Below the pieces are notes generated by a model. The model saw only the letters and a program-made list of their open reading frames with translations. It was not told the origin of the DNA and made no database searches. A program made the translations under genes and the position numbers. DNA of 64,000 bases from Utricularia gibba (taxonomy: Eukaryota; Streptophyta; Magnoliopsida; Lamiales; Lentibulariaceae): positions 808,501 through 872,500 of the forward strand of contig NEEC01000014.1 in NCBI GenBank assembly GCA_002189035.1. The letters run 5' to 3'. Shown here one piece after another: positions 1 to 64,000 of the stretch. How positions within the stretch are numbered: position 1 is the first letter of the stretch; the number at the start of each line of letters is the position of its first letter.

Positions 1-706
1 AACAGAAAACTCAAGCTAAATACCCTATCAGGAATGACTTCATTGGCTGCATGCTATTCGGGGATAAGGGTGTGATCACTTTCAGTCAAATACACACCTG
101 AAAGCAGCCAAAACATTGAAAAGCTAGACTGAAGAAGGGGTTTTACAAAGTTTTACTCTGTAGAAGTCTTAGTAACAGTTCCCAACAAGCCAAAACTAGC
201 ACAAGCACCACTGTTTGTCGACTAAAGCGTAAGGCAATTTGATCAACAACAGAAGGATTTATAAAATGCGGCGTCACCTTCAAGATCTCAAAGATATTTA
301 CTTTTGCTTCAAAAAGGCACTTCACTTGTAAATTTTGAGAACTATCTATCACCAAAAGCAACCCAGAAAAGTAAATGCACCTCAGATGATCCATCCATGC
401 GTAGCGTGTCTGATATGACCATCCGATACTTGTCTCCGGGGTGCATAGGGTAGAGCTCAGTGTGCACATCTAGCTCTAAATAAAAATCTTTATCTTCACT
501 CTCTCCAATCATTCTGGAAACTGACATGCAAACCACAAGAAAACTTTCAGCCAAAACCAAAATGTTTTCCTAACATGCTGAATACAGAGCAACATGCAAG
601 ACATATTGCAGATTAAAAAAAAATCTTTCCACTTACCCTTGTCGTACACAACTTGGTTATCGAACTTTACCACATTGACTATCTCATCAAAGAAGAAACT
701 GTCCAT
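1..706 (-). CDS. RPB8-like RNA polymerase subunit (RPABC3), partial at left edge
   Basis: Partial gene running off the left edge. RPB8 is a small subunit shared by nuclear RNA polymerases I, II and III. Two coding exons are visible: 637-706 (ATG at 704-706) and 381-520, joined by a GT-AG intron that keeps frame across the codon for Val in DKVSR. The joined peptide shows the RPB8 N-terminal pattern: an FFFDEIV start, DKVSR, LDVHTELYP, GDKYRMVI and TLRMDG. It departs from usual plant RPB8, which carries a DPDGKKFD-like segment before the DKVSR position; here it is KFDNQVVYDK. Sequence between 1 and 380 gives no convincing third exon, so later exons are probably beyond the window. The family call rests on motif order; a divergent paralogue or pseudogene is possible. 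Confidence 0.6.
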
Positions 707-1394
707 TGTGAATGCCAACGGAGAACGCTATCTGCAAGGTGTAAAATTCAGCTGCCGTATGGCCTTGTTTCTTCATTTTTAGTGCAGAAAACATAATTCA
801 GAACATAATTCAAAGAAAGACGTTGAAAAAAAGCAGATTGAGCGGCACGACGTCAAAGACCAAAAATCCGGACCCCGGCCCAAATCAAAACGTTTAAGAT
901 TGCTCCTTTCAGCAGTTCATCTGAACTCCTCAGAAGATTCTTGCACTAACCCAGCCTCTCCCTTTTTACTAACTATCGCGTCAATGTCTTCTCCATGAAA
1001 CCAAAAGAATAACGGAAACCAAGAGTGGCTGGCTAATAAACACCACCAAATAATACCAACGACGACCACAATGGAGAAAACTTTTTACCGGAGAAGACGA
1101 CGGACAATGGGCTGAGCAGCGGAAGAAGCGCAAAATGAAAAATCATTAATATAAATTCGGGTAGGGTTTATACTGATTAATTATTTCAAGAATATGTTTG
1201 AATTTTACCCGATCTTCAATCCTATTGGTCCACGTCGGATATCTAAGAGATTGTCAACCGTTGATGGGTCAAGATGATACAATCGGCCCAAAAAGAAAAG
1301 CTTTTTCACCCCCAGGGGCCTAAACCCTAGCTGCCTATAAATAAATAAGCCATAAACCCTAATTCACTCGATTGCACGCCGTCGCTTCATTTCA
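707..1394. promoter_or_regulatory. Divergent promoter region between RPB8-like gene and NFD6-like gene
   Basis: About 690 bases separate two divergent start codons. On the right side I see a GGCCCA site-II-like element (1285-1290), two AAACCCTA telo-boxes (1322-1329 and 1354-1361) and a TATA-like CTATAAATAAATA (about 1334-1346). Telo-box plus site II is typical of plant genes for organellar or translational functions, which fits the NFD6-like gene. Functional assignment is inferred from the motifs only. Confidence 0.5.
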
Positions 1395-1801
1395 ATGGCG
1401 TCGAGATGCGGCTTGCCTTGCCGGAGGGTGTCCGTTTCAACTCTCGTGTCCACCATTTGCGGAAAAAATTCTTTCTCGCTCAATAAATCGGCGACGAGAT
1501 CTATTCCTAAGCCGTCTCTGGATTCGAAAGCAACCTCTTCGAGCATTCGCCGCTTTTTACTTTCAAGGTATCCCGTGTTTTGTTTAAGGTTTCGTTGAGA
1601 CGTATAGTGGATTGCCTAATTTGGTTGTTTTGTTGGTGGATTCACGTTAGGTCACCTGTGGAGTTGGCAGGCATGGCGACGTTGTTACCACTGCACAATG
1701 CTGTGGCGAATGCGAGGATGACGTCGTGCTTGAGCCCATCATCTCGTTGTTGTCGGGCTCTTTCTCAGGGTACACTCTGCTGCACTTCCCCAGATCTCTA
1801 G
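1395..1801 (+). CDS. NFD6: NUCLEAR FUSION DEFECTIVE 6-like organellar protein
   Basis: Two exons, 1395-1567 and 1651-1801, joined by a GT-AG intron inside an Arg codon, give about 107 residues. Arabidopsis NFD6 is a small mitochondrial/plastid protein needed for polar nuclear fusion in the female gametophyte. The N-terminus is basic, rich in Ser/Arg/Thr and nearly free of acidic residues, as expected for an organellar presequence. The core RSPVEL followed by LLPLHNAVANARMTS is the family signature, and the tail SQGTLCCTSPDL matches one of the known C-terminal splice forms. Genes of this family often have alternative 3' exons, so further exons may lie downstream of 1801. An ATG in another frame at 1372 is less likely to be the start. 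Promoter elements just upstream agree with a housekeeping organellar gene. Confidence 0.75.
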
Positions 1802-4800
1802 TATGTTTTAATAATCTTTTACTTGTTTGTTCTTCATGCTGTATCTGCTTAAATTCGCACCTTTTATTTTCAGTTTTACCTTTTTGAAAAAAATCATTCA
1901 TGTTTCTTTCATGGGGATGTGTCTGTTTTTGGTGTTTGAAACGCTTTTTTAAGTTTTCGTGTTGGATCAGATGGGATTGAGTGAGTACTGTGATGTATGT
2001 TTTGTTCAAAGATAGTTTTTTTTAACCGGCGGTAGCCCACAAAATAAGTTATATATAGTTAAGAGCGTTTTTTTTAATTTATCTAATGTTTTGATGCCAT
2101 AGCTTGCATCTTCTTGCTTTTTAAGGTCTTTTAGTTGTAGGATGCCTCTTGGTCCTAGACATCCCCTATTTTCTTTTTAATAATTGGAATGTGTTTTGAT
2201 TCAACAGCACGTTTATACACCTACCCACCATTTTCTCATCCAGCAGTTAACTGATCGAAATGCCTGCTCTTCTACTCGCTGTGCACTAGACGTTTAGGTA
2301 TACCCATGTGCCTTCATAATCCCAAATAAGCTCAACAATGTTTATTTGATTCATGGGAGGCCAAGATCAAGGATGGGAGCTCGCTGATAACACTTCTAAT
2401 TCTGTAGAGGTGTTTGAATAGTAACTCGCCTTACATATGACCACTTAAAAATGGAAACATCATAGCACCCTTTCCTTCTATCATGTGATTTATTGCCCTC
2501 GTCACTTAGTTATGCCACACTCTTCCTAAACTCCTTGGAGAAGGTCTCAAACTGATCAGCACAATGATGTAGGCCATGAAAACCTTTCTGCTCACGTTTG
2601 ATTCAGTTTTAATTTGATCTGCTTGGTCAATTGCCTACATCAAAAACAACTTTCGTATTGGCAATCTCCTGTGGGGTCAAAATGTCAAAACTTGCAACTG
2701 ACCGAGATATTTGACTCCTGCAGGCACATGAGTTTCCAATGCATGAAAGTACACAGGAATCTTACAAGGTGTAACATTATGCTCAAGAATAAACACTTGG
2801 TTTTGTTTCAAGCAAATTTAACTTTCAGTGGTGACTATGCCATTACAATGAATCCCAGCTTTTCTCCCACATCACCGTTTAGCGCATAAGTTATGTCTAC
2901 TTTTTGGGTTATGTATAGAGGCCCCAGTGAGTAACTTCAAATATTTCATCATTGTATTCAAAGCAGTTCAAGTGTCTTTGGATGAGTATGGAATGTCTTT
3001 TGTAGATATTAGTTTGTTTTTTCACTATTTCTGTAAGTGTTAACACTTGATGATGTACAAATGATGTGGTCCTTCAGAAATAAAGATATCAGTCTTGACT
3101 AATGTTTTTGCTGAATAAATTATGATCTTCTTTTCCATGTTTGATTTTTTTTTTCTTTTTTATTCTTGTGCGTTGTTAAACTGGTGGGCAGTTGGTTGCT
3201 TCTGATTATGATTTTTTTTCTAATTTATTCGAGTGGTTTGCACATGCATCTCAAATATATGTCTCAACCTTTTAAAGCTTAGAGTCTTACATCGGTTAGG
3301 AAAGAAAAAATACTTCGTTGAAAGGTGGATTGCTAGGATTATTCATCCTTATCGTATTATATTTGGTTTAACGGCCTTGGTAACAAAGTTTTCCTTTTCT
3401 TCAGATGAAAATGATGGAACGTGAGATTTTTTTCAAGAGGTGTTGACTTAATACTCTGTTCTAGAGATGGTCTTCAAGATACCTTTGATATATGCTACAA
3501 CCAGATATTTGCTTGGTTCTAGATTAGTGTTACATTTTAGATCATTGTACATTTTTACCCAGGTGTATTAAGAAGTTCGGAATCCTGTGTAGCGCATGAA
3601 TCCTTGATTGTTTATATCCTGTTAATATTGTTCATTTTCTTTTGAAAGTGCTGTTCCCCGGCTCTCAACTGACATCAATTGGTTTCTTTCTTGCATTAGA
3701 GCTCGGCTTGTCAGTTCCAAGGTGATAGATGCTATTAGCTGACTTGAACTTGGAAAGTGGGAGTTACATCTGTCCATCCCAACATTCTACTTTTGTGCCG
3801 TACTCTTTAGAGTAGACCTGAAGGGAAATTCATTGAATCCTCATTGTCATCATCTTCAGGATTGTATACACTGTGGTGAAGCATATTTCATTTGTTCTAA
3901 TAATCATGATGTCACTAACACTCATCTGTTGCGTTTTCCATTTTGAAGAATCAAGAGTTTGTTTGGGATATCCCTGTTGTAGTTGTTCTTGCATATTTCC
4001 CTGTGTGGCACCATTTTCAGTTAACCATGAAGCTGTTTTATCCTGCATTTTTTACACTTCCCCGAAACGTGTTTTAAACTTGCGAAATATGGAGATGAAT
4101 AAATACCATGAAGTTATTACGAAATAAACAACTGTGTTGACATTTTCTAAGTGTATGTTATGCACAACTTTTTGTCAAATAAATTTTATTTCTTTTTAAA
4201 AAAAATTAGAAGTAACATTGATTGTAGAATAATAGTTCATTTTTCTTCTCTTTTTTTTTTTAAATCTCATTCTACTATAATCTTTTTCTTTGAAAAATAA
4301 GAAGTTACATTTGATCTACTTCTCATTCTACTTCTTTTTAATTAATTCTCATTCTAAAAAAAATAGAATATATTATAAAAAAATCATCCAGAACAAGTTC
4401 TAAACTCTGATACAAAAAGCATTAGTGTTTCCAAACATCGATGCCATTACAGGGAAAGTCAACCTACTACTAGGAGAAATAGAGCTTGATTGGTTCGTTA
4501 GTTGTAGCTTGCTACGAAGAGAAAGCATGACTTATCAACAAATTTTATCTTCGACGCCTCAGAGAAGACAATGGCTCCTCCGTCGTCGGCGGTAGGGTTC
4601 AAGTTTTCCCAGTGCTGTGCGGATATGCTTGTTGACGCATAAGTTGACTAGATTATTTGGGTCAATACAGCGGTCTTGAAACGGAACCTCCGCTGTAGCT
4701 GACGCACCGGCTCCGATGGGCACTCAAAGCATATGATGATTCTCCGAGGTCGCCGGTAGCTTCGATCTAGTTATGGCGCGCTGACCAATTCGCAACCTGG

Positions 4801-4974
4801 TATCCGGTTCCATTCGCCCGCCGACCTGGTCGTCTCTCTGTTACTTGCGGTCCGTACGCAGACTGTCAAAATGACAAGGTTAATTTGACTGGTTCCAAGG
4901 TTATAAAGCGAGGCTGCCGGTGTTGCTCATCCAATCATTGTACCCCTGGAAAGCAGTCGTCGCTCCAGCAATCA
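1802..4974. other. 3.2 kb AT-rich gap between NFD6-like gene and NLR
   Basis: No convincing gene was found. The first part probably holds the 3'UTR or alternative 3' exons of the NFD6-like gene. Short open frames (2614-2889, 3233-3424, 3873-4127) have no recognisable motif and AT-rich codon use. Between 4180 and 4400 the DNA is very AT-rich with near-repeats of AGAAGTWACATTTGAT, possibly a decayed small transposon. The last 400 bases are the NLR promoter and contain TTGAC W-box cores, for example near 4641. Confidence 0.45.
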
Positions 4975-7682
4975 ATGGCGGAAGCAGCGGTCTCCTTCCT
5001 TCTCGAGAACTTGAAGCAGATAGCGGTGCATTATGGCACCCTAATCTCTACTTGCGATTTGGAACTGGGGAATCTGCAAAAGGATTTGGAGGCTATGAAA
5101 TCATTCCTCGAGGACGCAGCGTCTCAGACGAATAAACGAAAAGGCTTCAAAACCTGGGAGAATCGGATCCGCGAGGTCGTCTACAAAATCGAAGACGTTA
5201 TCGATGAATGGGTTATCCAAGCAGCCAACGACCGTTCCAGAAGAATCCAACTCTTTTCGCACCGTGTGGATCTTGCTGAGAAAGTGAGGAGCATTCGCGA
5301 AAACGAAGTGAAGCCTGTGTTCGACAAGGCCAGTTATGAATTCAATACGCTGCCCATGTCCGACGCCGCAAACGAACAATCCAGGAGAGCGGTCGACCGG
5401 ATAAGACAGGTAATTTTTTTGCTGCTACTTCCGATCTTGCATTGCTGATGCATATTTCACTTTTCTAGATTGAACCTCTGGTAGACAAGAAAATAGTAGG
5501 TTTCGAAGATGAAATAGAAAAACTGAAAAGAGTTTTGACAGAAGAGAGTCCAGAAGTTGAGGTTATCTCCATAGTTGGTATGCCTGGTCTTGGGAAGACG
5601 ACGGTAGCATCAAAGATCTACCATGATCGGTCACTTGACTTTGAATTCCCGGCACGGTTATGGATTACCGTCTCCGAAGTGTGGAATCGGAAGGATCTTT
5701 ATCTTAACATTCTGAAGAAGCTCACTACCCACGATATGTCAAACCTGTCTGAGATTCAATTGGCAAGAAAAGTGAGAGAAAATCTTGAGAAAGTAAGGTT
5801 CTTGTTGGTGGCTGATGATGTCTGGACAGACGATGCATGGAAGGACATAAAAGTTGCATTGCCGATGAACAAAGGGTCTTGTAAAGTGCTGATAACAAGC
5901 CGCAATGTTCAGGTTGCTCGCAGTGCAAATCCTCGGAGAGATCCTCATGAGCTTCGATTTCTAACACAAGAGGAAAGCTGGAAGCTACTTCAGATGGAAG
6001 TTTATGGTGGTGAGGGCCAGTGGCCTAGGGACTGTGAATCCATCGGGAAGAAGATAGCAAAGGATTGTGGAGGATTGCCACTTGCACTAGTGGTTGTGGG
6101 AGGGATCCTGGTGAGCAAGATCTCCTCCACACCAGATGCAACAAAGAGTGCTTGGAATAAAATATCCGAGAGTGTTGGAGAGTCCACAATTACACAAGAC
6201 AAAAAAGGGAGTATGGAAAAGATTATAGCTTTGAGTTATGAGAAGTTACCATATACTTTGAGGGATTGTTTCCTTTATTTTGGTGTATTTCCTGAAGACT
6301 TTGAGATTTCAACCTGGAACTTGAAGTGTTTATGGATAGCAGAAGGTTTTGTGAGGGAACAGTACGGGGATTCAAGTGTAGAAGAAGTTGCTGATGAGTA
6401 TATGAAAGAACTTATAAACAGAAATTTAGTAATGGTTGAAAAAAAGAATTATCATGGTGAAGCTAAGACATGTCGTGTACATGATATGATTCGTGAGTTT
6501 TGTAAGAAAGAAGGTGGTCATGAACAGAACTTTGCACAAGAGATCAAGATGCTGAGTTGGCATGGAGTCTTTAAACCTCCTGTTTCAGAGGTAGCCAAAT
6601 TTCGTCGAGTATGTATCCATTATTCAGTTTTGAAATTCTTCCAAGAAAAACCAATTGGACATCATACTCGCTCATTTTTATGCTTCCCAAAGGAGGGTAT
6701 CACTGTGCCATTGGAATGCTTTTCCCAAGTTATGACAGCTTTTCGATTGCTTAGGGTGTTTGCGGGAAACTCTTTGAAATTTCAAAAGTTTCCAGAGAAA
6801 ATAACCCAACTCATTCATCTGAGGTACATTTGTTTGACTGCTGGAGACAACTTCAAAGTTCTTCCGGATGCCATTGGAAAACTTAGGAATTTACAGACTC
6901 TTGTAATCAGTACGTCCTCTCGTACTTTTAAAATTCAAGCAGATATATCATATATGACGGGATTGAGACATTTGAAGATAAAAGGAGCCATCATTTTAAA
7001 CAAAGACAAAAAAGGTGCACCCAACAAGAATCTGCAAACGATGAGTAGATTATCTACCATTAGTTGCAAGGATGAAGTTCTATCCAAGGTTCCCAACCTC
7101 AAACTTTTGGAAATTTATGGAGACCTCGGCACTCTTTTTAACACTGTTAGCTTGCAAGGACTAACCTGTCTCTCTAAGCTGAAGTTGATTTCCGATGTTG
7201 AAGTTGCATCACCAATGCTCTATCTTCCTGAGCCGACATTTTTTCCCCAGAACATGAAGATTCTATCTTTATCAGGCACAGACTTGAAATGGTGTGAAAT
7301 GCGTAAATTGGGAATGCTTTTGAAGTTGGAGGTTTTGAAATTACGAGAGTATGCATTCAAGGGTGAAAAATGGGATGACAGTGGTGACGGTTTTCATTGC
7401 CTTCACTACCTGCAGATCGAACGCACGGATCTAGAAACTTGGACAGCATCCAAATGCTCATTTCCAGCACTTGGAACTCTGGTACTTAGGAACTGTGAGA
7501 AGCTCCATGCTATTCCAATTGAACTAGCAAAAAGTCTTCATACTTTGGACATTGAACGTGTGACCAAGTCCGCAGTGCAATCTGCTTATGATCTCGAGAT
7601 GGAAAAGCAGAAGAATCCAGAAAGGCACTCCAATACAGGAGGCAAGCTTAAACTCATAATTGCTCCTGGAGACTTGAAGTGA
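4975..7682 (+). CDS. CC-NB-ARC-LRR disease resistance protein (R1/late-blight type)
   Basis: Two exons, 4975-5409 and 5469-7682, give about 882 residues. This is a cytosolic immune receptor that detects pathogen effectors directly or indirectly. In order: an Rx-type coiled-coil domain with an exact EDVID motif (about residues 73-77), P-loop GMPGLGKTT (about 182), kinase-2 LLVADDVW (about 257), RNBS-B CKVLITSR, GLPL (about 345), RNBS-D CFLYFGVFPED, a VHD form of the MHD motif (about 481), then irregular leucine-rich repeats to the end. The start chosen is the ATG opening MAEAAVSFLLENL, the usual start of this class; an in-frame ATG 90 bases upstream adds residues without similarity. Kinase-2 has Ala where most proteins have Leu before DD. 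The single intron lies between the CC and NB-ARC domains and keeps frame. No stop or frameshift is seen, so the gene looks intact. Confidence 0.9.
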
Positions 7683-8210
7683 GCAGCATTTTTCTCTAGT
7701 ATCCGCATTCTTTTATTGATATGTTTGCTAGTTAAGAACTAAGATGAAGCTCACATTTTCCTCCTAAGACCTCTCTCTGATTCCCACAGGGGCATGGAAC
7801 GCTAGAGAGTTGAGCAAATGCTATCAGCACATCTCCTGATTCCCCCCAAAAGATCACTTGCATGTTGTACTTTCTTCTCTATGCCTCTTCTTGTTGGATG
7901 GCATGTTGAGTATGTAATAATTTGATCACAGACTTGTATGAAATAAAAAAAGTTGCATCAGCCCTCTTTTATCTCTGTACAGTGATCTCATAGGTTCCCT
8001 GTGTGGTATAATATCTCTTTTTGTGGTATAATTTGGTAACACTGAAGTAGCAAATCGTGTTTCCTGATACAAAATAATTTCACAGTCTTACATATGAGCT
8101 CTCCTTTTTTTGTAACAACAAGTGCATGCTTATCCTCTGTCTACCTTGAAGATACATAAGATGAACCAACAGAGAAGCGCTCTGAGTCCCAAGCATGCAG
8201 GAGTGTTACT
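7683..8210. other. Intergenic/3'UTR between convergent NLR and EXO70
   Basis: About 530 bases between two convergent stop codons. It contains AATAAA-like signals (for example near 7942, AAATAAAAAAAG) suited to the NLR transcript. An open frame at 8122-8370 overlaps the EXO70 3' end antisense and shows no domain. Nothing else is seen. Confidence 0.5.
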
Positions 8211-10151
8211 TCAACCGCTTTTTCTTCTGATATGGTTCAAGACAAGGGGCGTTCCTTCAAACAAGTCCAGCAGAAAATTCCCCAGCTCCTCTGAATTATA
8301 CTTGATGTATCTTTCTGGATGCCTGCCACTCTCTAGAAGGCTCCCGAATCTTCCCAAGAAGGAGCGGTAAGCTGGGATCACCTTCTGTGAAATGGATATC
8401 CGGAGATCTTCCCGGAGTTGGGGGTCATGGACTTTCCAAGCTGTTTGTATCCGGTATATGTCTTCGAAACATGCATTGAAGTTCTTGAACTTCTCCTTCA
8501 AAGCCACCTTTGAAGCATTGCTTGAGCTCCCACCGATCCCATCGTCCTTCAAATAGGACAGTGCTTGGGTCCATGCTGCTCTCAGGTACCTGGTGGCGTA
8601 CTGCCGAACCAGCCCACGCCGCTTCTTGATCCACTCCACACCCAACAGGTTCTGGAGTTCTGTGTCTTTCACTTTCTGCACGATGTAGAGTATGTTGTTC
8701 ATCATGAATATGCACTGCATTGCAGAATCCTCATACAGCTTTGCCTTCTCCTCGATGTTGGACTCCAGCGAAGTGATGAGCGCCAGCAGCCGCCGCGCGA
8801 TGGGCGGCCTGGGCCTGGCCTCCGAATCGGAACCTTCATTACTTGTTTCTGTGTGGCCGCCGGAGCTGGTGCCTGCTTTCTCCAAGAGTGAGTTCAGAGT
8901 GTCGCTTGAGTCCACCAGCAGCTTCAGGTAATTCATCACGTATCGGGAAAGTGGATGAATGTCGCCGTTAACCACAGGCTTCCTTGATGATTCCCCTTGG
9001 ACTGCACTCTCGAACTCCACCAATGTCCCCAGTGCAGCTTCGGCAAGCCCATCCAGGACGCCCTTCGCCTCGTTGCAGATCATGTCGTCGGCGTCGTCGC
9101 TCTCGTACAGCATCTGTATATCCGGCATCACCTGCGACAGCACATCGTACATGCACAGAAGCCGGAACATTTTCTCTGCAGACCTCAAGCCGATCGCCAC
9201 CGCCTCCCCGAAATTCAGCATTTGCATCATGCAGCCCTTTGTCGCCTCCAGAAAGCAGACTTGTTTGATCAGATCGGAGCCGTCGAATATCGTCTCGCAG
9301 AGACGCTTCTCCGCCATCAACAGACCTCTGACGACGATCTTCACCGCCTGTGTCCATTTCCTCATCTTATCATCCAGTGACTCCCACTCGATCCTCTGCA
9401 CTTCCTCGATGCTCAACTTCTCGACTCCGATGATCGCCATGTCTTCTTCTAGGGCATCGCGGCGGACGCTGCAGTAAACCTGGCAGCATTCCTTCTCATA
9501 GCCAGCTCGAAGCATCCTGTCCGCGATCTCGCTGAGATCAATCACAGCATCAGGGTGAATCAGATCGAAGGAGAGTTCATCCCCGCCGAAGCTCACACCA
9601 CTCCCATGGCTGAATCTTCCGTATCTCCCAGCTTCCTTGGGACTCTCGTTAGCTTCATCTGTGAAATAATCTGAGCCCTTGACCGAAATCGAGGAGGACG
9701 ACAGCGAGGGGCGGTGAAGCCGATCGAGATCCAGCGGGATGTTGTTCCTAACCAGAAGATGACGAAACTCATCCTCCAACCTCGCCATGGAAAGCTGCAA
9801 CGCGTTATCCGCGCGCTCGATCGCTTCACTGCAACCATCCTCGCCACAATCAAGATTCAATTCTGCGGTAAATTGAATGATTTCATCAACCGCCGCTAGG
9901 TAATCACTCGAAATCGACGTCGAATCGGCTTCCTCCACGACTACCCGTTCAGCCGATTCGAATCTGGGATCCAGAGAACTCGAATCTCCGGTTCCTAAGG
10001 TTTCAGACACGAAAGATGACAGGCTCGAGAGTCGGTTATCGAAAGCGGAGAGTATCAAAAGCATATCCTCGGCATCGGAGGTTTTACCCAGAGACTTCAC
10101 GATCCGCTGGGCGGTGGCCAATACTTTGTCTTCCCCTTCAATAGCCGCCAT
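8211..10151 (-). CDS. Exocyst complex component EXO70 (F-clade-like)
   Basis: Single-exon gene of 646 residues. EXO70 is the exocyst subunit that binds the plasma membrane through phosphoinositides and tethers secretory vesicles; plants carry many paralogues used in secretion, autophagy and immunity. The N-terminus [20 protein letters not shown] with the following [16 protein letters not shown] is close to the EXO70F1 type. The C-terminal half holds the Exo70 fold, with [50 protein letters not shown] and a final helix with [19 protein letters not shown]. Lack of introns is usual for plant EXO70s apart from the A clade. Open frames on the other strand between 8565 and 9899 are composition shadows of this gene. 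The exact clade is inferred from the N-terminus and would need a tree. Confidence 0.93.
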
Positions 10152-10201
10152 AGACTGAACAATTTCCTCCGGTTTCTACTGCTGTTGGTGCTGCTGCGTA
10201 T

Positions 10202-10222
10202 AAGAAGAAGAAGAAGAAGAAG
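10202..10222. repeat. (AAG)n microsatellite in the EXO70 5' leader
   Basis: A run of AAG triplets lies about 50 bases upstream of the EXO70 start codon. On the coding strand it reads as a CTT-rich tract, a common feature of plant 5' leaders. Confidence 0.8.
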
Positions 10223-10779
10223 ACGATTTCACGAGTGCTGAGAATTCGGACAACACGGCGTTCTTTCTGCTGACAAATTCAACCCCTAGAAGAAAAGTAC
10301 GGGCATGTTCGACACTAATTACACGTCATTACAAAATCATTTCAATTTCCATTTCTGATAATTCAACAATTATCTAAAATTTCCAAGTTAATTCATCACG
10401 TTTTCTTTCCTTTCTCGTCGGAAATAAAAAAAACATGTGCTAATTAACCTTACATCTCAAAAGGGAACTAATTATGTTCAATAAACATCTCATTTTGTTC
10501 ATTTTTTTTAATCCCGAATTTGAATTTCCTGGAGTCGTTGAACTAATCAATTAATAACTGCCGTGATGTTCAAATGGGTCGAGAGGTGGATGTCATGTAA
10601 CGGCCCAATGGGCTTGTGTTTCTTCTTCATGTGATGAGACCGAATCACAGAGGTTGTAAGGAAGCACCCAGAGCGGGGTGGGGATCAACAAGCCTGCAAA
10701 TGATTCAGAAGGGACTTGCTCGGTCTCCGGCGCGGTTCCGGTGGACCGGAACTACCCCAAGCCGCTGGTTCGTGTTTGG
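10223..10779. other. Gap upstream of EXO70 and downstream of GTF2H2
   Basis: The left part is the AT-rich EXO70 promoter. The right part, from about 10590, is the 3'UTR of GTF2H2. Open frames on the + strand (10616-10928) are antisense to GTF2H2 and show no domain. A GGCCCA element occurs near 10603. Confidence 0.45.
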
Positions 10780-12490
10780 TCATCCGGATTTGGGGAGACG
10801 GAAGCTCTCGCACCCAGGGCAATTGTGCAGGCTTTCATGGATGTAGATATCGCAATCAAGGCAAAACTTTTGCTTGCATTTTGGGCAGCAAACAGCGGGA
10901 GAAGATGAGTTTCCTGCACCCAACTTGACAAGCAGATCAAGGCTAGAGCTAATGGGGGGGTACGGAGAAGCCATGGAGTTACGTACCGGGGCCTGACAGA
11001 GTCTGACTGCAACCAAAGCAATTCTTCGTCGCGGTGCGAGGATCACTTGAATGGGATGGCGGCACATCGTCGAAGGGAGTGATGGGGAAGAGGTGGTGGT
11101 AGGATCTAGCCAAATGGGGCGAAGAAACGAGGGTCAATCCGCATATTTGGCACTCCGTCGGCAATTCACAGACGCGGGCCTTGCACCGTGGGCAAGTGTA
11201 GCCGACGCCGGCTTTAGCCTCTTTATGGCAAGAACAGATTGAGATTGCACCTTCCGCTGCTCTCTGAGGGAACCCCATCTTTATCAAGTTTGCGATAGCC
11301 AAGTCTGCAATCGCTGGAGGCGGCGGCGCGTGCTCAAAGATCAACTCCTTCAGGTGAGACTGCCATGGACAAGTTTCAGATTAGTAGAAATGATGCTGCG
11401 GAAACTGACTCCCGCTTTAAGGTTACTCACCTGGTCTACTGCCACAAAATAGGTTCCGCCGGTTTCTTGAGAAAGATACTTGCAAATGTAGACTTCAGCA
11501 GAGAGGCCAATGACAGAGCATCGAATCTTGGAAGCCTTGCACTTTTGGATGGTTGCCATGATGTCACCAGGATCACAGGTGCTGAGAGCGGAGTATAAAA
11601 CAAGAACCTCGCGATGGCCAAATGTGGGAATTTGGCTCAGGAGATTGTGCACAAGATCCAGGCCATTTTGGAGAGATGCATCGCCTGAGGAAGCCATCTT
11701 ACCCATTAATGCTTTGATGTGGGATTCGGGTCGCCCACCGAGTTCAGATAGGCACTGTGCAACTCCATCTTTCAATATCACCAGGCCTATCTGACTCAGT
11801 GGATTTTGATCGAAGAACTCCCGCACAAAAGCTTCTACTTGTCGTGCAACAACGAGCATTCTGTTTGGTTTGTAATCCGTCTCTCCGGCGGCCTGCACTT
11901 GAAATATCATGGTTTTTGTAAGTACAAAGGCATCAGAGTTCTGATTCATAGTGTGAAAACAGAAAGCCACATCTACCAACAATCGAAGTACTGCTACTCT
12001 AAGCAGCATATAAACTCTAATGTGGATTAAACTGCCAACAATCGGCACACAACTACATACTGTTCCATCACCATCTTCAACAACCTATTTGAAAAGGCAC
12101 ACCTTTCACAACTTCCGCATAAAGATTATTTCTCAGAAATCACCAAAAACGATTTGAAACAAACTCTAAATTGATAGATATAAGTTGAATGCAGAGAATC
12201 AATTATCTTACCCGAGATAGATCAATCAAAATATAGAGATAACGAATGAGCCCTTTCTGAACTTGAGAAGCTGCTTTTGTGTGAAAACGTCGGCGATACT
12301 GAGCATGATTGAGAGTTTTCTTGTCAATAGGACGAAGTAACCCTGATTCATCTTCCTGCAGGGACTCCCAAGATCGTTCATCAGCATATGCTCTCTCCCA
12401 CGCTTCAAGACCCCTACCATCTCCATCTTCCTCCTCCTCTTCATCTCCATTGAACCGCATTTGCTCATCTTTGCTTTCTCTTCGCAGCAT
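10780..12490 (-). CDS. GTF2H2: TFIIH core subunit GTF2H2 (p44/SSL1)
   Basis: Four exons: 12212-12490, 11431-11892, 10987-11359 and 10780-10913, all in frame, giving about 415 residues, close to the usual plant length. The protein is the p44 subunit of TFIIH; it regulates the XPD helicase during transcription initiation and nucleotide excision repair in the nucleus. The N-terminus is acidic (DEEEEEDGDGRGLEAWERAY). The vWA-type domain starts with RYLYILIDLSRAAGETDY and runs through FDQNPLSQIGLV and GTYFVAVDQ. The C-terminal part has zinc-binding cysteines: CSCHKEAKAGVGYTCPRC, CFGCSQTL and CCPKCKQKFCLDCDIYIHE. The last block is the RING-like p44 finger. All splice sites are GT-AG. Neighbouring genes are unrelated in function. 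Confidence 0.95.
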
Positions 12491-13930
12491 ATCTCCAAGC
12501 GTGACTCACTGCTGAAGCCTCATATTCACTACAAAAAATTTCATTCTTTCAAGATAATGAAGAGAGCACAAAACATGCACATATGAGGATGAACTTGAGC
12601 AGTACAGAAAAATGGCGACTTGCCTACAGATGAAGATAAAATTCTTTTGCCCAGATTAACAGAAAAAACCCGAAAAAAAAACACGAAGCACTAAATAAAA
12701 CTTCAAAAAAATAGCTTAGACCACATTAACCCAGATCAACTCTCACAGCAAAGTATGTCATCGATGTTCATTTAAAAAAACATCTTAGTTTGATGGGTTC
12801 TAAAAATTCACACAAAAGCCCCAACTCAGAACCCATTCAATAACACAAGGTGAAATGTAGCAAGAACCAGAAACAAAATCATCAAAATCTCCAATGAAAA
12901 AAAAAAAAGAATCTTTCGCGCGAACTCAGAACACCGATCCCAACAATGAAAGCTCTACATTAGGTTGACGATCTCAAAACAAATTTCCAACTGGAGCAGG
13001 CCAACGGCCTGATTTCATACACCCAAGTTGCTCATTCAAATTACACACATTGAACCCTAATCAAGAATGAAAAACCCTCCACAGATTTTATACCGGCGAT
13101 TCGATGAATCCCTCACTCACACTCAAATCAACAGAAGGGTTTCTCCGATCTCAAAAGTGGCTATCACAGCGAAAAAAAAAATTAACGTAACAGCATCAAA
13201 CTATTTAATCCATAGGTAAATTAAACCAAAGACCCTTGGACTGTTGATCAAGCATTTCATCGAACACTTCGCGTGCGAAGACGAATGTCGCATTTTCTTA
13301 GTGACGACAGGAAAAGGAACTACCTGAAGTTTCAGAATCTTGGAATCGTAATGTGGCAATCTATGAGGAATCATGACATGACGACGCGAAGGGGAAGAAA
13401 ACTCCGGGCATCAATGGCACCCTTCCGCCTGCGAAGAATTCTCACTCGTCAATTGGTGCCCGGAGTTTGCTGGAGTGGTTTCTCCCCTATTAACCCAAAC
13501 CCATATACGTAGAGTAGACACAATACATTGTATAATACACGACTCTTCGACAGTTGACACGGGGACTCGTTGCTCAGTCACAATATTCTGCTGCCCTATT
13601 GAAAAGGTATGTATGTACACCTACCTCATCGGCGCTTTCTATTGAGTTTTCTTTTTCCCGAGAAGAAGTTACGAAACTCCGGCACGCGTCCTAGCTTTCC
13701 AACTTTGAAGTTGATGCTCATAACTATTTCAATGGTCATAGTTTGGATTCATTGATGAAACTCGGTGCAGGTCCATTGGACACTTTGTATTTGCGTAGTC
13801 GACCATTGGGCTTCCACATTTCAAGCTTGAGCCTGCCGGGGAAGTATTGGTTTTCCCGGCGGCATACATGGTGACTTATTACAACAGAAACGCACTGAAC
13901 CGAAGAAGCAAAAGCAGAAGATGGAGGAGC
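12491..13930. other. GTF2H2 upstream region and malate synthase 3' flank
   Basis: AT-rich sequence without a recognisable gene. It should hold the GTF2H2 5' leader and promoter (a leader intron is possible) and, at the right, the malate synthase 3'UTR. The open frames at 13273-13512 and 13411-13620 have no domain. A 15-base inverted repeat sits at 13401-13415 and 13452-13466 (one mismatch, 36-base loop). Confidence 0.45.
13401..13466. repeat. Short inverted repeat (potential hairpin)
   Basis: ACTCCGGGCATCAAT at 13401-13415 is complementary, with one mismatch, to ATTGGTGCCCGGAGT at 13452-13466. The loop is 36 bases. Flanking AGGGGA/AGAAA blocks show weaker complementarity beyond the stem. Confidence 0.6.
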
Positions 13931-15894
13931 TCAAAGCTTGGATGAGGCTTGGTTATAAGGATGATGAACCACTATGTGATTATATGCATCAAGAGTCAGA
14001 AAGTCATCCAGTTTCTCTGCAGTACACTGCCTGATGAAGATCTGACTAGCTTCTTTGTACATCCCCTTGTTGAACTTCTCTTTTCCAACTTCGTTCTCGA
14101 TCCTGGCCATCTCTTCTTCCACCACACGCCCAAATAGGTCCTTAGTCACCTTTCAGAAGAACCATAGGTGTCAACAGATCCCTCATCATGTAGATTTTGA
14201 TCACTAGAAACTCAGCATTTCTATGTTACCTTTACACCGAGGCCATCACCGTTGAGCTCCGCTTGGTATTTCAACCATTGCCAGTTCTGGACGCGGCTTA
14301 TCTCTGCAGTGGCAGCATCTTCCATCAGGTTGTAGAGAGGGACGGAGCCTGTCCCGGTTAACCAGGCAGCTAGGTACTGAATTCCGACCCTCGTGTTGAG
14401 CCGGAGACCGTCCATTGATCGAGTACCCCTGGGAACTTGCAACAAGTCTTCTTCAGTTAAACTTGCTGCATCGTCGCGTTTGGCGGATTCGATTTGGTTC
14501 GCTTGGTTCATTGAGTTGAATACTTGTGTTATGGCAGGGATTAGCCCTGGATGAGCAGCCCAAGTTCCATCATGCCCAGCTTTCACTTCTCTCAGCTTGT
14601 CTTTTCGGACAAGTTCCATAGCTGCTTCGTTTGCTTTAGGATCATCCCTAATCGGAATCTGAGCTGCCTGCAAACAGGAAAAAATAAACAGTTCAAAACG
14701 TGATCTTTTCAGTGGGAAAAAGAAAGATCAATTCACAGTTGAATGCTGTAAAGTTCAAGTTTACCATGCCTCCCATGGCGTGGACGCCGCGGCGGTGGCA
14801 GGTTCGGATCAGGAGATCGGAGTAGCTACGCATGAAATGTTGAGTCATCCCCACCTGAACCCTATCTGGAAGTAGCCGGTCACTATGTGCCTGGAAAGTC
14901 TTGATGTAGCTGAAAATGTAATCCCATCGGCCACAGTTTAGCCCTGCCGAGTGCTCCCGAAGCTCGTACAAGATCTCGTCCATCTGAAAAACTGCCGGCA
15001 GGGTCTCGATCAACACCGTTGCCCTTATGCTCCCTCGCTCGATCCGCATCGCATCCTCTGCCTTGGAAAATACACTGTTCCATATCCTAGCTTCCCTGCT
15101 CAACCCGAACGTAAATGTAAACACCGACAGGTGTTTTCCATGTTATTTCAGTGCGAGCTTTACCTGAAATGCTCCATTTTGGGGAGGTAAAAGAAGGGGC
15201 CAAAGCCCGCTCCCTGGCTGCGGCGGAAGGCGTCCCAGTTATGAAAAAAGTAGAGACCAAAATCAACGAGGCAGCCGGTCGCTGGTTGGCCGTCGATCAG
15301 AATGTGCGCCTCCGGCAAATGCCACCCTCTAGGCCTGACGAAGAGCTTCGCAGTGACATCATTCATCTTGTAAACTCGATTCCGCGCCTTGTCCTCGAAA
15401 CTGATCATCCCATTCACAGCATCTCTCAGATTCACTTGCCCACGCATCAGGTTTTCCCAACTTGGCGACAACGCATCCTCGAAATCCGCCTACCACAACA
15501 ACATTGGAAACCATACGACATCCAACACTACCATAAACTCATTAACTCGTATTACCATGAAAACTTTGGCGCCAGAGTTGAGAGCATTGATGATCATCTT
15601 TCTCTCCACAGGGCCAGTAATCTCAACTCTCCGATCAGCGATCGCAGGAGGCGGCGCAGCACACGCCCAGTCCCCTTGCCGGATAGATATCGTCGCGGGA
15701 TCAAATCCCGGCATCTTCCCAGCGTTGTAGAGAGCCTTGGCCTCTCCTCTGCACTCCATAGCGTACTTGATATGCCCCCGGAACTCCCTTTGGAGGAAAG
15801 CCACAAAGTTGAGAGCATCCCTGGTGAGAATTTTCGCGAAGTCGGGATCAAATCTCCCCCTAACGTCCACTCCATCAGGCACGTCGTACCCCAT
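13931..15894 (-). CDS. MLS: Malate synthase, glyoxysomal
   Basis: Five exons: 15556-15894, 15164-15489, 14765-15095, 14230-14667 and 13931-14149, all phases consistent, giving about 550 residues. The enzyme condenses glyoxylate and acetyl-CoA to malate in the glyoxylate cycle of peroxisomes, mainly during lipid mobilisation in seedlings. The sequence shows [55 protein letters not shown] and the malate synthase signature [20 protein letters not shown]. The [20 protein letters not shown] and [20 protein letters not shown] blocks follow. The C-terminus ends in Ser-Lys-Leu, the canonical PTS1 peroxisomal signal. The start follows a TATA box about 60 bases upstream. All introns are GT-AG and no disabling change is seen. 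Confidence 0.97.
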
Positions 15895-15954
15895 ATCTCT
15901 GCCCCCACTTGCCGCAGGAAGAAAGAAACAACGAGCTTGATGAACGACAGAGGA

Positions 15955-15964
15955 CTATATAAAG
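15955..15964 (-). promoter_or_regulatory. TATA box of malate synthase
   Basis: CTTTATATAG on the minus strand lies about 60 bases upstream of the malate synthase ATG. Transcription starting some 30 bases downstream would give a leader of about 30 bases. Inferred from position and sequence. Confidence 0.6.
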
Positions 15965-16482
15965 CCACCGGCGAGAGGCGATAGGCATGACTGAAGGAAC
16001 TAACGGTGGCGTTATCAGGAGCTTTGAAATCTGTGCCCGCCTCGAGAGGTGAAATGCCTATTTTATCCTATCAACAACTGTGGCTTAAAAAGTATTTGAT
16101 TATTTAAAAACCATACAATTATTAATAATTATTCATTGATTATATTGATAATTTAATATTTTTAAATGCAAACGTAATTTAGATAAATTCTTTTTCTATC
16201 ACGTACTTTAAGCATATAAAATTCGTCTAACATCCTTTTTCTTTTTCTTTTATTATCAGTAATTATCCAGTTTAAATCTTCATAATTTTATATTTTTTTC
16301 GAAAAAAATAAATCATATAAAATTAGATAAAATTCTTTTATATAGACTCAGGGTTTATATCTAGAAAAGAAAACGCTATAATTTCAAGGGTAATTTTTAA
16401 ATTAAATATATTATTAATTGAAAAGAATAAAAATTAAATTAATAGAAGATATAAGTGTATCCTAAAGTGGGAAGTGAAGTAA
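15965..16482. other. AT-rich divergent promoter region
   Basis: About 520 bases between the malate synthase TATA box and the first ATG of the PTRHD1-like gene. It is strongly AT-rich, especially 16080-16450, with no open frame of note. Confidence 0.5.
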
Positions 16483-18251
16483 ATGGCTTCAATTTTGGTG
16501 CCTCGATGGCCATTTAATTTAGGGCCAGGGTGCAGACCCGGCCCATTTTTGCAGCTAGCCACGGCGGCGCGCATGGAATCCTCCGCCGGGAGCGGTTCAA
16601 GCGCAACGGACGATGCGGTGGTGCAGTATGTAGTGATGCGCCGGGACCTAATCGACTCGTCGTCCCTAGGTAGCGTCCTCAGGCTGGGGTCTGATGCCGC
16701 CGTTGCCGCAATTTGGGAGAACAGGGATGATACCTACACTCGGCTCTACTGCTCTCCTCCCAATGTGGACTCTATGCGGAAGGCTAGTGATTCTATTCTT
16801 CTTATTCGGTTAGAATTGAATTTCTGCCTTTTGTATTGATCTTATGCTGTGTGGTTCATTCCGTGGATTTCATCGATTTTTATCAGAATTGGAAGAAAAA
16901 TGCAATCTTCTTGCATGGGATTATATTTCTATGCTCTGAAAATTGATTCATTTTGTTGTCTTAGTGATAATGCTGTGACACAGTCCGAGGTAGTATAAGT
17001 AAACAAATTGAACCTGCTGCGATATCCAGGGAGCATAAGCAATCAAACTAATGGTGTGACTCGTGTGGATAGATAGAGTGATAATTTATGTGATAATGAA
17101 CAGAGAATTTTCAATGTGTGATGGGGACTGTGAACTCGTCATGTTTTAATTACAAGGGAGATGAGATATCCATGCCACTCACCATTATTTCTGCTGCCAA
17201 AGGAAAACTTTGAAGACTCAGGGGTTTGAACCTCTTGTGTAACGTGGGCGATTGTCTTTCTAACAACAGAAAAAAAAGTAACTTCCAGAAAGTTTTGCGT
17301 TGATAACATTTGGAATCTGCATTTGACAATTTAGTAGTTGCTGGTGAGGCTTTGGTGTTTGGTGTTAAGACTCGTATGTTTCTAGCTGACTCTGTTCTTC
17401 CAATTGTGCCATTTTTTTTCATGAAATGCAGGTTACTCTTGAAGTAAAGGGTGAAGCCCAGATATTGAACTTGTCAGAGAAGCTGAAAAATGGTGGCATA
17501 GCTCACAATTTGTGGACAGAAAAGTCACAGAAACTACCTGTGTGCCTCGCTACAAAGCCGTATCAGAAATCCGTTGTGTCATCCTTCTTCAAGAAGCTTA
17601 AATTGTGTAACTGAGATTTTTGTCTTGTAATTATTTTTCAGGTTTTCTAGTTTCACCCATCAATGCAGCCTTAACATATTGTTCACCATTCTTCTGCAGG
17701 CAGCGCCCTTCCACGTACGGCAGTAGCAATCGTCGATTCCTCAAGCACCGATGAATGCAGGCAGAGCACTACGGCAGATAAGTTGGTGCAACACCTGGTG
17801 ATACGAAGAGACATATTGGACACTTGGCCACTAGGGAGCATGGTGACACAAGCCTGCCATGCGTCCGTTGCCGCAGTATGGGAGCATAAGGAGGATCCAC
17901 ACACCATCCACTACTGCTCTTCTCCCAGTCAAGACTCCATCAGCAAGGCAAGTAACATCCTGAACCTTCCTTCTTTACTCTCAGCAGCGAAAGTAAGCTG
18001 TATGAAAGAATGTAGAAAATGAATGAAACTGAGCAAACACCTGTTCTTCTATTTACTCTTTGATTCAGGTTATATTCGAAGTGGGTAACGAGGATGAGAT
18101 GATGAGGCTATCAGACAAGCTGAAAGCTGGTGCCATAGCCCACAGGCTTTGGATAGAACAGCCCGAAAACACACCAACATGCCTCTCCACGAAGCCCTAT
18201 CCCGAACCCCTGTTATCTTCCTTCTTCCATGAACTTCATCCCTGCAAATGA
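16483..18251 (+). CDS. Putative double-domain PTRHD1-like (Pth2 fold) protein
   Basis: Four exons, 16483-16782, 17432-17606, 17700-17947 and 18069-18251, splice in frame into about 301 residues (271 from the second ATG at 16573) with two tandem PTRHD1 domains. PTRHD1 is a Pth2-fold protein of uncertain peptidyl-tRNA hydrolase activity. Repeat 1 reads VVQYVVMRRDL and ends SSFFKKLKLC; repeat 2 reads LVQHLVIRRDIL, QACHASVAAVWEH, IAHRLWIEQPEN and TKPYPEPLLSSFF. Repeat 2 has no ATG of its own, and a GTAACT donor in the Cys codon six bases before the exon-2 stop (17612-17614) splices in frame into repeat 2, so one fused gene is favoured over two genes. If that intron is retained, a single-domain protein results. 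The introns inside both repeats need GC donors (AAG|GCTAGT and AAG|GCAAGT); GT alternatives break frame. Repeat 1 lacks the QACHA motif. Confidence 0.7.
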
Positions 18252-18819
18252 TCTGGCCCACGTCGGTTTCCCCATTGTGATTTCCATCCAACTCCGGCGA
18301 GTGGAAATAGCAATTTTTATTTCCAAGGATATAAAAATCAGTTCTTGCGCTAACTCCTCTAACCCCATGCACAGGTGTTTCTGTGGCTGAGGAGCGTCCA
18401 CGTGGACCCAGAGATGAATCACGGGCTACACAGTTGCCCACATGGCACGTGATGCTGTCAAATTTCGTCAGACCCGGCAGAGTCATCAAACGTTGCTTTC
18501 ATGACCTGGCGGTCATTTTTCCAACTCATAAATTAATTAAACAAACTACGAAAAATTGAATATTCAAAAAACTAAAAACCATTATCAGTATTATTTATTT
18601 TTTAAATAGTGAATATTTGGTTCTAATTATTTTCAGATGTGGTTGAAGAAGCTCTGAGGGAGAAGACGATGGTGAACAACAAAGCTGGCTGGCTGCAAGG
18701 AGGAGAGAGTTACAGAGAAATCTGAAACAAACAGGAGTAGTAATGCACTGTATTACTACTGCAACACATTCCCACTTATTGCAAATACAATGTTGAAAAA
18801 TGGCTCCCCTCCCCTCCCT
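18252..18819. other. Convergent intergenic/3'UTR region
   Basis: About 570 bases holding the 3'UTRs of the PTRHD1-like gene and the first HyPRP gene. The open frames on the minus strand at 18070-18489 are antisense to the last PTRHD1 exon and show no domain. Confidence 0.45.
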
Positions 18820-19221
18820 CTAGTAGCAGCTCCAGCCCGGGGGCACCTTCTTGGAGCAGACGTTGAGAAGCAGACTGAGGGAGACCGGAACATTGAGATG
18901 GATCCCTAGAACATTAGCCTTGATCGCGGTGCAGAGGCAGGCTGCGGCCTCCAGATCCGCCAGGCCCTCGAGGAGAGTGCAGCAGGGGGTTTTGGGAGGG
19001 CTTCCGATGGTGATTCCCAGCAACGAGCCCAGCAAATTGGCGCACACTCCAAGCTTCAGGGTGTCGATGGGGCAACTGGTTGGCTTTGGGAGAGGCTTCG
19101 GCTTCGGGAGTGGCTTCGGTTTGGGAGATGGCGTGCACTCGCCGCACGCGTTGGCGGCGGTGAAGAACAGGAGGTTCAGAGCCAGGAGAGCGGCGACGAA
19201 CTGTGTCCTGTTCACGGCCAT
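18820..19221 (-). CDS. Hybrid proline-rich protein, 14 kDa DC2.15-like
   Basis: Intronless gene of 133 residues. HyPRPs are secreted cell-wall proteins with a proline-rich linker and a C-terminal eight-cysteine domain of the LTP/2S-albumin fold. A signal peptide is visible ([20 protein letters not shown], cleavage probably near ANACGEC). A Pro/Lys linker with PKPKPLPKP repeats follows (about residues 31-47). The domain starts [19 protein letters not shown] and shows the spacing C...C...CC...CLC...C...C. A second HyPRP gene lies 1.8 kb to the right on the same strand, suggesting an old tandem duplication. Both domains share LEAA and [11 protein letters not shown]2.15-like genes respond to cold, stress and development elsewhere; nothing here shows the regulation of this copy. 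Confidence 0.93.
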
Positions 19222-21005
19222 TTTTGGTGTAGTGGGAGGGAGGCGTGGGGTTCTTTTATAGAGGAGGAGGATGCCAGGGGACCATTCCGCTTTCTTCTTC
19301 TTACATCCTAATAGGATTTCTAACTAATCAGTACTCAGACATGGAATGAAATTCAATACACTTAACTTCGAAAGAACCTGGCTTGCTTCCTTCATCCTTC
19401 TGCAATTTCGAGGTGGGCTCAGAGATGGATCTGCAGACAAAATGGAGCAGGCACGAGATACCAATAGCAAATGAAATTGCAGAAAACGGTAGCAAGTCGC
19501 CATGTCATGAAACGCTGCTCCGTTTTCCAAGCACGAGCCGGAGATTGATTGGATCCACCGGTGATTCTAATCATTAATCACGGGATGCTGCTGCTATCCG
19601 GTCCCCATCTCGACAACTTCATTCAGTACAATCCAATTATCGTTCTGTTTTCTGCTGTAAATAAGCAGCAAACATGAAACACAGCACCCCACCACCCGTG
19701 GCGCGATCCACTGCTAAACAGAAGGAAAGCTTCCAAAACCCGACCAGGCTTTTCCATTTCGAGTTCACAAAGCAGACAGCGGTGTCATAATTGTTCCCTT
19801 TTCTTCTTTTTGGTGTTAGGATCCCGTGACGATGATCGCGAAGATATGGTTGGTGGTGCGTGGGGTCTCCCTCTCCCCCTCTCCGGCGCTTGGTTTTTCA
19901 TCAATCCTGTGGACCGCCCGGCGGTTTCACCAAAATTTTCCTTTTTATTTCTGACAAAAATATATAGAAAAACCTGAAAAAAAAATCACCATAAAAGAGC
20001 TTGCCCTCCATCACCGGCCCATTTTCAGGACGCTGTAAACCATCAGCTCAAACTCCAAGAACTCTTCCGACAGCGGATTTCTTCTTCTTTTCTTCTTTTC
20101 GACTGTAAGAACTCCCACATTTCGGGTTAAATGTCTGGATAAAATTGAATATTAATTTTTTATTTTAATTTATGAAATAGAAATTGAAAATGAGCATTTT
20201 TGTAAACAACTGAACTCAATTTTATGATCAAAATACACTATGAACTTATTTGATATAAAAAATGTTTTTCATGATAAATAAAAAATAATTACCATCTCAT
20301 CTTAGAAGTTCTTTTATCCAATGTTTTATATCGTCAAAAAAATGATTTGTGATTTGAAAAATTCAACAATGGTTCACAACATAATTGAATAGTGGTTTTT
20401 CCTATAAAAAATATAATTAAATATTAATTGAATCATGATAAAATAGTAATTATTTTTTTCTATTTTAAAATTCAACAAATGATTCGTGATTTAAAATAGT
20501 TCAACTACTATTTTTTAAACACACCCTTTACCATTAGCTTCATGTTATATGATCGTTTCTAGAACAAATCCATGAACGTTTCGCATAAAGATGGACATGT
20601 TCGAATGTACCGAAAATTTGCGAATGGTGAAAAAAATGAAATTCAAGGGGGTGGAGACGTTTGGTTCGAAATAAAATATGAAATGGGATTCGATTTTATT
20701 CTTATTTATGTAGTAAATAATATATTTTTATTTATTGTTCTCTCAAATTACTTGTCAAACACAGAGAGTCTTGGGGGATAAGAATGGAATTCATTGTAGA
20801 ATCACAAATGTTGAATGATGTTTGGACCAAAACATGTAAGAGTTTACATGTTTTTTTACACAGAAATTATTAAAATGGACCGTACGGGAACACAGGCGGG
20901 AGACATGAACGGAAGCAGGGACAAAGCAAGCACAAATGATATAGAACGGTAGACGCACGCACGCACAGGGAAGGAGGACGCGACGAAGGAGGGGTTCGTC
21001 TTGGC
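19222..21005. other. Intergenic between the two HyPRP genes
   Basis: The first 200 bases are the promoter of the left HyPRP gene; its leader lies directly before the ATG at 19221, and a TTTATAG-like TATA element lies near 19255-19261. From about 20130 to 20560 the DNA is very AT-rich with repeated ATTCAACAA/TTCAAC motifs, perhaps a decayed insertion. Open frames (19324-19577, 20572-20781) show no domain. Confidence 0.45.
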
Positions 21006-21434
21006 TCAAGGGCACTGCCAGCCGGGGGGGATTGTCTTGCCGCAGACGTTGAGGAGTAAGCTAAGGGAGATGGGGATGTCGAGATGGATGCCCAGAATGT
21101 CGGCCTTGAGAGCGGTGCAGAGGCAGACGGCGGCCTCCAGGTCGACTAGGCCTTCGATGAGAGTGCAGCAGGGTTCTTTAGGGGGGGTTCCGATGACCAG
21201 GCCGAGGAGCCCGCCGAGGACATCGGCGCAGACGCCGAGTTTCAGGGTGTCGATGGGGCACGTCAGGCCTCCGTATCCGGGAGGTGGAGGGCACGGAGCT
21301 GGCTTCGGCTTCGGAAGGGGAATGGGCTTCGGCTTCGGCTTCGGCACGCAGGCGTCGCCGCATGCGGAGACGGTGGTGAAGAGGGCGAGGTTTAGGGCTA
21401 GGAAGGCGGCGAGCAGTTTCTGCTGTGAAGCCAT
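21006..21434 (-). CDS. Hybrid proline-rich protein, DC2.15-like (second copy)
   Basis: Intronless gene of 142 residues, paralogue of the HyPRP at 18820-19221. It has a signal peptide ([19 protein letters not shown], cleavage near VSACGD), a linker with [18 protein letters not shown] followed by PPPPGYGG, and an eight-cysteine domain starting [19 protein letters not shown] with PCC, CLC and [16 protein letters not shown]. The linker differs from the first copy by a glycine/tyrosine insert, but the domains are alike along their length. The product should be secreted to the cell wall. Promoter sequence upstream ends in a short 5' leader; a TATAAAA-like element (TTTTATA on the + strand, near 21491-21497) lies about 60 bases before the ATG. 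No defect is seen. Confidence 0.93.
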
Positions 21435-23059
21435 GTTAGGAAGGAAACCCTAGAGAACTCGGTGAAGACTCAGGAAGGGAAAGCGCTGGGTTTTATAGCA
21501 GAGGATTGGGGATCCCGATGCCTGGATTACAGATAGATTGCCACCATGGGAGGGCATTGAGCTGGTCGGCAATGGGAACAGTGATAGCAGCAAGACAACA
21601 AAAACCCCTCATCATGCTTTCCAAAGAGGGCATTGGTTTTTTCTGTATATCGTTTGAAGCCTTAGCTGGAGAGTTGTTCGATGCCACCCCACAGTCACGA
21701 GAGGCCTGTCCAGTACTACACAATTCTCTGCACTCATCAATTATGGAATGCTTCACTCGAAACAGAAGCTCTGATTTTTCAAGATGAATCTTCACGTTAC
21801 TTGAAACTCACCTGATGATGAGTTTTCCATTTTATTACACATTCTATCCCTATCGTTGCAGACCAGTTCCATAGAATGGCCATGGCTGCGTACTCGAGGA
21901 GATGCATTCTCTAGGCAAATTTATGTCTTCTCCTTCATGGGAGTCTCGATGCTTGTTTCCCCTGCAGTAATCTAATGGCATCTCTTACAATTCAACCCTA
22001 CAAAATGGTCCAAGCTGTTCTCCTACTCACATGGCCTTCTGATCATGGAAAAGAAACCCTAACCCACACAGAATCATAAAATAAGAAGACCCACATGAAA
22101 GATCAATCACGTATGGTTCATATTCCATCAACAATCTTTTCCAGTGACAGTCATGGTATCGTTGTAAAGCAGATCTTGATTGTTTGTATTCATGTCGGCA
22201 GCAAAGCCAACTGGGACATTGCTTGTTTTCTTCAAGATCATCCAAATGAGCAATCATCGGGAAACACTTTATTCTCAAAACACAGTTAAATAAAAATGCA
22301 TGTGATTAGTGATTTTTACCTTTCTGATGCACGCCACTAATCACGAAACAAACAACATCGAAATTTATAAACCGTGTTCTTGCATTGCTTTTGTTTTGTT
22401 TTTTTCTTCATGGTGGTTAGCTACTCGTTTGACCTCCAGTGCTTCTCCTGTCTTCGTTTCAGACTGTTGAACAGAAACAATACCGGAAACTTGGTCACCC
22501 TCTTCGAGTAACTATTTGCTTCTTCAACTGCTTTTTTGTTTACTTCTCCATTTGTTTTTTTTTCTTTTTATCGATTTGGACAAGGAAAATAACAGTTCAC
22601 TGTACTACAGACACACACACACACAGTTCACTGTTTTCTTCTCTATCTACTTTTTTTTTTTAATTGACGTGATTCGATGCAGTTCTGAAGACATTACTTT
22701 TAAAAATCAAGTGTGAATCGGCACAGATCAAATCTTTGTCCAACATTTTTGAACAGCTGAGTTGCATAGAATTTTCAGGATGCACAGAAGTCTAAAAGAA
22801 ATGAAGCCAAACTGCAATTGAGGGATGTAAAGAAAAGTATGCAACTTCCTTGCCTATTGTGCGCCTGGTGCAGGATTTGTGGCCAAAGCACCAACTCAAC
22901 CCTGAAAATGATCGTGCACTAACTCAGACACATTCTGATACATGAAAAAGGCTGCAAAACACAGCTGCTCTCTGTCTACAGTTAGGCATTCCATTTGCAT
23001 TGCAAGCATGGAGTAGTTACGGAGAGGGCAACTCACCTAAGGTAACTTCACTAATCAGT
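21435..23059. other. Intergenic, HyPRP promoter to CCHC gene 3' end
   Basis: About 1.6 kb with no recognisable gene. Open frames at 21493-21795, 22027-22289 and 22439-22716 lack domains. A short (AC)7 run lies at 22611-22624. The last 200 bases probably form the 3'UTR of the CCHC gene. Confidence 0.45.
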
Positions 23060-25087
23060 TCAATATCGGTTATAAGGTGGTCTTCCATTGTCATCGCGAC
23101 TGTGATGCTGGAACTCGTGATAAGAGTCATGGGGTCTGGAAGGGTAATTATCCACGGTGTTTGGATACTTGATCCTTGAATGTACACTGGTTGCAGGATG
23201 ATGAAAACTTCCTGATGCGTTATCAAATTCGGAATATCTTGAATGCTCGTACTCTGATGAGGAAATTGCCTTCATTATCTTTTGCCTTCGTTGACTCTCC
23301 AGATGTAGGAGCTCTGCCCACATATTTGAATGAGAAGCCTTCAGCATGGATACCTTCTCCATGTAACGTTCCCCCATTTCTCTTACAGTCTAGCATTCAA
23401 AAAATGTAACATAAGAAGCAGGGAATATCTGAGATAATAACTCACAGTACTGAATTGGAAGACAGTAAATCAAACGTACAACAATAAGAATTTGCAGAAA
23501 TGAACCTGTCGGTGCCTGGAATTTTCATCATCCTCTTCTTTGTCTCGAATTTTTGTGAGTTCCATTGCTTCTCTTTTGTAATGCAACTCTAGTTCTTCCA
23601 AAGTCTTTGAGTAGTCAAAATTCTGATATGGCTGCATGCTAGACCCACCAGTCTCATCGTATCCATCAGACCTAAAGCCACCCCTACCCTGAGCACTGCC
23701 TTCATACAAATTACAAGAGTTCATCCCATAAGAAGGATGTGCCGGAGACTTTGAGTTGCTTGATTGCCGTTTACCTCCATCACTATTATGAGCTTCACCA
23801 AAGGAAGATCATGTTAACCACCTCAATCAAATCTCTAACAAGGGGTGCAGCTCTAAATGAGAGATTATCTTAAGTCCTCTTATTCAATCCATCTTGGAAA
23901 CCAACGGTGATATGCTTTCAATAAAAATATTCAGGAGACCAGCCTATTCAGCTCAAACCACCACGACAGTAATAGGAGAAACGAACATAATGCTTGAGCC
24001 AAAGAACTTACCTCTTGCTGCAAAAAGAGAATGAGAACAAACAGGGTCATGATTTTAAAAAACAAAGAAGCATCATGAGGCATATGCCTATGAAATTAAT
24101 TCAGAAAATGTGCAATGTCACACTCATTGTCACCTACCATAGGGTGAACCACTTGAAAACTTCTGTAAGCCTCCACTGACAGAGTTCTCTATAATTTTTT
24201 CCTGCCTGCTATACCTGTTTGGATGATACGGAGCACCATGCGGACTGCGATTAGAACTTCGGGACTCAGATCGGCCTAGACGAGATGCTGCCGGACTCCT
24301 TTGCCCTAATGACCTGGAATGGTCTACTGGGGAGCTTGAATGGTGTTTGGCGTCTGGCTCATCCAATGGTTTCTGAAAATCCTTCCTAGCAGCATTTCCT
24401 TTAACTTCATGAACAGCATCCACACCTTTTTTCAGGATGAGCCTATCTTTTCCACTCACAATGATAAATTTCTCTTCAATTTTTATTTTACAACCAACAT
24501 CACTCTCTATTTTTCGAACCACTTCCTGAGTGAATAAAGCTTTCACATGAGGATCTCTTGCCGGAACTCTCTCGAAAAAATCTTGTGACTTTCGATTTGC
24601 TCCAAGAGTGGACGGGCAACCCTGAACACAGAAGGAAAGTGAGTAATCCCCATATATGTTACTTTCTTTCTACTTTCTTCTTCCAAGAGAGTACATTTAT
24701 ACAAAATGGTAAAGAGGCACTAGGAAAATCTAGAAGCCAGCAACAGAGCTGATTTGACATTTCAGAAGACCAACAAAAAATTACCTGAGTAAAATGTCCA
24801 GATTCACCACAAATCTTGCATATCATCTCTTCCTCTTTCCTTTTTTTCCAGTTCCTCTCGGTAGCTTTCGATTTCGCCTCCCAAACTTTAGCTTCCCGGC
24901 TAGTAAAATCTGTTGGGACAGCATAAGGATCACAGGCTTCCACTTCTTCATCCAAATCAGCATTGGATCTTTTCACTTGCGTAGTTTTCTCTTGCACAGT
25001 AGTAGCATTGAACCCCACAGGCCCAGTATACGCCTTATAAATGTCACTAAAGTCATCGTCATCATCCAAGTCTCCTCTACTGGACAT
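23060..25087 (-). CDS. CCHC zinc-knuckle protein with KH-like region
   Basis: Five exons: 24785-25087, 24138-24621, 24012-24017 (a six-base microexon), 23506-23792 and 23060-23389, about 469 residues. The N-terminus MSSRGDLDDDDDFSDIYKAY is acidic, followed by YTGPVGFNATT. A CCHC knuckle CKICGESGHFTQGCP spans the first intron. A short globular segment follows (EVVRKIESDVGCKIKIEEKF then IIVSGKDRLILKKG), which looks like a KH-type RNA-binding fold. The rest is Ser/Arg/Pro-rich and disordered (RSPAASRLGRSESRSSNRSP) with a helical stretch near YSKTLEELELHYKREAMEL. This matches a conserved plant family annotated only as zinc knuckle (CCHC-type); a nuclear RNA-binding role is inferred. The microexon is flanked by a clean TTTTTGCAG acceptor and a GTAAGT donor and keeps frame; skipping it also keeps frame. 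Confidence 0.8.
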
Positions 25088-26809
25088 CTCCCACGAAACA
25101 CTGCTATTCACAAACTGATACAGCACCCAGGAGAGATCAACAAATAAATTTCCCAGTTCACATACTCGAAAACACGTAACAAAAAAAAAGAACACCAAAA
25201 GCAACAATGTTAGTATCCTGGCTTAACCTAGCGCACAGGTAATTGTAACAGCCGAAACCCTTTTCACTAAGTAGTATCTTGCACTACAAGACGAATAATT
25301 TCAATCTTTGGCACTAAAATTTTGGGGAAAAAAAAGAAACAAACAAACGTACAGGGTCGCTGTAACCGCGGAACCGGCGGCGACGACTGATTCCAGAAGA
25401 AATGAACTGGAGCAAGGAAGACCGGAGAGGTGAAGTAAAACAGATTCCCTTGGCCCAAAAATCCTCTATTGGGCCACATATGGGCTTCTTTGGCATGCTG
25501 TTTTATGGGCTGGAGAAGTAATATAATATTCACTAAATGGGCGCCCACTGTAATTTTTTTTACCACTAATAAAAATGGCTGTAAAAAACAGAAGGGTAAA
25601 AAGGGGAAAATCGTTCTTTCATCTCAACCGCTGGTCTACTCATCTGCCTCGTCGCGGTCGCTGTCGCCGGAGATCCCGATCTGGAGCCCGGCTACGCCAA
25701 ATGATGGATCTACATTTGATGCATTCCGCAGGAATTCAATCTCCACCTCCTCTCCAACCGTTCCAGTTGCCCTCTCTTCGGCGATTTCTGCTTTTACGTC
25801 ACCAGCCATGGCCGTGTAAAGAAAACCCGCAATTCCTCACACAGCTGGTACAGAACAGAACCATTCAGGCTTGAGCTCTTCCTCCATCGACGATGCAGGA
25901 ATACCCATGCCTCGTTTCTGATCCCTATCTTGCGGTCGCGGACGCTTTTTTTTGTTCTTTATTACGCCGAAATCGACGCCATCAGGTATATTTCAGCTCT
26001 AAAGTGGATTCTCGTGAGATATGGCATCGGTTCCATTGCCGCGGCCATTTCTTGGTCACAGCGTCAATTTTTGAAGCCAGAGCTTATCCATGGCACGAGT
26101 AAGCAATTCCTTATCCCACATCATTTCATCCAACACTTGTGCTTTTGGAGTCGTGGATAAACAGCGTGAGTAGATAGAAAAGAAGCACATTGATGCTTCG
26201 TTGGTGGTGGTGGAATGTCTGGAAATCCTAATGCACGGAGAAGCATTAGATTGGAATGTGATGATGTGACTGGTCTGAGCACCATTGGGGCTGGATACAA
26301 CAAGTTCTGTGAGTTTGTGCATCGCTCGAATGGCGTATGGGAACATGATTCTATCAGTGAGAGGAAGCCATTGCTAGATTCTCAGTGTTCATTACCGGAG
26401 GAGGAGGTGGTAAGATCATAGATCTTCTTATGGGAATTCCGAGGAGCAAAAGTTGTGGGAGATGATTCCCCCAGTTATGAGCAGAAAACATGGGAGTTCT
26501 CTGGGGTGAGGATTCACAAGGATCCATTTGATATTGCTGTTGAGGGAGCTCTTGAGGGGATCAAATCAAGAACTCAACAATTTTTGCTTCAAGGTTAGAA
26601 AGAACTTGCTCTTGTAATGTATTTTCCTTCACACAGATTCTTCCCATTTGCCACCGACTTCTTCAGTTTTAGAGCACTTGAAATAGGGGGAGTGACGAAT
26701 ACGACAGCTTTTTCTAATGCTGTGCTTTGGTTCAGGACAAGACTTTTTTGTTTTTGGTTGATTTGTTTTCACCAACTTGATCTATCAGAGCATAGCTGCA
26801 GCAGATCAC
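25088..26809. other. Upstream of CCHC gene and unexplained sequence before the UGT
   Basis: 25088-25590 is the CCHC gene promoter, with GGGCC/TGGGCC-type elements near 25454-25475. From about 25590 to 26600 the sequence has gene-like texture on the + strand: moderate GC, several short open frames (25575-25874, 25893-26102, 26215-26421) and possible splice sites such as GTAAGA at 26410. No frame joins into a protein I recognise. It may be a non-coding or decayed gene, or an unidentified short gene. Confidence 0.35.
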
Positions 26810-26887
26810 ATGGACAGTTGTAATTCGCTCTCGCGAGTACTCCAGAAGGAACCAAACTCAACTTTGAGAAAAGAGAGATTCCTGGAA

Positions 26888-28372
26888 ATGGCACCGGCCG
26901 TCGGAGAAGATGAGCGATACCGCTGCCGCCATATCGTGATGCTTCCTTTCATGGCGCAGGGGCATCTTATCCCCTTTTTAGCCTTAGCCCGTAAGCTCCA
27001 CTCACAATCCAGCATCTCCATCACAATTGCCAGCACCCCCCTCAACATCCAATACCTCAAAGCCTCGTCCCCCGTCTCGCCGGAAATCAACTTTTCCGAG
27101 CTCCCCTTTACCGCCTCCGACCACGGCCTACCACCCAACGCCGAGAACACCGAGTCTCTACCCCTTTCCCAGATCATCAATCTCTTCTACGCCTCCACTT
27201 GTCTAAAACCACACGTCCATGCCCTCGTCGGAGAAATTACAGCTAGAGAGGACAGTCCCCCGCTCTGCATCATCTCCGATATATTCCTAGGCTGGGCTAA
27301 TGAGGTTGCCGATGCTTTCGGTACCGTCAATATCACTTTCAACACCGGTGGAGCGTATGGTATGGCAGCTTACTCAGGGGTGTGGCTAAATCTTCCTCAG
27401 AGGAAAGCTGCAGAAAACGGGGAGTTCATGGTGCCGGGTTTTCCAGAATCTTGTCCGTTCCATGTTTCTCAGCTACATCGATTTCTCATGGCCGCTGACG
27501 AGACTGATCCGTGGTCGAGATTCTTCCAAACCCAAATTGGTTACAGCATGAAATCATCTGGGTGGCTGTGCAACACAGCGGAGGAGATTGAACTCCTCGG
27601 ACTGCAAGTTCTGAGGAGAAACACAAATTCCCCAGTTTGGCCAATCGGCCCTCTTCTCCCACCCAGAAAGTTGTCTAAAAAATTCGACAATACAGAGCAG
27701 CATAGTGGAAAAAAGCTGGGGATTTCGACGGAGGAATGTTTTCGATGGCTGGATTCTCACCCAGAAAAATCCGTCCTATTCATATGCTTCGGTTCACAGA
27801 ACACAATCAGTGAAACCCAAATGATGGCGCTTGCAAAGGGACTGGAAGAATCAAACTTCCCATTCATCTGGATTATCCGTCCCCCACTGGGATTCAACGC
27901 AAAAGAGAAGTTCCGATCGGAATGGTTACCTGAGGGATTCGCAGAACGAAACAACAAGGGATTGCTGGTGCAAGGATGGGCGCCGCAGCCGCAGATTCTA
28001 AGCCACCCATCCACAGCAGCCTTTCTTAGTCACTGCGGGTGGAATTCAGTGATGGAGAGCTTAAGCCAGGGAGTACCGTTGATCGCGTGGCCGATAGCGG
28101 CGGAGCAAGGGTTTAATGCAAAGATGCTGGTAGAAGAATTAGGAGTTTGTCTAGAGATCGCAAGGGGAGTGGAGAGTAGCGTGACCTCAGAGAAGGTAAG
28201 GAATGTGATCGAGGAGGTTATGCGCTCAGAGGAGATACGGAGAAACGCAAAGAGAATCGGAGAATTAATCGGCGCGGCGGTGCCCGGCAACGGAGAAATG
28301 GGCACTTCCGATAGGGCTGTGGAGGAGTTTTTGGCGTACGTTAGCTCGAGAAAATTTCCAATTGGACCTTAA
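26888..28372 (+). CDS. UDP-glycosyltransferase, UGT92A-like
   Basis: Intronless gene of about 494 residues from the ATG opening MAPAVGEDERYRCRHIVMLP. Family 1 plant UGTs move a sugar from a UDP-sugar to small molecules such as flavonoids, terpenoids or hormones in the cytosol. The N-terminal half has PFMAQGHLIPFLALARKL and the catalytic-His GH environment, then SDHGLPPNAENTESLPLSQI, which is typical of UGT92. The PSPG box starts at about residue 364 (WAPQPQILSHPSTAAFLSHC) and ends with Gln (PIAAEQ), usual for UDP-glucose users. An in-frame ATG lies 78 bases upstream (26810) and would add 26 residues; the downstream start is preferred by family length. The acceptor substrate cannot be read from sequence. 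The frame is intact. Confidence 0.92.
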   Translation: MAPAVGEDERYRCRHIVMLPFMAQGHLIPFLALARKLHSQSSISITIASTPLNIQYLKASSPVSPEINFSELPFTASDHGLPPNAENTESLPLSQIINLFYASTCLKPHVHALVGEITAREDSPPLCIISDIFLGWANEVADAFGTVNITFNTGGAYGMAAYSGVWLNLPQRKAAENGEFMVPGFPESCPFHVSQLHRFLMAADETDPWSRFFQTQIGYSMKSSGWLCNTAEEIELLGLQVLRRNTNSPVWPIGPLLPPRKLSKKFDNTEQHSGKKLGISTEECFRWLDSHPEKSVLFICFGSQNTISETQMMALAKGLEESNFPFIWIIRPPLGFNAKEKFRSEWLPEGFAERNNKGLLVQGWAPQPQILSHPSTAAFLSHCGWNSVMESLSQGVPLIAWPIAAEQGFNAKMLVEELGVCLEIARGVESSVTSEKVRNVIEEVMRSEEIRRNAKRIGELIGAAVPGNGEMGTSDRAVEEFLAYVSSRKFPIGP

Positions 28373-28726
28373 CGTTCTTCGGCCCAGTTCCAGTCTGTGA
28401 TTCCTTGGGCCGTCCTTCTTAGGCCCAATTACTGCAATTTCTTATGCTAAATAAATGTATGTATTTTTATTTAAAAATTTCAAAAATAATTATGTAATGG
28501 AATCTGTTTTCCGAAACGAGCGTCTTCTTGTTCTACATCGGAGGTTTGAAGTTAGCGAGCGGCGATTCATCGATGGCGACTTTCGATGTTTTTGAGAATT
28601 TGATTCCGTGATGTTGAGTTTATGAATGTATCCTTTCTACTTGAGAACTGATTCATGGGCTGTAGTGAGAAGTGATGTACAAGAGATATCAAGGGTATCG
28701 AACAACTTCTGCGGGTGATTCTCACA
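28373..28726. promoter_or_regulatory. UGT 3'UTR and NAA40 promoter
   Basis: About 350 bases between two genes on the same strand. GGCCCA/GGGCC elements near 28381 and 28421 (GGCCCAG, GGCCCAATT) are common in promoters of housekeeping genes and may serve NAA40. An AATAAATG signal near 28451 could end the UGT transcript. Confidence 0.4.
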
Positions 28727-30139
28727 ATGGCTGCTGCTGGAGAAGCATTCAGAAAAAGAACCAGAAAAGAAGTTGAATGATATTAGATTTTCGTTGTTTC
28801 TTGTATTTTTTGGTTAAGGATTCTGTTTATCATTTTCCAATTCTCAGTGTAGGTTCTGGAGCAGAAGAAGGCAAGAGAGAGTACAATCAAGGCTGCTGCT
28901 TCCATAACTGACCATCTCTCGGATTTCCCTAATTTATGCTATTATCAAAGAAATGGTTAGTTTGTTACTTTTTGCCTGAATATGCTTGGTTTTCATGTGC
29001 TTTGCTGTGAAGGAAAGGAAATTTTGGAATTGAGAGAATTTTCTTGTGATCACGCTGATCTATCTTGGTGTTAATTCTGGAGACCTGGCATACGTTTTTA
29101 TGTTGGATTTGTATTTGCTGCTCGTTGTGTTGGTACCCTTCTTGATCCTTCACGTGGCTTTTTATGTTGAGCCTGATCACTGTACTTCAAGGAATTGATG
29201 TACACCTCAAGTCTGGACGTGGTGATAAGCTTACAATTCAAACAAAGAAGGTCATAAAATCCCTCCTGAAGGTAGCCTACGACCTGTCTGAAATCCAGCT
29301 TTTTAAAGATTTCTTATTGATGAAGATGTCATGTAAAAGCGAAACATGGAAGCACCTTATGGACCTGAGTGGCCATCTGAAGAAAAGGTCAAGCATCGGG
29401 AAATGGTCTCGGCCGAGGCACACTACATATTTATGTATGCACTCTCTGATGAGAACGCTAAACTATCTGATTTAGAGGGCAAAAACTTGAACACTTGCTA
29501 TGATGCCATTGTTGGTTTTGTGCACTACCGGTTTATTTTGGAGGAAGAAGTGCCTGTGCTTTATGTTTATGAACTGCAGCTGGAACCTCATGTTCAGGGA
29601 AAGGGGCTTGGACAGTTCCTGATGCAACTGATTGAGCTAATTGCTCGCAAGGTGCTATACGCATATTTCCATCAATGCTTTATTAAGTATGCCTTGTCAG
29701 TGATGCATTGATCATGTCGATGATCAGTACAAAATATGATGAATGAGCGAGCTCACTGCTGCTCCTCTTTTCAGAATGGTTTGGGAGCTGTAATGTTAAC
29801 AGTGCAAAGAAAAAATCCTTCTGCAAGGAACTTTTATATGCATAAGCTCAGGTACCATTCACGCTTCTCATTACATATCATAGCCAGGTATATACCCTGT
29901 TTTCAAGAAAACATGGTCCTGGATGCTCTACACCTTTCAGTTGTTCTGGTTAACAGGTACACAGTTTCTGCAATTTCGCCTTCATGGACGGAAGCAGAGG
30001 TAAGAGCATCTTATGTGTTACTCGAACAAGACATTTCTTTGATAAATCGATGTTGATGTAGATGGAGAACCATAGAAGCTATGAGATTCTTTCCAAAACA
30101 TTTGAGGAGGAAGCTCAAGACAATCTGCATCAGAGGTGA
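28727..30139 (+). CDS. NAA40: N-alpha-acetyltransferase 40 (NatD, histone H4/H2A)
   Basis: Seven exons: 28727-28771, 28853-28955, 29192-29271, 29340-29651, 29775-29851, 29957-29999 and 30062-30139, about 245 residues. NAA40 acetylates the N-terminal serine of histones H4 and H2A and carries a GNAT fold. Family features seen: a Lys/Arg/Glu-rich start (EQKKARESTIKAAA), YYQRNGIDVHLKSGRGDKL, MEAPYGPEWPSEEKV, the core VYELQLEPHVQGKGLGQFLM with the acetyl-CoA loop QGKGLG, and then VMLTVQRKNPSARNFY and SWTEAE with SYEILSKTF. The first exon junction uses a weak GTTGAA donor, so the extreme N-terminus is less certain; all other junctions are clear and keep frame. An antisense open frame near 28965 is ignored. 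The gene is convergent with the Nudix gene. Confidence 0.88.
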
Positions 30140-30626
30140 TCGAAATATGTGTTCCCGTGATGGTTGCTCCAGGAAGCATAATGGAATAGAGAATGCTCTG
30201 TCTGTTGACTCAACTCAACAGCTACATGCTGGAAAGTTCAAATTCTTTCGTAAACGAAGATCAAGAGCTGGGCAGAAACAAAGAACTTAGAATTTCTCTT
30301 CCTTTAGCCCAGCGTTGTCGAATTTGCAGTTCTTTGCACACAAAAATCCAACCATAAAAAGTTCATCTTTAACTCAGGGATGATTTGGGTGGTGTTTGTA
30401 GTAATGAATAGCTTGAATATCCATTTCCATAAGAGATCAGCAAGTTAACATTTCTGTGATTAGCTGCAAATACGGTTGCACAGAATGAGGTTCAAACCGC
30501 GTTCTGTACCACTCAAAGAACACAAGAATCAAAGAATGGAATCTATCTCTCTTGTCAAATCTAGCACCCTTAACTCCAACTACATACCCCTCCTACTGAT
30601 TCCCTGTTATGCTCTGAAGTTCTCGA
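30140..30626. other. Convergent 3' region of NAA40 and Nudix genes
   Basis: About 490 bases. An open reading frame in continuation of the NAA40 region (30081-30290) is out of frame with the NAA40 end and shows no motif. The sequence probably holds both 3'UTRs. Confidence 0.45.
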
Positions 30627-31549
30627 TCAACAAACCGCAATCACTATCTTTGAAGCTACAGCTTCTTCTGCATCTTCTTCCTTTCTACAACGTTTTCCCA
30701 CATTATCTAGTTCCACTTTTGGACGCCGAGCCATTTCAAAAATAAATTGATCAAGAGCTTCTTTCATCCACGAATGCGCACAAGCGTCTCTGGCTTCTGT
30801 AACACTCATCTGCAAAGGCATGGACGCAAACCCAAATCAGCATTTGCTTCTAAACTCTAGATTTGATGCCATTGTGACTGCAAGAAGAGTTATGCGTCGA
30901 CTTACCCAAACTCGGTGACGAACATTTTTCTCAGGCCAATCATCTAGTTCCTCAGTGACCAATAAAGAGAACATTGATCCCTTGTGAAACTTCTCCTGGC
31001 TTTTGCTCTTGAAAATCCATTCACCTAACTTGACCTCAAGTTTGCCAACAACGCCAGATTCCTCTAAGGTTTCCCTTGAGGCAGCAAAATGGATATCCTC
31101 ATCAAGCTCCCAACCACCCTATTGATTTTTTCCAAAACAAGCAACTTCAGTATACCATTCCAATTAAATGATCAATTGAGCTTCACTTCTGCAGGATAAA
31201 CGTTTGTTTACCTTAGGGAACATCAATTTGGAGCTCTTCTGGGAACTAATCAACAGAACCTCTACATCTTCAAGAGAATTAGGACGTGATTGAAGAGATA
31301 CCGTGGGACTAGTTCTTCTGTATGGTATACATCTACATAATTCACAAACGGAAATATTAGACCTTTACCAACACCCAGATGAGGAAATGCCAAAAACACC
31401 TACAAAAAACAAACCCCAGAAGGGAAAACCGAAAGAGCAAAATAAGATACATACCCAACAACTAATCGCAACCCATTGTTGTATCGCTGCAAATCTCTAC
31501 CAGAACGGGGAGGCGAAGAAGCCAACTCCTTGATTTCCATAGACATCAT
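30627..31549 (-). CDS. Nudix hydrolase (plant NUDT4/12/13/16/17/18/21-type)
   Basis: Four exons: 31455-31549, 31212-31332, 30906-31118 and 30627-30809, about 203 residues. Nudix enzymes hydrolyse nucleoside diphosphates linked to another moiety; this plant clade is related to diadenosine/diphosphoinositol polyphosphatases. Seen: RYNNGLRLVVGCIPYR, which opens the domain, KLMFPKGGWELDED and the catalytic helix RETLEESG (Nudix box REXXEEXG), then WIFKSKSQEKFHKGSMFSLL with EELDDWPEK and the clade-typical tail VTEARDACAHSWMKEALDQF. The first ATG is taken at 31547-31549; another follows at once (31544-31546), and a third Met two codons later. No clear targeting peptide is visible. All introns are GT-AG and keep frame. 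NAA40 lies downstream in the opposite direction. Confidence 0.9.
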
Positions 31550-33022
31550 TATACTCAAAAAAATAGAATCCCAGAAATCAACCAAAGCTCTGGGCTAATC
31601 GAACCAAAATTTGCGTTTTGTGTTGAGATTCTTGAACCGAAGGATATGGGTGTTCTGCAGTTACGCTGGCAATTGGGTTTTATAGGAGCGTGAGCTGATA
31701 AGCTTCATAATAAATTAATACTCGTGTCGTGTTTCGTTCGTGTTTCCATTTCCTCCATGATTGATTCCATCTTCCGCATAAGGAAGACCTCATTGGACTC
31801 AGCAGCTCATTACACGTACGGGTCCGAACTGAAAAACCGGTTGTACCCTGAGTACCTTATTTTATTATATTATTACAACATTATAAAACCTAATAAGCAA
31901 AGTTAAATCCAAAATATAATTCCGGTCTTTTCTAATCATCTTTTTTTAAAAAAATTCAAATAATCAATTTTTTGTGAAAACGATATTTATTTATTATTAT
32001 CTTAAATGAGTTTTTTTAATCTAAAATTTTTTTATCTGTTTTAAATATGCAAGAATTACATATTTGTATAATAGTTTTTTGTGTTATTTTAAATAATTTA
32101 TAAAATATTGAAATGGGCGACGCGAGGAGTGTCCGCGTCGGGTCCGCGTCCCGCCGGAGTTTGGAGGTCCAAGGTCCGTGTCGTGCGCATCTTGGATACG
32201 GCGTGCATGTGTAATAATAGTCTTTACGTGTCTTGTCACTAAGGTGAGTGAACTTGGTGCAGTTACGCAGAAGGTGAAGAAGAACCAGAAGAAGAAGAAG
32301 ATTATGGCGGAATCGCAGAAAGAACAGTTCTTTCGAACTTCTTTCGAAGCTTTGTTGGACAACCTATTTGGGAAAGGTGGAAGTAGCATGTGGCTATGGC
32401 GGCGGAGCAGTTTTAAGGCAGAGGAGCAGTGAAAATGGATCGAAAATGGGCGACCCTGTGAGCACAACGTGATTTTACAGGGAAATGGGTGACAAAGAGG
32501 GACACTCGCACTTATTGGTATCGCTTATCCCTTAGCTGGCCGTGCGTTGCATGGTTCTTCGTCTTCTTCCTCTTGAATTAGCTGGAATGAAATGATTGCA
32601 ATTACAGAAACCGGAAACAATGTTGGACTACTCAGCATCCCCCACCGTGACAAAACTTCCAAAATCATCATGTGCCATGAATGTACTCTCCCCGAATAAG
32701 CGTTTTACATTCAAAAATATGCGCATCTATAGATATTCCCTGGTCCGCTTTCTTGTCTTTGATTGTGTACGCATATGCGTCGCTCTCTGTGTATCCAGAC
32801 GCTGTAGCCTTTCCCTTTTCCTTCTGATTCATACCCATTTCCCTATTCTCACTGCGAGGGTCTCTCTGTTTTCTCCTATCCATCTAACTCTATATTGTTT
32901 ATTCTCTGAAAGGAACGGTTTGTTGTTCATTAGCCTCACGACAAAAATCTGGGTTTTCTTTGAGAGGAAATTTGAAAAAGGAGGAGGTGTTGTCGAGAGT
33001 CAATTCCAATTCCACAGGTTTG
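31550..33022. other. Nudix promoter and ICE-like gene promoter/leader
   Basis: About 1.5 kb between divergent genes. 31900-32100 is very AT-rich. 32100-32480 is GC-richer and contains a short + strand frame beginning MAESQKEQFFRTSFEALLDN (32304-32432) that I cannot connect to any gene. 32760-33022 looks like the pyrimidine-rich 5' leader of the bHLH gene. Confidence 0.4.
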
Positions 33023-35014
33023 ATGGATGGAGACAAAGAACAAGAGAGAGGCTTCTCTTCGGAGCAAAACAATTCCAGGGATCGAAATCTAGAGGAAAGC
33101 AAGCAGCAAATGGTGGAAATGGGTGCTCTCTCTACGTTCAAGTCAATGCTTGAAGCTGAGGAGGAAGACTGGTACCTCGCCACCGGGTACCCATTTTCTC
33201 CCAGTTTCACTGACAGCAGTCAGATGCTACTACAGCCGGTGGATTCTTCCGCATCGTGTTCTCCAACGGCGGCTTCTGTTTTCAACAATCTTGACGCACC
33301 CCATCAAAATGTGAACTACTGTTTACAGACGAGCCCGCTGGGGAATCCAATTTGTGAGTATCCCTTGGAGGGAAGCTTTGATTTGGGGTACGAGAGTGGG
33401 TATCTCGAAAGTGCTTTGAACAGGCAAACTGGGATTCGGACTGGAAGTTTCAACGATTTGGTATCAAAATCTCAGATGGGTTCTTTGAATTTATGCCAAA
33501 ATATTCAGTTTCCATCGAGTTATCTCAGTCAACTGCTCCAAGGGGGAAATGGGTTTGGTGCTTTTGGCAATGGTGAGAGCTCCATGCAGGGGAATTCTGT
33601 GTTCCTCAACAGCACGAAGAGTCTCAAGCCACTTGACAATTTTGCTTCGTTTGGTGTAGATCCCACAGTTTTCCAGAAAATGGCTGCTCCCAAGAGGAAT
33701 CTTGTGGAAAATGTGGAAGTTGAAGCACATCTAACGTGCCTGAAGTCACTTGTGGAGTTCAGCGAAGAGATTAAGGAGAAAAGGAAAATGAGCACCGGAG
33801 AGGATTTAGAGTATGCCCGCATCGATGGCTCTAACTTCAACTATGATTCAGATGATCAGCTCTTCGAGAACAAGCCTGATGACAGAAACAAAACAGGAGA
33901 TGTGAAAGGGAAGAAGAAGGGCCTGCCGGCCAAAAACTTGATGGCAGAGAGGCGGCGGAGGAAGAAACTCAATGATAGGCTCTACATGTTAAGATCAGTG
34001 GTGCCAAGAATTAGCAAGGTAAGAAAAATTATTGGATCTAACCATTCTCTTATTATTCATACATGATCTCTGTTACATGATTACTGATATCATTGCCTTT
34101 CATAGCTCTTGATTGTCGGTTGGTGCCTCCGGGATTGTGGGGCAGGTTCCTTAAAGATGTGTGATAGCATTAAATTCTGTCATATGGAATCCATGATGTG
34201 ATTTCAAATGCACACTGCAGGGAGTCAGTGTTAAAATCTTTGGAATAGGATCCATTTATTGCATCTGCTAATTTGAAATATAGAATATGATATTACATGA
34301 AACAAAATGGATGAAGTACATTTGTCATTCCACCTTAAAGTCTGGAATGTTTTTCTTGGAATTTAGCAGATGGACAGAGCATCTATACTTGGAGATGCCA
34401 TTGACTACTTGAAAGAGCTTCTGCAGAAGATCAATGACCTTAAAAATGAGCTTGAGTCGACTCCCGGTAGTTCTTCCACATCACAAAGTGGAAATTCTTA
34501 CACACTAACTCCAACTGGGCCAAGCCTTCAATCAAAAATCAAGGATGAGATTTGCCCAGGTGCATTTGCGATGTCTAGCCCGACTGCACAAGCTGCAAGA
34601 GTAAGAAGGCTAAACTTATATTCCATTGTGCATTCACCTGCTCGAGCTCATTGATGCGATGTTGAAGAGGATGATTTACTTACAGGTGGAGGTGAAACTG
34701 AGAGAAGGAAGAGCTGTGAACATTCATATGCTGTGCAGTAGAAGGCCAGGCCTTCTCTTGTCAACTTTACAGACTATGGACAATCTCGGGCTGGATGTAC
34801 GGCAAGCCGTAATCAGCTGCTTCAATGGCTTCGTTCTGGATGTCTTCCGGGCTGAGGTATGCTGTGAAACTCATAACCAAGGAAGCCATGTATCATCTCT
34901 CTGTATCATTGTCTTGCATGTTTTTCACAGCAATGCGGAGATGATCAAGAGCTGAACCCTGAACATATCAAGGCTGTGCTTCTCAACTCAGCCGGCTTTC
35001 ATGGGTTGGCTTAG
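33023..35014 (+). CDS. ICE1/SCREAM-like bHLH transcription factor
   Basis: Four exons: 33023-34018, 34370-34600, 34686-34856 and 34931-35014, about 493 residues. ICE1/SCRM and ICE2/SCRM2 are nuclear MYC-like factors that activate CBF genes in cold and pair with SPCH, MUTE and FAMA in stomatal development. The long N-terminal region carries an [13 protein letters not shown] block. The basic helix-loop-helix reads [29 protein letters not shown] and [20 protein letters not shown], with the first intron after ISK. A C-terminal ACT-like region follows ([51 protein letters not shown]). The [18 protein letters not shown] segment is diagnostic for this subfamily. The start is the first in-frame ATG of the long exon, preceded by a pyrimidine-rich leader. 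No break is seen. It converges with a PPR gene 280 bases away. Confidence 0.93.
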
Positions 35015-35290
35015 GATCTGTTACACTGGGTCATGACAAGTCTGCAAGTCTTCTATTCAGCTCAAGATTTACTTCTTTCTCTGACCTTCGGGGAAGGGCA
35101 TCTCATTGGTTTGATCTAAGATCTGTAGCAGGGCTATGTATTTCTGATAATGACATGCAAAAAAATTCATTGAGGTGCTTTTAACTATCTAATGAATTGT
35201 TTATTTAGGCTTGTTCCTGGGAATTATGCATGCTTTGGAAAACTGAATCACATAATCAAATAGCATGCTTCATGCTGCAACAGGTAGAAT

Positions 35291-38200
35291 CTACCAATAG
35301 TCATTGCAAGAACACTTGCCACCTCTAAAATGGTGAAACCGGTACGGGTCCCTGAGAACAATTTCCCTGGTTGACAAGCTACTCACGAACTTGTAAACAG
35401 AGTGACAATCTCCACATACACGCAGATTCTTGAAAATTCTAAGGGTTGCACCTTCCTTTGTACTGATCAACCCATAGGCAAGAGCGATTCTCTCACTGTG
35501 ATCCCATAAGTGATCCTCCTTCTGCTCTTCATCTGTGTCCTGTAGTGCGTAGCTCGTGTTTGCAATATAGCCGGCTTCTTTGATTCTAACTTTGAGTTCC
35601 ATGAGTTTCATCTGTATTTTGTCCCAGTCTTTGTGGGACTTGTCACCTGCACCAAATGTGTTCATGTTGTTTTTAATATTGAGCCAGCTGAAAGCTGGCT
35701 TCTTCCTTACTTTATCGGATTCCATCATTTTTCTGAGTCCAAAAACATCCTGCCACCTTCCTGATGTTGCACAGATGTTGGAGTAGAGAACATATGCTGA
35801 GTCGTCTGAAGGGTTAGCTTTGAGGAGATTCTCTGTTGCCCTCCGGCTGAGTTCTATGTCACCATGAACTTTGCATCCTGCTAAGAGAGTTCTCCATATG
35901 AAATCATTTGGAGGCACTGGCATTTCTGTGATGAAAGCTTCAGCCTCAACTAGTCTGCCCGAACGACTTAGGAGATCAACGACGCAAACACAATGCTCTA
36001 TACCAGCTGGAACACCGAACACTTTTGTCATTGAAGCAAAGTATTCCAGACCTTCATCGACCAAGCCTGCATGGCTGCATGCTGATAAAAGAGAGACGAA
36101 AGTGACATGGTCAGGTCTAGCACCGTGTAAAACCATTGCACGGAATATTTCTTGTGCCTTTTCAAAGTCTCCATGTCTAGAAAAGGCAGATATTGATATG
36201 TTCCATGATAATCTAGTCCGCTTTTTTGGCTCTGGAAGCAGTTTTAATAGATCACTGAGCTCCCCACACTTTCCATACATGTCCATCATAGCATTCTCCA
36301 CAAAATGATAGTTATCAAACCCTCGCTTGACGGCAAAAGCATGAAAATGTTGACCACCCTCCAAAATCGCTAGGTTCGCCATGGAAGAAAGTGCAGCAGA
36401 TAGACTGAATTGATCTAAATTCAATTCAGTTCTGTTCATCTCTTGTACAAGCTCCAACGCCTCTTCCCACCTGCCATTATGGGCCTTGCCAGCCACCATA
36501 GCATTCCAAGTTGCAGAGGTCTTATCCAAAAATTGTGAAAAAATCAACATGCTGGAATCAAGATCAGCACAATTGGCATACATAGAAATAAGGGAGTTCT
36601 TCACATATGCATCTGATTCAAATCCAATCAGCATTATATGTGCATGAAGAGGCATCCCATGCCTTATAAGGTTATCCGGATCCGAACAAGCCCCAAGCAT
36701 ACTGACCAGGGTAATGTGGTTCGGAGACACACAGCTCCTCCTCATCAAATTATAAGCTTTTATCACATCGCCAACTTCCTTGTTTTCTGCATAACAACCA
36801 ATGAGAGAGTTCCAAGCAACCAATTCTTTTTCGGGCATACTGTGGAAAATCTTCTCAGCTTCTTCTGTCATGCCACACTTGCTGTACATTGTCACTAGTG
36901 CATTGTTTACTACCATATTTTCATTGAACCCGCAGGTGATTACTTGGCCGTGGATAGCCATACCCTTTGATGAAAGCTCAGCATCAGCACACGCAGACAA
37001 TGAACTGGTAAATGTTACAAAATTCATTATGTTCTCCATGGTGAGCAGCTCTTTGAAAACTCTCAAGGAATCTAAAGGCCTACCCACCGCAACATACCCA
37101 GCGATCATTGAATTCCAAGTTATTAAATCCTTCTGTGGCATGTTATCAAAATATTTATCAGCATCTCCATGGCTTCCAGTGTCAAAATACATACTAAGAA
37201 GAGTGTTCGACACACAGATATCAAGGCCAAATCCCATCTTCAACACCAAACAATGAATCCCCTTTCCCCACTTCAATTTCTCCAAAGAATCAAAAACTGA
37301 AACCACTGATGAAACTGTGGTTTCATCTATTTCATCATGATTATGACGCATTAAATGGAAGTATTCGAGAGTTTCCTCAAACAACCTGCTATTGGCGCAC
37401 ACATCAAGCATAGAGTTCCATGATATAGTATCATACGAGTGCATGTGGTTAAATACATGACCGGCAGTTTCCACATCACCAAAATCACCAAATGTGGAAA
37501 TTATTGAATTTGAAACCGAAACATTGTGCTCTAACCCTGATTTAATAACATGGCCAAGCACTTGATGAACCAAAGATTCATCATCAAGAGCTCCACACGA
37601 GCTAATAAGCGTAGTAAAGGTATTCTGGTTACAGATCACCCCTTCAACTCTCATCTCACGGTATAAGTTCAGAACCTCGGAGAACAATCCACAATCTGAG
37701 TAGTTGACCATCAACGACGTCCAAGATACTACATTCCTCACAGGCATCTCTTGGAAGATAAACCGTGCGTCAGAAATTAGTCTATAAGCACCATAAAAAT
37801 GCAAAAGGGAAGTACCCACGAATACATCCCATTCCAAGCCATTCTTCACAACCAGGGTATGGATTTGAAGTCCTTCAACCAACCTAGTTCCGGACCGGGC
37901 AATTGAGGTTAATATGCTTGGAATGTTATAGCCATTCAACTCAAATCCCCCACGCCACATTTCGATAAAGAGGCGTAGAGCATCAAAATACAAGCCGATT
38001 CTAACATAACCAGAAATCATGTTATTCCACGAGGCTCCATTCTTCTCAGGCATTCCGTCGAACACTTGTGTTGCATATCTAAGATTCCCCATGTCCAAAT
38101 ACATCTTGATCAGCGTATTCATATGGAACACTCTCAAAAGACCCTCCTCTTTTACGAACACCCCGTGTACCGCCTTTCCCACAATCTGCTGTGAAATCCG

Positions 38201-38368
38201 CGAAAACCCATTCTGAAAAAAGCAAGAAATTTCTGGGCGAGGATTGCTTACCACCCATTGAACTGTACGACTCCAGGTATCTTCTCTGCACGGCGTACAT
38301 GAAGTATCACAGAAAACCGAAGTCTGCAAACTCAAAGCTGAAAGCTTCTTGCCGCGCCTGGCTAGCAT
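35291..38368 (-). CDS. Pentatricopeptide repeat protein, PLS-DYW class
   Basis: Single-exon gene of 1025 residues. DYW PPR proteins bind organellar RNA and act in C-to-U editing; the DYW domain is the cytidine deaminase. The N-terminus (MLARRGKKLSALSLQTSVFC) is basic and probably an organellar presequence. Long arrays of P, L and S repeats follow (for example VFVGTSLLHFYGAYRLISDA and GASWNNMISGYVRIGLYFDA). The E/E+ region leads to a complete DYW domain with HSE (DHSERIALAYG), CGDCH and the terminal CSCNDYW, so the deaminase zinc ligands are present. RNA target and organelle cannot be told by eye. The lack of introns is typical. Its stop codon lies 280 bases from the ICE-like gene stop, in convergent orientation. 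Confidence 0.95.
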   Translation of the reverse strand: MLARRGKKLSALSLQTSVFCDTSCTPCREDTWSRTVQWVVSNPRPEISCFFQNGFSRISQQIVGKAVHGVFVKEEGLLRVFHMNTLIKMYLDMGNLRYATQVFDGMPEKNGASWNNMISGYVRIGLYFDALRLFIEMWRGGFELNGYNIPSILTSIARSGTRLVEGLQIHTLVVKNGLEWDVFVGTSLLHFYGAYRLISDARFIFQEMPVRNVVSWTSLMVNYSDCGLFSEVLNLYREMRVEGVICNQNTFTTLISSCGALDDESLVHQVLGHVIKSGLEHNVSVSNSIISTFGDFGDVETAGHVFNHMHSYDTISWNSMLDVCANSRLFEETLEYFHLMRHNHDEIDETTVSSVVSVFDSLEKLKWGKGIHCLVLKMGFGLDICVSNTLLSMYFDTGSHGDADKYFDNMPQKDLITWNSMIAGYVAVGRPLDSLRVFKELLTMENIMNFVTFTSSLSACADAELSSKGMAIHGQVITCGFNENMVVNNALVTMYSKCGMTEEAEKIFHSMPEKELVAWNSLIGCYAENKEVGDVIKAYNLMRRSCVSPNHITLVSMLGACSDPDNLIRHGMPLHAHIMLIGFESDAYVKNSLISMYANCADLDSSMLIFSQFLDKTSATWNAMVAGKAHNGRWEEALELVQEMNRTELNLDQFSLSAALSSMANLAILEGGQHFHAFAVKRGFDNYHFVENAMMDMYGKCGELSDLLKLLPEPKKRTRLSWNISISAFSRHGDFEKAQEIFRAMVLHGARPDHVTFVSLLSACSHAGLVDEGLEYFASMTKVFGVPAGIEHCVCVVDLLSRSGRLVEAEAFITEMPVPPNDFIWRTLLAGCKVHGDIELSRRATENLLKANPSDDSAYVLYSNICATSGRWQDVFGLRKMMESDKVRKKPAFSWLNIKNNMNTFGAGDKSHKDWDKIQMKLMELKVRIKEAGYIANTSYALQDTDEEQKEDHLWDHSERIALAYGLISTKEGATLRIFKNLRVCGDCHSVYKFVSSLSTREIVLRDPYRFHHFRGGKCSCNDYW

Positions 38369-38589
38369 AAAAATATAACAAAAAGAAGAAGACGAACAAT
38401 CTAATCCCCATTTACTAATACACCATTTCTCTCCTATTTTTGTTCATTTTAGTTACATTTTCGCATTTAAAGAATTTAAAAAAAAAAAAAAGACACATTT
38501 GGAGTAGGGATTTCCCCTACGCATTTTTCCCGCTCTGTTTACAGTGAAGCCTCAAGAGAGACACGGTTCTTGAAGAAGATCCTGGACGG

Positions 38590-41500
38590 ATGCCGCCGTT
38601 GAAGAAGGCAAAAATCGAAGAAGATGAGGAATTCAAGGAGGAAATGTCCATGCCGCAAGAATATTGTGGTGAAAGTATCCACGGCAGAATGGAGCGCGAA
38701 AAAGTACTCGAGGGGCTTATAGAGAATCGCATCAAAGAAATTCACCATATTCAGCAGATTATTGATTTCCATACTTCTAGAGTAAGCTTTACTTCAGGCC
38801 GCATTTTCTCATTTTTAGGCCTATTGTTTGTTACATTTCGAGACTTTTAGGCTTTTTTTCGCTTCGAGTTGATACTCAGCTTTCATGTTCTCGGGTTTTC
38901 CGAAACTTGGTTTGTGTCGATTGCTCTGTGTTGTTGGTTCGAAACTGCGGTTTAGTATCAGGAATCCGTTGTGATTCAGAGGTAATCAACAATATGCAGA
39001 CCCCTCTTTCAGAAAAAAATCAGAGTTCTGTGTATAATGAGCTACCGGCGTTGCATACCTGCATCCTCATACAGTTTTTTTTTTTTTTTTTTTTTATGGT
39101 TTGCATTAGTAATCTGAGATCTGGATATAAAGAAGATTTTTTTTTAATCTGGTAGAAAATGGGAAGTTGAACAGATTTATTATTGTGGGTGATTGCCATT
39201 TATGCTTGCAATCTGCTTAGTGTTGATGTGATTATAGTCTAGAGAAAGGAGTTTCGTCCGTGCACTGAGGATGTTAGGCTTGATCTTGTGTGTTAAAAGA
39301 CTATTTTTTGCTTGATGCTGTATAGTGTTCAATGCAGCTTTCCACTCATTCTCTATGTATCTCAGTTCGTAGTGCTACCCGATGGTTTAATGCTCCTATA
39401 TGTTGGTGTTTCAGCTCAATTATGCGCAGAGAAGGTTGGAGGAGAGCCAGAGTCAGCTTGCCCGTCTTCGAGGTGATGATGCCATCTCAAATCCTTCCAA
39501 AAATGTACCCAGCGTGGGCACTGATCCCCAGCCTACAAGCTGTGATTCACTTGGAAAAGATGAGAGTGATCTAGAAGTTATGGAATGTGATGGCCTCTCC
39601 AAAAACTCAATGAACTCCAAACCTCAGCTTGTCATTCCTTCTAAAATTTCACAAGAGGCGGAATCAAAAAAACCTGGAGCTACTTCCTTTGGTTGCTCTG
39701 ATTGGCAACCTACTGCAACTGCACCTACTCATATCAATGTTGCTGGGAAGAAAAGGGTAACATATGCTGGACTTTCACTGGAACAAGAGGCCATGAAAAA
39801 CCACACTACAGCAATCTTAGGTTTGTTTTTCTGACACTCTCTAGAATCTTCAGATAATAAAATCTTGTGCCGTCTGTATACTGGAACACTTTGTTATTCA
39901 GCATCCTCCATCCTGAAAGAACACTGTTTGAATGTAAATAGCTCGTGATCATGTTCAATTGCAGGGCAGAAAGAACACAAAGACCTGACGAGTATTATTT
40001 GCAAAAGCGATTCACATGTTGCAGTTCAACATCAGAGCAGCTCACTTATAGCAAGCCAGCACAAAAGAAGACTCAGAAGTCTTGCTTTGTGTCCCACTAA
40101 TGAGCCTTTATTTGTTACAAGGTGATTATTTTAATTCCTATTTTCTGATAATACTTGATTATATGAAAACATGCAGAAATTAGCTTTAAGAATAGCACAA
40201 AACCTATTTTTGAGATGGTTTAATACTTCTTCTCTTGGCCTGGTGCAGGAGTTTTGGTGAATTTTTTCCATTTTCTTCGGCATCCATAGGTTCCTAGGCT
40301 TACATTTTTTAGAATATCGTTATTGCTTGTTTTGATCAAGTCTCTTCTTACTCAAATAATTACAATATTTTGCAGTGCCCTGGATGGAATAGTCAATTTG
40401 TGGCAAGTTCAAGGTCAAGGGTAGGTGACTTCTTGAGAGTGAACTGATTATTGACTGTTAAAGGATTACATGACATCAGGATATCATCTGTTGTATTCTT
40501 ATGATTCCATCGCATAAAAACTGCAGTTCTGGTGTCAATTTGCTAAGTTCCACCGATTTCCCATCAAGCAAACAAAGGAGATGGCCAGAAGACATAGCTT
40601 GGCATCCACGAGGAGACAGAGTTTTTTCAGTTTATAGTGCTGACGGTGGCGATTCTCAGGTGTCAACTATGTTTATAAACAAGAAAAAGGCAAGTGCTCG
40701 TGTGCTGTAATTCATTTCTCACAAAATATTGCTATCGGTTTTTAAGACAGTTCCTCATAACATCTTTCATTGGATTTGACTCTACACTGGGACCTTACCA
40801 TCTTCGGTTGCTTTTATGGGATATTGCATTCCAACTATTGTTGATCTAACCACAGCTCCTGATCTGCAGAAAGCTGACGTTCGTTATCTTGAAGATCAGC
40901 CCCACACAAAAGGAACCATAAATTGCATCATTTTCATGCCTTGGGATGAGAGTAGCTTTGTAACTGGTGGAAGCGACCATGCTGTTATCCTCTGGTCTGA
41001 GAAAGATGGAAAAGACTTGTGGAAATCTGCAACACTTCATAGAAACAACCACTCCTCTGCCGTCATGGGAGTAGCTGGAGTGCACCATCAAAACATCGTC
41101 CTCTCCGCAGGTGCAGACAAGCGTCTCATCGGATTCGATGTAGTTTCAGGGCAGCTGAACTGCAAGTATCAACTGGAAAGCAAATGCATGGATGTTCTGC
41201 CTAATCCTCGTGACTTCAACCTCATCATGGTTCAAACAGGGTAACTCCTCCTGCTTTCACAACACAGAAACCACAGACTACCACTCATTCCCTTCAGGAT
41301 CTTCCCTCACTAAATGGATCATCCATCATTCACCTGGCAGGACTCAGGAGCAGCAGATTAGATTATTCGATATGAGACTGAGCCAGGGCGAGATCACTGC
41401 CCTTGGATTCAAGCAAGAGAGCAGCGACTCCCAGTCTGCTCTAATAAAGCAGTGCTGGTCTCCGGACGGCATGTATCTGTCTTCCGGCTCGGTCGACCCC

Positions 41501-41680
41501 GTGATCCACATCTTCGACATCAGGTACAATGCTCGCAGACCATGCCATGCTATAAGATCTCACCAGAAGCGAGTTTTCAAGGCCTCTTGGCACCACTCTT
41601 TGCCCATCTTAGTTTCCATATCTTCAGACCTCAATGTAGGCTTGCACAATGTTGTTACCTCTGGCTCACACAAAGCATAG
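38590..41680 (+). CDS. WD40-repeat (transducin-like) protein with N-terminal coiled coil
   Basis: Seven exons: 38590-38781, 39415-39820, 39965-40121, 40376-40420, 40527-40689, 40870-41240 and 41341-41680, about 557 residues. The N-terminus is charged (MPPLKKAKIEEDEEF) and helical (EKVLEGLIENRIKEIHHIQQ and LNYAQRRLEESQSQLARLRG), likely a coiled coil. A Ser-rich linker with KKRVTYAGLSLEQEAMKNHT follows. The second half forms a WD40 propeller: RRLRSLALCPTNEPLFVTSA then DGIVNLWQVQ, RWPEDIAWHPRGDRVFSVY, SSFVTGGSDHAVILWSEKDG, SAGADKRLIGFDV, CWSPDGMYLSSGSVDPVIHI and FKASWHHSLPILVSISSD. The fifth intron seems to use a GC donor (AAG|GCAAGT, 40690). I recognise the fold but not the individual gene; partners are unknown. 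All phases agree and no defect is seen. Confidence 0.8.
39075..39095. repeat. Poly-T tract (21 bases) in WD40 gene intron
   Basis: An uninterrupted run of 21 T lies in the first intron of the WD40 gene. It is a simple homopolymer and a likely source of sequence-length error. Confidence 0.85.
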
Positions 41681-42243
41681 AACTTTGTCCCTGCTCATCC
41701 ACCTTTTGTCCTTTTGATTTAACATGTATGGGGCTCCCCTTCTGTGCAAAGGTAAGCAGCCTACTGTGATTCTCCTTCACTTTTGGTGTTGGGATTGCAA
41801 TATTTTGAAACTGGAGGTGCCAAGTTGGAAATATAAGAAAATAGAGGGAGGAGGCATTTCATCTGATTAATCCCAGTTTGTTTATGAAGGTAGAGAAACT
41901 GAAATAAATGATAAAGAAATATATGTTTGATTCTAAATGAAAAATAAAAATAACATTTATTTAAAAATCAATTCACTTTTATAATAAGTATGAAAGGTAG
42001 ATTCTTTATGATACTTAATTTTTAATAAGTGATTTTAAAATTTAAAATTACAGTTAATTTTTTTATATTTTTAAAAAGTATTCAAAATTCATTTTTTAGT
42101 AATTTATAATTTAAATATTTATTAAATTAAATTATATCTTATTTTTGATTGGGAATCAAATATGGATTAGATCAGTTTTCTTTTTTTAGTATAATAAATA
42201 TAATTAAAAAAAATGGAAATTTACGCCCCTCGGCGCGCTCTGT
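41681..42243. other. WD40 3'UTR and AT-rich VIM promoter
   Basis: About 560 bases between genes on the same strand. The stretch from 41900 to 42210 is over four-fifths A/T by eye, with no open frame. It must hold the WD40 polyadenylation site and the ORTHRUS/VIM promoter. Confidence 0.45.
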
Positions 42244-42375
42244 ATGAGTGCAGTTGCATTTCAAAAATTTGGCTTGAAGCTGCCGACCCGCCTGCTGGGC
42301 TTGTTTTCGTCGTCTGCAAAACGCGACCCTCGGCTTCCCACACGCAAACCCCTTCGCGCTCTTTCGTCACAATCG

Positions 42376-45300
42376 ATGGCGCCTCAACTTCCGCTCGATA
42401 CCGAAGGCCTATGCATGGTCTGCAAGGTCAAGCCGCCGGAGGATGCAACTCTCCGATGCGTCTCCTGTCTTACTCCCTGGCACGTTCTTTGCCTCGCTGT
42501 CGTGCCGGAGACCATGGGTTCCGCTCTCAAGTTTGAGTGTCCTGACTGCACCGGAGATGGGATGGATGGAGTGCCGGCACTTGTCGACTCCGGGAAGAAT
42601 GATTTGCTACTCAGAATACGGGAGATCGAGGCGGATACGTTGCTATCGGAGAAGGAAAAGGCGGTGAAAAGGCAGGAGGTTATGAGTGGGAAAATGGTGG
42701 CTGAAGAGGGAGGGGAAGAGAAGGGAGAAGGGGAAAATGGGGTTGATATTTTGAGCGTGCTTGGCGAAAGCTTCAAGTGTTCCTACTGCATGGAGCTCCC
42801 TGAAAGACCCGTTACGGTCGGTGATAATGCTACTCCTATTTCTTGTTCTTTTTTGTTTCTTATATGTGAATGCGTTAGATCATTGTTTCTTTTTTGTTTT
42901 TCGAATCTCAGACACCTTGCGGGCACAACTTTTGCTTGAAATGCTTCGAGAAGTGGGTAAATCAAGGAAAACAAACTTGTGTCAAATGCCGAAGCACCAT
43001 TCCCCGTAAAATGGCTATTCAGCCACATATTAACCCAACGCTTGTGGCGGCTATACGTATGGCAAAAGCTTCAAGATCACAAACCTCTAAAGGCCCATCA
43101 GTTGCATACCGCTTTTTGCATGATCAAGATCGTCCTGATAAAGCATTTACTTCTGAAAGAGCGAAGAAGTCTGGAATGGCTAACGCTTCTAGTGGGAGAG
43201 TATTTGTAACTGTTCCAAGAGACCATTTTGGGCCTATACCAGCTGAGAATGACCCTGAAAGAAATCAGGGAGTTTTGGTTGGAGAGACATGGAGTCTTCG
43301 GATGGAATGCCGTCAATGGGGGATACATTATCCGCCTATAGCTGGCATTGCTGGAAAGGCAAGTTATGGTGCTCAGTCCATAGTGGTTTCTGGAGGTTAT
43401 CAGGATGACGAAGATCATGGTGAATGGTTAATTTACACAGGATCGTAAGCACTCATATGCTGTTTCATAAGTTATTTATTTTGCTTTGTGTGGCTTCAAG
43501 CGAAGCTGCATTAATTCAAATGCCTTTATATGGCTTCCTAACTATCTCCATTCTCTTTTTATCACAGTGGTGGAAGAGATTTGAGTGGAAATAAACGTAC
43601 GAACAAGGACCAGGCATTTGATCAGTGCTTTAAAGCAGAAAATGAGGCTCTTAGATTTAGCTGCAGAAAAGGATACCCTGTTCGACTAGTGAGGTAGAGA
43701 CTGTATCATATTTTCCTTCTTTCAGTGTGCTTAATAATGCAAACAAATATTAAACTGTTAGCCACTTCGGAGCCTACTGGTATAGTATTCCATGAACGAT
43801 AAATTACTAATAACCTCCTATTATGTTGCATTTACCGAAACGGTTGCTATGAAAATGGTAAGTGGTGGCATCCGCCATTTCCGATACTTAATCTGTAGTC
43901 TACATACTAGATTGTCTACTGTCATTTTAGTATTGTTGAATTTATTGCTGTTGAAGTTGTCTTGAGACTTAGCGCTAGTGTTCATCTCATAAATGCATTG
44001 AATTGATGCAATTAGAGCTGGTTTTATTTATGTAAGAAGTCATGTCTAATATTAGATTCAGCGTATAAATAGTGTATTAATGCCTAGCTAATCATCAATG
44101 ACTTCGTGGAGGAAATACTTTTTTTTATATCCTCGGTGCCCTAGTGCATTTATATTAACTGCATGTTTATCATAAATTCCAGATCAGAGAAAGACAAGCG
44201 CTCGCCATATGCACCAGAAAAGGGTTACCGCTATGATGGGGTCTACCGTGTAGAGAAATGCTGGAGAAATGTAGGAAAGCAGGTGCATGTCTTTGCCATA
44301 TCTCAAATTTTTATGTGCCGTGATCTCTTTTGGTCCATTGTGTCATTCATGTTTTGTTCAATAGGGGTTTAAGGTTTGCAGATATTTGCTTGTGCGCTGT
44401 GACAATGAGCCTGCTCCATGGACAACGTCGGTGCTTCTCTGTCTTTGAAGTGATTTTTGTGACCATAAATCTACTTTGTCATTGATTTCAATCCCTTGTG
44501 TCAGTGATGAGCATGGTGATCGACCTAGAAAGCTGCCCACCATTCCAGAGCTTAAACAGGCGGTTGATGTATTTGATAGGAAAGAGAGCCCACACTGGGA
44601 TTACGATGTAAGTGATCATTGACCTTTGTTTTTATTTGGTGGTATGTTGACCCTATTGTGTGCACTAAGCTTACCGATAGCGCTTAACTTGAGCTGGAAT
44701 TTCTGGTGTAATTGATGCATTTCCATCTCGATTTTTAGGAGGGAGAAAGCTGTTGGAAATGGAAGAAGCCACCACCCCTCAGTGAAGCAAAAGTAATCAC
44801 TGTTGATGCTGATGGGATGCAGGTTACGAGAAAAGTTGTTAGGAAAGCACAGATCACATCAGTGAAGCAAAAACTCTTGAAAGGTTTGGTCTATCTGCAG
44901 TTTAATTTTCCAGGAACGAGCAGCCTAACTGTGTTTTCGAGTTTCCTTGGACATAAACCCAGGTCTCTGCTGCCTTATTTGCCAAAAGGTGATGAATCTT
45001 CCCCTAACAACACCATGTGCCCATAACTTCTGTAAACCTTGCCTTGAGGGGGCTTTCGCTGGGCAAACATTTGAAAAGGAGAGGATCTGTGAAAATGGCC
45101 GCAAACTTCGCTCTCAGAAAAATGTATTCAACTGCCCCAGATGTTCAGCTGATATAGCGGAGTTTCTGAAAAACCCGCAGGTAGATACATACCTTCCTAT
45201 GTCGTACATGTGGTTGTAATGCTGAAGCCATCGTCTCAACTGAACTGTGCAGGTGAACCGCGAACTGATGGAGCTAATAGATAAACTGCAATCAGAGGCT

Positions 45301-45489
45301 GATAAAGATGAGAGCAATGCTGATAATTCAACTGTCGATCCCCAGAGCGACGATGACAGCACTAGTCTGAAGAGAAAAAACACTAGTCCTTCAAGCCCTT
45401 CACCTGAGGAAGGGCAGGGGGAAGAAAATGTGAAGAAAAGCAAAGTTGAATCGGAGGAAGCTCCCGAAATGATGCCCATTCAGACATAG
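42376..45489 (+). CDS. ORTHRUS/VIM E3 ubiquitin ligase (PHD-RING-SRA-RING)
   Basis: Nine exons: 42376-42816, 42912-43444, 43568-43693, 44183-44282, 44365-44426, 44505-44607, 44739-44883, 44963-45180 and 45253-45489, about 654 residues, near the 645 of Arabidopsis VIM1/ORTH2. The protein is the plant counterpart of UHRF1: it binds methylated cytosine and keeps CG methylation with MET1 in the nucleus. Domains in order: PHD finger (CMVCKVKPPEDATLRCVSC), RING (FKCSYCMELPERPVTTPCGH), SRA/YDG (VFVTVPRDHFGPIPAENDPE, GIHYPPIAGIAG, DEDHGEWLIYTGSGG, GYRYDGVYRVEKCWRN, VCRYLLVRCDNEP), second RING (CLICQKVMNLPLTTPCAHNF) and an acidic Ser-rich tail. The start shown is MAPQLPLDTEGLCMVCK, the usual family start; an in-frame ATG at 42244 would add 44 basic residues. 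The exon 7/8 junction (LLK|GLCCLIC) is less sure than the others. Confidence 0.92.
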
Positions 45490-45941
45490 AACCCCGGGTG
45501 CTGCTGCGGCAGCTAAAACCACAGCACCCGCCCCTGGTGCAAAGAGACCAGGTGAACCAAAATGTTTCCCCAAAGCGCTGCTGCCAATGATGCGGTACCA
45601 AGAGCAGCAATTGGTGCAGATTTAACGCAAGCCGATTACTTCTGCTTTAGGTATCAGTGATGCATGCTTCATGGCCTGCGTTTCATCCTGCTTTCTGTTT
45701 AGATGGACACAGATACCATGGAAAGCTGATTTTGCATTGTGGGGAAGATTATCTATTGATAACTGCTTGCTGTTATGATACATGTTTGTGAATCAAGAAA
45801 AAGAAAGGCCAAAGGCTATGTTCTTATTACATAGCTTGATCCCACCCGTGTTATTACATAACATACATTTCTGGGACATCTGGTCAGAGGTTCACCTCAG
45901 CTCCTGTGAAGTATGAACCATAAACTTGCCTTCTCGCTTTC

Positions 45942-48652
45942 CTATTGAGATTCAGCAATGTATCCATGATCCAGCAGATCAGAGAGAAGGCTTCGCATTT
46001 TGTCAACAGATATGGGTTTAAGCATAAACCCAGCCATTCCGATCCTTGTGCAGCTATCTTTCAGCGTTCTGTCATTGTTTCCGGTGATGGCTACAATGGC
46101 AGGCCTCTCGGTGCGTCCCGAAAACTTCTCACGTATCTTTCGAGCAACCTCGAAGCCTTCACAGGTGGGCGTGCTTACAGTTACAAACACCACCTTGTGC
46201 TCACGGGTGATGGCCTTGAAACACTCTTCTGCAGAAGAAACCGCAAATACATCACACCCCAAGTGTGCCAGGAGGCCCTTGGTTATCATTCGACTAACAC
46301 TGCATCATGAACACCAGCAATGAAAAGAAGGTGAGGATGCTATTGGGGAGGTTTGAATAATGGCTCAAGAAAGATAGATTTTCCGCTCACCTATTGTCAT
46401 CCATTAAAACAACTTTGATGGAGAAACTTGGGTTGATTGGATTCCCCAGACCTTGCTGTGAGAATGGAGCCATCGGCTGGTTCGAGCGACCAGCAATTCC
46501 AAGTTTGACGACAAAAATAGCTGTAGAACCTTGGCCAGAACCTTCGCTTTGAATCCAAATATTGCCTTCCATAAGGTTCACAAACCTGACCTTGCAAACC
46601 CATATCATAATATGCAAGCGGTGAAGACGCGGAATGACCGTGAATTAACACCTCACCTCTTGCAAATGGCAAGGCCAAGTCCACTACCGCCATTGGTTTT
46701 CGAGGCAAGAGGCTTGTTCTGAACGAACTTCATGAACAGCTTAGGAATATCCTGAGGATCAACTCCTGAACCGGTATCTTTAACCTGAAACACAAAAAAA
46801 ATGGCTTTTTTCAGAATATTAACTCGGTTAACCCAGAAATGTTAGTGACAAGAGACTGCACCTCTACACGTAAATAGAAGTGATTTTCACTTTGCTTAGG
46901 GCAAAATTCTGGAGACTGAAGATCTCTCAGGGAGTCAGGTTTAGCAACTATGGCAGACACTGAAATTCCTCCCTCTTTTGTGAATTTCACAGCATTCCCA
47001 ACAACATTTAGGAAGACTTGCATTAGCCTCTTTTCATCACCAATGGCATATTCAGGAACATCTGGGGCATTCAGCGTCACGTACAACTTCTTCACAGATG
47101 CAATAGGCTTTATTAGGTTGAGTACCTAAAACAAGAAGCGGACATCTTATGTACACCTTGCACCAATGAAGTCTCTCTTCATTAATTTTGATGGTTATTA
47201 TGTTACCTCCATGAGGAGTGAATGCAGGCTAAAAGTGCTCATCTCAAGCTGGAGACTACCATCTTCAAGCCTTGAAAGATCCAATACATCATTAATAAGT
47301 GTCGCTAGAAGGTTGCTGCTTTTCAGGATTGTTTCCACCATCAATCGCTGCTCTGGAGTCAGTTCAGTTTCTTGCAATAAGGAAGAGAGAGCAATAATTG
47401 CATGCATTGGTGTTCTCATTTCATGATTCATCACAGCCAAGAAATCATTCCGTGCACGAACAGCCATCTCAGCTTCCCGTCTTGCAAGGTCCAAAGCAAC
47501 ATTCTGCTCCATTAAAAGATCTCTTGCCCTCATTGACTCTTCCAGAATTGCAGCATGGGAGAGGGCAACGGCAACCTGATACGCAAAATCAAGCGCACAT
47601 CTTACAGCATACGCAATACCAGTACTGGGAAGAAAATTGGAACTTTCTTAAAAAATAGCCCTTTCCATTTCTCGAAAAGAATTAAGGAAACCAAAAAATG
47701 TCAACTTTCAAGAGAAGAATATACAAAAAAAAAAAAAAAAAACCCTAACCTGATCTGCCACAACCTCAACAAGCTCCAACTCATGGGTGTGCCACTGCCT
47801 CGCACTATCCGAGGGGAGCATTAAAACCATGAGAGCATATCTTCTAGTAGACAATTCAGGCCAATCATGGATTTCAAAATTAGAAAGATGAAGAAGAGGA
47901 ACACGCACAGCAACTACTTCACCAAGCATGTACTTTCCAGCGGACCGGAACCGTGCAACAGGGGAGTTGGGCGAGATTTTGACTGCATGATTTGTGTTGA
48001 AGACACGATTGATCTCAGGAAGTTGTATGGGCACAGTAAACCCAACAGGGTTCTGGTGGCGAAGTGTATAAGAGAGTTGGAGCTCTAGTCCTGTCCGTGT
48101 GGGCATCCACAGCGAGCACTCTTCCAAGCCCAAGGTTCTCCCAAGTTCGACAAGTGTAGTCTTCAGTATAGTGTGCCGATCAAGAGTACTCCTGATTTCA
48201 TGTGTCAGCATCCTCACATGTCTACCAGTTTCCTCTTGAGTACGAATCAAACCCATTTCTCTATCTAGCTCAGCAGCCTTATTCTTCAAAAACAGCTCCC
48301 TCGTCTTCACACTCAACAGATCAGGAATGATATGCACTAACATAAGTGCAGTTGCACAGGACACAACAGCTGTTGATGTTTTGGCCATGGTCATGACAAT
48401 GGCCACTGTCCTAGAATGCATGCTATACGTCCACAAACTGATCAGATGAGTGGCGCCACACAATACAATGAACGCACCAAACTGCACAAGAACCCATCTA
48501 TATGGAAATACTGCAGATTTCTTAACAAAGTATATCAGCTCCAAGGGAATTGAGAAGTAAGCCAGTGCAATGAAAAAATCTGAGATATACTGATACTTCA
48601 CCAGCAACTCATCCCCTGGCCATGGCGACTCAATGCAGTTACAGAGTTCCAT
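45942..48652 (-). CDS. ETR1: Ethylene receptor, ETR1 type (subfamily I)
   Basis: Six coding exons: 47750-48652, 47207-47575, 46862-47125, 46657-46784, 46391-46585 and 45942-46299, giving 738 residues, the same length as Arabidopsis ETR1. It is an ER-membrane dimeric receptor that binds ethylene through copper and represses the response via CTR1. Seen: N-terminal Cys pair (MELCNCIE) for the disulfide dimer, three membrane helices with the copper-site LCGATHLI, a GAF domain, and a full histidine kinase: H box [11 protein letters not shown] box [10 protein letters not shown]1 DTGSGV, G2 GGSGLGLA. The receiver domain keeps the acidic pocket (VVLMDDN) and Lys (MLKPIS), but where ETR1 has the phospho-acceptor Asp in FMDVCMPG this gene reads FVTVSTPT, so that Asp is a Thr (codon 46179-46181). 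Subfamily I is shown by the complete kinase motifs. Confidence 0.96.
47725..47742. repeat. Poly-A tract (18 bases) in ETR1 intron
   Basis: Run of 18 A on the + strand just inside the first intron of the ETR1 coding region; on the coding strand it is a T-run close after the GTTAGGG donor. Simple homopolymer. Confidence 0.85.
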
Positions 48653-51600
48653 GGTATCAGAATATCAAGAAATCGATCTGCTCTACATCATCAAACTGCA
48701 GAGTACACTGAAGGTCAAAATGAAGACATGAATGCATTCAATGAAGTCGATAAGAGAAAACATGCTCTCATAACTGTGCATAACTCTATTAAAATGAAAT
48801 TCAAACTGCGGCGCTAGGAGCAAGCTTAGGAGTTGCTCCGCAAAAAAACATAGCAAACAAGCAGGGAACCCCTAAATTTCTCTAACCAGATCAACTTCCG
48901 TCAAAAACTACTATTCATTAAAAGAAAAACTAAATAAAATCATCAAAACCCCTCTGAGAGGGAAAAGGGGACTTTTTCACTCGAATTGTACAGGAACAGC
49001 AAAAAACTTCAAAAATAAACATCTGCCCGCTACAAAATACAGTAGCAGCGTAAAAAGCTAGTAAACCAGCATAAAAAGTTTTTTTAAAAAAACCTCAAAA
49101 TCCTACTACGGCGACGGTGAGAGATTCCGGGGAGAGAAGGCAGCCTCCAACTGAGAAGCAAGCGATTGAAGTGACGAAATTTGCAGCAATTGAAGCCCTT
49201 ACCACAACTTTATTATGCTTCTCCTTCAAGGGGGCCTCATTTTGCCAAACATGACGCACAAACTAAATTATCCATATAAAGAAAGGTGACTCGACATTTT
49301 AAATCTCTGCACCATCCGGTCCCCGAAATGGCTCAAGTCAGAAGGCGATGCCGGCTTTGCAATCTTCAGAAGAGTCCTGAGAATGGATATTACGACTCGC
49401 GAGTCCTTGGGTAACCGCAAGGGCTTGCGATCTCCGGTGCAGAAAAGAGTGAAGATGAAGTTCTAGTCCCAAGTAACAGCAACAGCAAACCGACGTTAAA
49501 AAGAAAAAACAACAAAAAGAAAACCCGCTTTTCATTATTGAATAATTGGGGAGATAACTGAGAAATGGAAAGCGCGGCCCCGGGGTAACATGGGCCTTAG
49601 GCTTGACTAATGGGCCAGACCGTATCTTAATCATCTAGGCCTGTACGTGAATTGGGCCCGAGATAGACCCAAATAAATGCCAATATCTAATACTTTTCCT
49701 TGTTGAATTTGCAAGCTCTAGTTCCAAATAAGATGAATCGAAATGTCGAAAAAACGTGGGTACGCATCCATCGTAAAAACATAATGAAATGATGCTTCTA
49801 AATTAACGATTTATGAACCATATATAGTGATTTTTTTCTATTTTTTCATGACTTTATTATTTTTTATTTATTTTACGTGGGGTAGAGTCATCAATGGGGA
49901 TGCATGACATGGCGCCTACGGCAGACGAATTCCAAGTTCCCATGGCATGTGAAACCATTCCATGGGAATGAAGAAAGCTTCTAGAAGATACCAACCATCC
50001 ACGAATGACCAGTCACTCGTTCTCGCATGCACCGTACATTTCATGTTCCTCCCATTTTGGACTACATAACCATTTACATTTTCACATTAAAATTTTTATC
50101 TTTTCAAAAATAATATAAATTTACATTTTTTATAACATCTATGATATGTTTCATCTTATTTAAGAATTGTTCTGGAAAATTTTTTAAAATTATTTTTAAG
50201 AAGTAGTAATAATAATTAAAAAGAATCAATTCCTTATTTTTCCAAATATAACTTTTGTAATATAATTTTAAAAATATTTTGATAAAATTACTTTTATAAT
50301 TAAAAATATTCTAAAATAAAACTATTTTTCTTTTTTGAAAAATAAAAATAGATTTTAAAATTTTTCCAAAACATTAATTTATTCTTTCTCACATTCAGTC
50401 AAAATATTTTTATTAAGGATGATTAATTTCCTCATCATAGTCATACATTTATTACAACTAATGTCTTAATTTGTGTGCATGCAAAAGAGGGGATGACCCC
50501 TCCCTATCCCATGCATTGATTACTTCCATAAATAGATATCAAATGATGGGTTAGTTTTGCAATCTTCCTACAAAAAAATATTTTTCAATAACTAATTTTA
50601 ATAAAATATTAAATAAATAATTTTGAATAATATTATTACAGTAAAAGACTTGTAACTCTGATCTAGTAAAAGGCCAAGGACGCGGACGCGGACGCGGCGG
50701 GGCACAATTCGCCTCGTGCGCAAATTGAATTGGATGATGATGTTGTTTCCTGGAAAATTATATTACGAAGGTCAAAGATGTGTCACCCAGCTACAGGCCC
50801 CCACCTAAAACCTCCTACGCGCGTCCTTCGTTGACCAAAAAATTCCTTGGATTAGCAACAAAATCATTTCTTTATTCTCAATCCCCACCCACTACACGCC
50901 TCACTTATGGAATTATTTTGTATTTTGGTTTAATTGTTTGAACAATGTATGTTTGGTAAATTAATTTTAACAATATACGAGTATTTTACGAAATTGCAAT
51001 GAATTAGATATTTCCAAATTCAATTTTTAGGTATATTTTATTTAAAAAGTCAATTTATAAAGTATTTGTTTTAAACACAATTTATTGAATATAATATTAT
51101 TTTAAATGTATATTTAAAATTTATATATCAAATAAACTTTAATATTAACCATATAATATACTACCAAACATATCCTAATACTCATTTGAAAATAATATTG
51201 TGTTTTGGATTCGGGTTAGGTCGAAAGAGGAAAATATGAATCAAGAAGAATATTAGATGTATGTTATATCAGTTATAAATAAAATAAATAAATAGTTTAT
51301 ATATAAAAACATTTTTTCGAAAGAAAAGAATGAAAAATCATGATAATTGAATGTAGAAAGTGAACAATATCATATAATAAAAGAATAGGGTATTAGATTT
51401 GATATTAGAGTTAAACTAACGATTTGTTTTTGGGCAAGAGGTGGAATTGGGCACGTGGGGCGGGGCGACCCGTGAGGCAGTGGATGCCGCAGTTTTCGAG
51501 TGGGATAATGTTCATTACCGTGTACCCGTTTGTTTGTTGGTGATCCGGACAAAAGTGTGACCCGACCGGCCACCAACGGCCAAACCAGACGAAGAAGAAA

Positions 51601-51861
51601 ATTCTCGGGTCTTGTCATAAAAATCTTAATCCAATAAAAAATCGGAATTTCCATAGCCCACCGGAAAAGTGCCCCGGCCAGTCAATCCAGGAGACCACAC
51701 ATGAAAACCAGTGAAGGGATTCATACTATAAATTCAAAGCTCCCGGCTTTTCTATTTCTCCCATCACCGCAGAGCTTGACCTTGCTATCTTTTTCTGATC
51801 TTTCACAACAATCTTGGAACTTTCCAATCTCGAAGAGCGCAGGGTGTACGAACTTGGTACT
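48653..51861. other. ETR1 5' region and 2.6 kb AT-rich intergenic DNA
   Basis: 48653-49200 should hold the ETR1 5' leader; a leader intron is common in this family and a pyrimidine-rich block near 49100 would suit the first exon. GGGCC/GGCCC elements lie near 49578-49660. From 49750 to 51400 the DNA is AT-rich with no domain-bearing frame. 51640-51860 is the RBOH promoter, with a TATA-like CTATAAATTC near 51727 and a pyrimidine-rich leader. Confidence 0.45.
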
Positions 51862-51954
51862 ATGAACAATTCTGAGAGGAATGATCTCGGGGGGAACGGC
51901 GGGGCAGAGCCTGCCGGTAAGCCGAAGGGGGTCGAGGAAAAGCGCGCGCTTTGA
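51862..51954 (+). other. Overlapping upstream open frame at the RBOH start
   Basis: An ATG at 51862 opens a 30-codon frame (MNNSERNDLGGNGG...) that overlaps the RBOH start at 51881 in another frame and stops at 51952-51954. Its first residues resemble the start of solanaceous RBOHD-type proteins, so it may be the real N-terminus cut off by an indel rather than a regulatory uORF. Confidence 0.45.
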
Positions 51955-54900
51955 GTTGCCGGAGCAGTCGGTCGACGATGACTATGTCGAAATCACCCTC
52001 GATGTCACGGAGGACTCCGTGGCGGTGCACAGCGTTAGGGCCGCCGGAGGAGGCGGAGCGGAGGACCCGGATCTGGCGTTGCTGGCGAAAGGGCTGGAGA
52101 ACAAGGGGTCGTCGAGGATAAAGCAGGTTTCGGAGGAGCTCCGGCGGTTGGCGACTCTCACGCGCCGCCCTCAACCGACCGCATTCGATCGCAATAAGTC
52201 CGCCGCCGCGAGGGCTCTCAAGGGCTTGAAGTTCATCGCCAAGACCGACGGCCCCGCCGGCTGGGCCGCCGTGGCGAAACGCTTCGATGAGCTCACGGTG
52301 GAGACTAGCGGGTTGCTGCCCCGCGCTCTCTTCGGAGCCTGCATTGGTATCCCCCTTTTCCCACGTACTTTTTAACCCTTTTCCCCAAAATTTCATCCTC
52401 AAACTTGCGTATTCAATGAATCCCCAGGGATGAACAAGGAGGCCGTAGAATTCGCCGGCAAACTCTTCGACGCCCTTGCGCGGCGGAGGAACTATTCCGG
52501 CATCACCATTATCAACAAGGTGCAGCTCAAGGAGTTCTGGGACCAAATTTCCGACCAAACCTTCGACTCTAGACTTCAGACTTTTTTCGACATGTAAGTC
52601 AACAATTTCACAACCAATTTTCAAACATAATTACATTATTTTTAATTAAAAAATATAATTTTTCCTCATTATTATTATAATCAGGGTGGATAAAGATGCC
52701 GATGGTAGAATTGCAGAAGAGGAAGTGCGAGAGGTAATAATAAATTTATTACCTTTTTGTTTTTTTCCCAATATTCAAAAAAAAAAATAATATTATTATT
52801 ATTCACTTGCAGATCATTAGCCTGAGTGCTTCTGCAAACAAGCTGTCCACTATTCAGAAGCAAGCAGATGAGTACGCGAGGTTGATCATGGAGGAACTCG
52901 ACCCAGCTGGGCTCGGCTTCATCATGGTAATTCCTGGTTTTCTTGTCGGCGGGATTCCACAATGGATTCTTCTCTTGCTGAAGGTAACAGCATTGCATTT
53001 GGTTGTCGCAGATAGAGAACTTGGAGACACTTTTGCTGCAAGGACCGAGCCACTCCGTTCAGGGAGGGGACAGCCGGAACCTGAGCAAGATGCTGAGCGA
53101 GAAGCTGAAGCCGACGAACGACAGCCCGATACGCCGCTGCTGGAGAAGCTTCAGCTACTTCTTACAGGACAATTGGCAGAGGATCTGGGTGTTGGCTCTC
53201 TGGATCGGAATTATGGCCGGGCTTTTTGCCTGGAAGTATGTCCAGTACAGACATCGGGCAGTCTACAACGTGATGGGTCCGTGTGTGTGTATGGCCAAGG
53301 GGGCTGCGGAGACTCTGAAGCTGAACATGGCCATCATCTTGTTCCCTGTTTGCCGGAATACGATCACCTGGCTCCGCACCAAGACCGGCATTGGCGCCGC
53401 CGTCCCTTTCGATGACAACATCAACTTCCATAAGGTATTCGTTGAATTGCGTCAGTGGGGAAGAAGAAGAAAATTGCTGTACTGAACATACCTGTGTCTG
53501 CTACTTGCCAGGTGATTGCTATAGCGATAACCATTGGGGTGGGGATCCATGGGCTGGCTCACTTGACGTGCGACTTCCCCCGGCTGCTCGAAGCCACCCC
53601 AGAACAGTATGCGCCGATGATACAATTCTTCGGACCACAACCCACATCCTACTGGTGGTTCGTCTGGGGCTGGGAAGGAGTAACTGGTGTGCTCATGGTT
53701 GTTCTAATGGCGATCGCTTTCATCCTCGCATTGCCCTGGTTCCGGAGGGGCAGAGTAGCTCTCCCGAAGCCATTAAGGAACTTCACTGGCTTCAACGCCT
53801 TTTGGTACTCGCACCATCTCTTCGTCATCGTCTACATTGCCTATGTCATTCACGGCATCATGCTCTTCCTCACCCATGAATGGTACAAGAAAACGGTCAG
53901 TCCCATGATCCTTCTTGTCTGGTATTCTCAACCTTGTAGTATCTTCAAGCTTCGAGGTTTTGACGTTGTTTCTGTCTTCAGACATGGATGTACTTGGCCA
54001 TTCCAGTGTTGCTGTACTTGGGGAACGTCTGATGAGAGCCTTCAGATCGAGCATCCAACCTGTGAAGCTCTTGAAGGTAACCGGACATATTCATCTCTTT
54101 TTCAGTATCTTCAATTACTGAGACTTTTTCATTCGGAAATGCAGGTGGCTGTGTACCCTGGAAACGTGCTGGCTCTGTACATGAGCAAGCCTCAGGGATT
54201 CAGATACAAAAGTGGTCAATACGTCTTCCTCAACTGCCGAGCTATCTCTCCATTCCAATGGTAAACAGATACATCTTCTCAGATCTCAACTCTGTCAGTC
54301 GTTTCATGGAGATTATATGAGATTCACCATGAATGCTGATTTCACAGGCATCCGTTTACCATAACCTCAGCCCCAGGGGATGACTACGTGAGTGTTCATA
54401 TTCGAGCAGCTGGAGATTGGACCAGACAACTCAGGGTTCTCTTCTCTGAGGTAACGTCGGCATTTCACAACCACCATTCTGCATTGTAGTACCATGACTC
54501 TAAAAACTTTTTCCTGGTTCAGGTCTGCCAGCCACCGCAGTCGGGCAAGAGCGGACTCCTCCGTGCTGAATGCCTGAATGGAGAAAACAATCCAAAGTAA
54601 GTCCATCATCAAGGAATCCACTTCACTATTCCAGTCCCATGCAGTGTTACTCACATGGTGAAATGGTCATCTCACAGCTTCCCTAAGTTGATGATCGACG
54701 GGCCGTATGGAGCTCCAACTCAAGATTACAAGGAATACGACGTTGTCCTGTTGGTCGGACTGGGGATCGGCGCGACGCCGATGATCAGTGTGGTGAAGGA
54801 CATCATGAACAACATCCGAGCCTCGGATGAAGAAGAGAACTCCTTGGAGGCTGGTGCGAGGTGGAAGACCAAAGGGCATAACTTCAAGACTACCAGAGCC

Positions 54901-55375
54901 TACTTCTATTGGATCACTCGGGAGCAAGGATCCTTCGACTGGTTCAAAGGTGTGATGAATGAAGTATCTGAGAATGACCACAAGGGAGTGATAGAAATGC
55001 ACAACTACTGCACCAGTGTGTATGAGGAAGGCGATGCTCGGTCAGCTCTCATCACCATGCTTCAGCAGCTCAACCATGCGAAAAATGGGGTGGATGTGAT
55101 CTCCGGAACCCGAGTCAAGTCCCATTTCGCCAGACCGAATTGGCGTGCGGTTTACAAGCGCATCACGCTCAACCATCCCAACACCAGAGTTGGTGAGTTC
55201 ATTTCTCAACTCCATGCTGTTCACAAGTACAAACTTCAGAATCTGACATGCTGTTCTTGTTGCAGGGGTGTTCTACTGTGGTGCTCCACAGCCGGTGAAG
55301 GAACTGAGACAACTGGCTTCTGATTTTTCACACAAAACAAGCACCAAATTTGAATTCCACAAAGAGAACTTCTGA
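51881..55375 (+). pseudogene. Respiratory burst oxidase homolog (RBOH D/C type), frame broken
   Basis: Twelve exons: 51881-52346, 52428-52593, 52685-52733, 52813-52926, 53012-53434, 53512-53895, 53982-54076, 54145-54260, 54348-54450, 54523-54596, 54678-55192 and 55266-55375; about 871 residues if frame were kept. RBOH enzymes are plasma-membrane NADPH oxidases making apoplastic superoxide in defence and stress, switched by Ca2+ and phosphorylation. Seen: KSARFELPEQ, YVEITLDV, ALLAKGLE, an EF-hand (DKDADGRIAEEE), haem helices with [14 protein letters not shown] and [12 protein letters not shown] site [18 protein letters not shown] sites GPYGAP and [11 protein letters not shown], and the end FEFHKENF. 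Exon 7 is 95 bases, not 96: [14 protein letters not shown] is in one frame and [18 protein letters not shown] in the next, meeting at GGGG (54020-54023). The N-terminus may also switch frame. Either base-calling errors in G-runs or a true lesion; the rest looks under selection. Confidence 0.85.
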
Positions 55376-55550
55376 TTTCTCCACAGATCTCAAGTATAGT
55401 TTCATAGTTGGGGGTTGAGTTGTATGTCAGCTTGAGTGAACCATTATTTTTTTAATCTACAGCACAATTCTTTATCAGATCTCTCAAGGAAGCCATCAAA
55501 AGCCATGTACTTACATAAATCTCACCGGTTACAAACTCATAATCATTCAA

Positions 55551-57155
55551 TCAATCCACTGATGGGAAAAATTCATATTGGTGCAGTTCCATTCTATCGA
55601 GAATGAAAAATATTTCCTCAGAACAAAAATGCAACGAGTCACCTGAGAGGAACTCATGATTTATCCCATTCAACTGAATCAAGCTACAACCAACATTCTT
55701 CTTCACCTCCCATTTTCCATCTCTCAAGTTCCTTACTTTCACCACATCATCCCATCTTTGCAAACCGGCATACAAATGCACCATTCCCGAATACACCCCT
55801 CCATCCTCAGGCTTCAATTCCATTACTTGCTTCGCCACTGTCTTGGCGACATCAAGATTTCCATGGATTTTGCACCCTCCAAGCAATCCTCCCCATACGA
55901 AGATATCCCCCGTATTCTGCATTTCATTTATCAATGCTAGTGCTTCCTTTATATACCCTGCACGTCCAAGAAGATCGGCCATACATCCATAATGCTTCGG
56001 TTCCCGAGGAACACAGTAAACACTATCCATTGAGGCAAAGATTGCACTTGCTTCATTGATAAGGCCTGAGTGGCTGCAGCCTACTAAAACTCCCAAGATA
56101 GATACCCCATCTGGTCTGATGCCATCTCTTATCATTCTAGAGAAATAATCAAGCAGCAGATCCCCATACCCGTGCATTGCAAGTCCAACAAGCATTGCAT
56201 TCCACAAAGGAACGCTTTTTTTGTGGCATGACCAAAAGATCTCCTTAGCCGTATCGATGCACCCACATTTCGAGTACAAATCAATCAATGCTGTGCCCAA
56301 ATATGTATCCAAATCAAGTCCCCGTGTAAGAACATAATGGTGTATTCTCTTCCCCTTTCCCAGTTCACCAATCTGTGCACAAGCCGAAAGTGCAGAAACC
56401 AAAGCAACATTATCGAACTTCACATTTAGCCTTAACATAGTATCAGACAATTCAATAGCCTCCGCGCTACGATTCGCTTTCGCGTACCCAGCCAAAAGGC
56501 TACCCCAAGAAACAGCGTCTCTTGTAGGCATTTCATCAAACAGCTCCCTAGCGTTATCAATCTCCCCAACCTTGACATAACCATCAATCAAGACATTATA
56601 ACCCACCACATCCCTAAAAGCACATTCCTCCAGCATTCTCCTGGCGTCACCCACTTCCCCAAACCTGCAATATGCACATGCAAGACTGTTGCACACGAAC
56701 AAATCATCCAAAAATCCGAACTTGACCAATTCCGAATGCAGATTCTTGGCTAGTGTAAGCGAACCCGGCAGCAATCCACAAGCCTTGAGAGCAAAAGGGA
56801 AGGTGTGGAAATCAGGCCCGATAGATTCCTTACGCATTCGAGCGTAAAAACGGAGAGAAGTGGCAGGGTGACCGAGCAGGGTGTGAGTTCTGGCAATTGC
56901 ATTGTACGCAAAAGAAGATGGAAACGGAATGAGACAGAAAACCTTTTCGGAATAGGTAATGGCGGACGCAGAAAGCCCGATGAGCGAAGACAGAGCATGA
57001 AGAATCTGAGTGAGGATAGGACCGGGACAGAGAGAAAGCAGCCCACGCGAGATGGCTTGGGAATGAACTTGCTGAACATGCGCTTCTGATTTGCAGATGC
57101 TTCTCAAAGCGTAGATGAAATGCCGTGTGGTTTCCAAACAGCGAACCTGGTGCAT
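55551..57155 (-). CDS. Pentatricopeptide repeat protein, PLS E-class
   Basis: Single-exon gene of 534 residues. PLS-class PPR proteins bind organellar RNA; E-class members lack their own DYW deaminase and recruit one in trans for C-to-U editing. Repeats are plain (DVVGYNVLIDGYVKVGEIDN, AVSWGSLLAGYAKANRSAEA, LDTYLGTALIDLYSKCGCID, VPLWNAMLVGLAMHGYGDLL). The C-terminal E region includes WGGLLGGCKIHGNLDVAK and VYSGMVHLYAGLQRWDDVVK, and the protein ends soon after GCSLIQLNGINHEFLSGDSL without DYW. It looks like the group around Arabidopsis At5g61800, but that is from memory of the family. The start is the ATG giving MHQVRCLETTRHFIYALRSI. RBOH ends 176 bases away in the opposite direction. Confidence 0.9.
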   Translation of the reverse strand: MHQVRCLETTRHFIYALRSICKSEAHVQQVHSQAISRGLLSLCPGPILTQILHALSSLIGLSASAITYSEKVFCLIPFPSSFAYNAIARTHTLLGHPATSLRFYARMRKESIGPDFHTFPFALKACGLLPGSLTLAKNLHSELVKFGFLDDLFVCNSLACAYCRFGEVGDARRMLEECAFRDVVGYNVLIDGYVKVGEIDNARELFDEMPTRDAVSWGSLLAGYAKANRSAEAIELSDTMLRLNVKFDNVALVSALSACAQIGELGKGKRIHHYVLTRGLDLDTYLGTALIDLYSKCGCIDTAKEIFWSCHKKSVPLWNAMLVGLAMHGYGDLLLDYFSRMIRDGIRPDGVSILGVLVGCSHSGLINEASAIFASMDSVYCVPREPKHYGCMADLLGRAGYIKEALALINEMQNTGDIFVWGGLLGGCKIHGNLDVAKTVAKQVMELKPEDGGVYSGMVHLYAGLQRWDDVVKVRNLRDGKWEVKKNVGCSLIQLNGINHEFLSGDSLHFCSEEIFFILDRMELHQYEFFPSVD

Positions 57156-57836
57156 CCTTTACCGGAGTCCCAGAAGTCGGACACGGCGAGTCTCCGGCGC
57201 CGGCGCATGAATCAAAGCCTCCAAAAACAAGTCCAAACGGCCGCATCGCGTCAAAGCCTCAGTCCCTCCGGCCTCGAAGCCGTCTGATCCACTGGCAAAC
57301 GTTGAAGGCACTTCATCCGCCATTGATGTAGCCTCATTCGCCGTCAACTTTCGTTACAATATAAAGAATCGAATTTGGTCCGTTCTTGAATCTTGATTTA
57401 TGAGTACGGTCAGTTATCCCCATGGGCCACAGGCCCAAACAGGTGCGCAGGCCTAGATTTACTGGGCTTGTTCTTGTTGGTGCCACATTAGGCCCATATG
57501 ACTGCATACTCTGCATCTATGTCTTCTTCTTGTTCATCATATTCTTGAACTCAAAAACACAATGGCTACTCATTTACCTGTCGCTTGTAGGAGTTTTGAT
57601 GAATTTGATTGAATACTAAACTTAGTCACACTCGCATCCGCGTGAATACCTGGAACGGATTAGACCGGGACCGGTCGAAACCAGCTAAAGTAGATCCTTT
57701 TATCTTCACCAGGAAAAAAAAAAGATGAACATGAATGAAGGTTGAAAGAAAGATGCTACAGCATACAAGAAACTGGAAATGCAACTCTGGGAAATAATTT
57801 TTTTAAAAAGAAATACATACCCAAATTCAACATGCC
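57156..57836. other. PPR promoter and SEC10 3' flank
   Basis: About 680 bases. The part next to the PPR start is GC-rich with antisense frames and no domain. GGGCC/GGCCC motifs occur at 57424-57495. The final 200 bases probably hold the SEC10 3'UTR. Confidence 0.45.
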
Positions 57837-60800
57837 TCAAGTAGAGCTGGGCCACAAGGACCTGAGCTTATCCGCCAGTTTTGCGCTCTTGTAGTCCTCT
57901 CTCAGCTGAATGAACCTGGTTTTGATGAAGCAGTGTGTAAGATGTGGGAAAGGTCAGAAAGAAGATGTAAAATTGCAACCTTTCTGAATTCCATTTTAAC
58001 GTTCTGTTTGTTTACCTTTGGGCGTCCTTTCGGATGCTGGGTGTGCCTTCGAAGAGAGTGGACAGACTCTCGGGAGCCAACACAAAGACATTGGTCATTC
58101 TGGACAGGAAGCATCAGAGGAGGCATTAGGCTCTGGATCCCTTTTCTTTGTTACGATTACATAACTGGGAAGACGTTCACTCACATTCCAAGCTGCTCAA
58201 ACTTCTCGTCGACAGGGGGTGCGTTGAAGCTTCGAACAAATTCTCCGTACTCGGTTATATCACGTTTAAGCCGTAAACCTCCACTGCAGATGTCAATCAC
58301 AAAGGGATGGGTGAAGCAATCCGTGTGTAACAAGGATCAAAACAGTAAGGGATTGCAGGGAGTACTTTGTGTTAAAAGTGAATTTCTGGCAATGATTCAC
58401 TAGCCCCTTGTGCAAGCGATTTCCCTGAAGGAGTTCAGAACTATGTTACGATCTCAACGGCCAATAGAACATTATGCATTTTAAGGATGCTTAATCAGAA
58501 TAGTTGAATCAACAGGTAAAAGAAGTCCTAGCGTGCCTCCTAGTTAAGAATTATTCACAGAAGAGTGCAAAGAATACCATAAGCAGATCACTTTTCGAAA
58601 TCAACAGCTTCATAAAAAGAACAAGCTAGTAACATGAACCTAGAATGTACCCTTGTTGCCAAATGAGTAAAATGCGTACTAGTTCAGTGAGGAACGCTTG
58701 TTTGTTAAGGCCTTCCAGGGCAGTGAAAGCTGACTCGAGTACACGGGTTAGATACGCAACAACTCTGCCATAAGAATGATACAGAAACGACTCATATTAG
58801 AATTTCACTACCAGGTGAACGGCATCTTAAATTATTTACCTCGTGCAAGCACTTGTTGGTCTGTGATCTGGAGGATTGCCATCATCCGGTGGTCGATAGT
58901 CTGTTGCTTTTTGCTCAGCTGATAGCAGTCGTTCAACCTTTCATGGTGCAAGATAGAAAAATATATATAGTTAAACAACTAGGACTCCAAAAAATTGGAG
59001 TTAAGAAATTAAGCTATGGTGTGATGTTACATCGATAGGTATATGAAAATTAAAAAAGAATCTGTATCAGAAACCTCGGCCATCACTGTTTCAATGCACT
59101 GCTGAAGGCCCTTGTAAGCAGCACCCTCTGCACTGGACATAGCTGTGGACATTTCTTCACAGGCGGAAGCATGTGCGCCTTCCACGGGAAGTAAAAGTCG
59201 AGACACGGAGTTGGAAAAGTACTGCAAGATTAAAATTTAAGGTGCAATAATTATATCATAGTCCCATCAGCCCAAATAAAATGCAAGAGACGAAAGAGCA
59301 TACTTGTTGAATGATGGCGACACTACTTCCACAACGCTGTACAGCAACCATGAATGACCTGAAGCCACTTTCACCAGCTGCAGCAGCAGCTTCTGCCTAT
59401 AAAAGATAGAGATCTCAGATCCTAAACCTAGAAGCTCTTCTTATGGAAATCTGTTTTCGCTGCAGTTGCCTTCAGTTACACCAGAATAGAACCAAGAACA
59501 ATAGCAATATAGGGAAAGAGAATAATTACAACTGAAGCAGCAGCAGCCGCAACTCTTCGACTAACACTTGTTCCCAGTACAAACCTTTCCCTCATTGCAG
59601 CAGCTTCAGTCAGGCTGTCCCTAGCTCTTTCCAGGCCTTCAGTTATGTATGAACTGACCTGAAATGGTGAAACAGAAAATGAAGAAGAGAATAATACCCC
59701 AGGAAAAAAAATGGGGAATAGAGCTTTGTCTACCTGGCCCAAGAGGCAGGTGAAAACAGCCCGAACATAAGCTGCATGTGCAGCAGGCTACACCAAAATG
59801 TGATGTGAGTTACATGCTAAAAGTTACGAAATTAACATAAAGAACAAGCCAAAATCCCATCATTCAAACGCATGTAAACACTTGTGATATATACCTGTGA
59901 AGAAAACAAAGATGATCTAGTTATAGCTTCTTCATTCCAGCGCACAAACTCAGCGACAACAGTGACAGATATTTGCTGCTGTGAAGATGATATGGAAGCT
60001 CCCTTAGAACGTCCAATAGATCCAGTTGGTTCGGAGGTTTGATAGCTCTCAGCCTGGAGTTCAGCCATCTGCATAACAAGCACAAAATTATAAACCATCC
60101 GCTACAGTCTAAGAGAGGAGGTTGCATTGGAAATCAGCTGTTTCCATCCCACCTTCGATTTATAAAGTTGCCTAAGAGAAGCCTGCTCGCATTCTATGTA
60201 AATATCCTTGTGGGGAAGAAAGAGAGATTCAATCAAGCCTAAAAAGGATAAAAGGACAATTAGAGAAACTCAACAGCCATATTATATATACCAGCCCAAA
60301 TCATGGTCCTGCTCACGCTAGAGATTTTCTGTACCTTCAACGTCCAAGTCACCACAACCGACACTGCGTAAATCTCTAGCAAGGTCCAGAGTCTTTTCGT
60401 ATGCTACTGCCAGCAGTCTAAGATACTAATGATAATAAAAAAGTGTTTCAGCCAATGTTGCATGTATACTCATAAGCTGTTAAAAATAATTGAAGGAACT
60501 CACTAATATAAGTCCTCCATCTTCCATGGGAGGTGGATTAGCCAAAGATGGTTTGATCAATAGTTTGTCAAGAAGTTTAGGGACTCTGTCCACCAAGACA
60601 CGCTACCAAAAAACAAAAAAAAAAATAACCAACTCAAGCTTATTAGTAACCATGATTGAACACATGAGAAATTCAAAAACTCAGAGGTGAAATACACATA
60701 ATTTAAAAAAAATGAACTGAAAATTATCCACCATGTAATAATCTACGAGCAATATAATTTGAAAAATGCGAAGCACCTGAACAAGTATTGACATGACGTC

Positions 60801-63200
60801 ATTTGGAGAAGGAAAGACAGCCGTTATTGCAGCTGCTTCTTTTCTTATGGTGTCTGAACACATGGCAAGAGTTAATGAGATAGCCGTTGAACATGAAATA
60901 CTCATAAGCACTTGGAGACGTTCAGACCTGTTATTTCTTTGTAAACTGAAGAAAGTCCACGTGAAACATTGCTTGGACTGAGTGGACTACCAGGCTCACC
61001 AAGAACTATTTTTGCATCTTCATTCATTACCTCTGGATCAAACATGGGGCGAAGGCCAACATAATGTTGCATTGCACTCGTGCCCCGATTAAACTGAATC
61101 CAAAAAAATGCCATGTGAGAAGGACGAGGGAATCACCTTACACAATGCTTGTACGAAATAGCCAAGATTATAAGACAGAGACAATTCCTAGTTGCTGTAA
61201 TGTAAAATAAATAATGCCTAGCAAAATACCTATGGGCTTAAACTTTCACGTACATGGTTTTAACCTTCTCAAGTGGAGTCATAACAAGATATAAGAAGAG
61301 TGATGTACTTTCAAATCAGATACCACACTGAAAAATTAACCAATGCACCTTTGACAAGATCTTTGCACATTCTGCCATAGTAGATAGCTCGCGCTTTTGT
61401 GATGCTGAATCAAATCTAGACAATAATCTGTTTTCCAGTTCTACAAGTTTGGATAAGAAATCAGCTCTCTTCCTTTAGTATTTACTGCAAAAATTAAAGT
61501 ATTTTTCTACAAATACCATTGCAGTATTCTTGGAGATTAGCAACTGCCACCTCCAGTCCTCTGCTGGCATTGGCACTCCCCACAACTGCAGAGGATCCAA
61601 TACCTCGTCTTCCAATATCTTCTTCCGCAAATGATCCTTGAAGGTGAAATTTCCAGAATTACCAGACGTTAAATTTATAGTAATTTATTTAAAAGGAAAT
61701 TTTCGAGTTTCAGGGAACTAGTTCATAAAGCTACCCACGGCATTCAACCTTTGACCCTAAAAATTAAAAGGCTATAAATTTCGCTCATGTTAATGCTTAC
61801 TCAATTTCTGTGCAATCGAAGCTGCTTCTGCCACACGGCTATCATCAGAAAAGAGTGGTGAAAGTTCCATCAGGTCACCAGGAGTACTGTTAAACTCCAT
61901 CAAGTACTGCAGAAGTAAATTTTCTCCAGCAATTGGATTCTATGTACGGATAATCAATTGCATCCACACTCAGATAACATTTACAAAAATAATCAAGACG
62001 TACCTTAATTAGATCTATAGTCTGGCTTGCTGTTTCTCGCTGTGCATCAGCACTCTGACGAGTTTAACAAGGAATCAAAATTAATAAAAAATTTGAGGCA
62101 GGAGAGAAGTACAAAAGCAAATGTAATAGCAGAAAACTTATACGAGGCACTTTATTGAATTGCTCAAAAAAGAGATTATTGAATTAATAATCCGATGTTG
62201 CAAGTGCCCTTGATTAGCTAGCTTAAAGGGGAATATCCTAAAACTTAAATTGAGGATTTGAACCTTGATGCAAAAAAAGACATAATATCCTTCTAACCAT
62301 TAATCCACTTGCCTACGAAAAAGAGAAAAGAACCACATGCATAACCTGCAGATGGTCTCCTATCTTGGCTGCAGTTTGCCCGACACTCGATATACGAGAA
62401 TCCAACCTAGCAAAACTGTCAAACAAGCCATCAACACCTTTCTCCAGCTGCAAACAACATGATGGAGGCCAAGATTATTAGCTAGTGTATTCATGCCCAT
62501 AGACCACAATATGAAAAAAACTCGCGGTTGCATTTGAATGGAGACTCTTTTATTTAATTTAATAGAAACAAAAAAAAGTAAAATGACCTCCCCTAGTGTC
62601 TTCCTGTGCTTGGATTCCTGAGCAGAAACCTCTTTCTTCAGATTAGAAAGGTTCTCGTCAACCTTAATAAGGTAGAAACATTACAAAGGTCATCAAGCAG
62701 GTTATGACAAGTAATCGGTATAAAAAAACCTTAACTTTCACCTGTTTTTTGAGGTCGATCAACTGCATACATGAATTCTTAAACGAAGACAAGAGAGTAT
62801 CAACTTCAGGAAATAAAGGACTTGATTGTCCCTGAGCTACATTCTGATTATCAGAAGTCGCTCGCAAATGCCCATTTGGCAAGAAATCATTAGCACCATG
62901 TCCATCTGAAGTATCAGTGTCTTCATCCAGATAACCAGATAGAAGGTCATTCACTAAGTTTCCAAAAAGCGCATCAAATGAAAAGTCCCCCTACGCAAAC
63001 AGGAACACATCATTCACACGTTTGCATCTTACATTACAGATCACAACCAAGTGGGCTGAACTGAATATAAATCAAACAGAAAACACTAACCACTAATTTC
63101 ACGTTACCTTGAAATCATCAATATCGAGAACAAGCGGACGGGACACAGCCGATGAAGATTTTGATAACCTATCAATCCTCATCCCGTCTTTCTCCTTCAT
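57837..63200 (-). CDS. SEC10: Exocyst complex component SEC10
   Basis: Twenty-four exons, all in phase, give about 834 residues (Arabidopsis SEC10 has 829). Minus-strand order: 63108-63200, 62742-62990, 62588-62662, 62346-62447, 62005-62055, 61801-61906, 61517-61636, 61349-61440, 60928-61093, 60777-60853, 60504-60602, 60335-60425, 60153-60238, 59895-60068, 59734-59787, 59533-59658, 59304-59396, 59075-59221, 58840-58937, 58680-58764, 58366-58424, 58185-58283, 58016-58099, 57837-57915. SEC10 is a rod-like core subunit of the exocyst that tethers secretory vesicles to the plasma membrane. Diagnostic runs include [93 protein letters not shown] and GGLRLKRD. One conserved Trp (HWQKFTFN) is Cys here. 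The ATG at 63198-63200 is used; one six codons later is possible. Confidence 0.96.
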
Positions 63201-64000
63201 CAGCAACAATATAAGAATCCGCTGGTACCTTCCGGCAACACTTCTGCTTCCAACCACCGAATCGCGCACAATTCACAGGCAGAAAAGGCATCAATAACAC
63301 TGACCGGAGCTTCAAGAGACCGTACCAAAGATTCGTCTTTTTTTTCTTTTTCTTTTTTTTTCCTTCGAGATGACCAAGCAAAAGGGAAATGGGCCCGGCA
63401 CGAAAAGGCACGGCCCGATGACAACCCATGACTACCGGGCCCAATAATACGCTTTTTGGCTGAGCTTCTTCCGCAGCGCTGCTCTGATTTCTCGTCATCA
63501 AAGTTGACGAGATCTCCCGTTGGCTGCGAAGCTTTTTTTTTTTTTTTTTTGAAAAATAGCTTGAGAAAGTCAAACATTCCAGGGATTGCAAGTCAATTTT
63601 GAAAGAATGATTCTTTACGCAAAAACAGCATAGATGTAGCTGTAATAGAGTTCATTGTGAGGCTTTGTTGACGCTAAATGGCTGTTCAATCAACAATGGA
63701 GGTCAAAGAAACGCTATTCTTTATGCCAGCTATTGTCCAGATGATTGTCACCTTCATCTGTTGGCACCCGCCTTGGAAATTTGGCGGTTTTTCCGAGCTA
63801 TTGATCGTCAACTCCTCCCCGCGTTGTTTCGGAGTTGTGAAATAGTGCTAATTTTTAGGATTTTTTGTGGGCTGTTTCCATCCATGGAGAGCTTTTTCTA
63901 GTTGATTTTCTTGTTTCTTGTTGGTATGGTTTTGTGTTGGATTCCCTATATCTCTTGGAGGGATTCGAAGATTTTGAAAAATGATGGTATGGGAATGCCT
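63201..64000. other. SEC10 upstream region and right edge
   Basis: 63201-63500 should hold the SEC10 leader and promoter, with GGGCCC-type elements near 63390-63442. Poly-T tracts lie at 63337-63360 (interrupted) and 63533-63550. The + strand frame at 63665-63901 shows no domain; it could be the start of a gene beyond the window, but I cannot support one. Confidence 0.4.
63533..63550. repeat. Poly-T tract (18 bases)
   Basis: Uninterrupted run of 18 T upstream of SEC10, simple homopolymer. Confidence 0.85.

Follow-up and report, generated by a model that had tools for sequence, protein, structure and literature searches.

An ETR1 ethylene receptor of Utricularia gibba with threonine at the position of the putative phospho-acceptor aspartate of its receiver

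It is disputed whether the His-Asp relay of the ethylene receptor ETR1 has any physiological role, and a receptor whose own receiver lacks the aspartate of this relay bears on the matter. Such a case was found in Utricularia gibba, on contig NEEC01000014.1, in the window considered here (the whole analysed stretch of 64,000 nucleotides, to which all positions refer unless stated otherwise). It is the natural counterpart of the laboratory D659 mutant that has been used to test the importance of the phosphate relay. The following features were determined.

45942 to 48652, minus strand: coding region of ETR1, a subfamily-I ethylene receptor (six exons, 738 aa, GT-AG introns, Pfam domains)
47750 to 48652, minus strand: exon 1, ethylene-binding transmembrane sensor and GAF domain (Cys65, His69, Asp25 and Cys4/Cys6 present)
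47207 to 47575, minus strand: exon 2, end of GAF, dimerisation and phospho-His domain (DHp) with H box NHEMRTP (DHp 86% identical to that of ERS1, PDB 4MT8)
46862 to 47125, minus strand: exon 3, kinase catalytic (CA) domain with N box VVGNAVKF (CA domain 67% identical to ETR1, PDB 4PL9)
46657 to 46784, minus strand: exon 4, G1 (DTGSG), F and G2 (GGSGLGLAI) boxes (gene model and kinase alignment)
46391 to 46585, minus strand: exon 5, end of kinase, linker and receiver beta-1 with the acidic pair MDDN (gene model, 1DCF alignment)
45942 to 46299, minus strand: exon 6, remaining receiver domain (single copy in the genome)
46149 to 46187, minus strand: end of beta-3 and gamma loop, 13 residues, in Arabidopsis F-M-D-V-C-M-P-G-V-E-N-Y-Q (1DCF alignment)
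46179 to 46181, minus strand: codon ACT for Thr660, at the site of the putative Arabidopsis phospho-acceptor Asp659 (gene model, receiver alignments)

The gene is a single-copy ETR1 orthologue. Joined, its six coding exons give 738 codons and a stop, open throughout, and all five introns begin with GT and end with AG. In the protein, ETR1_N, GAF, HisKA, HATPase_c and Response_reg each score above the Pfam cut-off, and the closest solved structures are those of the Arabidopsis ETR1 catalytic domain (4PL9), the ERS1 DHp domain (4MT8) and the ETR1 receiver (1DCF). The N-terminal three-helix sensor contains both copper ligands, Cys65 and His69 (CGATH, residues 65-69), and the H, N, G1, F and G2 boxes of a subfamily-I histidine kinase are all conserved. 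With copper ligands and kinase boxes thus retained, ethylene binding and kinase activity would be expected. A C-terminal receiver is likewise present, matching PF00072 with 49-53 bits and 1DCF with an E-value of 4.9e-40 (phmmer). Length, domain order, kinase boxes, receiver Lys, Ser/Thr and acidic pair are thus shared with Arabidopsis ETR1.

The difference lies in the receiver. The 18-residue stretch around Thr660 occupies positions 46199-46146 on the minus strand, and in the alignment to 1DCF Thr660 pairs with Asp659 with no gap nearby. The initial annotation, which had reported a Thr codon at this point together with intact H, N, G1 and G2 boxes, the acidic DDN and the receiver Lys (MLKP), was correct in residue, coordinates and motifs. 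It had also named a second exon 6 with an intact receiver as a finding that would speak against its reading; in a DNA search of the plant's own genome (assembly of 100.1 Mb, 516 contigs), exon 6 matched only itself. Compared to Arabidopsis, the gamma loop shows further in-frame differences, namely M658V, Cys661 to Ser (D+2), M662T and G664T, and Glu617 of the acidic pair is Asp. The remaining active-site residues are retained, with D-D at 616/617, T at 692 and K at 714, while the Asp at the end of beta-3 that marks a canonical phospho-accepting receiver is absent. A pseudo-receiver has been defined as a receiver by domain model without a key phosphotransfer residue (PMC12632262), and the ETR1 receiver of U. 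gibba is exactly this. In carrying the signature of the receiver fold with the Asp replaced, it resembles plant pseudo-response regulators and bacterial pseudo-receivers. From the clock PRRs, which combine Glu with CCT domains, it is set apart by its place in a hybrid histidine kinase and by its Thr, with the four remaining residues of the active site still present.

A comparison with about 25 receivers from the U. gibba genome showed that Asp is kept in type-A and type-B response regulators as well as in histidine kinases of the cytokinin-receptor type (FMDIQMPEMDG) and the AHK1-like type. There are four exceptions, all with Glu: three clock-PRR-like receivers (ILTEVDLP and VLTEVDLP) and one type-B-like receiver. 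ETR1 alone has Thr at the phospho-acceptor site. Since Asp is retained apart from these exceptions, its loss is specific to this gene and creates the pseudo-receiver. Altogether, a pseudo-receiver within an otherwise ordinary ETR1 is real and specific. In the open-access literature, neither another Asp-less ETR1 nor any report of the U. gibba gene was found.

Two observations were made alongside in this set of proteins. The type-B-like receiver exon with Glu for the phospho-acceptor Asp (G000:C255:1088600-1089200) reads LVLSEVHMPDMNG. Furthermore, two nearly identical AHK1-like histidine-kinase genes are separated by about 20 kb and inverted relative to each other (G000:C317:1948828-1951000 and 1970700-1972712).

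How severe the loss of the Asp would be has to be judged against the data for Arabidopsis. The statement of the initial annotation that Asp659 is the phospho-acceptor there goes too far: the residue is a putative acceptor, the receiver, which has been classed as atypical, did not react to Mg/BeF3 in NMR experiments, and D659A leaves growth recovery and nutation unimpaired (PMC4972365). Core ethylene signalling still works with D659A/E or after removal of the receiver, and ethylene repression likewise survives this removal (PMC4972365). Other work assumes a relay through Asp659 (PMC13012798, PMC3166298); a 2026 review describes it as running from DHp via the receiver to the AHPs (PMC13012798). 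The exchanges D659A/E alter the affinity for AHP1: the Kd, 1.4 uM in the wild type, rises to 15.4 uM when D659A is paired with H79A, and to 3.6 uM for D659A with AHP1-H79E (PMC3166298). In view of the NMR, D659A and receiver-removal data, the loss of the Asp is less drastic than it appears, and since Asp659 was already suspected to be dispensable, the surprise is modest. That the Arabidopsis receiver, too, fails to take BeF3/Mg (PMC4972365) is a point of similarity between the two proteins.

Based on these considerations, ETR1 of U. gibba is probably a working ethylene receptor with intact sensor and kinase, whose receiver would serve as a docking and structural module independent of phosphorylation. 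It would most likely still bind ethylene and repress the pathway via CTR1 like any subfamily-I receptor. With the exchange of Asp659 for Thr, the receiver has become a pseudo-receiver, which may act, unphosphorylated, as a structural surface to which CTR1, HPt proteins or partner receptors dock. For phosphate from the kinase His, if it is passed on at all, the way out would be in trans, with a subfamily-II receiver as one possible target. The gene structure, the residues, the single copy, the retained fold signature and the presence of the downstream families are observed, whereas protein activity, ethylene binding, docking and any transfer in trans are predicted. The initial annotation had suggested that His kinase activity may be kept but that the receptor cannot relay to its own receiver. 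The first part agrees with the intact boxes, and transfer in cis from His to Asp659 is excluded by the sequence, but the exclusion covers the canonical site only.

The downstream parts were searched for in the same genome. Four HPt genes keep the His in HQxKGSS; they were found with an Arabidopsis AHP2 protein query. The Pfam HPt model gave no match in the genome, which can be explained by the division of plant HPt genes into small exons. EIN3-type, EDR1/CTR1-type and RTE1-type genes are present as well, so that parts of both the phosphorelay and the CTR1 branch remain. Among viral contigs, no relatives of ETR1 were found.

With the ETR1 protein as query, the whole-genome search returned three further ethylene receptors, all assigned to subfamily II on the basis of a diverged kinase and a long first exon. 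A second receptor of subfamily I (ETR1/ERS1 type) was not found in this search, in which gaps in the assembly are possible, and accordingly no ERS1 was detected. Two of the three receptors (L066 and L067, on C4 and C413) have receivers in which Asp (VVLLDLQLP, ILLVDLQLA), Ser and Lys are kept. Their second acidic residue in beta-1 is Ala or Gly (DA/DG, not DE/DD), which would make metal binding doubtful.

The third, subfamily-II-like receptor (ORF 4360..2375, minus strand, in G000:C4:3394000-3399500) deserves separate mention. It has FIVLCGMNNFLSFW in place of the FIVLCGMTHFLNFW of the others, with Asn replacing the copper ligand His69; no receiver was found for it, and no kinase domain by Pfam. 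Either insensitivity to ethylene or decay of this copy would be conceivable.

This set of receptors resembles the situation in monocots, where subfamily I comprises kinases without receivers, subfamily II provides the receivers, and transfer in trans has been predicted (PMC3611092). Like OsERS1 and OsERS2, U. gibba ETR1 has an active-looking kinase without an Asp acceptor in cis, next to receiver-bearing subfamily-II receptors; unlike these, which have no receiver (PMC3611092, PMC4579252), it keeps the domain without the Asp. We tentatively consider that the only detected subfamily-I receptor of this eudicot has kept its kinase beside a receiver unable to take phosphate, and has thereby reached the monocot division independently, by point change and not by loss of a domain. 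It is possible, but rather unlikely, that the roles are in fact divided as predicted for monocots and that phosphate from the ETR1 kinase passes to the two Asp-bearing subfamily-II receivers within hetero-oligomers. For growth recovery in Arabidopsis, the receiver may come from ETR1, ETR2 or EIN4 (PMC3611092), and the Asp, Ser and Lys of both receivers and the HQxKGSS of the four HPt genes would suit such a route. Against it stands the doubtful metal binding of both receivers, whose second acidic residue is replaced by Ala or Gly; in the cited work, too, transfer in trans is a prediction. This possibility also bears on the suggestion of the initial annotation that the phosphorelay is separated from CTR1 signalling. 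Transfer in cis to the canonical site is indeed excluded, but with Asp-bearing subfamily-II receivers, response regulators and four HPt genes present, transfer in trans is possible, and the loss of the cis acceptor alone therefore does not isolate the kinase from the relay.

A second alternative would be that the receiver is under relaxed constraint and in early decay, with Thr as a chance step of its drift and the protein being of ERS1 type in function. The identity falls from 86% in DHp (vs ERS1) via 67% in CA to 50% in the receiver, the lowest value to Arabidopsis among the cytosolic domains; this fits a weaker constraint on the receiver, in the preferred reading too, although the references differ by domain, so that the series is no formal test of relaxation. 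The loss of receivers in monocot subfamily I (PMC3611092) and the third receptor of U. gibba, which lacks any receiver, point in the same direction. However, an identity of 50% may be ordinary receiver divergence for an asterid ETR1 of this fast-evolving lineage. Moreover, neither a stop nor an indel interrupts the gene, its core residues are retained, the ancestral length of 738 aa is preserved, and the PF00072 score of 53 bits is practically that of the Arabidopsis receiver (54 bits). This score, together with the retained acidic pair, Thr/Ser692 and Lys714, suggests a folded receiver and not debris, and we regard decay as doubtful. A clustered hypermutation of the gamma loop was also considered and rejected (permutation p ~0.99), since a receiver with an overall identity of 50% is expected to contain a stretch of such divergence. 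The changes are notable for the residue that they affect, and not for lying close together.

That the missing Asp codon is an artefact of sequencing or assembly is very improbable: even though the assembly is long-read, the change from GAY to ACT requires two substitutions, which rules out a single-base error, the neighbouring residues also differ in frame, so that more than one base would have to be miscalled, the remaining gene is clean, and the other two frames of the stretch give stops or unrelated residues, no frame shift yielding Asp.

From a plant that lives with a natural Asp-less ETR1 as its only detected subfamily-I receptor, it would follow that the relay in cis is dispensable there. 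Such a plant would also provide a clean background for asking whether the kinase is active in trans or the receiver is a docking module only.

As a minor observation on the surroundings of the gene, the open reading frames at 42376-45490 on the plus strand, read by eye, suggest a VIM/ORTHRUS-type PHD-RING-SRA protein. This neighbour is convergent with ETR1, at a distance of about 450 bases.
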